From: Minisyncoccota bacterium
Lineage (GTDB): Bacteria > Patescibacteriota > Minisyncoccia > Minisyncoccales > CG1-02-41-26
DNA: 42,519 bases
Assembly (NCBI GenBank): GCA_028718965.1
Contig: JAQUKS010000005.1
Coordinates: forward strand, 1 to 42,519
Direction: 5' to 3'
The position numbers and the translations under genes are program-made. The notes beneath the pieces are model-generated. The model did not search any database, had not been told where the DNA came from, and saw nothing but the letters and a program-made list of their open reading frames with translations. The stretch's first letter is position 1; every line of letters begins with the position of its first letter. Of the stretch, positions 1 to 42,519 are shown piece after piece.

Positions 1-2
1 GT

Positions 3-1613
3 CAGGCAGGCAAGCCGCCCGCGGAAATCGCCGCGATTATCGCTGAAAATATTCCCTCGGACGAAACGATAGAAAAGACAACGGCTGCGGGGCCTTATGT
101 CAATTTCAGAATAAAACCGCGGATTTTATTCAACAGCGTGCTGGAAGAAATTATCGCCCGGAAAGGAAATTACGGTTTTTTGGAAAACAATCATCAAAAG
201 CAGAGGGTGATGGTAGAGTATCTCTCGCCCAACACCAATAAGCCCCTGCACCTGGGCCATTTGCGCAACGGCGCTTTGGGCATGGCAACGGCGAATATGC
301 TCGCGGCCGCGGGAGCGAAAATTATCAAGGCAAATTTGGTGAATGACAGGGGAGTGCATATCTGCAAATCAATGCTTGCCTGGCAGAAATGGGCCAACGG
401 CGAGACTCCGGAATCGGCCGGAGAAAAAGGCGACCATTTCGTGGGCAGATGGTACGTGAAATACGCCGTTGAGGCTGAAAAAGACCCGAGTCTGGAGCAG
501 GAAGTGCAAGCAATGCTTAAAAAATGGGAACAGGGCGACCCGGAAATCATCAAACTATGGGAGATGATGAATAACTGGGTTTATGAGGGTTTTAAAGCAA
601 CCTACGAGCGATTCGGCCTGCGATTCGATGTATTCTTTTATGAAAGCCAGACTTATAAACTAGGCAAGAATATCGCGCAAAACGGGCTGAATAAAGCCAT
701 TTTCCAGAAAACCGACAAAGGCAGCATCGTTGTCGAATTACCTCCGGATGAATTCGGGATGGAGCAGGACGGCCAGCTAAAGAAAATCACCCTGCTTCGC
801 GAAGACGGCACCAGCGTGTATATCACCCAGGACCTGGGCACGGCTGTTTTAAAATTCCAGGATTATGATTTGAACCAGTCGATTTACGTGGTAGGCTCGG
901 AGCAGAACTATCATTTTCGGGTGCTTTTCAAGCTTTTGGAAATGCTGGGTTATGCCTGGGCGAAAAATTGCCGCCATCTTTCTTACGGTATGGTGTATTT
1001 GCCCGAAGGCAAAATGAAATCCCGTGAAGGCAAAATAGTTGACGCTGACGATCTGATTGTCCGGATGGAAAATTTGGCCAGAGAAGAGATTGAAAAACGC
1101 CACAAAGAGGAGCCGTTGGGTGAAAAAGAGGTGAGCGAGAGAGCTTTGAAAATCGCTCTTGGGGCGATAAAATTTTACCTTTTGCGCGTGGGCGCGGAGC
1201 AGGATATCCATTTCAATCCGCAGGAGTCACTGTCGTTTGAAGGTTTCACCGGACCATACTGCCAATACGCTTACGCCAGAGCCAGAAGCATATTGAGGTC
1301 AGAGGCGGCTGGGGCCAGGAATAAAATCGACTATTCTCTGCTGGGCAATGAGCAGGAACTTTTGCTGGCGCAGAAACTTATGGCCTTTCCTCAAGTGATC
1401 AAGGCCGGAGCGGAAGCTCTTAATCCTTCAAAAATAGCGGTTTATGTTTACGACTTAGCCAAAGCCTTTAATCAGTTTTATCAAAAGCATTCGGTGCTTA
1501 GCGCCCAAAATCAAGAGACAGTAACGGCTCGTTTGACTCTCGTCTCCGGGGTAGCTATAATTATTAAACAATCACTCGGGCTGCTGGGCATTGATGTTTT
1601 GGAAGAAATGTAA
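3..1613 (+). CDS. argS: Arginyl-tRNA synthetase, 5' end truncated by window
   Basis: Frame is open from nt 3 (QAGKPPAEIAAIIAENIPSDE...); VEYLSPNTNKPLHLGHLRNGALG class I HIGH region; DALR-like C-terminus. Confidence 0.95.
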   Translation, partial: QAGKPPAEIAAIIAENIPSDETIEKTTAAGPYVNFRIKPRILFNSVLEEIIARKGNYGFLENNHQKQRVMVEYLSPNTNKPLHLGHLRNGALGMATANMLAAAGAKIIKANLVNDRGVHICKSMLAWQKWANGETPESAGEKGDHFVGRWYVKYAVEAEKDPSLEQEVQAMLKKWEQGDPEIIKLWEMMNNWVYEGFKATYERFGLRFDVFFYESQTYKLGKNIAQNGLNKAIFQKTDKGSIVVELPPDEFGMEQDGQLKKITLLREDGTSVYITQDLGTAVLKFQDYDLNQSIYVVGSEQNYHFRVLFKLLEMLGYAWAKNCRHLSYGMVYLPEGKMKSREGKIVDADDLIVRMENLAREEIEKRHKEEPLGEKEVSERALKIALGAIKFYLLRVGAEQDIHFNPQESLSFEGFTGPYCQYAYARARSILRSEAAGARNKIDYSLLGNEQELLLAQKLMAFPQVIKAGAEALNPSKIAVYVYDLAKAFNQFYQKHSVLSAQNQETVTARLTLVSGVAIIIKQSLGLLGIDVLEEM

Positions 1614-1651
1614 AGCCCTCCCAGCTCTTCTTGTTTAATATTCAAAGCCAA

Positions 1652-2485
1652 ATGTCAAACCAATCAAAATCCATAAACACTCCCAAACATCAAGCCTTCA
1701 CCCTCATCGAACTCCTTGTCGTAATAGCCATCATCGGCATCTTAGCCTCCATTGTAATCGTGTCCTTTCCCACCGCCACCCAGAAAGCCAGGCTGGCCAA
1801 GACTCTCTCCTGGGCCGGAAGCGTGAGCCACTCCCTGGGATCAAGTGCCGTTGGCATCTGGACCTTTGACAACATCTCCGGAACAACCGTCTATGATGAT
1901 TCGGGCAACGACAACAACGGCACGATCTCGGGAGCCACGGTGGTTGACGGCGTGGTGGACAAGGCCCTCTCCTTTGACGGGGTGAATGATTATGTGAGCA
2001 TTCCCGATCCGGTTCTCGGCGCTACTCAAATGACGGTTTGCGCCTGGGCCAAAAAAAATTCTTACACCGGTTATCAAAGCATAGGCTGCGATTATTCGTC
2101 GGTCGCGCGCAACTGGCTTTTGGGTTATGAAAATCCGGACGAAACAGTACACTTTTACGCCGGAGACGGCACTTCGGCCAGCAGTATTTCCATATCCGGA
2201 TTCACGGCTGACACGTGGCATTTCATTTGCGGCATTTTTGACGGGACAGCGGGCAAATTGACCATTTATCTGGACAATACCAAAAATGAAAGAACAGTTA
2301 CTATAAGTAATATAGGGCCGACTCCGGCCTCGTCGGCTCTACGCCGTATTGGTTGCTATGGCTCTTATTACTTTCATGGTTTGATCGATGATTTTCGTAT
2401 TTTCAGGGAGGCTTTTACCCAGGCCCAGGTCCAACAGCTTTACGCTGAAGGAATAATGACCCACCGGAACCTGGCGACAAAATGA
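1652..2485 (+). CDS. Type IV pilin-like/pseudopilin with C-terminal LamG (concanavalin-like) domain
   Basis: Prepilin motif FTLIELLVVIAIIGILASIVIVSF; LamG-like segment AVGIWTFDNISGTTVYDDSGNDNNGTISG...LSFDGVNDYVSIPD...GLIDDFRIF. Start could be 1631. Confidence 0.85.
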   Translation: MSNQSKSINTPKHQAFTLIELLVVIAIIGILASIVIVSFPTATQKARLAKTLSWAGSVSHSLGSSAVGIWTFDNISGTTVYDDSGNDNNGTISGATVVDGVVDKALSFDGVNDYVSIPDPVLGATQMTVCAWAKKNSYTGYQSIGCDYSSVARNWLLGYENPDETVHFYAGDGTSASSISISGFTADTWHFICGIFDGTAGKLTIYLDNTKNERTVTISNIGPTPASSALRRIGCYGSYYFHGLIDDFRIFREAFTQAQVQQLYAEGIMTHRNLATK

Positions 2486-2524
2486 GCTTCACATACCCCG
2501 GATTGTGTTTTTAACACTCACTCG

Positions 2525-2556
2525 GAAATATACCCCTCCGGGGAATATTTCTTTTA
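2525..2556 (+). terminator. Putative intrinsic terminator / hairpin
   Basis: GAAATATACCCC-TC-CGGGGAATATTTC followed by a T-rich tract. Confidence 0.55.
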
Positions 2557-2574
2557 CTTTGTTTGAAATTTTTT

Positions 2575-3243
2575 ATGCGTAAAATCGTTCTGTTAAGACA
2601 TGGCGAAAGCGTCTGGAACCGCGACAATATGTTCGCGGGCTGGGTTGACGTAGAGCTATCGGACAGGGGAGTGCGACAAGCCAAAGAAGCGGCTGTTATT
2701 CTGAAAAAAGAAGGATTCTTATTCGACACTGCTTTTGCCTCAATATTGAAAAGAGCAGTTCATACCCTGGAAATCGTTTTGAAAGAAATGAACTTGTCGG
2801 ATGTAGTAATAATAGAAGATGAGCGTCTCAATGAAAGGCATTACGGTTCTTTGCAAGGCGTTAACAAGAAAGAGGCGGTCAGGAAATTTGGAGAAGAGCA
2901 GGTGCGTAAATGGCGGAGGGGCTACGAGGATCGGCCGCCCGAAGGCGAATCATTGGCGGATGTCGTGGAGCGGGTGGAGCTTTGCTGGCAGGAAAAAATA
3001 ATTCCCGCCATACGAGAAGGGAAAAGCATCCTGATCTCAGCCCACGGCAACAGCTTGAGAGCTTTGGTAAAAATACTCGACCGGCTCTCCGGTAGCGAGG
3101 TGGAGAAATTAAACATTCCCACGGGCATTCCCCTGGTTTACGAACTGAACGAAGCCCTTGAACCGGTAAAACATTATTATTTAGCCGAACCCGGCCAAGC
3201 CGAAGAAGCCATTAAGGCGGTGGCGGAAGAAACGAAAATATAA
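2575..3243 (+). CDS. gpmA: 2,3-bisphosphoglycerate-dependent phosphoglycerate mutase
   Basis: MRKIVLLRHGESVWNRDNMFAGWVDVELSDRG... RHGES motif; ISAHGNSLRALVK. Confidence 0.93.
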   Translation: MRKIVLLRHGESVWNRDNMFAGWVDVELSDRGVRQAKEAAVILKKEGFLFDTAFASILKRAVHTLEIVLKEMNLSDVVIIEDERLNERHYGSLQGVNKKEAVRKFGEEQVRKWRRGYEDRPPEGESLADVVERVELCWQEKIIPAIREGKSILISAHGNSLRALVKILDRLSGSEVEKLNIPTGIPLVYELNEALEPVKHYYLAEPGQAEEAIKAVAEETKI

Positions 3244-3359
3244 GGGGGTATTGCCAAGAAAAAAATCATTTGTTAGAATACAGCCAAAATTAACATTGTA
3301 TTGACTATTACCGTATAATTACGAATTATCCGGCAATAGTTATTCAAAAAATATCAGCT

Positions 3360-4139
3360 ATGCCTAATTTTAGCTTGGAAAAACCACAAAATTTGATTAT
3401 CGCGATTCTTCTGGTCGCGGTTGTTGTCTTGGGTTATATGCAATTCGGACACGGCCTGGCCACGCCAGGCGGTTTATCGCAAAAAGAGGCGGTAGAGGCT
3501 GCAATGGCCTTTATCAACCAGAATATGATAGATGCGTCTTCGCCTGCGGCCGAACTGAGCGGAGAAGCCACCGAAGAAGCCGGCCTTTATAAGTTCAATA
3601 TCAAGGTGCAGGGCCAGGAATTTCCCGTTTATGTTTCCAAAGACGGCAATCTGCTTTTTCCGCAGGGGCCGATCAATATAAAGGAAGTCCAGGCTCAGAA
3701 AACCGCTACCACGACCGATAACGGGCAAAACGGAACATCCGCGCAAGCTACCACTATCGGCAATTTTAACGTAACAACCGAAGATGTCTGCATGGAAGAC
3801 GGCAAGCCAGTGGTTTACTTTTTCGGCTCCGAAGGCTGCCCGCATTGCAAATGGCAGCATCCGGTCGTGCTGGAAGTTATGAAGCGGTTCGAAGGCGTCG
3901 TTGCTTTTCATGACAATATGGATAATGGCGCGGATATGGATATCTTCAACAAATACAGCCAGGGAGGCATTCCGACTTTGGTTTTGGGATGCAAATATTA
4001 CAGAGAGGGTTCGGGCGAAAGGGATGGCGAAGAACAGGATGCCAAGAACATCACCGCTTTGCTTTGCGCGATAACGAATAACCAGCCCGGGGGGGTCTGC
4101 TCGGAAGTGGCTGATTTAGTCGGCCAGATTAAACAGTAA
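3360..4139 (+). CDS. Membrane-anchored thioredoxin-fold protein
   Basis: N-terminal TM helix; GSEGCPHCKWQHPVVLEVMKRF (CPHC active site); GGIPTLVLG. Confidence 0.75.
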   Translation: MPNFSLEKPQNLIIAILLVAVVVLGYMQFGHGLATPGGLSQKEAVEAAMAFINQNMIDASSPAAELSGEATEEAGLYKFNIKVQGQEFPVYVSKDGNLLFPQGPINIKEVQAQKTATTTDNGQNGTSAQATTIGNFNVTTEDVCMEDGKPVVYFFGSEGCPHCKWQHPVVLEVMKRFEGVVAFHDNMDNGADMDIFNKYSQGGIPTLVLGCKYYREGSGERDGEEQDAKNITALLCAITNNQPGGVCSEVADLVGQIKQ

Positions 4140-4168
4140 TCGGTTAATTTATCACTAATTCTAATTTT

Positions 4169-4405
4169 ATGGTTATTAAGGTTTATAGCACGCAAACCTG
4201 CCCTTACTGCGTTACGTTGAAAGAGTACTTAAAAGCCAATAATATCGCCTTTGAGGACATTGATGTTTCTTTTGACGCGAAATTACAGCAGGAGATGATT
4301 GATAAGTCCGGCCAGATGGGAGTGCCGGTGGTGGACATAGACGGCCAAATCGTGGTAGGTTTCGATAAAGAAAGAATATCCCGGCTTTTGGATATTAAAA
4401 GCTAA
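4169..4405 (+). CDS. Glutaredoxin-family protein
   Basis: VYSTQTCPYCVTLKEYLKANNIAFEDIDVS; MGVPVVDIDGQIVVGFD. Confidence 0.9.
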   Translation: MVIKVYSTQTCPYCVTLKEYLKANNIAFEDIDVSFDAKLQQEMIDKSGQMGVPVVDIDGQIVVGFDKERISRLLDIKS

Positions 4406-4423
4406 AATAAATTTTATTTCTTA

Positions 4424-5338
4424 ATGCATATGGCGAAAGTTGCCATTAATGGTTTCGGTCGTATCGGTATGCTCACGGCAAGAAGGATGTTGGAAAAACA
4501 TCCTTCTTTGCGGTTAGCGGCGATCAATGATCCTGCCAGCAAAGACCCGGGAATCGGGGTAAAGTTTTTCAGCGAAAAAGACCCCGCAAACTTACCCTGG
4601 AAGGATATGGGCATTGATATCGTTTTGGAATGTTCGGGATTTTTTACCGAAATCGAAGGGGCTAAAAAGCATGTTTCAGCGGGCGCGAAAAAAGTAATAA
4701 TCTCCGCTCCGTCCGATTCCGAGGAAATTCCCGTTTATCTGCTCGGAGTCAACGCGGAAGAATACGATCCCGCCAAAGACGACATAATCTCGATGGGCTC
4801 TTGCACCACTAACGCTGTGGCTCCGGTGGCGAAAATATTGGATGAAAAATTCGGCGTTAAAGCGGGCTTTGTAAATACTGTCCACAGCTACACCAATTCG
4901 CAGAATAAAGTTTTCCCCAACTGGCGGACCGACCCGGCCGCCAAATTGAGCATAATTCCCTCAACAACCGGCGCCACCAAAACAGTGGAAAAATGCCTGC
5001 CGCGCCTGAAAGACAGGCTGAACGGCCTTTCTTTGCGCGTGCCGACCGAAACCGTGTCCATTGTCGAATTCGTTTTTCAGTCAAAAAAGAAAGCGACTGC
5101 CGGGCAGGTGAACGAAATTTTGCGCGAAGCGGCCCAGGCCGACGAACTCAAAGACATCCTGAAATTCGAAAACAAAAAAATGATTTCCAATGACCTGAAA
5201 GGCAGCCCGTATTCGGGCATTGTTGATGCGGCTCTCACGCAAACGTTCGGCAAGCTGATTAAAGTTTTAATCTGGTACGATAACGAATTCGGGTATGCTT
5301 GCCGGTTGAGCGAAATGGCCGAATACATAGCGAAGTAA
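4424..5338 (+). CDS. gap: Glyceraldehyde-3-phosphate dehydrogenase, short form
   Basis: KVAINGFGRIGMLTARR; GSCTTNAVAPVAKIL catalytic Cys; NTVHSYTN; WYDNEFGYACR. Start 4424 or 4430. Confidence 0.92.
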   Translation: MHMAKVAINGFGRIGMLTARRMLEKHPSLRLAAINDPASKDPGIGVKFFSEKDPANLPWKDMGIDIVLECSGFFTEIEGAKKHVSAGAKKVIISAPSDSEEIPVYLLGVNAEEYDPAKDDIISMGSCTTNAVAPVAKILDEKFGVKAGFVNTVHSYTNSQNKVFPNWRTDPAAKLSIIPSTTGATKTVEKCLPRLKDRLNGLSLRVPTETVSIVEFVFQSKKKATAGQVNEILREAAQADELKDILKFENKKMISNDLKGSPYSGIVDAALTQTFGKLIKVLIWYDNEFGYACRLSEMAEYIAK

Positions 5339-5367
5339 ATACCACCCGGGCCGGATATTGGCAGGGG

Positions 5368-5395
5368 CCTGTGGAATTGTCCACAGGTTTTTTAT
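5368..5395 (+). terminator. Intrinsic terminator after gap
   Basis: CCTGTGG-aattgt-CCACAGG followed by TTTTTTATTT. Confidence 0.8.
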
Positions 5396-5431
5396 TTCAG
5401 TCGAAAGGATAAAGAGTTATAATAAGCAAAT

Positions 5432-6052
5432 ATGCTTTTGGGTTTTGAAAAAACAAAAGAACTGCTGGAAAAATACCATATACCCATGGCAGAGAGCTTG
5501 GTCATTGAAAGCGCGGAGCAGGGGATTGAATTCGCCCGCCGGGTTGGTTTTCCGGTGGTTTTGAAACTGATTTCAAACGACATTCTGCATAAAATCGATA
5601 AAGGCCTGGTAAGGCTGGATATCCGAAATGAAAATGATTTGACCGTTGCCCGAAAGGAGCTTAGCTCCTTTCACGTGAAAGGAGCTAAGCTCCTTTCACA
5701 AAAACAGGTTTCAGGTGTAGAGCTTTTTATCGGTATGAAGCGCGACAAGAGTTTCGGCCCGGTGTTAAGCTTCGGCCTGGGCGGAATATTCGTTGAAATC
5801 CTGCGCGATGTTGTCTTCGGTATTTGCCCGGTTGGTAAAGAGCAGGCGCTAAAAATGATAAAAAGCGTCAAAGGTTATGAAATTTTGCGCGGATATAGAG
5901 GGCAGGCGGCCGTTGATATCGAGAAACTGGCGGAAATATTAGCGAATATTTCCAGTCTCGCAATCGGAAACGCGGATGTCGTGGAGATTGACTTCAATCC
6001 GGTGTTCGCTAATGGCAGCGATATTTTGGTGGCAGATGCAAAAATTATTTAA
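5432..6052 (+). CDS. ADP-forming acyl-CoA synthetase beta subunit (ATP-grasp_5)
   Basis: ARRVGFPVVLKLISNDILHKIDKGLVRLDI; FGPVLSFGLGGIFVEILRDVVFGICPV; VVEIDFNPVF. Confidence 0.88.
   Translation: MLLGFEKTKELLEKYHIPMAESLVIESAEQGIEFARRVGFPVVLKLISNDILHKIDKGLVRLDIRNENDLTVARKELSSFHVKGAKLLSQKQVSGVELFIGMKRDKSFGPVLSFGLGGIFVEILRDVVFGICPVGKEQALKMIKSVKGYEILRGYRGQAAVDIEKLAEILANISSLAIGNADVVEIDFNPVFANGSDILVADAKII
5652..5697. repeat. Perfect 46-bp palindrome inside a CDS
   Basis: GAAAGGAGCTTAGCTCCTTTCACGTGAAAGGAGCTAAGCTCCTTTC equals its own reverse complement; each arm is itself near-palindromic. Confidence 0.97.
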
Positions 6053-7400
6053 TCCAAAATCAATTGTTTTGATAGGCGCTACCGGCCGGCAAGGTTCGGT
6101 CGGTTTGGGTATTGCGAAAAATTTATTGGCAGGAGCGGGAAAGCGAAGAAAGATATTTTTCGTCAATCCTAACAGCGCGAAAGTTCTAAACCGGAAAACG
6201 TTCGTTTCAATCGGTGACATAAAAGAAAAAATCGACCTGGCGATTATCGCGGTGCCATCGCGCTTCGTGGAGGGCGTGGGGCAGGAGTGCTGCTTGGCGG
6301 GCGTGGGTGCGGCGGTCATAATTTCTTCGGGGTTCGCCGAAACAGGCGTCGAAGGCGAGAAAGCGCAGCAAGCAATCAGCGAAATGTTCGCGCGAAACAA
6401 CATTCCGCTGGTCGGGCCGAATTGCCTCGGGGTCATAAACCCATCAAAGGGGCTTAACGCCTCGTTCGCTCCCGAAACGCCCCAAAAGGGAAATATCGCT
6501 TTTTTGTCGCAGTCGGGCGCCCTGGTTGATTCGATAATCGACAAATCGCTTTCGGAAAACTTCGGATTTTCTTTGATGGTGTCTTATGGCAACGAAGCGG
6601 GCCTTTCGCTAAACGATTTTCTGAAAATCGCCGATGAAGATAAAAATACCGAAGTAATCGTTGTTTACCTGGAAGAAATAAAAAACGGCCGGGAATTTAT
6701 GAAAATCGCTTCGGGAATTACCGGGCGGAAACCGATAGTTATTTTAAAAGGCGGCAAAACCCGGGAAGGCAAAAAAGCGGTTCAAAGCCATACCGCTTCG
6801 CTGGCGGGCGATGAAAAAATCTATTCAGCGGCTTTCGCGCAAGCGGGCATTGTCGAAGCTGAAACCATCGAGGATTTGTTTCTAATTGCCAGGACTCTGT
6901 CGGTTTATCCGAAAGCGGCCGGGCCATGGGCTGTTTTAACCAACGGAGGAGCTGTCGGCGTCTTGACGGCCGACTGGTGCTCGAAGCTGGGCGTGGGACT
7001 GGCCGAAATACCGCAGGCGGTTTTCGATGAAATCGCAAAAAGCGAAAAAGTAAACGCGGCTTTCTCGAGAAATAATCCTTTGGACATTATCGGGGATGCT
7101 TCAAGTCAGGGGTACGAAGCTGCTTTATGGAGCCTGCTGGGACAAAAAGAAATTTCCGGAGTTATTTTCTGTCAGACATTGCAGGCAATGACCGACCCGT
7201 TTCAAAACGCCGAAATCATCATCGAGGCGCGGAAGCGATTTCCCGAAAAGCCGGTTTTACCGTTGTTTTTGGGCGGAAAAACAACAAAAAAGGGGAGTGA
7301 TGCTCTTGTTAAAAAAGGACTTTTCTGCTTTAACGAGCCACGCGACGCGGCTCTGGCGGCCCGCTCTTTACAGGGCGCCGATATTCCCGTAAATTATTAA
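6036..7400 (+). CDS. ADP-forming acyl-CoA synthetase alpha subunit (CoA-binding / succinyl-CoA ligase-like)
   Basis: MQKLFNPKSIVLIGATGRQGSVGLGIAKNLL; GPNCLGVINPSKGLNASFAPETPQKGNIAFLSQSGALVDSIID; KGGKTREGKKAVQSHTASLAG. Start overlaps the beta-subunit gene. Confidence 0.88.
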   Translation: MQKLFNPKSIVLIGATGRQGSVGLGIAKNLLAGAGKRRKIFFVNPNSAKVLNRKTFVSIGDIKEKIDLAIIAVPSRFVEGVGQECCLAGVGAAVIISSGFAETGVEGEKAQQAISEMFARNNIPLVGPNCLGVINPSKGLNASFAPETPQKGNIAFLSQSGALVDSIIDKSLSENFGFSLMVSYGNEAGLSLNDFLKIADEDKNTEVIVVYLEEIKNGREFMKIASGITGRKPIVILKGGKTREGKKAVQSHTASLAGDEKIYSAAFAQAGIVEAETIEDLFLIARTLSVYPKAAGPWAVLTNGGAVGVLTADWCSKLGVGLAEIPQAVFDEIAKSEKVNAAFSRNNPLDIIGDASSQGYEAALWSLLGQKEISGVIFCQTLQAMTDPFQNAEIIIEARKRFPEKPVLPLFLGGKTTKKGSDALVKKGLFCFNEPRDAALAARSLQGADIPVNY

Positions 7401-7414
7401 ATATTAACGAACTT

Positions 7415-8674
7415 ATGAACTCCCAATGCGAAGATAAAAACATTTGTCTGAATTGCCGGTCGTGGCTGGACAAATTAAAAGACAAAATTCCGCTTTCCGA
7501 AGGAGAAATGACCCTGCTCAAAAAGCCGAAAAAGGTTTTTACTTTTGCGATTCCCGTGAAAATGGATTCGGGTGAAATAAATTATTTCGACGGCTACCGC
7601 GTGCAATACAGCGACGCTTTGGGACCGACCAAAGGAGGCATCAGATTCCACCATGAAGTGCACTTGGAGGAAGTGAAAATGCTGGCTTTTTTGATGGCCT
7701 TGAAGTGTAGTCTGCTGGGCCTGCCGTTCGGCGGAGCGAAGGGAGGCGTGTGCTGCGATCCGTCAAAACTTTCACAAGGAGAGCTGGAGCGGCTTAGCCG
7801 CGGGTTTATACGGGCAATCCATAGCTTTATCGGCCCGGATATCGACATCCCGGCCCCGGACGTAAATACCAACGAACAGATAATGGCCTGGATGGTTGAT
7901 GAATACTCGCGAATCAAGGGAAAGTTTATTCCCGGGGTCATCACGGGCAAACCCGTGGAGCTGGGCGGGTCTTTGGGCAGAAACATAGCCACGGCTCTGG
8001 GAGGCGCTTTTTTGCTCAAGCGCATGGCCGAGCTGGAAAAGATGAACCCAGAGCAAACAAAAGTCGCCATACAAGGCTTTGGCAACGTCGGGGGCAATAT
8101 GGCGAAAATCCTTAATGATTGGGGGTATAAGATAGTGGCTGTGAGCAATGCCCAGGGAGGAATTTGCAGCCAAAACAGCCTTAACATCAAAGACCTCTCA
8201 ACTGGCCAAAAGGACGGAGATTTGCCCGCTACGGCGCCCGAACAATGCCGGCCGATTCCCAATCACGAGTTACTGGAGCTAGACTGCGATATTTTGATAC
8301 CTGCTGCGGTTTCCCACCAGATAACCAAGGAAAACGCCGCCAAGATAAAAGCCAAAATTGTCCTTGAAATGGCCAATGCGCCCATAACGCCTGAAGCCGA
8401 AGAAATCCTCTTTGAGAAAGGAATCAAAGTGGTGCCCGACATACTGGCCAATGCCGGAGGGGTAGTGGTGAGCTATTTTGAATGGCTGCAAAACTCTTCC
8501 AATGATTACTGGACCGAAGACAAAGCTTTCAGAAAGCTGGAGGAAAAAATGAACGAAGCTTTTGACAGGGTTTGGCGCCTGGCCGGGGAGAAAAACTACG
8601 ACTTGCGTACTGCCAGCCAGATTTTAGCTGTTGAAAGGATAATAAAGGCAGAAAGGCTTCGGGGAAATGTTTGA
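7415..8674 (+). CDS. Glu/Leu/Phe/Val dehydrogenase (glutamate dehydrogenase family)
   Basis: GGIRFHHEVHLEEVKMLAFLMALKCSLLGLPFGGAKGGV; VAIQGFGNVGGNMAKIL; PDILANAGGVVVSYFEWLQN. Confidence 0.93.
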   Translation: MNSQCEDKNICLNCRSWLDKLKDKIPLSEGEMTLLKKPKKVFTFAIPVKMDSGEINYFDGYRVQYSDALGPTKGGIRFHHEVHLEEVKMLAFLMALKCSLLGLPFGGAKGGVCCDPSKLSQGELERLSRGFIRAIHSFIGPDIDIPAPDVNTNEQIMAWMVDEYSRIKGKFIPGVITGKPVELGGSLGRNIATALGGAFLLKRMAELEKMNPEQTKVAIQGFGNVGGNMAKILNDWGYKIVAVSNAQGGICSQNSLNIKDLSTGQKDGDLPATAPEQCRPIPNHELLELDCDILIPAAVSHQITKENAAKIKAKIVLEMANAPITPEAEEILFEKGIKVVPDILANAGGVVVSYFEWLQNSSNDYWTEDKAFRKLEEKMNEAFDRVWRLAGEKNYDLRTASQILAVERIIKAERLRGNV

Positions 8675-8699
8675 CAAAACACGGCCAGGGCAGTATATT
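8671..8699 (+). promoter_or_regulatory. Strong sigma70-like promoter
   Basis: TTGACA, 17-bp spacer, TATATT; -35 overlaps the gdh stop codon. Confidence 0.8.
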
Positions 8700-8708
8700 T
8701 AAGACAAT

Positions 8709-8783
8709 ATGAAAACATCGGGCGTCAAAATGAATCGTTCGCAACAACAACCGGCTCTCCTTGCGGGAAGAGATTGGTTGTGA
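8709..8783 (+). CDS. Possible 24-aa micro-ORF (MKTSGVKMNRSQQQPALLAGRDWL) or part of a small RNA
   Basis: ATG lies 9 nt after the -10; not in the supplied ORF list because of length. Confidence 0.3.
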   Translation: MKTSGVKMNRSQQQPALLAGRDWL

Positions 8784-8894
8784 TGCGTAAAGATAAAGAT
8801 GCATAACACACCCTATCCTTTCCCACAAGGGATTTTTTATTTATTTTATCGTCGGGAAGGGAAGTTTTTTAACAAAAAAAGGGGGTGTACGTAG

Positions 8895-9080
8895 ATGATA
8901 GCAAGGAGAACAGTAAAATTTTCTCAACTTTCTGTCCATTCTTTCTTTGAAAGAGACGGACAGAAACTTTTGAAAATCTCTTCTTTTGAAGTAAATAGAG
9001 AGGAGAGAAACGCCGTATTAGTGTACGGCGAACAATACGTTTTCGTTCAGGAAGACGAGGACGTATTGATAAGAAAATAG
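8895..9080 (+). CDS. Hypothetical small protein (61 aa)
   Basis: ORF with upstream GGGGGTG and an intrinsic terminator overlapping its stop. Confidence 0.5.
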   Translation: MIARRTVKFSQLSVHSFFERDGQKLLKISSFEVNREERNAVLVYGEQYVFVQEDEDVLIRK

Positions 9081-9103
9081 GCAGACCACTCTGCCTATTT
9101 TTT
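9074..9103 (+). terminator. Intrinsic terminator
   Basis: AATAGGCAGA-ccac-TCTGCCTATT followed by a T run. Confidence 0.88.
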
Positions 9104-9139
9104 ATGGATTCTGGTTAAGATTTGAGTTATGATGTTTTT

Positions 9140-9739
9140 ATGATAGCAATAATCGATTACAAGGCGGGCAATGTCGCTTCGGTGAAGAACGCTTTCAACC
9201 GCTTGGGGGTTGAATGTCTGATTACCTCTGATCATGAAACGATTCTTTCGGCTCAAGGAGTGATTTTTCCCGGCCAGGGAAGAGCCGGAACGGCCATGAA
9301 AGAGCTGAAAAGATCGGGCATTGACACAGCCATAAAAAACATAACAAGGCCGTTCTTGGGCATTTGTCTTGGCATGCAGCTGCTTGCCGATTTTTCGCAA
9401 GAGGATGACACCGAGTGTTTATCGATAATCAAAGGCAAATGCCAAAAACTCCCTTCTGTTCTTAAAACCCCGCATCTGGGCTGGAACAAGGTCGAGTTTG
9501 TCGGGAATTCGCCTCTTATCGAAGGCATCAGAGCGAACAGTCCCTATTTTTATTTCGTGCATTCCTATTACTTCTCGCCCCTCAACAACGATTGTCTTGT
9601 CGGCAAAACCCCTTACGGATTCGACTTCGCTTCCATGGTTCAGAAAGACAATTTTTTCGCCACTCAATTCCATCCCGAGAAATCCGGCAAGATCGGAGAA
9701 ACGCTTTTAAGCAACTTTTGCAAACTATGCGGCCGATAA
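9140..9739 (+). CDS. hisH: Imidazole glycerol phosphate synthase, glutamine amidotransferase subunit
   Basis: MIAIIDYKAGNVASVKNAFNRLG; PFLGICLGMQLLADFS; FFATQFHPEKSGKIGE. Confidence 0.92.
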   Translation: MIAIIDYKAGNVASVKNAFNRLGVECLITSDHETILSAQGVIFPGQGRAGTAMKELKRSGIDTAIKNITRPFLGICLGMQLLADFSQEDDTECLSIIKGKCQKLPSVLKTPHLGWNKVEFVGNSPLIEGIRANSPYFYFVHSYYFSPLNNDCLVGKTPYGFDFASMVQKDNFFATQFHPEKSGKIGETLLSNFCKLCGR

Positions 9740-10509
9740 CACAGCCGAAAAACTGCCTGGCAAAGAGAATCATTCCCTGTCTTGACGTAAAGAACGGGCG
9801 GGTCGTCAAGGGAACGCATTTTCGCGATCTGCGGGACGCGGGCGATCCGGTTGAACTGGGAAAGAAATACTGCGATTTGGGCGCTGACGAGCTTGTTTTC
9901 CTTGACATTACAGCCACCCTGGAAGAGCGCAAGGCATTGCGCGACCTGGTGGGACGCATAGCCCGGGAAATAAACATACCCTTTACCGTCGGAGGAGGCA
10001 TCAGTAGCATCGAAGACGTAAGGAATCTGCTTCTCGCGGGAGCGGACAAGGTTTCGATTTGCTCCGCAGCAGTACGCGATCCAGGGCTGGTAAAGCGGGC
10101 CTCCGAGCATTTTGGCGCCCAGTGCATTGTTATCTCAATTGACGCCAAAAGATCGGCAAGCGGCTGGAATGTCTATATCAAAGGGGGCACCGAATCAACC
10201 GAGGTTGACGCGATTGCCTTTGCCAAAAAGATGGAACAGCTGGGAGCGGGGGAGTTGCTGGTAAACAGTTTGGACAGAGATGGCACCAAGAAAGGTTTTG
10301 ACATTGAACTGCTGGCAAAGATATGCGGCCTGGTCAATATTCCGGTAATCGCTTCAAGCGGAGCGGGTAGTATGCGCGATTTTCTTGACGTTTTTCAAAA
10401 GGCCAAAGTGGATGCCGCCCTGGGCGCGACTATTTTTCACTATCAGGAGATAGACCTAAAAGACCTTAAGCGATTTCTTTCTCAAAACGGCCTGCCCATA
10501 CGCCTCTGA
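9727..10509 (+). CDS. hisF: Imidazole glycerol phosphate synthase, cyclase subunit
   Basis: AKRIIPCLDVKNGRVVKGTHFRDLRDAGDPVELGKKY; FTVGGGISS; SIDAKR; NSLDRDGTKKGFD. Start overlaps hisH. Confidence 0.93.
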   Translation: MRPITQPKNCLAKRIIPCLDVKNGRVVKGTHFRDLRDAGDPVELGKKYCDLGADELVFLDITATLEERKALRDLVGRIAREINIPFTVGGGISSIEDVRNLLLAGADKVSICSAAVRDPGLVKRASEHFGAQCIVISIDAKRSASGWNVYIKGGTESTEVDAIAFAKKMEQLGAGELLVNSLDRDGTKKGFDIELLAKICGLVNIPVIASSGAGSMRDFLDVFQKAKVDAALGATIFHYQEIDLKDLKRFLSQNGLPIRL

Positions 10510-10532
10510 AACATTTTGTTTTGCTTGGCCCC

Positions 10533-10600
10533 TTGACTTTTTTTTTCATTGCCGGCTATACTTTGCTTTAATAAAGTGCTTTAATACGATAAAGCAAAGA
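10533..10600 (+). promoter_or_regulatory. Promoter plus inverted-repeat operator candidate for the YerC/TrpR-like gene
   Basis: TTGACT - 18 bp - TATACT; then CTTTGCTTTA-N19-TAAAGCAAAG perfect inverted repeat over the transcription start, with an internal TAAAGTGCTTTA. Confidence 0.65.
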
Positions 10601-10601
10601 T

Positions 10602-10919
10602 ATGGCAAAATGGGAAACAGAAACAACCCAAGAATTGATGGAAGCTATCCTGAAGCTGAAAAGCACCCAGGAAGCCAAAAAATTCTTACGCGACCTGCTC
10701 ACCGAGCAGGAGATCTTGGAATTCGGCAAAAGATGGCAGGCGGCGCAAATGCTTTCTCAAAAAATTCCTTATTCGGCCATTGAAAAGAAAACCGGCCTAA
10801 GCTCCACCACCGTGGCCAGAATATCCAAATGGCTCAACAGGGGAATGGGCGGCTACAAACTGATGATTAACCGCTTGAACCATCACAACCCTGCCCCGAA
10901 AGGGAGAGGGTTGAGTTGA
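10602..10919 (+). CDS. YerC/YecD family TrpR-related regulator
   Basis: FLRDLLTEQEILEFGKRWQAAQMLSQKIPYSAIEKKTGLSSTTVARISKWLNRGMGGYKL. Confidence 0.88.
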   Translation: MAKWETETTQELMEAILKLKSTQEAKKFLRDLLTEQEILEFGKRWQAAQMLSQKIPYSAIEKKTGLSSTTVARISKWLNRGMGGYKLMINRLNHHNPAPKGRGLS

Positions 10920-10940
10920 AGTGCGATGAAATTTCAAAAT

Positions 10941-10974
10941 AACCCCCTTCCGATCGGGAAGGGGGTTTTGTTTT
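10941..10974 (+). terminator. Intrinsic terminator
   Basis: AACCCCCTTCC-gatc-GGGAAGGGGGTT followed by TTGTTTT. Confidence 0.88.
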
Positions 10975-11054
10975 GCCGGCCCGCTGACCGATCGAGAAGG
11001 ATTTTTATCGTCCGTTAAAACGGCAAAAATAGTTCTTTGAAAAGGAGAGTTAAA

Positions 11055-12167
11055 ATGATAAGAGTTGATTGGCACGGGCCGGCTGATTGGGACAAATCTT
11101 TTGAATCGATCTCACCCACCGAGATGGATATCTATTTCTATCAGTCTAACCGTCGGGGTCGAGACACTTGTCGGCATAAGTGCGAACATTGTTTTTTTCA
11201 GAGGGTTCGGGTATATGAGATTCCTATGAGTTTGGCCTGCGAGATCACTAAGGATTTAGCCGGCAAGGGCTATCGAATCGGCTTAACCCCGGCCGATTCT
11301 CTGGCTCAAGACGTATTATCCAGCGGGGTTGACGGGTCTGCTTATCGTATTTCCGGTTTGGGACACATGGCCTGGACCAGCGGAGCAAAAATGTCTGCTC
11401 CCACATGGAAACAGACGTTGGAAATGGCTTATGGCGCCGGCTACAGAGCCATTATCATGAACGGCCATGGGGCAGCAGGCACCCTGGTGCCTTTTAGGGG
11501 AGTCAGCCGGGCAAGCGCTGTCCAGGCAGCGGTTGACCGGATAAACTGCTGGAATGAAAGCAATCCAGGGCGCCCGTTCGCGCTCGGCATTACTTTCACG
11601 ATTCGCCAGGACCATACTTTCGCTCATTTGGAAAAGATGGTCCGCTGGGCAGACCGAAATAGCGTCAAAGCCCTCCGCTTCAACGCATTCGCGAATTTCA
11701 CTGGCAAGCCGGAGCACCGGCAATACGAACTCTCTATCGCCAAAATAGAGCAATTCTACGGCTGGCTGCCCCGGCTTCATCAGGAGTTAGGAAACAGTCA
11801 GACCAGTTTGTCTGTTTCCGAAGATTTTGGAGATGCGGGGATCCAGCAGATAGAATCTCTGCTTCCTCCGGAATACCGGGGACAGCAGATCGGTCGGTGC
11901 CGCGCCGGCTGGCGGCTGTTTGCCATCATTCAGCTCAACGATGAATTGGTCGTTACCGGTTGCGTAGACCGGTGGTTACCAGTCATGGGTCGTGTCTACC
12001 GGACCGGTTCCGCTGGCTGGGACATTGAGTGGGACCTCGCCGTAATTGCCAGATTGCGGCAGGCCAGGCGCTTCCTCTATGGGTGTTGGGGCGGTGTCGG
12101 CTGGGGTCGCGAGATCGGCTCCGGATTTAACGATCCGGAAGCAGAAAATTTTCTGCTTTACGGATAA
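11055..12167 (+). CDS. Radical SAM protein, unassigned subfamily, with C-terminal Cys region
   Basis: CRHKCEHC (CxxxCxxC); C-terminal GRCRAGWRLFAIIQLNDELVVTGC resembles SPASM-type auxiliary cluster sites; SD AAAAGGAG 7 nt before the ATG. Confidence 0.7.
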   Translation: MIRVDWHGPADWDKSFESISPTEMDIYFYQSNRRGRDTCRHKCEHCFFQRVRVYEIPMSLACEITKDLAGKGYRIGLTPADSLAQDVLSSGVDGSAYRISGLGHMAWTSGAKMSAPTWKQTLEMAYGAGYRAIIMNGHGAAGTLVPFRGVSRASAVQAAVDRINCWNESNPGRPFALGITFTIRQDHTFAHLEKMVRWADRNSVKALRFNAFANFTGKPEHRQYELSIAKIEQFYGWLPRLHQELGNSQTSLSVSEDFGDAGIQQIESLLPPEYRGQQIGRCRAGWRLFAIIQLNDELVVTGCVDRWLPVMGRVYRTGSAGWDIEWDLAVIARLRQARRFLYGCWGGVGWGREIGSGFNDPEAENFLLYG

Positions 12168-12192
12168 AGCAGTTAACCCTGAAAAAGGAGAT

Positions 12193-12249
12193 GGGATAGG
12201 AGGATTCTTAATTTGCTGTTGCAAGCCATTGTATGAAACCTCCTATCCC
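12193..12249 (+). promoter_or_regulatory. Long-range hairpin spanning the gene junction and sequestering a GGAGG
   Basis: GGGATAGGAGG (12193-12203) is the perfect reverse complement of CCTCCTATCCC (12239-12249). Confidence 0.55.
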
Positions 12250-13357
12250 TAATAATAAGTGTTCAAATATGTTGCGAAAAATCAGCTTAAAAATGAATGT
12301 TTTCATCCCGTCTGACGATAATCAGCCGGTTTTGGATTTGAGCGCCGGCGTTTCCGGACGGCTCAATCGAAAAACTGACGGTTTCTTAAACCGTCTCGGG
12401 AAATTCAAGTTACGAGAGCTGGCGGGTTCAGCAGATAGGGGTTTGGAAGAGAAGCTAAAAGTCGAAATCAGAAAGTTTTTGCGAGTAAGCAGGATTGTAA
12501 AAAATAACAATATTGTTTTTGGTTTTGGCAGTTATAGTGTTCTGGAAAGGCTGGCTTGGAAGCTTTTGCCCAAAGGCTTAATTGCGGGAGAGTTTCCTCA
12601 ATTTCGCTTTTTTCCCATGGAGTACATTCTGGCTGGCGGAAGCTATCAAGGACTTTGGTCAAAAAATTTTGTTTTTCCCGTTGAGCAGATATTAAAGGCC
12701 ATTGCGGAAGAAAAAAATTTAAAGGTTATTTATATCAACAATCCCAATAATCCGACGGGGCAGGTGTGTGAGAATGAAGATTTGATACGAATAATCAAAA
12801 AAGCAAGTGGCAGAAAGATTTTTGTGATTATCGATGAGGTCTATGCTGATCTTTTGGCGTCAGAAAAAACTATGGCTGGATTGGTCAATAAATTCGATAA
12901 CCTGATTGTTGTCAGGAGCTTTAGTAAAATTTTTGGCCTTTCAAACATACGGGTGGGCTATATGATAACCGGACAAAAAATAATGAGGGCATATCAAAAC
13001 GTATGCAACTGGAACGAAATCACCAATTGCGGGGCCATAATGGCCACGGAAATTCTGCGAGACAAAGATTATTTCGGCAAACTCAAAAAAGATTGTTTTG
13101 AATTCAAAAAAGAAACAATAAATATTTTGGCGAAGTTCGGTTTTGAGACAGTGCCTACTGATCCGTATGTGCCGATAATCTTTTTCAGAACAAAAAAGAA
13201 GCAAGATATCTGCGAATATTTCCGTTCGAAGAACATAAGGGTCGACAGTGGGAAAAGTTATCAGTTTCTTGGCAATCCTTGTTTTAAAGATTATGCGAGG
13301 ATACGCGTTCCATCGTCAAAAAAGGATTTGCTGACGTTCAAAGAACGCCTATGTTAA
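12233..13357 (+). CDS. PLP-dependent class I/II aminotransferase (histidinol-phosphate aminotransferase-like)
   Basis: YINNPNNPTGQVCENEDL; FVIIDEVYADLL; VVRSFSKIFGLSNIRVGYM (PLP Lys). Start uncertain (12233 or 12272). Confidence 0.88.
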   Translation: MKPPIPNNKCSNMLRKISLKMNVFIPSDDNQPVLDLSAGVSGRLNRKTDGFLNRLGKFKLRELAGSADRGLEEKLKVEIRKFLRVSRIVKNNNIVFGFGSYSVLERLAWKLLPKGLIAGEFPQFRFFPMEYILAGGSYQGLWSKNFVFPVEQILKAIAEEKNLKVIYINNPNNPTGQVCENEDLIRIIKKASGRKIFVIIDEVYADLLASEKTMAGLVNKFDNLIVVRSFSKIFGLSNIRVGYMITGQKIMRAYQNVCNWNEITNCGAIMATEILRDKDYFGKLKKDCFEFKKETINILAKFGFETVPTDPYVPIIFFRTKKKQDICEYFRSKNIRVDSGKSYQFLGNPCFKDYARIRVPSSKKDLLTFKERLC

Positions 13358-14316
13358 AAATCAATAAAAAACAACTGCGGGAAATCATTGATCCGTCGAC
13401 AGCCATGGCTGAAATCGAGAAATCGTTTGTGGCGTTTTCGACGGGTAAGGTTATCTTGCCGTTGCCACTTGTTTTCGATTTGCCAAAAAATAACGGCGAA
13501 ATATGCATAAAGACCGCTTTGGTTGAAGGCTTGCCAACTTACACCGTAAAGATTGTCTCTGTTTTTAAAAGTAATGAAAATGTGGGCCTGCCGACACTGA
13601 CAGCCGTTATGAATATTTTTGACAGCGCCACTGGAAAGCTTTTGGCTGTTTTAAACGAGGAAGGGTGGCTCACTGCCTTGAGGACTGCCTGCGCCGGGGT
13701 CTTGGTTGACAGATATTTCAGAAAAAAACTTGTCAGCAACATTGGAGTGGCTGGCTTAGGCGTTCAAGCGAAATTTCTAATTAAGATGATTTTAGAGCAA
13801 AACAAAGGCTATAAAAAAGTTTGCGCCTGGGACATTCGTCAAGAAAAAATTTTGGCTTTTATCAATGAAATGCAAAAACAATTTCCCGAAGTTATTTTTA
13901 GCTCTTGTCCAAACATTGACGAATTAACAGAAGAAAGCGACACGATTCTAACAGCTACTCCGGCCAAAGAGCCGTTTTTGATTTTGAACGGGAGAAGGCC
14001 GGGTCTTACTATTATCGCTATCGGAGCCGATATGCCGGACAAATGTGAGATATCTCCGCAGTCTTATGCCAAGGCTGATAAAATTTTTGTTGATAGCATT
14101 GAAAGCAATCTCGTTTTAGGAGGAATAGCCAAGAGCTTGAAGCAGGGCAAAATATTTGAAAAGAACATAGCGGGGGAAATAGGAGAAGTTTTTTGCGGGG
14201 CAAAGCAAGGAAGAATAAATGACAACGAATTCATCATAGTCAGTTTGGTCGGCGTAGGCGTTCAGGACAGTTTTATCGGAAATTTGGCGTATAAGTCTTT
14301 CCTGGATAGAAAATAA
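13351..14316 (+). CDS. Ornithine cyclodeaminase / mu-crystallin family protein
   Basis: KTALVEGLPTYTVKIVSVFKSNENVGLPTLTAVMNIFDSATGKLLAVLNEEGWLTALRTACAGVLVDRYF; IGVAGLGVQAKFLIK. Confidence 0.9.
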   Translation: MLKINKKQLREIIDPSTAMAEIEKSFVAFSTGKVILPLPLVFDLPKNNGEICIKTALVEGLPTYTVKIVSVFKSNENVGLPTLTAVMNIFDSATGKLLAVLNEEGWLTALRTACAGVLVDRYFRKKLVSNIGVAGLGVQAKFLIKMILEQNKGYKKVCAWDIRQEKILAFINEMQKQFPEVIFSSCPNIDELTEESDTILTATPAKEPFLILNGRRPGLTIIAIGADMPDKCEISPQSYAKADKIFVDSIESNLVLGGIAKSLKQGKIFEKNIAGEIGEVFCGAKQGRINDNEFIIVSLVGVGVQDSFIGNLAYKSFLDRK

Positions 14317-14369
14317 ATATTTTGTTTTTCACAGTTGCGTTGGGGTCGGTTTTTGGGTATTATGGAAAA

Positions 14370-15581
14370 ATGCCAATAAATACGGGCGCGCGAAAAATCG
14401 AAGAATTGTTGAGCAGGGGAGTGGAGGAGGTGATCGACAGAGGCCACCTGGAGGCGGCTTTGCGTTCGGGCAAGAAATTGCGAATCAAGCTGGGAATCGA
14501 CCCGACAAGCCCGAATATCCACATCGGCCGTTCAATACCTTTGTTCAAATTGCGCGATTTTCAGGAACTTGGCCATCAAATCGTTTTGATAATCGGCGAC
14601 TTCACGGGCATAATAGGGGACACCTCGGACAAGGAAAGCGAGCGGCCCATGCTCACCGAAGAGACGGTGAAGAATAATCTCAAGAATTACATAAAGCAGG
14701 CCGAAAAAGTGGTTGACATCAAAAAATGCGAAGTTTGCTACAACAGCAAGTGGCTGGGCAAGCTTGATTATCACGAGATCGGCCGGCAGGCGAATATTTT
14801 TTCTTTGAACGAGTTCATCTCCAGGGAAAACATCAGAAAAAGGCTGGACGAGGGCAAAAGAATATCGTTAAGAGAGGTGCTTTATCCGTTGATGCAGGGG
14901 TATGATTCGGTGGCTGTTAAAGCTGACGTTGAGGTAGGCGGGACTGATCAGAGATTCAACCTTTTGGCGGGCAGGGAAATGCAAAGGCATTACGGCCAAG
15001 AGCCCCAGGACATCATGACAAATCCCCTTATCGAGGGCCTGGACGGGCGTAAAATGAGCTCAAGCTGGGGCAATACCATCAATCTTTTCGACGAACCGGA
15101 CGATATGTTCGGCAAAGTGATGTCTTTAAAAGATGAGCTTATTATAAGGTATTTCATTCTTACGACCAGAATAAGCCAAAGCGAGATCGAAGAATATAAA
15201 AAAGCGCTGGAGTCCGGGGATAATCCGCGGGATGTCAAAATGAATCTGGCTTTTGAAATAGTGAAGCAGTATCACGGCAAGGAGGCGGCCGCGAGAGCGA
15301 AGGAGGAATTTAAAAATGTTTTTCAAAAAAAGGAACTGCCCTCGGACATTCCCGGATGGCAGGCCTCAAAAGGGGAATATAATATATTGGATCTGTTGTT
15401 TGAGAGCGGGCTTACGCCGTCCAAGGCAGAGGCAAAAAGAATGGTTCTGGGGAGCGCGGTTGAAATAAACGGCCATACGAAAGCCGACTGGCAGGAAACG
15501 ATAAAAATCGAGGATAATATGATAATTCAGGTCGGTAAGAGGAAGTTCATAAAAATTTTAGTTAAAAATCATAGCCAATAA
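14370..15581 (+). CDS. tyrS: Tyrosyl-tRNA synthetase
   Basis: LRIKLGIDPTSPNIHIGRSIPLFKLRDFQELGHQIVLIIGDFTGIIGD; GRKMSSSWGN; C-terminal S4-like domain. Confidence 0.94.
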   Translation: MPINTGARKIEELLSRGVEEVIDRGHLEAALRSGKKLRIKLGIDPTSPNIHIGRSIPLFKLRDFQELGHQIVLIIGDFTGIIGDTSDKESERPMLTEETVKNNLKNYIKQAEKVVDIKKCEVCYNSKWLGKLDYHEIGRQANIFSLNEFISRENIRKRLDEGKRISLREVLYPLMQGYDSVAVKADVEVGGTDQRFNLLAGREMQRHYGQEPQDIMTNPLIEGLDGRKMSSSWGNTINLFDEPDDMFGKVMSLKDELIIRYFILTTRISQSEIEEYKKALESGDNPRDVKMNLAFEIVKQYHGKEAAARAKEEFKNVFQKKELPSDIPGWQASKGEYNILDLLFESGLTPSKAEAKRMVLGSAVEINGHTKADWQETIKIEDNMIIQVGKRKFIKILVKNHSQ

Positions 15582-15606
15582 TTAATAAATCCGCGTCCTT
15601 CACACT

Positions 15607-15972
15607 ATGCCAAAACTCCTAATTGTCGAAGATGAACCGGTATTAAGAGAAATGTATGCGCAGGTTTTTGCTGAGGAAGGAATAAGCGTGGTGTCAGCGG
15701 AAAGCGCGGAGGAGGGCCTGCTTATGGCAGAGCAGGAAAATCCGGACCTGGTTATGCTGGATATCCTTTTGCCCAATATCGACGGCCTACAAATGCTGGA
15801 GCAATTAAGGCGAAACCCTAAAATAGCCAAAACCAGAGTAGTGGCTTTTTCCAATTATGATGACAAGTCCGCCAGAGAAAAAGCCGCCGGACTGGGAGCG
15901 CTGGATTATCTGATAAAAACCGACTACACGCCCCAGGAAATCGTTGAAAAAATAAAATCTTATATAGTATGA
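15607..15972 (+). CDS. Single-domain response regulator (CheY-like)
   Basis: LLIVEDEPVLREMYAQVF; DLVMLDILLPNIDGLQML; VVAFSNYDDKSAREKAAGLGALDYLIKTD. Confidence 0.9.
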   Translation: MPKLLIVEDEPVLREMYAQVFAEEGISVVSAESAEEGLLMAEQENPDLVMLDILLPNIDGLQMLEQLRRNPKIAKTRVVAFSNYDDKSAREKAAGLGALDYLIKTDYTPQEIVEKIKSYIV

Positions 15973-16041
15973 CAAGAACACTTATCAAAGATACTGTTTC
16001 TTCAGCCGGACAGCGTTTCTCAACCTCCAACCAAAAAGACA

Positions 16042-16968
16042 ATGAATAAAATCATTCCTATTTTCATAGCCGCCGTCATAGGCGGGGGAGCGCTTGGATT
16101 GGCTCTTAATAACCTGCAAGGCACAGACGGGGATAGCTTTGCCGCCGGCCAACAGCTCTCAGCGAATATCTCCCAGGTCATGCCTATAAGCTGGAACCAG
16201 ACATCAACCCCGGATGTCCGCGCGACGAGCGCTATTTTGACGGAAATCAACGCCCAGGGCGGGAAAAATGTAATCTGGGCCAAGAACGCCGGTCAGAAAA
16301 GCCCTATTGCCAGCCTTACCAAATTGATGACCGCGGTTATAGCGGTCGAGTTTTACAAACAGGACCAAAATATTATCATTACCAAGCGGGCGGTTGACCA
16401 AATGGACCAGGCGGGTCTTTTAAATCCCGGGGAAAGCTTTGGACTGGAAGGACTCTTGAAGATTATGCTTGTCGAATCAAGCAATGATGCTGCTTTTGCT
16501 TTAACCGAACTTATGGGCGGTCCGGATGGTTTTGTAAGCCTGATGAATCTTAAAGCCTATGACCTGGGCCTGAACAGTACCTATTTTTTCAATCCTAACG
16601 GCCTGGATCCCGAAGATACCGGCAGTCCCGCCGAACAAATCAATTATTCCACCGCCAACGACCTGGTCAATTTGGCGCGTTACATTGTTTCCGAACATCC
16701 GGAGATCGTAGAAATTTCAGGCAAGAAAGAACTGGCTGTTTATTCGGATAACGGACAGTTTCATCACGAGCTTCAAAGCACTAACGAGCTTCTGGGCCGA
16801 ATCCCCGGCATAATCGGCGGTAAAACCGGCACCACTGCCAGAGCCGGAGGCTGCCTGCTCCTGATTATCAAAGGAAAATCGCCTGAAACATATCTGGTGG
16901 CCGTTGTTTTGAATTCACCCGACAAATTCGCTGATATGAAAAGAATCATAGAAAATTATGGCCTCTGA
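16042..16968 (+). CDS. D-alanyl-D-alanine carboxypeptidase (peptidase S11)
   Basis: SPIASLTKLMTAV (SxxK), VESSNDAAFAL (SxN), GGKTGTT (KTG). Confidence 0.92.
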   Translation: MNKIIPIFIAAVIGGGALGLALNNLQGTDGDSFAAGQQLSANISQVMPISWNQTSTPDVRATSAILTEINAQGGKNVIWAKNAGQKSPIASLTKLMTAVIAVEFYKQDQNIIITKRAVDQMDQAGLLNPGESFGLEGLLKIMLVESSNDAAFALTELMGGPDGFVSLMNLKAYDLGLNSTYFFNPNGLDPEDTGSPAEQINYSTANDLVNLARYIVSEHPEIVEISGKKELAVYSDNGQFHHELQSTNELLGRIPGIIGGKTGTTARAGGCLLLIIKGKSPETYLVAVVLNSPDKFADMKRIIENYGL

Positions 16969-18016
16969 AAACATCATTAAAATTCTTACTCTCTGCTCCT
17001 TGTCAGCTTTTTTAGCTGTTTCGTGGACCCCGCTCCTTACGCACTTCCTATATAAATACAAGCTTTGGCGCAAGTCAGCCAGAATTAAAGCGATTGACGG
17101 AGGTCCGGCCACTGTTTTTAACCAGCTTCATAAAGACAAAGAAGTATCAACTCCGCGAATGGGAGGGCTTTTAATATGGATAACCACTGCATTCGTAATT
17201 TTTCTTTTTGCCGGGCTTCATAAAATATTTCCAAATCAGTATTGGATCGGCAAACTTGATTTTCTTTCACGCAGCCAAACCTGGCTGCCGTTGGGCATCT
17301 TGATCGCGGGCTCGCTTTTGGGCCTGGGGGACGATATTCTTACAGTCATTGAAAAGGGTAAATATGTCGGAGGGGGCATTCGTTTCACCCGACGTTTCGC
17401 GGTTGTTCTGCTCATCGGCCTGATTGGCGGATTTTGGTTTTATTTCAAACTGGGATGGCACACCATTCACATCCCGGGTAACGGCGACATTGAAATCGGG
17501 CTGCTGTATTTACCCCTGTTCGTGGTAACGGTTTTGGCATGCTGGGCCGGAGGCGTTATCGACGGTCTGGACGGCCTGGCTGGGGGAATATTCAGCATTA
17601 TGTTCGGAGCTTTTTCCATCATCGCTTATGGCAACACTCAATACGATCTGGCAGCCTTATGCGCTGTAATAGCGGGCTCTACAATGGCTTTTCTATGGTT
17701 CAACATACCCCCGGCCCGCTTTTATATGTCAGAAACAGGCTCAATCGGTCTTACCGCTGTCCTGGCGGTGGTTGCCTTTCTTACCGACTCGCTGCTGGTT
17801 TTGCCGATAATCGCCGGGCTTCTGGTGGTGGAAGTAGGCTCGATAATTATTCAGCTTTTTTCCAAAAGATTTCTTCATAAAAAAATTTTCCTTTGCACGC
17901 CCATTCATCATCACTTGGAAGCCAAAGGCTGGAGCAGAGAAAAAATCACCATGCGCTTCTGGCTGATAAATTTGGTTTTGGCCATAATCGGCGTGGCCAT
18001 AAGACTGCTTGGATAA
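16958..18016 (+). CDS. mraY: Phospho-N-acetylmuramoyl-pentapeptide-transferase
   Basis: STPRMGGLLIW; VIDGLDGLAGG; FYMSETGSIGLTA; HHHLEAKGWSREKITMRFW. Confidence 0.93.
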   Translation: MASENIIKILTLCSLSAFLAVSWTPLLTHFLYKYKLWRKSARIKAIDGGPATVFNQLHKDKEVSTPRMGGLLIWITTAFVIFLFAGLHKIFPNQYWIGKLDFLSRSQTWLPLGILIAGSLLGLGDDILTVIEKGKYVGGGIRFTRRFAVVLLIGLIGGFWFYFKLGWHTIHIPGNGDIEIGLLYLPLFVVTVLACWAGGVIDGLDGLAGGIFSIMFGAFSIIAYGNTQYDLAALCAVIAGSTMAFLWFNIPPARFYMSETGSIGLTAVLAVVAFLTDSLLVLPIIAGLLVVEVGSIIIQLFSKRFLHKKIFLCTPIHHHLEAKGWSREKITMRFWLINLVLAIIGVAIRLLG

Positions 18017-19403
18017 GCAAAACATAAAAATGAAAAATGAAAGCCCACAATTGAAAATTAAAAAAAACCTGAAAAATGAAAAAATATTGATTTTAGGGTT
18101 CGGCAAAGAGGGGACTGACAGCTATGCGGCTTTGCGGAAATTATTTCCAGACAAAGTTTTGGGAATCGCCGATAAAAAAGATTTGGACGATTTTGACGAA
18201 AGAACACGGGCAGTTTTGACAAAGGATAAAAATTTAAAAAAACATTTCGGCCGAAATTACTTGGCCCAAGCAGGGGAGTATGATTTGATTATCAAAACCC
18301 CCGGAATTTCTTCCGCGGAGCTCGGCAAGCTGAAAGCAAAAAGGGCTGGCGCTCCGCGCATAACTTCGCAAACCGAAATATTTTTTGATAATTTTCCGGG
18401 TTTGATTGTCGGGGTAACCGGCACCAAGGGCAAGGGCACTACCTCAAGCCTGGTTTACTCGATTTTAAAAAAAGCCGGATTAGAAGTTTATTTGGGAGGT
18501 AATATCGGCAGGCCGGTTTTTCAGTATCTTCTCAAAAGCAAACCAAGCCATATTTTCGTTTACGAACTCTCAGACCACCAGCTGCAAAATCTGAAAAAAT
18601 CACCGCAAATCGCCGTGTTTCTGAACATCTTTCTTGACCATCAGGATTATTACAGGAATTTTCAGGAATACCAGGCTGCCAAAGCCAATATAGCCCTCCA
18701 TCAGACGAAAAACGACATTTTGGTTTATAACTCCGACGATCCTTTGGTTAAAAAAATCGCTCAAACTGATAAAGCGCAAAAAATCGTTTTTTCTTTAGCG
18801 TCGCCCCTTTCTTGCTTTGAAAAAACTTTAAAAAAACATTATACGCTCAAAGGCGATTTCAATTTTCTTAATTTAAGAGCTGCTGTAAGGGTTGCCGAAC
18901 TGTTCGGTGTTTCTGAAAAAGCTATTACGGAAACGATCAAGGTCTTTAAAGGCTTGCCGCACCGCCTGGAGTTTGCCGGCAAATATAAGGGAATAGAATT
19001 TTACGATAATTCAATGGCGACGATTCCCGAAACGACGATTTTGGACATTAGAACATTCAACGGAAAACCAATTTCTCTTGTCGCAGGAGGATCGGAAAAG
19101 GGGAGTGAATACGCCAGCCTGGCCCGGGAAATTTCCAAATCATCGGTTTTGAATTTGATTGTTCTGGGGCAGGGGACCGGTCAAAAAATAGAAGCATCCC
19201 TGAAACCGCTAAGGAGTCCGCGAATATTTCAAACAAATTCGATGAAGGAGGCGGTTGAAATTTGCTATAAAAAAACGGCAAAAAACGGCGTATGTTTACT
19301 TTCGCCGGCTTCCGCCAGTTTCAATATGTTTAAGGATTACCAGGACAGGGGAGAACAGTTTAAAAAATGGATAAAATTTTATGCCCGCAAAAAAATACCT
19401 TAA
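18009..19403 (+). CDS. murD: UDP-N-acetylmuramoylalanine--D-glutamate ligase
   Basis: VGVTGTKGKGTTSSLVYSIL; ELSDHQLQN; NIFLDHQDYY; GLPHRLEFAGKYKGIEFYDNSMATIPE. Confidence 0.92.
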   Translation: MDKQNIKMKNESPQLKIKKNLKNEKILILGFGKEGTDSYAALRKLFPDKVLGIADKKDLDDFDERTRAVLTKDKNLKKHFGRNYLAQAGEYDLIIKTPGISSAELGKLKAKRAGAPRITSQTEIFFDNFPGLIVGVTGTKGKGTTSSLVYSILKKAGLEVYLGGNIGRPVFQYLLKSKPSHIFVYELSDHQLQNLKKSPQIAVFLNIFLDHQDYYRNFQEYQAAKANIALHQTKNDILVYNSDDPLVKKIAQTDKAQKIVFSLASPLSCFEKTLKKHYTLKGDFNFLNLRAAVRVAELFGVSEKAITETIKVFKGLPHRLEFAGKYKGIEFYDNSMATIPETTILDIRTFNGKPISLVAGGSEKGSEYASLAREISKSSVLNLIVLGQGTGQKIEASLKPLRSPRIFQTNSMKEAVEICYKKTAKNGVCLLSPASASFNMFKDYQDRGEQFKKWIKFYARKKIP

Positions 19404-20508
19404 AAAAAAGCTCCCGCCCGACTATTTCCTGTTGGCTATTATTGCCATTTTAACCCTTTGGGGGCTTTTCGCCATGGGTCTGATTTCCTTGCCGCTTTCC
19501 CAGCACAGATTCGGCGACCCCTGGCATTATTTGCAAAACCAGCTTATCAAGCTGGCCATAGGAATCGTTGCGGGCGTTATTTTGTACAAGCTGCCTGTAA
19601 AAATTTTCAAAAAAGCCGCTCCCTGGGTTTTTTTAGCTGTTCTGATTTTGACTCTGGCTGTTTTTGTGCCCGGACTGGGCTTGGAAATCGGCGGGGGCCG
19701 ACGCTGGATCTCTTTGGCCGGCTTTCTGATGCAGCCCTCGGAATTTTTAAAAATCGCTTTTATCGTTTATCTGGCGGCCTGGCTTGATAAAAGCAAGGGA
19801 ATCGCCGATAAGAAAAAATTCAAGGAGATATTTCTGCCGTTTCTGGCAGTGGCTTTGGTGATATTCGCTATTTTGGCGGTCCAGCCCGACTTGAGCACTT
19901 TATGCATTTTACTTGCAGTGTGTCTGGCAATGTATTTCGCGGCCTCAACGCCCCTGAAACACACTCTGGGCTTGATAGGGGCAGGCGTAACGGGCCTCAC
20001 CGCGGCTGCCTTGCTTAAGCCCCATGCCCTGGATCGCTGGCTGGTGTTCTTGAATCCCGAGGCGGACCCGCTGGGCAAGGGCTTCCAGCTACGCCAGTCG
20101 CTTTTATCAATCGGGTCGGGAAAATTTTTCGGAGTTAACGAAGGTTTCGGCTTTGGGTTGGGCGGCCCGCAAATAGAACTCTTACCCACTCCCATTACTG
20201 ACTCGATTTTTGCTATAATAGGCAAAGGCTGGGGCTTTGTCGGAACCGCGAGCGTGGTTATTTTGTTCGTGCTATTATTGTGGAGAATTTTAAACAAAGC
20301 TAAAATACAAGGCCATAACTTCGAAGGGCTCACCCTATTGGGCATCGGCGTTTGGATTGCTTTTCAAACGTTTTTCAACATCGCGGGCATGCTCGGGATG
20401 ATGCCTATGGGCGGGGTGCCGTTGCCTTTTTTCAGCTATGGGGGCTCGCACCTAATCGCCGAAATGATGGCCGCGGGCATTTTGCTTAATTTTTCCAAAA
20501 AAACATGA
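19381..20508 (+). CDS. ftsW: FtsW/RodA/SpoVE family lipid II polymerase
   Basis: GRRWISLAGFLMQPSEFLKIAFIVYLA; MGGVPLPFFSYGGSHLIAEMMAAGILLN. Confidence 0.9.
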   Translation: MPAKKYLKKKLPPDYFLLAIIAILTLWGLFAMGLISLPLSQHRFGDPWHYLQNQLIKLAIGIVAGVILYKLPVKIFKKAAPWVFLAVLILTLAVFVPGLGLEIGGGRRWISLAGFLMQPSEFLKIAFIVYLAAWLDKSKGIADKKKFKEIFLPFLAVALVIFAILAVQPDLSTLCILLAVCLAMYFAASTPLKHTLGLIGAGVTGLTAAALLKPHALDRWLVFLNPEADPLGKGFQLRQSLLSIGSGKFFGVNEGFGFGLGGPQIELLPTPITDSIFAIIGKGWGFVGTASVVILFVLLLWRILNKAKIQGHNFEGLTLLGIGVWIAFQTFFNIAGMLGMMPMGGVPLPFFSYGGSHLIAEMMAAGILLNFSKKT

Positions 20509-21641
20509 AAATCGTCTTTACGGGCGGAGGAACCGCCGGACATATATTCCCTATATTGGCCATTATCCGCGAACTGCGAAAAAATTATTCCGACCCTGAT
20601 TTGGATTTATATTACTTCGGGCCTAAAAGCGCTCAAAGCGACGTTTTGCTGTCAATTGAAAAAGTAAAAATAAAGACAATCCCCAGCGGAAAATTAAGGC
20701 GCTATTTTTCGCTACAAAACTTCGTTGATTCTTTTAAAATACCCTGCGGTATCATCAAAGCGGTTTTTCTGCTGTTTTTTTCCGCGCCCGACGTTGTTTT
20801 CAGCAAGGGCGGCTATGGTTCGTTCCCGACTGTTTTCGCGGCTCATCTTTTAAGGGTGCCGATTTTCGTGCACGAATCCGATGCCATAGCCGGGCTTTCG
20901 GTAAAAATGGAAAGCAAATGGGCCGTAGAAGTGTTTACGTCTTTTGAAAAAACAATCAACCTGGCTGTCAATAAAACGGTTTGTGTGGGCAATCCCATAA
21001 GAAGCGAGGTTGCGGGAGGAAGCAGAGAAGAGGCCCTGAAATTTTTCGAAATTCAGACCCAAAAACCCGTGCTTTTCGTTTTAGGGGGTTCACAAGGAGC
21101 TGCGAGCGTTAATAATCTTATTTTAGAAACATTCCCTGAAATCCTCAAGGAATTCGAAATCATCCATCAAACCGGCGAACTCAATTACCGGCAGAATACC
21201 AAGGAAGCGCATGTTTTGATAGCGGACGAACAGTTGAGGAAATCATACCATTCTTTCGGCTTTATGAACGAAACCCAGCTAAAAAACGCTTTCGCGGCCT
21301 CGTCCCTAGTAATTTCCCGGGCCGGAGCAGGGGCAATATTCGAGATCGCCGCCAACAAAAAGCCTGCTATCCTGATTCCCTTGCCCGGAGCGGCGCAGAA
21401 TCATCAGGCCCGCAACGCTTATGCTTTCGAACAATATGGTGCCGCGGAAATATTCGAAGAAGACAACCTGAAGCCGCATTTGTTCCTGGAAAAGCTGCAT
21501 TATCTTTTCGGTCATCCCAATATCCTGCAAGCCATGACCCAGGGTTCGGAAAATTTTTCCCGGCCCAGGGCCGGCCGTATGATTGCCAATTATTTATTGG
21601 AATATCTATACCGCAGCTTCGTGCCTATTGAGGGGCGATAA
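20505..21641 (+). CDS. murG: UDP-GlcNAc--MurNAc-(pentapeptide) pyrophosphoryl-undecaprenol GlcNAc transferase
   Basis: IVFTGGGTAGHIFPILAI; FSKGGYGSFPTVFAAHLLRVPIFVHESDAIAG; LGGSQGAASVN. Confidence 0.93.
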   Translation: MKIVFTGGGTAGHIFPILAIIRELRKNYSDPDLDLYYFGPKSAQSDVLLSIEKVKIKTIPSGKLRRYFSLQNFVDSFKIPCGIIKAVFLLFFSAPDVVFSKGGYGSFPTVFAAHLLRVPIFVHESDAIAGLSVKMESKWAVEVFTSFEKTINLAVNKTVCVGNPIRSEVAGGSREEALKFFEIQTQKPVLFVLGGSQGAASVNNLILETFPEILKEFEIIHQTGELNYRQNTKEAHVLIADEQLRKSYHSFGFMNETQLKNAFAASSLVISRAGAGAIFEIAANKKPAILIPLPGAAQNHQARNAYAFEQYGAAEIFEEDNLKPHLFLEKLHYLFGHPNILQAMTQGSENFSRPRAGRMIANYLLEYLYRSFVPIEGR

Positions 21642-21659
21642 TAAAAACATTAATAGTGT

Positions 21660-22025
21660 ATGAAAAAACCGTTTCTGATTGTTATTTTTATTGTTCTGCT
21701 TGCCGCGGGTTCGTTTTTTAATTCAGTCGCGGCCCAAACTTCCAGCGAAACCATCGAACCTTCATCAACATTGCAGATAAAGTCTGCCCATAGCATTTTT
21801 CAGAATATCGCAAGCGTCGTAAAAGAAAAGGCGCAAAAAATAACAGGTCTGGATGGGGGAGAGCTGCTTACCCAAATCAAGGCGTGGTTTTCACAGCGCA
21901 AAGAAGCGCTTAAAAACGGATGGCAGGAAGAGCGGGGGGAGTTCAAGGGCGGATTCGCGCGTATATTATCCGATGTCTGGGAAAAGATAAAAGAAACAAC
22001 AAAAAAAGTATTTCATCGCCAATAG
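21660..22025 (+). CDS. Hypothetical secreted protein
   Basis: Signal peptide MKKPFLIVIFIVLLAAGSFFNSVAAQT; Lys/Glu-rich helical remainder. Confidence 0.65.
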   Translation: MKKPFLIVIFIVLLAAGSFFNSVAAQTSSETIEPSSTLQIKSAHSIFQNIASVVKEKAQKITGLDGGELLTQIKAWFSQRKEALKNGWQEERGEFKGGFARILSDVWEKIKETTKKVFHRQ

Positions 22026-22034
22026 CAATCACCG

Positions 22035-22149
22035 GCAGGGGAGCATGATGGAAACGTTTTCTCCTCTTTATTCCAGTATCCACATACTTCGCAGAATACA
22101 AATTTACCGAAGTATACAAGACATCAAATAAGCCCGGTCGCTTCCCTGC
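22035..22149. ncRNA. Candidate structured RNA element, unknown class
   Basis: Closing arms GCAGGGGAGC / GCTTCCCTGC (10 bp with one G-U) enclosing ATACTTCG-N16-CGAAGTAT, in a non-coding gap. Confidence 0.35.
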
Positions 22150-22300
22150 TAAAAAATCAAAAAACAGGGGAATGGACTCTTATTTTGATAATTTGAATAA
22201 AAATTTTTGAGAAAAAAATAAATGAATAAGACGTAGCGTATATAAAGATTGAAAAAAAATTTTTGACGCTTCTCTTTTTTCTCTCCCCCGAACAAATTCC

Positions 22301-23257
22301 ATGGAAAAAAGCGAAAAACCTATCCCCCGCCATTTTAACGATTTTTTGGATTACCTTGACGTTGAAAAAGGCTTAAGCAGCACTTCCCAGGCCACTTACG
22401 GCAGGCTGCTCAAAAAATTTTTCGACTGGCTTGAGAAAAACAAACTTTCCGGAATAAAACCCGATGAGTTGAACGACCAGATCATCTGGCAATACAGGGT
22501 TTATCTCTCGCGCTCTTTGAGCCGCCAGGACAAACAGCTCAAAAAGAATACCCAAAACCACTATTTGATAGCTTTGAGGAATCTATTGGCTTTTTTCGCC
22601 AATCGGGACATTCTCTGCCTGCCTCCGGAAAAAATAAAGCTGGCCAAACACGCCAAAGAGATCTCGGTCAAATTCCTCACCCTGGATCAGGTGAGGTCGC
22701 TTCTCGCGGCGCCCAATGTCGAAACCATCACCGGATTGAGAGACAGGGCGATCTTGGAGACCTTTTTTTCCACCGGCATGCGGGTGGCTGAACTCACTGC
22801 TTTGAACAGGGATCAGATCAGACTGGGCTCTCCCCTGCTAAAAGACCTTGAAATAGGCATTGTCGGCAAGGGCAACCGTCCCCGCACCGTTTATTTCTCG
22901 CAAAGAGCCTTGGAATGGCTCAAAAAGTATCTGGACAAGCGTGAAGACAAAGAAAAAGCCCTTTTTATCAATTACAAAGGGCCAAAAGACGCGCCCAGGC
23001 GGCTCACTCCCCGCTCGATCGAAACCCTGGTCAAGAAGTATTCCAAACTGGCGGGCATTCCCCTCTCGACAGTTCCCCATACCCTGCGCCACAGCTTTGC
23101 CACTGATCTGCTGGCCAAAGGAGTGGATCTAAGGGCGGTGCAGGAGTTCCTCGGCCACCGCAACATTTCAACAACGCAGATATATACCCATGTTGTTTCA
23201 AAACAGCTTAGGGACATCCACCGCCGTTTCCATAGTGGCGAAGAACTCAAGGAATAA
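22301..23257 (+). CDS. Tyrosine recombinase XerC/XerD-like
   Basis: ETFFSTGMRVAELTALNRDQI; VPHTLRHSFATDLLAKGVDLRAVQEFLGHRNISTTQIYTHV. Confidence 0.93.
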   Translation: MEKSEKPIPRHFNDFLDYLDVEKGLSSTSQATYGRLLKKFFDWLEKNKLSGIKPDELNDQIIWQYRVYLSRSLSRQDKQLKKNTQNHYLIALRNLLAFFANRDILCLPPEKIKLAKHAKEISVKFLTLDQVRSLLAAPNVETITGLRDRAILETFFSTGMRVAELTALNRDQIRLGSPLLKDLEIGIVGKGNRPRTVYFSQRALEWLKKYLDKREDKEKALFINYKGPKDAPRRLTPRSIETLVKKYSKLAGIPLSTVPHTLRHSFATDLLAKGVDLRAVQEFLGHRNISTTQIYTHVVSKQLRDIHRRFHSGEELKE

Positions 23258-23282
23258 TTGTTTTTGCGTCAGATAGCCGAAT

Positions 23283-23333
23283 CAAAAAACAAGGCAATTC
23301 AACCGCTTTCAGGCGAGTTTTTTATTGCCTTGT
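23283..23333 (-). terminator. Putative terminator for the minus-strand membrane gene
   Basis: ACAAGGCAAT ... ATTGCCTTGT followed by TTTTTT on the minus strand. Confidence 0.6.
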
Positions 23334-23340
23334 CTAATCG

Positions 23341-23754
23341 TTACCACCAATCTTGTTTTAAACGTTTTTCTATTGCACTTACTCTGCTTAATAGCAGGAA
23401 AACTATGGCGCTAAAACAACATATGGCTATGAGGATACTAACCGATTGTATTAGTACCCTATTCATTAATATAAGGGATATTATCCCCGTAATTAATGGA
23501 ATGAAAATATCATAGCTATTGCCTTTTATTAAGGCAGCAAAGATAATTCCAAGTAGTGAAGCAAGGGAAATCGCGAGAAATACTTTGATCGCTTTGACCA
23601 CCGCTTTACCTGCCGAATCAAGTGCGTCTGCTACCGCTAACCCTGCTGGATCTATCACCTTTTTAAAAATTTCAGATGTACCTAGAATGGCGCACGCGAT
23701 TAGTGCATACATTAATATGCAACCAATTATGATTATCTTGAAAAGGTCTTTCAT
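23341..23754 (-). CDS. Small multi-TM membrane protein B, unknown function
   Basis: MKDLFKIIIIGCILMYALIACAILG...; strong SD ATAGGAGGATAAAA-ATG. Confidence 0.75.
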   Translation of the reverse strand: MKDLFKIIIIGCILMYALIACAILGTSEIFKKVIDPAGLAVADALDSAGKAVVKAIKVFLAISLASLLGIIFAALIKGNSYDIFIPLITGIISLILMNRVLIQSVSILIAICCFSAIVFLLLSRVSAIEKRLKQDWW

Positions 23755-23819
23755 TTTTATCCTCCTATGCAAGAAAAACAAAAATTGTTAAAAAACAATG
23801 AGTAATAAGAGTCATTTAG

Positions 23820-23848
23820 ATAATACATCATATCTGACATCTTATCAA
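23820..23848 (-). promoter_or_regulatory. Promoter/operator module of membrane gene B
   Basis: TTGATA-N17-TATTAT on the minus strand; shares TATTTGA-N5-TGTCA-N-ATATGATGTAT with the module at 24450-24478. Confidence 0.7.
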
Positions 23849-23900
23849 ATAGGACTTGCAAGGCTGTTGATTTGATAAATAAGTGCGACATAATATAAAT

Positions 23901-23933
23901 AAAAATAAGGCGTTTTGATCACCTTATTTTTTG
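23901..23933 (-). terminator. Terminator for membrane gene A
   Basis: AATAAGGTGATCAAAACGCCTTATT followed by TTTATTT on the minus strand. Confidence 0.75.
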
Positions 23934-23949
23934 TTTTTTTCAACACTTT

Positions 23950-23979
23950 TTTCACCATTTCCAATTTCACCATTTCCAA
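23950..23979. repeat. Perfect 2 x 15-bp tandem repeat
   Basis: TTTCACCATTTCCAA repeated twice without gap, at the 3' end of membrane gene A. Confidence 0.9.
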
Positions 23980-24392
23980 ACTAGTGAATGTGTTGAAATT
24001 GTGGTCGCGAAGCAGCATGTAGCTGCCAACCATCCGGTTTTCGTTAAAACAATGGCATCCACCAGTACCAAGAAGACTATTCCCACTACCAGTGGAATCG
24101 AAATCAATACGATCTTTGTCGGCTTTGACAGGCCATACCTGTCATCCATATATTGGACTATGGACTTGAGGATTCGGCCTATCATGGCTCCGGCCAGAAT
24201 AGCCAACAAGCCGAAAAAGGAATATTCTACTACCTTAGCTATTGCCAATAGCCAAGGTAGTAGAATCCCTATCAGCCATTTTGAAATGACTAATAGGATT
24301 CTTGCCAGGATATACCCGGCAACACCGGCTGCTACTACGCAGCCGACAACGATAATTATAATCCACCCAATTATTTTTAGAAAAGTATCCAC
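23967..24392 (-). CDS. Small multi-TM membrane protein A, unknown function (GTG start)
   Basis: (M)DTFLKIIGWIIIIVVGCVVAAGVAGYILARILL...; SD AAAAGGAGGTGAT upstream of the GTG. Confidence 0.72.
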   Translation of the reverse strand: MDTFLKIIGWIIIIVVGCVVAAGVAGYILARILLVISKWLIGILLPWLLAIAKVVEYSFFGLLAILAGAMIGRILKSIVQYMDDRYGLSKPTKIVLISIPLVVGIVFLVLVDAIVLTKTGWLAATCCFATTISTHSLVWKW

Positions 24393-24449
24393 TGTTATCA
24401 CCTCCTTTTGGATCACTTTTTTAACAATTGTTAAAAAACCAATACGTTA

Positions 24450-24478
24450 AGTATACATCATATTTGACAACCGGTCAA
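24450..24478 (-). promoter_or_regulatory. Promoter/operator module of membrane gene A
   Basis: TTGACC-N17-TATACT on the minus strand; spacer contains palindromic TTTGACCGGTTGTCAAA. Confidence 0.75.
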
Positions 24479-24488
24479 ATATGGTTTG

Positions 24489-24665
24489 TTATATTTGAGA
24501 AAAGCTCTGCTGGCCGCTCTCGATTATTTCCAAGGGCCTTTTTTGAGAGTTTGCCTGAAAAATAACTCCCAGACCGAAAGAGAGGAGGCAAAGTAAAAAA
24601 ATAAAAAGCGCCAGGATAAGGCTGTCCTTGCGACGCTTGAAAAATTTGACAATATCTGATAACAT
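24489..24665 (-). CDS. Small single-TM protein (58 aa), not in the ORF list
   Basis: MLSDIVKFFKRRKDSLILALFIFLLCLLSFGLGVIFQANSQKRPLEIIESGQQSFSQI; divergent from rpmA with a 29-bp gap. Confidence 0.65.
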   Translation of the reverse strand: MLSDIVKFFKRRKDSLILALFIFLLCLLSFGLGVIFQANSQKRPLEIIESGQQSFSQI

Positions 24666-24694
24666 AAGCCTATCTTCTGATTATAAACAATTAT

Positions 24695-24967
24695 ATGGCA
24701 CAAACAAAATCAAAAAGCGCTTCAGGTTTGGGCCGCGACTCGCAACCCAAATATTTGGGGCTAAAGCTGGCCGACGGCCAGAAAGCCAAAACCGGCATGG
24801 TAATCATCAGGCAGCGGGGCAGCAAATATCTTCCGGGCAAGAACGTCGGCTGCGGGAGCGACTATACCCTTTACGCCTTGAAAGACGGCGTAGTCAAATT
24901 TCAGACAAAAAACAAAACTACTTTCACGGGTAAAAAAAGAACAGCCAAAGTGGTTCACGTGATATAG
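24695..24967 (+). CDS. rpmA: Ribosomal protein bL27
   Basis: GLGRDSQPKYLGLKLADGQKAKTGMVIIRQRGSKYLPGKNVGCGSDYTLYALKDGVVKF. Confidence 0.95.
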   Translation: MAQTKSKSASGLGRDSQPKYLGLKLADGQKAKTGMVIIRQRGSKYLPGKNVGCGSDYTLYALKDGVVKFQTKNKTTFTGKKRTAKVVHVI

Positions 24968-24987
24968 AAGAAATCTCGTCTGATAAA

Positions 24988-25018
24988 AAACGATCCCTTT
25001 AAAGGGATCGTTTTTTAT
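24988..25018. terminator. Bidirectional terminator between rpmA and pyrG
   Basis: AACGATCCCTTTAAAGGGATCGTT flanked by A and T tracts; the pyrG stop codon lies in the loop. Confidence 0.88.
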
Positions 25019-26663
25019 TGCTCGCCGATACTCTGACGAATTCTTTGAACAAAGGATGAGGGTTTAGCGGCCGTGATTTGAACTCGGGATGAAACTGCGT
25101 GCCCAAAAAGAACGGATGGCCCTGGCTTGACCCGGCCCCAGGTGCGGCCAGCTCAATGATTTCCACTAAATTTCTTTCCGGATTTATGCCGCTGATTATC
25201 AGGCCCTTTTTCTCCAAAACATCGCGAAACGCGTTGTTGAATTCATAGCGATGGCGGTGGCGCTCCATAACCTGGGTGGTTTTTCCATAGGCGCGCCCGG
25301 CCAGTGTTCGGGGCAATATTTTGCAGGGATGATTACCTAAGCGCTGCGTATCGCCGTAGTTTTTATTCTTCAGAAATTCCTCCTGCTCGCTCATCAGGCT
25401 GATGACCGGATGGGCTGTCTTGGGGTTTACTTCGGTGGTATTGGCGTCTTTTAAGCCAGCGACATTGCGGGCGAACTCGATGGTGGCCAGCTGCATGCCG
25501 TAGCATAGCCCTAAAAAAGGAATTCTGTTTTTACGCAGGTATTCAATGGCCAGTATCTTTCCCGGCACTCCCCTGCTGCCGTATCCTCCGGGCACGATGA
25601 CGCCGTCGTAATTTTTCAGTTCGCTCAAATCCTTGGGGTCTTTTTCGTATTTTTCGCTGGCCAACCACTGGATGACCGGCTTAAGATTATTCGCCCAGGC
25701 CGCGTGCTTTACCGCCTCGATAATGGAAATATAGGAATCCTCCAGGGTAAAATCGCCTGTCTGGAAATACTTGCCCACAATGCCTATTTTTACTTCTTCT
25801 TTAACGGTTTTGATGGTATTGACCAGCTTTTTCCATTCCCGCAAATCCTGGGTTCTCGGTTTCAGGTTAAAATGCTTGAGTATCTTTTCGGCGAATTCTT
25901 GTTCGTCGAAAATAAGCGGCACCCCGTAAATGGATGAAATATCCGGATTGGAAATGACATTGTCTTTGGGCACGCTGCAAAAAAGGGAAATTTTTTCTTT
26001 TCTTTTTTCGTCCAGAGGAAGCGCCGCTCTCCCCACCACGAAGTCGGGCTGGATGCCTGCCGCGTTGAGCGTTCTTACCGAGTATTGCACCGGTTTGGTT
26101 TTCATTTCTCCCACTGTCGAAGGGATCGGCAGATAGGAAACGTGGATGTGACAGATGTTCTTGGGGTCTTTCAGCTTCATCATCCGGTTGGCCTCCAGAA
26201 AAAGTACGCCCTGGTATTCCCCCACCGTGCCCCCTAACTCGACGATGACAAATTCCGCTTTTGTTTTTTCGCCCGCCTCTTTTACGCGCCTGATGATTTC
26301 TTCGGGTACGTGGGGCACCACCTCCACATCCTCGCCGTCGTATTCCAGATTTCTTTCACGCGAGATTACCGCCTGATAAATCTGCCCGGTGGTAAGAAAG
26401 TTGGACGAATTCAGGTCTTTGCCCAGGAAACGTTCATAAGAGCCGATGTCCTGGTCGGTTTCAATGCCATCGGCTGTCACAAAAACCTCGCCGTGCTCGG
26501 TGGGCCTGATGGTGCCAGCGTCAATGTTCACGTACATCTCGCATTTGACATTGGTCACTTCGTAACCCTTGGACTGCAAAAGCTTGGCAATCGAGGCCGC
26601 GGTGATTCCCTTGCCTAAGCTGGAAATCACGCCTCCGGAAATAAAAATATATTTGGCGGTCAT
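24999..26663 (-). CDS. pyrG: CTP synthase
   Basis: KYIFISGGVISSLGKGITAASIAKLLQSKGYEVTNVKCEMYVNIDAGTIRPTEHGEVFVT; GLCYGMQLATIEFARNVAG; TQFHPEFKSRPLNPHPLF. Confidence 0.96.
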   Translation of the reverse strand: MTAKYIFISGGVISSLGKGITAASIAKLLQSKGYEVTNVKCEMYVNIDAGTIRPTEHGEVFVTADGIETDQDIGSYERFLGKDLNSSNFLTTGQIYQAVISRERNLEYDGEDVEVVPHVPEEIIRRVKEAGEKTKAEFVIVELGGTVGEYQGVLFLEANRMMKLKDPKNICHIHVSYLPIPSTVGEMKTKPVQYSVRTLNAAGIQPDFVVGRAALPLDEKRKEKISLFCSVPKDNVISNPDISSIYGVPLIFDEQEFAEKILKHFNLKPRTQDLREWKKLVNTIKTVKEEVKIGIVGKYFQTGDFTLEDSYISIIEAVKHAAWANNLKPVIQWLASEKYEKDPKDLSELKNYDGVIVPGGYGSRGVPGKILAIEYLRKNRIPFLGLCYGMQLATIEFARNVAGLKDANTTEVNPKTAHPVISLMSEQEEFLKNKNYGDTQRLGNHPCKILPRTLAGRAYGKTTQVMERHRHRYEFNNAFRDVLEKKGLIISGINPERNLVEIIELAAPGAGSSQGHPFFLGTQFHPEFKSRPLNPHPLFKEFVRVSASNKKRSL

Positions 26664-26679
26664 AGAGTATTAAATTAAC

Positions 26680-26710
26680 AAAATACAGCCTTTTTTACGG
26701 CTGTATTTTG
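26680..26710 (-). terminator. Terminator after rplI
   Basis: AAAATACAGCC-gtaaaaaa-GGCTGTATTTT on the minus strand. Confidence 0.75.
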
Positions 26711-26720
26711 GGATTAAAAA

Positions 26721-27167
26721 TTATTGAGCCGGAGCGACTATTATTTTGATTGGCGCTTCCAAATTATGCTCAAATACTATTTTCGCGTCAAACTCGCCTG
26801 CTTCTTCTATCTTCCGGGAAAGCTCCACCTGCTCCTTGGCGACCTCATAGCCCATTTCCTTCAGGCGAGAAACGATTTTTTGAGGGTTTACTTTTTCGAA
26901 AAGCTGGCCTTTATCCCCTACTTTCACCGTTACTTCGACTTCCAAACCCTCCATTTTTCGCGCCATCTGGCCGATTTTTTCCAGTTCTTGAGCGCTTTCA
27001 GCCGCGACGGTTTCCCTTTGCTTTTTGGCCCATTCCAGGATTTTCCTGTCCGCGATCTTTACCAGGCCGTTGGGAATAAGGTAATTGGCCGCGTAGCCGT
27101 CAGCCACCTCTTTATTGTCATATTTTTTACCCAGGCCCCGTATGTTTTGTAATAAAATAACTTTCAT
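26721..27167 (-). CDS. rplI: Ribosomal protein bL9
   Basis: MKVILLQNIRGLGKKYDNKEVADGYAANYLIPNGLVKIA. Confidence 0.94.
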   Translation of the reverse strand: MKVILLQNIRGLGKKYDNKEVADGYAANYLIPNGLVKIADRKILEWAKKQRETVAAESAQELEKIGQMARKMEGLEVEVTVKVGDKGQLFEKVNPQKIVSRLKEMGYEVAKEQVELSRKIEEAGEFDAKIVFEHNLEAPIKIIVAPAQ

Positions 27168-27178
27168 AATATTGTATT

Positions 27179-28405
27179 CTACGGTAAATCTTTTAAAAGT
27201 TCAATAGCTTTCTGCGTTTGAGCGTCGTAGCCGGACGCGGCTTGTCCGTCCGAATCAGCGGCAACTTCAATGTCCGGCTTCAAGCCGTCTTTGTCAATGG
27301 AATTTCCGTCAGGGGTAAGCCACTTGGCAATCGTTACTTTTAGCGAAGAACTGTCGAATAAATTTATCTGTTCCTGTACCGAGCCCTTGCCGAATGATTT
27401 TTCGCCGATTAGTTTTACGCCAAGCTGGTCCCGCAGGGCTCCGGCCATAATTTCCGAAGCCGAAGCAGAACCGTTGTTGATTAAAACGACAATCTGATAA
27501 TCTTTAAAAGCAGCCGGGCCTTCCGATTTGTAGGCTTTTCTTTCTTTGTCAGAACCCATATCCTGCCAGGTGACCACCTCGCCCTTTGGCAGAAACCAGC
27601 CGGTTACTTCCTGCGCCACTTCCAGAAAGCCGCCGGGATTGTTTCTTAGATCAACCACGATTTTCTTGACATCAGGATGGTTCAATATGTCGTCAGATGC
27701 GTGGCCGAATTCAACAGGCAATATGCGGTTGAACTGATAAATTTTTATAATGGCGATATTGTCGGGGGTGATCTCTTCTTCCAGCGTCGGAATCTTTATG
27801 TTTTCCCTTTTAATAACAAACTCTTTGGGCTCTTTCCACTCCCCTCTTAAAATCAAAAGCCTTACCTCGGTATTGGCCGGGCCTTTGATGATTTTCACCG
27901 CCTCCTCAACGCTTTGGTCTTTGGTAAAAGTATCGTCGATTTTCAAAATCTCGTCTTCGGGCTTCAGGCCGGCTCTGTCGGCCGGGCTGCCTTTGAACGG
28001 CGAAACCACTGTAATCTGGCCGTCCCGGCTGCCTACCACCATGCCAACACCCTCGTATTGGCCCGATAACTCTTCGTTAAAGCTCTCGGTCTGCGACGGG
28101 GTAAAAAACGTGGTATAAGGGTCGCCCAGGCTTTCAACCATGCCCGCTGTCGCTCCGTAAATCATCTTTTGAACATCGATTTTATCCTTGTCTAAAAAAT
28201 TTTGCGTAACCCTGTTCCAGGCTTCCCAAAAAACAGCCATGTCCACGCCTTCGGGCTTGTTTAAAGAGGAATCTGTTATATAAGCGGGCTGCAAAAGCGC
28301 GGCTCTCTCATCACCCACCTGAATACCAACCTGATAACTAAAAAAACCAACGGCCGCGGCCGCCACTAAGAAAAGTCCTGCTTTTAAAATCTTTTTCAGT
28401 ATCAT
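27179..28405 (-). CDS. C-terminal processing peptidase (S41) with PDZ domain
   Basis: EGVGMVVGSRDGQITVVSPFKGSPADRAGLKPEDEILKID; VLINNGSASASEIMAGALRDQLGVKLIGEKSFGKGSVQ. Confidence 0.93.
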   Translation of the reverse strand: MILKKILKAGLFLVAAAAVGFFSYQVGIQVGDERAALLQPAYITDSSLNKPEGVDMAVFWEAWNRVTQNFLDKDKIDVQKMIYGATAGMVESLGDPYTTFFTPSQTESFNEELSGQYEGVGMVVGSRDGQITVVSPFKGSPADRAGLKPEDEILKIDDTFTKDQSVEEAVKIIKGPANTEVRLLILRGEWKEPKEFVIKRENIKIPTLEEEITPDNIAIIKIYQFNRILPVEFGHASDDILNHPDVKKIVVDLRNNPGGFLEVAQEVTGWFLPKGEVVTWQDMGSDKERKAYKSEGPAAFKDYQIVVLINNGSASASEIMAGALRDQLGVKLIGEKSFGKGSVQEQINLFDSSSLKVTIAKWLTPDGNSIDKDGLKPDIEVAADSDGQAASGYDAQTQKAIELLKDLP

Positions 28406-28459
28406 ACAGCAACTATTATACAAAAATTGAGCCCCGCAAGCAAGCCGCGGGATTTTATT

Positions 28460-29056
28460 TTAATCAAGTCCCGCCAGCGGAAAACTTTGTAAAACAGCAT
28501 ACTCCGGGCCGCTTCTTTTCAGCCGGCTTTCCATAAGCTCGATTGAACGGACGTCGATCTTCAAATCAAGCTCTTTTTCGATTTCCGGGCGCTCCTCCGG
28601 GTCTATTCTTTTCCAGACCCACTCTTTGACGCGTGCCAGGGTTATGTGGCCGAAAAAGTTTTCAGCCGCTCCCCTATCGCCGCAACGGATGTTTGCCTTA
28701 AAAATTTCTTCAGCCAGATCAAGAATCAATTTTTCTAAGATTTCATTTTTCGCTGTTTCAAGCCAAATAAGCTGCGGAGGATTTTTTTTGGCCGGGCCGT
28801 AACTTGTTTTGGTCAACCGCAAAACCAGCGGCGGAGCGTCTTTCAGCGCCGCTCCAACGGCCCTGGTCAAAAAAGATATTTCTTTGTCCCCTACTTCGCC
28901 CAAAAACAACAATGTTATATGCAAATTTTCCGGCGCCACCCATTTGGCGACAGCATCGGAAATTTCCATCGGAAAGCTGTTTTTGATTTCGTTCTGCACA
29001 TCGGCAAGCTCTGTTTTCAGGGCTTGAGGCAAATTTATGGCAAAAAACAACCGCAT
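28460..29056 (-). CDS. thpR: RNA 2',3'-cyclic phosphodiesterase (2H family)
   Basis: MRLFFAINLPQALKTEL; two HxTx motifs, HITLLFLGEV and HITLARV. Confidence 0.88.
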   Translation of the reverse strand: MRLFFAINLPQALKTELADVQNEIKNSFPMEISDAVAKWVAPENLHITLLFLGEVGDKEISFLTRAVGAALKDAPPLVLRLTKTSYGPAKKNPPQLIWLETAKNEILEKLILDLAEEIFKANIRCGDRGAAENFFGHITLARVKEWVWKRIDPEERPEIEKELDLKIDVRSIELMESRLKRSGPEYAVLQSFPLAGLD

Positions 29057-29059
29057 ACA

Positions 29060-29314
29060 CTATCCGTGTTTTATCTTTAAGGTTAGGATGGTTGCGTTCA
29101 GGAGCAGGCTCAAAACATTGGCCGCGATCAAAGGCAAATCGACTATGATCAGGCCGTAAACCAGCCAAAGCGCTATGCCAATGGTGACCAAAACATAGGT
29201 GCCCAGAGAAATATCCTTTGTTTCTTTGGTTTTGATGGCTTTTGCCACCTGGGGCAGAGATGAAAAAGTGGTCAAAGCGCCCGCCAGAAGTCCCAAAAGA
29301 GAGATGTAGTTCAT
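29060..29314 (-). CDS. SemiSWEET (MtN3/PQ-loop) transporter
   Basis: 84 aa, LAGALTTFSSLPQVAKAIKTKETKDISLGTYVLVTIGIALWLVYGLI. Confidence 0.87.
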   Translation of the reverse strand: MNYISLLGLLAGALTTFSSLPQVAKAIKTKETKDISLGTYVLVTIGIALWLVYGLIIVDLPLIAANVLSLLLNATILTLKIKHG

Positions 29315-29352
29315 AAAGATTCGTTTTTAAAAAATACCGGCCAGCTCCCTCC

Positions 29353-30303
29353 CTACTGCGCCTTTCTCCATGACTTGACGCCATAGGGAGTCATCACCCT
29401 CACCGGAGAAGCGTTGGGGTCAGTGGTTTCCACAAGATCAGCGGCCGTGTTGGTATCGCCCGTGAACCGGGCCACTTTGATGATACCCTTGAGAGCGGCC
29501 AGGGCGTCAGTGAACGAGATGAGACGGAGCTTGATGATGCCGATGGGGCCCATTACCTTGACATAGCCTATGGCTGTGGGAAGGGGCGGAGGAGAGACTG
29601 GCTGGACATTGCACAAGAGTTCCGTGTCAAAGACCGTGCAGATGCCGCTCATGGAGTTGCGGGCCATACAGCTCACCTTGACGCTTCCGGTCCAGCCTCC
29701 CGAGGCGCAAGGCATGCTCCGGCTCTCATTGTGCCAGTTCGTGTCTCCTATCGCGGTGGTCAAACAGTCCTGGCCTCCGGCATAGCCTCTGTCGGTCTGT
29801 CTGTCAACCATGGGGAGGCCGGGGTCGAGCTTTTTGTAGTCATAGGAGATGGAAAAGTTTTTGCCTGTTTCGCAAGTGGCCGGGCAGACCAGATTACGGA
29901 GGTCGCAGGTGGGTGGTTCGGGGAGAGAAGAACATGACCCTGATGTCAATTGTTTTACCCAGCAAGAACCAGATAGTCCAGATATAGTACAAGCTTCTGT
30001 TTGTGAATAAACAGCACAGAAAGGATTGCAGGTTCTCCCGATCTCGTTATTGTAAGCGTCATAACAAATCGTACAAGAAGCTCCTTCGGCTGGGGTTATT
30101 GGAGAAAAGCCGCTCTGGAAACAGGTCGACGATTCCGTCTCCTCGTTGCTGGTGCAATGATCACATACTGCAAAATTGCAAGAAGGCGCATATATTGTTT
30201 CAGGAGTTCCGGGGAAAATACATGCGGCAATGATTAAAGAGGGAAAGAACAAAAAAAGAAGAAACATTAAAAAAGCTATTTTTTTGCTACTAATAGTTGA
30301 CAT
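29353..30303 (-). CDS. Cysteine-rich secreted protein, unknown function
   Basis: Signal peptide MSTISSKKIAFLMFLLFLFFPSLIIAA, then many Cys residues. Confidence 0.65.
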   Translation of the reverse strand: MSTISSKKIAFLMFLLFLFFPSLIIAACIFPGTPETIYAPSCNFAVCDHCTSNEETESSTCFQSGFSPITPAEGASCTICYDAYNNEIGRTCNPFCAVYSQTEACTISGLSGSCWVKQLTSGSCSSLPEPPTCDLRNLVCPATCETGKNFSISYDYKKLDPGLPMVDRQTDRGYAGGQDCLTTAIGDTNWHNESRSMPCASGGWTGSVKVSCMARNSMSGICTVFDTELLCNVQPVSPPPLPTAIGYVKVMGPIGIIKLRLISFTDALAALKGIIKVARFTGDTNTAADLVETTDPNASPVRVMTPYGVKSWRKAQ

Positions 30304-30377
30304 TTTATTTTTTTGTGGTATTATAAAGGTACCTACAGAACCTTATATTGAACCTTGACTCATAAGGAGGGCAACCA

Positions 30378-30926
30378 ATGAAAAAAGCATTTTTCGTCTT
30401 TCTCTTGATTGTCACATTCGCATTTGTTTCAGGATGTAAGACAGAGAACATCCCATCGATGGGAACCGGATCGTTAATTAATTTCAATACCCCAATAATC
30501 AGTATTTCGAAATTTTTAACGGATCCACAGCAAGCAAGCGCAACCTGGTGGACAGAAGGAGGAGTTGTCTTTCTGTCAACAACTTCTCTGATTTCATCCT
30601 GTGATTTTGACTTTCGCGTCTCGGCACTACCGACGGCAATCGTTCCTGGGAATTTTTTTTCCGACAGAACGATTTGTAGTGTGAATTATGACATGAATGG
30701 GGTGGGACATGCCCACATCCATGGGCCTGATTTTTCTACCTCTCTATGCCCCCCTGTCGTCTTGACCTCAAAGACTTTCACGTTTGAAGGTTACGACGTG
30801 TCCATCAAAAAAGGATACGTCATGGCAGAGAAACGAGAAGGAGAAAAAACTTTTTTCCTTTCTCGTCGTGCACCAATAGCCTCCCCCAAAACCACCTGGG
30901 GCGCCATGAAGGACGGCCGCCCATGA
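30378..30926 (+). CDS. Putative lipoprotein, unknown function
   Basis: MKKAFFVFLLIVTFAFVSGC lipobox; SD AAGGAGG before the ATG. Confidence 0.7.
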   Translation: MKKAFFVFLLIVTFAFVSGCKTENIPSMGTGSLINFNTPIISISKFLTDPQQASATWWTEGGVVFLSTTSLISSCDFDFRVSALPTAIVPGNFFSDRTICSVNYDMNGVGHAHIHGPDFSTSLCPPVVLTSKTFTFEGYDVSIKKGYVMAEKREGEKTFFLSRRAPIASPKTTWGAMKDGRP

Positions 30927-30990
30927 GGGCCGTCCAAAAGACACAGAGAAAAGATACGCAATGTATCTTAGTACCTGTGTCTTTTCTCGT
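30911..30990 (+). terminator. Compound hairpin terminator region
   Basis: GGACGGCC-N-GGCCGTCC across the stop; then AAAAGACACAG ... CTGTGTCTTTT with nested AAGATAC-gcaat-GTATCTT. Confidence 0.7.
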
Positions 30991-31092
30991 TTATAAGCCC
31001 CTTTTTGGGTCTTTTTTATTTTTGGGAACGAATAACTACAGATTCATTCTACCATATTCCAAAAGCCGAAGAAAACACCATTCATTCAAAGT

Positions 31093-32001
31093 ATGCTAAA
31101 ATACATAAAGGGTATGAAAGAGTGTTTAGCGTATAAAAAATTAAGCGAGGGGCGGGTGCAATGCCGAGCGTGCAATCATTATTGCGTCATCGCGAACAAC
31201 AGCACCGGAAAATGCGGCGTAAGGAAGAATCAAAATCACGCGCTTTTTTCCCTCACATACGGCCGGCCTTGCGCGATTGCCGTTGACCCGATAGAGAAAA
31301 AACCGCTTTATCATTTTTTGCCCGGAACAAAGACCTTATCCCTTGCCGCTCTCGGCTGTAATTTCAAATGCCAGGCCTGCCAGAACTGGCAAATTTCCCA
31401 GCTAACAGGGGATGTTCCCTTGCGGGCTTTCAGGGAAACATCGCCTGTGAGCCCAACTGAAATCGTTGAAACAGCCCTGGATCATAAATGCCCGAGCGTT
31501 TCCTATACCTATACCGAGCCAACCGTTTTTTTGGAATACGCTCTGGACACAATGAAACTGGCCAAAGAGCACGGGCTTAAAAATATCTGGGTGAGCAACG
31601 GATTCTTTTCCAAAGAGACTTTTGATTCGATACTCCCCTATTTGCAAGCGGCCAACATTGATTTGAAATCATTTGACGATGATTTTTATCAAAGATACTG
31701 CGGCGGCCGATTGGCTCCGGCGTTGGACAATCTGAAACGCCTTAAGCAAAATAAGATTCATCTGGAAATAACCACTTTGGTCATACCGACCCTCAACGAC
31801 TCCCCTGCCCTGTTTGAAAAGACAGCCGCTTTCATCGTAAAAGAGCTGGGGCCCGAAACCCCGTGGCATATTTCCGGATTTTCACCGCAAATCTCCTGGA
31901 AATTAAAAGGCCTGTCTCCCACCCCTCTCTCCACCCTCAAGGACATCCAAGAAATCGGCCGAAGAGGCGGCCTGAAAAATATTCATTTAGGCAACATTTA
32001 A
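31093..32001 (+). CDS. amrS: AmrS-like radical SAM enzyme (AmmeMemoRadiSam family), short C-terminus
   Basis: CRACNHYC; KCGVRKN; LGCNFKCQACQNWQIS (CxxxCxxC); VSYTYTEPTVFLEYALD. Start could be 31111. Confidence 0.85.
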   Translation: MLKYIKGMKECLAYKKLSEGRVQCRACNHYCVIANNSTGKCGVRKNQNHALFSLTYGRPCAIAVDPIEKKPLYHFLPGTKTLSLAALGCNFKCQACQNWQISQLTGDVPLRAFRETSPVSPTEIVETALDHKCPSVSYTYTEPTVFLEYALDTMKLAKEHGLKNIWVSNGFFSKETFDSILPYLQAANIDLKSFDDDFYQRYCGGRLAPALDNLKRLKQNKIHLEITTLVIPTLNDSPALFEKTAAFIVKELGPETPWHISGFSPQISWKLKGLSPTPLSTLKDIQEIGRRGGLKNIHLGNI

Positions 32002-32020
32002 TTAACTTCTGCTAAAAAAT

Positions 32021-33058
32021 ATGGACACCCACTATAATATCATTATCATTGGAGCTGGCACGGCTGGATTAGCCGCCGCGACTTTTTTAGCCAAAGCCAA
32101 AAAGAAAGTGCTGGTTTTAGAAAGAAATAAAGCCCTTGGCCTCAAAGTTTGCGCTGGCGGCTTAACCATCAAAGACTTTACAGAATTAAATTTGCCTAAG
32201 AGTATTATAGAAAAAGAATTCAAGCATATTAATCTTCACATCGGCAACCATAAAGCGATAAAGCTTCAATTGGATCAGCCCTGGATTTGGACCTGCAGCA
32301 GAGAAAACCTGGCTCAGTGGCAATTAGACCAGGCCAAATCGGCCGGAGCGGAAATTCGGCTGGGCTCATCAGCCAAAGAAATATACAAGAACCGTATTTT
32401 AACCGATGACAACCTTTCCCTGCATTTTGATTACTTAATCGGCGCTGACGGCAGCGGTTCCTTGGTTAGAAATTTTTTAGGCCTGAAAACCAAAAAAATA
32501 ATGGTGGCTATCCAGTATTGTATTCCGGACAGAAGGTTCAAAGAATTAGAAATATTCTTTGACCTGGAAAAGTTCGGCCCAGTCTATGCCTGGATATTTC
32601 CCCATCAAGACTATGTTTCAGTCGGCACTGGCTGTGATCCAAAATTCATAAAGCCGAACCGGCTAAAAACGAACCTTGACTCCTGGTGCCAAAAGCTTGG
32701 TATTGATAGCGCCGGCCATCAATTGCAAGCCGCGCCAATCAGCTATGATTACAAGGGGGTGGACTTTGGTAATGTCTTTCTGGTTGGCGATGCGGCCGGA
32801 CTAGCCTCTGGTCTAACGGGCGAAGGCATTCACCCCGCAATGGTATCGGGCATAGAGGCAGCCAAAAAGATTATTAATCCCGATTACCGCCTTCCCAAAA
32901 TCAAACAGCTCGTTAAAAATAAAAGATTAGAAGAAACAGCCCTCGGATTCTACAAAACGAATAAAACAATAACCAAGCTAATGTTTGGTCTCGTAGCCAA
33001 TTTATTGAAAAACGAAAAATTCCAAAGGAAAACAACCCATTTCCTAACCGAAAGATAA
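32021..33058 (+). CDS. FAD-dependent oxidoreductase, geranylgeranyl reductase family
   Basis: YNIIIIGAGTAGLAAATFLAKAKKKVLVLERN; KVCAGGLT; VFLVGDAAGLASGLTGEGIHPAMVSGI. Confidence 0.85.
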   Translation: MDTHYNIIIIGAGTAGLAAATFLAKAKKKVLVLERNKALGLKVCAGGLTIKDFTELNLPKSIIEKEFKHINLHIGNHKAIKLQLDQPWIWTCSRENLAQWQLDQAKSAGAEIRLGSSAKEIYKNRILTDDNLSLHFDYLIGADGSGSLVRNFLGLKTKKIMVAIQYCIPDRRFKELEIFFDLEKFGPVYAWIFPHQDYVSVGTGCDPKFIKPNRLKTNLDSWCQKLGIDSAGHQLQAAPISYDYKGVDFGNVFLVGDAAGLASGLTGEGIHPAMVSGIEAAKKIINPDYRLPKIKQLVKNKRLEETALGFYKTNKTITKLMFGLVANLLKNEKFQRKTTHFLTER

Positions 33059-33066
33059 AAAATCAA

Positions 33067-33771
33067 CTAAAACTCGTCCACGAAGTATTTCCTCTCCGAG
33101 AACGAAATCCCGCCCGCCTCTATCATTTTCAGCTTATCCAAAACATCCGGGAAAAGTTTGGGCAGTTTCCTGATTTCAGCCATAGAAAGCCAGAAATTCT
33201 TCCCGCCCTGGAATTCTTCCGTCATTTTTCCCTTAATCCCGTCGGCTCTGAAAACAAAAAAGAGTTTATCCTCCAGCAATAACCCTTCCTTTGAATAATC
33301 CATCTTGTGATTCACGCCAACGAAAGAGAGCTTGGCGCTCAGGCCCGTCTCCTCCGTAAACTCCCTGCGAGCCCCATCAAGCAAGGTCTCCCCTATCTTC
33401 AGCTTGCCCCCAACCCCTCCATAATAGCCAAAATACGGCTGTTTTAGGCGCTGCTGGAGCAAATATTTCTTCACCCCTCCCTGCTTTTCAACGGCGAAAA
33501 TCAACACCCCTACCTTGGCTTGCTTTTCAACCTGCGGGATATCCTTCTCCGCGTCCATGCGATTGGCAAATTCTTTTCCGACCGCCGTAAGACAATAATT
33601 GCTTTCTCCCTTTACAATCAGCCCCGCCTCCACTAAACTTTTAATATGAAAGGAAAAGTGGTCATTTGAAAGTCCCGACACGTTAAGGTCGCGAAATCTG
33701 GGCTTTGGATTAAAAAGCAAAACTTTAAGAATCTCGGCCTGCCGAGGATGCAAACGCAAATCCTTTTTCAT
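33067..33771 (-). CDS. Winged-helix + NUDIX fusion protein
   Basis: N-terminal HTH-like RQAEILKVLL...LSNDHFSFHIKSLVEAGLIVKGESNYCLT; NUDIX box GGKLKIGETLLDGARREFTEETGL. Confidence 0.85.
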   Translation of the reverse strand: MKKDLRLHPRQAEILKVLLFNPKPRFRDLNVSGLSNDHFSFHIKSLVEAGLIVKGESNYCLTAVGKEFANRMDAEKDIPQVEKQAKVGVLIFAVEKQGGVKKYLLQQRLKQPYFGYYGGVGGKLKIGETLLDGARREFTEETGLSAKLSFVGVNHKMDYSKEGLLLEDKLFFVFRADGIKGKMTEEFQGGKNFWLSMAEIRKLPKLFPDVLDKLKMIEAGGISFSERKYFVDEF

Positions 33772-33845
33772 AATATATATTGGTTTTTCTTAATGATAAC
33801 CCCCCTCAAAAGCCAGTCAAGTAAAGTCGGCTTTACCAATCCAAT

Positions 33846-34163
33846 ATGAACTTTATCGTTAAAAACAGCACAGGTGAAAACATCGAAAATCTGATGCGAC
33901 AGATACGCTATCACTCCTGGGGCGCGTCCCAAAAAGACGGAAAACTGCAGTTCATACGGCCCTTTGAAACCGGAGGCGCCTTTCCTAGGTTTCATATCTA
34001 TTTGAGGTATAATAGAACAAACAAAGAGATTGATATTGACCTGCACCTTGACCAGAGAAAAACCGTTTATGAAGGCGCGAAAGCCCACAAAGGCGAGTAC
34101 CAGGGAGAGCTTGTGCAAGAAGAAGCCGAGCGCATCAAAACCTCTATCCAAAAAATCCGATGA
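33846..34163 (+). CDS. Conserved hypothetical protein
   Basis: 105 aa ORF in an operon-like overlap with the next gene. Confidence 0.65.
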   Translation: MNFIVKNSTGENIENLMRQIRYHSWGASQKDGKLQFIRPFETGGAFPRFHIYLRYNRTNKEIDIDLHLDQRKTVYEGAKAHKGEYQGELVQEEAERIKTSIQKIR

Positions 34164-34840
34164 ACCAGGAAATCGCCAAAATTTTCAGACAAATCGCCGA
34201 ATTATTGGAGATAAAGGGCGACAGGGCGAAGGCTAGCCAGTTCAAGATTAAGGCGTATCAAAAGGCTGCTTTGGCTTTGGAAAACCTGCCTCAAGACATC
34301 AGCCAGATTTATCGGGAAAGCGGCCTGAAAGGCCTGGAAAAGCTTCGGGACATCGGCAAGGGCACAGCCCTTAAAATCGAAGAATATTTACAAAAAGGTA
34401 AAATCAAGTATTATGATGAATTAGCCGAAGAAACGGCCATTCAGCAGATTGTCGCGTATTTTTTCGCCAGCAAGGGCCTGGACCTGGCCGACCTGAAGCA
34501 GTCGGCCCGGCGAAAAGAAATCGTTTATTCCAGGTACACCAAGCCCGCCAAACAGCTTTTGGAGCTGGCCGGGTCTCTGGAAAAAGCCAAGCAGGCTATC
34601 GATAAAGTAGCCCAGTGGGCCAATAGCCGCGATCTGGATTATGCCATTGAAACCATTTTCAAAAAGTGGCTGGAGCTTGACCGCCTGAAGCCGAAAGAGG
34701 TGGTTAAAAAACCGTTTTACGAGGGCCAGCCGATGGTCTGGTCCCAAGCCAAAAAGAAATGGTTCGTGATTAACGACAGCGGCGAATGGCTGGAATACGC
34801 GGACAAAGAAAGCAAGATTGAATGGCGGATAGTAAAATAA
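34160..34840 (+). CDS. Pol beta/PolX N-terminal-like helix-hairpin-helix protein without polymerase domain
   Basis: EIAKIFRQIAELLEIKGDRAKASQFKIKAYQKAALALENLPQDISQIY...LEKLRDIGKGTALKIEEYLQKGK. Confidence 0.78.
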   Translation: MNQEIAKIFRQIAELLEIKGDRAKASQFKIKAYQKAALALENLPQDISQIYRESGLKGLEKLRDIGKGTALKIEEYLQKGKIKYYDELAEETAIQQIVAYFFASKGLDLADLKQSARRKEIVYSRYTKPAKQLLELAGSLEKAKQAIDKVAQWANSRDLDYAIETIFKKWLELDRLKPKEVVKKPFYEGQPMVWSQAKKKWFVINDSGEWLEYADKESKIEWRIVK

Positions 34841-34882
34841 TTTTAAATTTCAAATATCTAATATTCAAGTTTCATATCAAAT

Positions 34883-35443
34883 ATGCTGAATCATACCGAA
34901 TTGAAAAAAGGAACATTGTTTATTTATAACGACCAGCCCTATATCGTGCTTGATTTCGCTTTGAATTTCCAGGGACGGGGCGGTTCGACCGCGCAGATAA
35001 AAATGAAGAGTTTGATAACCGGCAATGTTTTGTCAAAGGTTTTCCATCCGGGCGACAATTTCGAGGAAGCCGACGTGGACAAAATTCAGTTGAAATTCGT
35101 TTACGCCGGCAAGGGGCAGTATGTTTTTTCCGAAAGCGACAATCCCAACAAGCGCTTGACTCTTGCGGAAGAGCAGGTGGAAGGAGGCCGTTTTTTGAAA
35201 CCCGGCCAGACAATAACCGGCTTATCGTTCGATGATAAGATCATCAGCGCGAACGCGCCCATTAAGGTGCAGCTTCGCGTGAAAGAAGCGGCTGTTTATC
35301 TTAGGGCGGGCCGGGCGGAAGCGGGCACCAAAGAGGTCATTTTGGAAACCGGAGCCAGCATCCAGGCTCCCTCGTTCATAAAAGAGGGTGATATAATAGA
35401 AATAAACACCCAGACCGGCGAATACTCAAGAAGAGTAGAATAA
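34883..35443 (+). CDS. efp: Elongation factor P
   Basis: LKKGTLFIYNDQPYIVLDFALNFQGRGGSTAQIKMKSLITGNVLSKVF; C-terminal EGDIIEINTQTGEYSRRV. Confidence 0.94.
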   Translation: MLNHTELKKGTLFIYNDQPYIVLDFALNFQGRGGSTAQIKMKSLITGNVLSKVFHPGDNFEEADVDKIQLKFVYAGKGQYVFSESDNPNKRLTLAEEQVEGGRFLKPGQTITGLSFDDKIISANAPIKVQLRVKEAAVYLRAGRAEAGTKEVILETGASIQAPSFIKEGDIIEINTQTGEYSRRVE

Positions 35444-35479
35444 AAAGTTTTGCAAGCAAGACGCAATTATTAACAAGCT

Positions 35480-35935
35480 ATGTCAGAATACATTACGGCC
35501 GAAGGCCTCGAAAAGCTGAAAAAGGAACTGGATTATCTGAAAAACGTCAAACAGAAAGAAATCGCCGCGCAGCTGCACACTGCCGCGAGTTTTGGCGATT
35601 TGTCGGAAAACGCCGCTTATCACCAGGGTAAAGAGGCCCTGGCTTTTATGAGAGGGCGCGTAGACGAACTGGAAAAAATCATCAAATCAGCCAAAATCAT
35701 TGCGGGCAAATCAAACAGCGGCAAAGTGGAAATCGGCTCGATCGTGGTGGTTGACAGTTGCGGAGAAAAAGAAACCCTTACATTGGTGGCGCCCTCGGAA
35801 AGCGATTTTTTACAGGGCAAAATCTCTTATCAGTCCCCTATCGGCCAGGCGCTTTTGGGGCAGAGCAAAGGCGCTGAAATTGAAATCGAATGTCCGGAGA
35901 AAAAAATAAAATACAAGATTTTGGAAATAAAATAG
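35480..35935 (+). CDS. greA: Transcription elongation factor GreA
   Basis: YITAEGLEKLKKELDYLKNVKQKEIAAQLHTAASFGDLSENAAYHQGKEALAFMRGRVDELE. Confidence 0.95.
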   Translation: MSEYITAEGLEKLKKELDYLKNVKQKEIAAQLHTAASFGDLSENAAYHQGKEALAFMRGRVDELEKIIKSAKIIAGKSNSGKVEIGSIVVVDSCGEKETLTLVAPSESDFLQGKISYQSPIGQALLGQSKGAEIEIECPEKKIKYKILEIK

Positions 35936-36059
35936 TTGATTTTTTAAGAAAAAGAGTTAAGATGATAAAGTTTGTAATTTACTATATTGTAGTCATGAAC
36001 AGAAGCAAAACAAAGAAATCGGACAAGACACAATAATAATGTTAATATTCGTCCGATTT

Positions 36060-36098
36060 CCGCCGACGGCCCAAGGGCTTGTCGGCGGTTTTTAATTC
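36060..36098. terminator. Terminator between convergent greA and rarA
   Basis: CCGCCGAC ... GTCGGCGG followed by TTTTT; preceded by inverted repeat GAAATCGGAC (36015) / GTCCGATTTC (36051). Confidence 0.75.
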
Positions 36099-37312
36099 TT
36101 CAAATACTTCCTGCCTTTTAGCTTGTCCGGAAAGTACTCCTGCTCTTCCTGGTAATCGAAATTCGGGCTGTATTTGTAATCTTTGCCATAGCCCAGATCT
36201 TTCATCAGCTTGGTCGGAGCGTTGCGGATGTGCAAGGGCACGGGCAAATTGCCATGCTGCTCGACATCCTTCCTGGCCTTGCCGTAAGCCAGATAAAGCT
36301 CGTTGGACTTTTTGCATTTGGCCATATAGACCACTGCCTGGGCCAGAATGACGTTGCACTCGGGCAAACCGATGAAATGGCACGCGTTGTAGGCCGCGAC
36401 CGCCTGCTCTAAGGCCCGCGAGTTGGCCAGGCCGATGTCTTCGGAAGCGAAGCGCACCAGGCGTCGGGCCACATACAAGGGGTCTTCCCCTGCTTCAAGC
36501 ATCCTGGCCAGCCAGTATAAAGCCGCGTCAGCATCCGAGCCGCGCATTGATTTGTGCAAAGCGGAAATTATGTTGTAATGCTCGTCACCGTCCTTGTCAT
36601 AGAGCAAATACGATTTTTGAAAAGCCTCTTTTACAATGGCCGGATTGATCTCGGCGGAGATGGACGAGGCGTATTCCAAAACATTCAAAGCGGTCCTGGG
36701 ATCGCCATTGGACATTGCGGCGATTTTTTGCAAAATGCCCGGCTCTATTTTCAAAGACAAATTGCCCAATCCCCTGTTTTTGTCATTTAAAGCGTTTTCC
36801 AGAATGGCGGTTATCTGCGCGATTGATAATTGTTTCAAAACAAAAACCCGACACCTGGAAAGCAACGCGCCCCGCACTTCAAAGCTCGGGTTTTCGGTGG
36901 TGGCGCCGATTAAAGTAATCAAGCCGTTTTCCACGTGCGGCAGCAAGGCATCCTGCTGAATTTTGTTCCAGCGGTGAATCTCATCGATGAACAAAATGGT
37001 TTTTTTGTTCTGCCAGTCGTCCTGCTTGGCTCTTTTGATTACTTCCCTAAGCTCTTTCAAGCCGCTCGTCACCGCGCTGAATCTTATGAAATCAGCCTGG
37101 CTGGCTTTGGCGATAATCAGGGCCAGGGTGGTCTTACCGCAGCCCGGCGGGCCCCAGAAAATCATCGAGGGCAGCTTGTCCTGCGAGATAGCGGCCCTTA
37201 GCAGCTTGCCTTCGCCCACAATCTCCTCCTGGCCTGAAAACTCATCCAGTGTCTGCGGGCGCATTCTTTCGGCCAACGGCTGATTTTGATTTTTGGCTGA
37301 ATTATCCGTCAT
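36092..37312 (-). CDS. rarA: Replication-associated recombination protein A (AAA+ ATPase)
   Basis: [79 protein letters not shown]. Confidence 0.95.
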
Positions 37313-37354
37313 TGGTTTCAATTTACTCTTTTTCAAACGCAAGGACAAGAACGA

Positions 37355-37388
37355 ATAAAAAGCTCCGGCCAAAGCCGGAGCTTTTTAT
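37355..37388. terminator. Terminator-like hairpin between ABC gene and rarA
   Basis: AAAAAGCTCCGGC-caaa-GCCGGAGCTTTTT. Confidence 0.8.
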
Positions 37389-39145
37389 TCGATGAATCCG
37401 CCCGCCTGAAGAGTCCAGAGTTTTTTATAAATGCCGTCCGGATGCTCCAAAAGCTGGCTATGATTGCCTTCTTCGACAATGCGGCCGTCTTGCACCACCA
37501 CGATACGGTCCATTTTGCGGATGGTTGAAAGCCTGTGCGCCACGACAATCACGGTTTTGTCTTTCATCAGTTCATCAATGGCCTCCTGAATCATCTTTTC
37601 GGAGGCGGAATCCAAGCTTGAAGTGGCTTCGTCCAGGACCAAGATAGGCGCGTTTTTCAGAATCGCCCTGGCAATGGCCACTCTTTGGCGTTCCCCTCCC
37701 GACAGCTTGATGCCGCGCTCGCCCACGTATGTGTTATATTTTTCGGGCAATTCGTTGATAAACTCATCACAGCGGGCGCTTTTAGCCGCTTCAATTACTT
37801 CCCGGTCAGTGGCTTGAGGGGCCCCGTAACGGATGTTTTCCATCAGGGTGCGGTGGAATAAAATCGGGTCTTGCGGCACCAGACTGATATTGGCCCTCAA
37901 GCTTTCCTGCTTCACTTTGGAGATGTTTTGCCCGTCAATTAAAATTTCCCCGGCGGCAAGCTCGTGAATCCTCAATAACAGCCTGATAATCGTTGTTTTG
38001 CCCGCGCCCGAAGGCCCGATTAAAGCCACTTTCTCATGACTGGCGATGGTGAGGTTGAAATCTTTCAGCACTGAACGTGTTTGATGATAATAAAAATCCG
38101 CTTTTCTTAATTCAATCATGCCCTTTTTTACTTGCAAATTTTTGGCATTGATGATATCGACGATTCCATGGGGCGTTTGCAGGATAGCGGTCATTTCTTC
38201 CGCGTCCGCGAGATTTTCATAGATATTGCGGATGATTTTGCCGAAATCCCAAACCCGGTCGAAAATATTAATCAGATAAACCTGCAGCAAAACAAAATCC
38301 CCGATCGTCAAAATGCCCTTCTGCCACAATCGAATGGCCAGATAAAAGCCGCCGATCTCCAAAGCGATTACCAGCAACCCCTGGCCGGCTTCGAAAAAAG
38401 CGGTCAAATCCCAGGTGAATTTGCGGATTTTCCTTAATTCTTCGGTGGTTTTGGCGAATCTCTTGACCTCTCTTGCGTAGCCGTTGAAAAGCTGGATGCT
38501 GTGAGCATTGGTAATGGTATCGGCCAGCAAGCCGGTAACTTCGGTTTCTTTGGCTGACCGTCTGATGTCATGCTTGATTTTATATCTGGAAAAAAGCCAA
38601 TTGACGGCTAAAAAAACCGCCAGCCAGACCAGAACAATCATTCCCAGCCAGAAATTGCGGCTGAACAAAACGAATACTATAATGGCGATGTTCACGAAAA
38701 GGGGCAGCAGGTTCCAGGTGATTTTGTCGTGAATCACCTCAAAAGCATTGGAAAACCATTTTATCCTTTTGGTAAGGGAGCCCACGAAATTATTCTCAAA
38801 AAAGTCATAGGAGTGCTTGTGCAAGTAAGTAAAGCAGGTATTGGACAAATCGGCAATTACCCGCGGCTGCAGATAAGTCATGCCGAAATTAGTTACCCGC
38901 CAGCATATCCAGCCAAATAAATCCAGGCCGAGCAAAATCATCAAAACCCCCAGTAGCTGGCCGACGATCTTATCAGGAGAATCCCCGGTAGTCAAAATAT
39001 CGAAAAACTTTTTCAAGAATAACGGAAAAACGGCATTATTGGCCGCCGCGGCCATTACCGCGAAAATAACAAAAAAGAACGACACCTTGTATTTTAAACA
39101 ATGCTGTAAATAGATTCGTAGTGTTTTTTTAGTGTTGTCTTTCAT
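37385..39145 (-). CDS. ABC transporter, fused permease/ATPase (exporter type)
   Basis: ALIGPSGAGKTTIIRLLLRI; GERGIKLSGGERQRVAIARAILKNAPILVLDEATSSLD. Confidence 0.93.
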   Translation of the reverse strand: MKDNTKKTLRIYLQHCLKYKVSFFFVIFAVMAAAANNAVFPLFLKKFFDILTTGDSPDKIVGQLLGVLMILLGLDLFGWICWRVTNFGMTYLQPRVIADLSNTCFTYLHKHSYDFFENNFVGSLTKRIKWFSNAFEVIHDKITWNLLPLFVNIAIIVFVLFSRNFWLGMIVLVWLAVFLAVNWLFSRYKIKHDIRRSAKETEVTGLLADTITNAHSIQLFNGYAREVKRFAKTTEELRKIRKFTWDLTAFFEAGQGLLVIALEIGGFYLAIRLWQKGILTIGDFVLLQVYLINIFDRVWDFGKIIRNIYENLADAEEMTAILQTPHGIVDIINAKNLQVKKGMIELRKADFYYHQTRSVLKDFNLTIASHEKVALIGPSGAGKTTIIRLLLRIHELAAGEILIDGQNISKVKQESLRANISLVPQDPILFHRTLMENIRYGAPQATDREVIEAAKSARCDEFINELPEKYNTYVGERGIKLSGGERQRVAIARAILKNAPILVLDEATSSLDSASEKMIQEAIDELMKDKTVIVVAHRLSTIRKMDRIVVVQDGRIVEEGNHSQLLEHPDGIYKKLWTLQAGGFIE

Positions 39146-39183
39146 ACCAAAAAATGGATTGAATATACCATAGCGCAAAATAA

Positions 39184-40242
39184 TTATCCTGCCAACTCCG
39201 TTATCCGGTATTTTTTTTGGCCCAGGCCAAGCTCGGCGGCCCTGTTAATTTGAATCCGGGGATCCAAGCCCGTAAAGCGCATCAGTTTTACCCCTAATTT
39301 TACCAGCCCCCGGCCCTGCGCCAAATCAAGGCTGGCCTGGTCGACGGCCACGATATCGTTTGAAGCCAGAAGGCCGATGTCCCCCATAACCGGTTCCTGC
39401 CTGTCTCTTACGCAATCACATCGGGCCGTGATACCCAGGAGAACATTTATAAAAAATGACTTCCTGCCCCGCAGGGCGCCCCAGGCATACTCGGCAATCT
39501 TTTCCTGCAACTCCTTTGACGACCCGCCAATCCAGGAGGCGGCGCCGAAATTACATTCGGATATGCATCGGCCGCAATTCAAGCATTTCCGATAATCGAT
39601 AACCGCCTTATTATTTTCCAAAATAATGGCGTGGGCAGGACACTCCATCAAGCAAAGGCCGCAGCCCTGGCATTTGGCCGAATCGATTTTTGCTCCGAAT
39701 GTGCCGGACTGGTGCATCGCCAGTTTGCCCGCCTTGCTGCCCAGGCCCATACCGATATTTTTAATAGCCGCTCCCATGCCCGATGAACCATGGCCGGTAA
39801 AATGGGAAACAGCCAGAATGGCATTATAGTTCTCCAGGGCCCTGCCCAGTTTAATCTCTTTGAAATAGCGCCCGTTTATCGGGACAATCGTTTCTTCGTC
39901 GCCTTTTTCCCCGTCCGCAATCACAATGGGAGCGAAATCAAAACCGTTATCCAGGGCAAGTTTTTTATGCGACGCTCCGAACGACCGCTCTCCTTTGTAT
40001 AAAACATTGCAATCCATTAAAGCCGCGTCCGCGACAACGGGCCGCAATTTAGCGTAAATCCCCTTGACCAGAAACGGGCTTAACCTGGTAGTGCTGGCTC
40101 TTTCGCCGAAATGCAGTTTTACGGCCACTCTGTCGCTGGCACCGAAAAAATCCCCGAAAGTTTGGAAAATTTTCCGGCCTGCCTCCTCTAAAAGGCAATC
40201 GGAGGGCTGGTTTAATTTTAGAAAATATACTTGCGCTGACAT
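39184..40242 (-). CDS. DUF362-type protein with two 4Fe-4S ferredoxin motifs
   Basis: CQGCGLCLMECP and CLNCGRCISEC; RVAVKLHFGERASTTRL; SHFTGHGSSGMGAAIKNIGMG. Confidence 0.85.
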   Translation of the reverse strand: MSAQVYFLKLNQPSDCLLEEAGRKIFQTFGDFFGASDRVAVKLHFGERASTTRLSPFLVKGIYAKLRPVVADAALMDCNVLYKGERSFGASHKKLALDNGFDFAPIVIADGEKGDEETIVPINGRYFKEIKLGRALENYNAILAVSHFTGHGSSGMGAAIKNIGMGLGSKAGKLAMHQSGTFGAKIDSAKCQGCGLCLMECPAHAIILENNKAVIDYRKCLNCGRCISECNFGAASWIGGSSKELQEKIAEYAWGALRGRKSFFINVLLGITARCDCVRDRQEPVMGDIGLLASNDIVAVDQASLDLAQGRGLVKLGVKLMRFTGLDPRIQINRAAELGLGQKKYRITELAG

Positions 40243-40250
40243 AAAACAAC

Positions 40251-40292
40251 CGAACACCCGATGTCCGCAAATCTTGTAACATCGGGTGTTCG
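40251..40292 (-). terminator. Hairpin between SIMPL gene and DUF362 gene
   Basis: CGAACACCCGATG (40251-40263) / CATCGGGTGTTCG (40280-40292), perfect 13-bp inverted repeat. Confidence 0.65.
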
Positions 40293-40316
40293 AAAAATTC
40301 AGGATGGTAATTGCTT

Positions 40317-41090
40317 TTACTTAACCCGATAAACCAAAGTAACCGTGGCTTTTACTTCCTGTTCGCCCGCCTGGATGTCCGGCGCGATTGAAGACAGCGA
40401 TTTTACCATCATCTCTCCCCCGCCCACGCCCACGGCCGTCGGATAATTCGCGTACTGGCTGGAATCCTCGTAAACATTGACCAGCTTTTTGATTTTCAGG
40501 CCGCTGTCGCTGGCTATCTTTTTGGCTTTAGTTTTGGCGTTGGCAATGGCATCAGCCAAAGCGGCCGCCTTGGCTGCCGCGGGGTCGTCTACGGTAAACT
40601 GCAAATCGCCAATCGAGTTGGCGCCCAGAGAAGTGGATCTTTCCAAAACATCGCCGATTTTCGTAAAGTCGCGGATTTTTACTCCTATCTGCTGGTTAAG
40701 CAGATATCCCCTGAAAACTCTTTCACCCTTGTCCAAGTAATCATATTGCTGACTTAAGTTGTAACTTAATGTCTGAATATCTTTTTCAGCCACGCCCGCT
40801 GACTTTATCGCGGCCAAGATATCGTTCATTTTTTCATTGTTTTCCTTGACAACGCCCGCCACTTTCATGCCTTCTGTTTTCACTCCCAAGTTTATGACAG
40901 CAACATCGGGAATTAATTTAAAACTTCCTTGAGCCGATATGCTTATCTCCCTGGGGTAATTGTTCCAGATTCCCCATAAATTGCCCAGTGACTGGGCCCC
41001 CCAGTAGCATACCTGCCCGGCCACCAGAATAATGGCCAGGGTTAAAAGGGACTTGGACAAATCGAGCTGTTTCGCTGTTCCGTTTGCCAT
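40317..41090 (-). CDS. SIMPL (DUF541) domain membrane-anchored protein
   Basis: ISISAQGSFKLIPDVAVINLGVKTEG; LADAIANAKTKAKKIASDSGLKIKKLVNVYEDS. Confidence 0.87.
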   Translation of the reverse strand: MANGTAKQLDLSKSLLTLAIILVAGQVCYWGAQSLGNLWGIWNNYPREISISAQGSFKLIPDVAVINLGVKTEGMKVAGVVKENNEKMNDILAAIKSAGVAEKDIQTLSYNLSQQYDYLDKGERVFRGYLLNQQIGVKIRDFTKIGDVLERSTSLGANSIGDLQFTVDDPAAAKAAALADAIANAKTKAKKIASDSGLKIKKLVNVYEDSSQYANYPTAVGVGGGEMMVKSLSSIAPDIQAGEQEVKATVTLVYRVK

Positions 41091-41218
41091 ATGATTTATT
41101 TTTAATTTATATTTTTTACGACAGAATAATTATAACAGAAAAAATAAAAATCAAGAAACTGCTGTGGAAAACAAAAAATCCCCCGAAATAAAGAGGGATT
41201 TTTTGTTTCTTGGAATTT

Positions 41219-41896
41219 TTAATTCCGTAATTTGTTCCTTAACTCTTCGATCATTTCTTTAGCTGTGTCCTTGCCGCCCAAACCGATAGCCAGCCCGCCG
41301 CTGATTACTATCAGGGCCACGAAACCGGTTACCAGAATTTGAATGATATCGCTGCCGATACCCAGCTGGCTCAAAGCCGCCAGAATGGCAAATACCCAAA
41401 TCGACCATCTTACCACCGAACCAATCCAGTTGACGTATTTGACGTCCATCTTGCCAACTACCGCCTTGACTAATTTCTCAAGAATATCCGCGACAATCAC
41501 CGCCACCACGAAAATGGCCGCGGCCACTATCACGTTAGGCAGCCAGGCAACGATGTTTTTCAGGAAATCCGCGAACTGGGCCATGCCCAGAATTTCCACG
41601 GCCGCCAGCAAGAAAACAATCACCAAAATCCATTTTACGAGGCCGCCGGCAAATCCGGACATCGACATCTTCAGCTCGGCCTTGCTCATCGCTTCTTCCC
41701 ATTTCGTTTTTTCAAAAATCCTGTCGAACTTGATTCTCTTTAAAATTTCAGCCACCAACTTGCCTAACCATACCGCGATAAACCAGCCGACGACAAAAAT
41801 GATAAGAGCGCCGATGAGCTTGGGAATAAACCCGGCGAAACCGTACCAAAGGTCGCTTAACGCTCCCAAGGTAACACTTGACCAATCTTGAATCAT
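41219..41896 (-). CDS. Conserved TM-helix (MscS-related) membrane protein
   Basis: FIPKLIGALIIFVVGWFIAVWLGKLVAEILKRIKFDRIFEK; GLAIGLGGKDTAKEMIEELR. Confidence 0.82.
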   Translation of the reverse strand: MIQDWSSVTLGALSDLWYGFAGFIPKLIGALIIFVVGWFIAVWLGKLVAEILKRIKFDRIFEKTKWEEAMSKAELKMSMSGFAGGLVKWILVIVFLLAAVEILGMAQFADFLKNIVAWLPNVIVAAAIFVVAVIVADILEKLVKAVVGKMDVKYVNWIGSVVRWSIWVFAILAALSQLGIGSDIIQILVTGFVALIVISGGLAIGLGGKDTAKEMIEELRNKLRN

Positions 41897-42053
41897 AATT
41901 TTGATTATTATTCGAATTATTATTGATTTAAAAGCCGACCTTTGGGGCTAAAATAATTGAAAATCCGCTTTATAATTCATATTTTCTGATTATACCATAA
42001 TCAAGGGCCGGTTGTTGAGTGAAACTGTGGATAACTTCAAAGCAACGTCGCAG

Positions 42054-42126
42054 TGGACCTTACCGGATTCGAACCGGTGACCTCCTCATTGCAAATGAGG
42101 CGCTCTACCAGCTGAGCTAAAGGCCC
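42054..42126 (-). tRNA. tRNA-Ala (anticodon TGC)
   Basis: GGGCCTTTAGCTCAGCTGGTAGAGCGCCTCATTTGCAATGAGGAGGTCACCGGTTCGAATCCGGTAAGGTCCA; G3:U70; no encoded CCA. Confidence 0.97.
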
Positions 42127-42182
42127 GTAGAGAACACGGAGCGCGGTGTTTTGCTTGCCCGAAAACATAGAAATTCAAACAG

Positions 42183-42254
42183 TGGGCGCGGAAGGAATCG
42201 GACCTTCAACCTCCTTTTTATCAGAAAGGCGTTCTACCACTGAACTACGCGCCC
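42183..42254 (-). tRNA. tRNA-Ile (anticodon GAT)
   Basis: GGGCGCGTAGTTCAGTGGTAGAACGCCTTTCTGATAAAAAGGAGGTTGAAGGTCCGATTCCTTCCGCGCCCA; full cloverleaf; no encoded CCA. Confidence 0.96.
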
Positions 42255-42299
42255 GATTATCATCATAACAATAACAAAAAACCTGACGGATTTCAAGAT

Positions 42300-42325
42300 A
42301 AAACAAAAACCCTTTTCAGGGTTTC
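42300..42325 (-). terminator. Terminator-like hairpin between 16S rRNA and tRNA-Ile
   Basis: AAACCC-tgaaaa-GGGTTT followed by TTGTTTTATC on the minus strand. Confidence 0.6.
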
Positions 42326-42480
42326 TGTTTCGCTGGTGATTGAAATTTGGTTCCTATAAGCTGTTTCGCCCGAGGCGGCCGCCTTTATGTTACAGCCAAA
42401 ATTTCGGGCTCCTTGGCCAATACCCACAGAGTTAAAACTCGAATTCCAAGCTTCAACTCTTATCAACCAAAATAATAAAT

Positions 42481-42519
42481 AGAAATGATCCACCGACAGG
42501 TTCCCCTACCGGTGCCTTG
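42481..42519 (-). rRNA. rrs: 16S rRNA, extreme 3' end only (helix 45 and tail)
   Basis: Minus strand CAAGGCACCGGTAGGGGAACCTGTCGGTGGATCATTTCT aligns with conserved CAAGGTAACCGTAGGGGAACCTGCGGTTGGATCACCTCC. Confidence 0.93.

Follow-up and report, generated by a model that had tools for sequence, protein, structure and literature searches.

The window, by which we mean the whole 42,519-nt stretch analyzed, is contig C5 of an 865-kb draft genome (G000; 95.9% complete). A palindrome, read from the sequence as GAAAGGAGCTTAGCTCCTTTC-ACGT-GAAAGGAGCTAAGCTCCTTTC, lies in the gene for the beta subunit of an ADP-forming acyl-CoA synthetase (acs-beta; Table 1). Its arms (5652–5674 and 5675–5697) are 100% complementary with no gap between them. 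It consists of two 21-nt imperfect hairpin units in inverted orientation, so that the perfect 46-bp palindrome and the hairpin in each half described by the first-pass annotation were both recovered.

Table 1. Features at and around the double palindrome in the window
Feature	Coordinates	Strand	Basis
gap (GAPDH) gene, empty-site example, element-free as REAAQADELKDILKFENKKM	4424..5338	+	homolog comparison, Pfam
Host gene, ADP-forming acyl-CoA synthetase beta subunit (ATP-grasp_5)	5432..6052	+	Pfam, PDB 4xyl relative, AF2, homolog alignment
Double palindromic element, REPIN-like, two inverted 21-nt hairpin units	5652..5697	+	sequence, shuffles, folding
Unit 1, GAAAGGAGCTTAGCTCCTTTC, centre T	5652..5672	+	sequence, pattern search
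Spacer ACGT, 4 nt, itself palindromic	5673..5676	+	sequence
Unit 2, GAAAGGAGCTAAGCTCCTTTC, reverse complement of unit 1	5677..5697	+	sequence, pattern search
Alpha subunit gene (Succ_CoA_lig, CoA_binding_2), neighbour, overlaps beta, element-free	6035..7400	+	sequence, Pfam; start codon from sequence

The unit pattern, with up to three mismatches allowed, occurred twice in the window versus 0.00 times in shuffles. The single strand was predicted to fold into a full-length hairpin (-23.2 kcal/mol, z = -10.4), and the element thus has the inverted doublet of palindromic units forming one hairpin that is found in REPs and REPINs. Another imperfect inverted repeat in the window (24224–24266; 21-nt arms, 1-nt gap) is unrelated in sequence to this family. 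A search of viral contigs with the exact double pattern gave no match.

The acs-beta element and its homologs

The host ORF encodes 206 aa and matches Pfam ATP-grasp_5 with 194 bits, with PDB 4xyl as a relative. The element is read in frame and translates as KELSSFHVKGAKLLS, in agreement with the first-pass annotation. In the AF2 model (pLDDT 92), the element residues (about 74–89) form the end of helix 67–78, a loop and the start of strand 86–91. By this model, the element now encodes a part of the acs-beta fold.

A double palindrome was present at the same codon of acs-beta in G002 and G003, which belong to the genus of the window, and in G022 and G023, which belong to another genus of the same family. 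The left border was at an identical codon in all five genomes. The palindrome sequence was different in each of them, and the arms and units were still largely complementary. Over seven copies, 98% of the cells in the alignment were paired, and 11 of the 21 pairs had changed on both sides; none of 500 shuffles was as good, for a structure that had been chosen from those same sequences. In the alignment, the acs-beta genes of more distant members of the family lacked the element. Named genome contigs, scanned with the acs protein as query, yielded no relative.

The first-pass annotation had named, as the outcome contradicting its reading, homologs that encode the same residues with non-palindromic DNA. 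The closest homologs were instead found to encode other residues with other palindromes at the same site. It had also raised the possibility of an assembly artefact. The genome is indeed a draft, but since in-frame palindromes of different sequence stand at this codon in independent genomes, an artefact is very unlikely.

Between the conserved flanking motifs, we counted 34–38 residues in the alignment of element-free homologs, 35 in the window and in G003, 41 in G023, 42 in G002, and 53 in G022. The net change in length at the site thus ranged from none to about 15 residues (in G022). Since the acs-beta of the window is not longer than its element-free homologs, the element replaces the linker in the genus of the window. 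A simple net insertion of 15 residues, as suggested in the first-pass annotation, was rejected for the window gene on this count.

A dispersed family within coding sequences

A pattern search of G000 located the family at a few more places, while a reversed control pattern gave none. A second double lies in frame in the ThiI gene (contig C34), and a diverged one at the end of a glycosyltransferase-like ORF (C29). A degenerate single unit lies in an ObgE-like ORF (C18); the latter two names were read from the translations. The related palindrome AAAGTGGCCGAGCCACTTT is present in and around a Y1_Tnp gene on C3, at three places in all, and C40 has one further copy. At the gap site, which is empty in the window, G023 has a double element, and G003 and G002 each have a single unit. 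The window murD (18009–19403) has divergent residues SAELGKLKAKRAGAP and ASLKPLRSPRIF where the murD of relatives carries elements; these stretches may be eroded elements.

A covariance model built from the seven copies was used to search 24 genomes of the family. Matches were found in 13, and they were numerous in ten of these. A stricter search of an order-wide sample of 196 genomes gave matches in 16, of which ten belong to other families. The first-pass annotation knew of no such element in this kind of genome and had proposed searching the genome and its relatives for the units; that search has now supplied further copies in G000 and related elements in these genomes. Four other patescibacterial genomes each contain 2 to 21 copies of a CTTGGGA-type palindrome that is also present at their transposase genes. 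In one of the four, two doubles with the 21+4+21 layout are read in frame within ORFs 290 and 501 aa long, and many single copies lie outside long ORFs. Single palindromes in G006, whose upstream sequences are similar, lie on either side of a short helix-turn-helix-like ORF (L084 1560–1590 and 2226–2256) and look like terminators.

For the analysis of location, 46 doubles were extracted from loci in ten genomes. All but one lay in frame inside ORFs of at least 127 aa (binomial P 0.002); random positions in the same loci passed this test at 83%, and the enrichment in genes is therefore modest. Genes are thus not avoided, unlike by classical REPs, and the mainly extragenic location of REPs and REPINs was not seen. 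On the other hand, the family shares with RPEs an in-frame palindromic repeat in ORFs that is present or absent between homologs. The lone exception lies immediately upstream of a transposase gene (G002, C20). The hosts, where identified, are mostly housekeeping genes. By Pfam they include enolase, GAPDH (gap), UvrB, UvrC, an Mfd-type helicase (mfd), NAD-dependent DNA ligase (ligA), ThiI (thiI), two Mur ligases (including murD), a class I tRNA synthetase, TrmD (trmD), TsaD, a tetrapyrrole-methylase-type methyltransferase, rRNA adenine dimethylase, IPP transferase and a phosphoglucomutase-type enzyme, among others. Reading frames, strands and positions in the gene varied. In the six positions outside the doubles, no conserved base or target motif was found, nor was a GTAG/GTGG foot.

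These locations bear on whether the palindrome is an mRNA regulatory hairpin, a terminator or a competence uptake-type signal. The strong fold, the intergenic single units of G006 in terminator-like contexts and the DNA-repair genes among the hosts would agree with such a role. The doubles, however, sit within ORFs at varied positions, by which the terminator reading was rejected, and an Rfam search gave only sub-threshold microRNA matches, to a generic hairpin. Known uptake signals have far more copies per genome than the doubles extracted here, which numbered at most about a dozen in any one. We regard a signal of this kind as very improbable.

Most copies have an identical core in another gene of the same genome. 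The core distance averaged 2.53 mismatches within genomes versus 3.68 between genomes (0 of 500 permutations, in a test that treats copies as independent and ignores relatedness). There were exceptions: some orthologous copies have a common core, and G003, G021 and G023 contain several variants. Identical cores in unrelated genes of one genome would not be expected if the arms were kept palindromic only by template switching during replication or by selection on an RNA hairpin, with no mobile element needed today. The complementary arms and compensatory changes among the acs copies fit that explanation, as do the coding palindromes of nematomorphs, for whose concerted arms template switching has been proposed (PMC6649704). 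It leaves unexplained the similar palindromes around transposase genes, as well as the variation in frame, strand and gene position, and we consider it improbable.

The sites are also shared. In 45 of 59 pairs of homologous element-bearing ORFs from different genomes, the element centres were within 12 aa of each other (17 site clusters); random placement would give about 6%, the pairs not being independent. The remaining pairs mostly have different sites within the same genes. Shared sites may alternatively be hotspots, at which the transposase of each lineage independently targets the same permissive loops. This would be consistent with the sites being often variable loops, and with orthologous copies differing in sequence, and some also in unit orientation and reading frame. 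Against it stand the excess of shared positions over random placement, the identical left border in acs and the lack of a flanking target motif at the element borders, and we find independent insertion unlikely. From comparison of these sequences, the shared sites with genome-typical sequence are apparently old insertions that were homogenized within genomes.

Y1 transposase genes flanked by related palindromes

In G002, a Y1_Tnp gene has the exact dominant dispersed variant as a doublet upstream; one further copy is in frame inside the ORF, and another follows downstream. Related units flank homologous genes in G021 and G014 and a Y1_Tnp gene in G000, and a homologous gene in G003 is surrounded by a different palindrome. 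A Y1_Tnp gene was found in nine of the ten genomes with many elements versus three of the other 14 (Fisher P 0.003, relatedness being ignored); G001, although rich in elements, gave no Y1_Tnp match. The exact variant of the window was not found beside a transposase in the G000 draft (95.9% complete). The local RAYT-like gene (C3:44592) is flanked by the related but different unit AAAGTGGCCGAGCCACTTT.

The C3 gene (locus L017, 1–2836) adjoins a shortened copy of a pilin-like gene of the window (1631–2485), of which 204 bp are identical to 1693–1896 of the window. C40 (L010) contains another fragment of this pilin-like gene and the lone copy of the AAAGTGGCCGAGCCACTTT palindrome.

The survey was extended to 102 transposase loci, mostly from other Patescibacteria, with a shared 9-mer scored as a match. 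A matching palindrome was present on both flanks in 52 loci and inside the ORF in 42. Internal palindromes matched the flanks of their own locus in 48 of 73 cases, versus 1.4 expected from other loci. The in-ORF palindromes of patescibacterial Y1 transposase genes, often in frame, recur at two positions, query residues about 57–82 and 169–195 (e.g. L169, L175 and L180). Another Y1 transposase gene (L126; G002, C12) has palindromes of the GGGGTCAGACCCC type at its ends, and its ORF contains a 58-bp palindrome.

The proteins exceeded the PF01797 cut-off, and the HUH and YxxxN residues (H97, H99, Y157 and N161) were invariant in the alignment. They scored 15.9 and 22.5 bits with the RAYT equivalog NF047646 of NCBIfam, under its cut-off of 80 bits, and we therefore call them RAYT-like and distant. 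A profile of the transposase gave no match to solved structures.

Interpretation and comparison with known systems

We interpreted the element as a short, non-autonomous, mobile REPIN-like doublet that is old in acs, tends to be kept alike within genomes, perhaps by overwriting, and is akin to elements that accompany RAYT-like HUH/Y1 transposases. As a whole this account is probable, and the membership of the element in a family of transposase-linked palindromes is more secure still. Much of the first-pass suggestion of a mobile palindrome in genes stands: copies are dispersed and read in frame in many genes, there are element-free homologs, and relatives have copies next to a RAYT-like transposase. 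Cleavage, mobility by transposition and conversion are what we infer; we saw no recent event of either transposition or conversion.

An ancestor of the element would have entered acs-beta before the split of genera g1 and g16, and would have survived because it stayed in frame, now forming part of the protein fold. Copies within one genome would tend to stay alike while the sites persist, so that orthologous sites come to hold different, genome-typical palindromes. The mechanism we favour is that the current variant would repeatedly overwrite resident copies, either by transposase nicking of the hairpin and subsequent conversion from a second copy, or by exact re-insertion. That overwriting explains the sequence pattern is close to an even call. 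More tentatively, the HUH enzyme could be a homing or overwriting system that converts the resident palindromes, in essential genes and in its own gene, to the current palindrome, a proposal toward which we remain somewhat sceptical. If it is true, housekeeping peptide segments are rewritten in step with the recognition hairpin of a transposase.

Like the REPINs and BIMEs that accompany RAYTs in Pseudomonas and Escherichia, the element is an inverted doublet of short imperfect palindromes that forms a long hairpin and has a species-specific sequence, and in relatives such units flank an HUH/Y1 transposase gene. Classical REPs are mostly extragenic (in P. fluorescens SBW25, only 14 of 1,067 occurrences of 16-mers overlap a gene; PMC3116915) and have a GTAG/GTGG tag and guide (PMC6006769), whereas this family is intragenic, has low copy numbers, and showed no such tag. 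Since the extragenic location and GTAG tag are missing, we do not claim it as a REP in the strict sense. The best reading is a variant of the REPIN/RAYT kind with RPE-like behaviour.

RPEs are likewise described as palindromic repeats in frame in unrelated protein genes. They were first reported at about 150 bp (reviewed in PMC10969869), and RPE-4 and RPE-6 are of the short CGTC type (PMC3733652). CGTC repeats are reported there without association with transposase genes, unlike the related units here. The same source describes intragenic REP dimers that encode 20–30 residues, repair genes included, and two Xanthomonas species whose recB genes carry different REPs at about one site. It also describes TIRtrons and TIRYTs, Y1 transposases with inverted repeats on their flanks, some self-complementary, the GGGGWSAS motif being common to only some of these repeats. 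The present family resembles the intragenic GTAG/CGTC REPs in its in-ORF dimers, repair-gene hosts and different repeats at one site, and TIRtrons/TIRYTs in its Y1 transposases flanked by inverted repeats. It differs from both in that its units lacked the GTAG tag and the GGGGWSAS motif when these were sought, that many coding sites are common across genera, and that matching palindromes lie inside the transposase ORF.

Nematomorph mitochondria also have perfect palindromes in coding sequence, some with shared midpoints and with arms that evolve together; in contrast to our family, the available text of PMC6649704 reports neither a dispersed identical family nor a transposase. The family is not described in the available portions of PMC3733652, PMC3116915, PMC6006769, PMC10969869 and PMC6649704, and a literature search on RAYTs in the Candidate Phyla Radiation/Patescibacteria returned nothing relevant.

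Palindromic elements lying in frame in Rickettsia genes have been on record since 2000, with no transposase named for them in the sources at hand. For the comparable family here there is a candidate transposase, which has related palindromes both beside and within its ORF. Many coding sites are shared, and empty sites are available for comparison, by which movement, in-frame persistence and in-place overwriting become directly testable. In a reduced genome, probable mobile DNA appears to have become part of a conserved protein fold.
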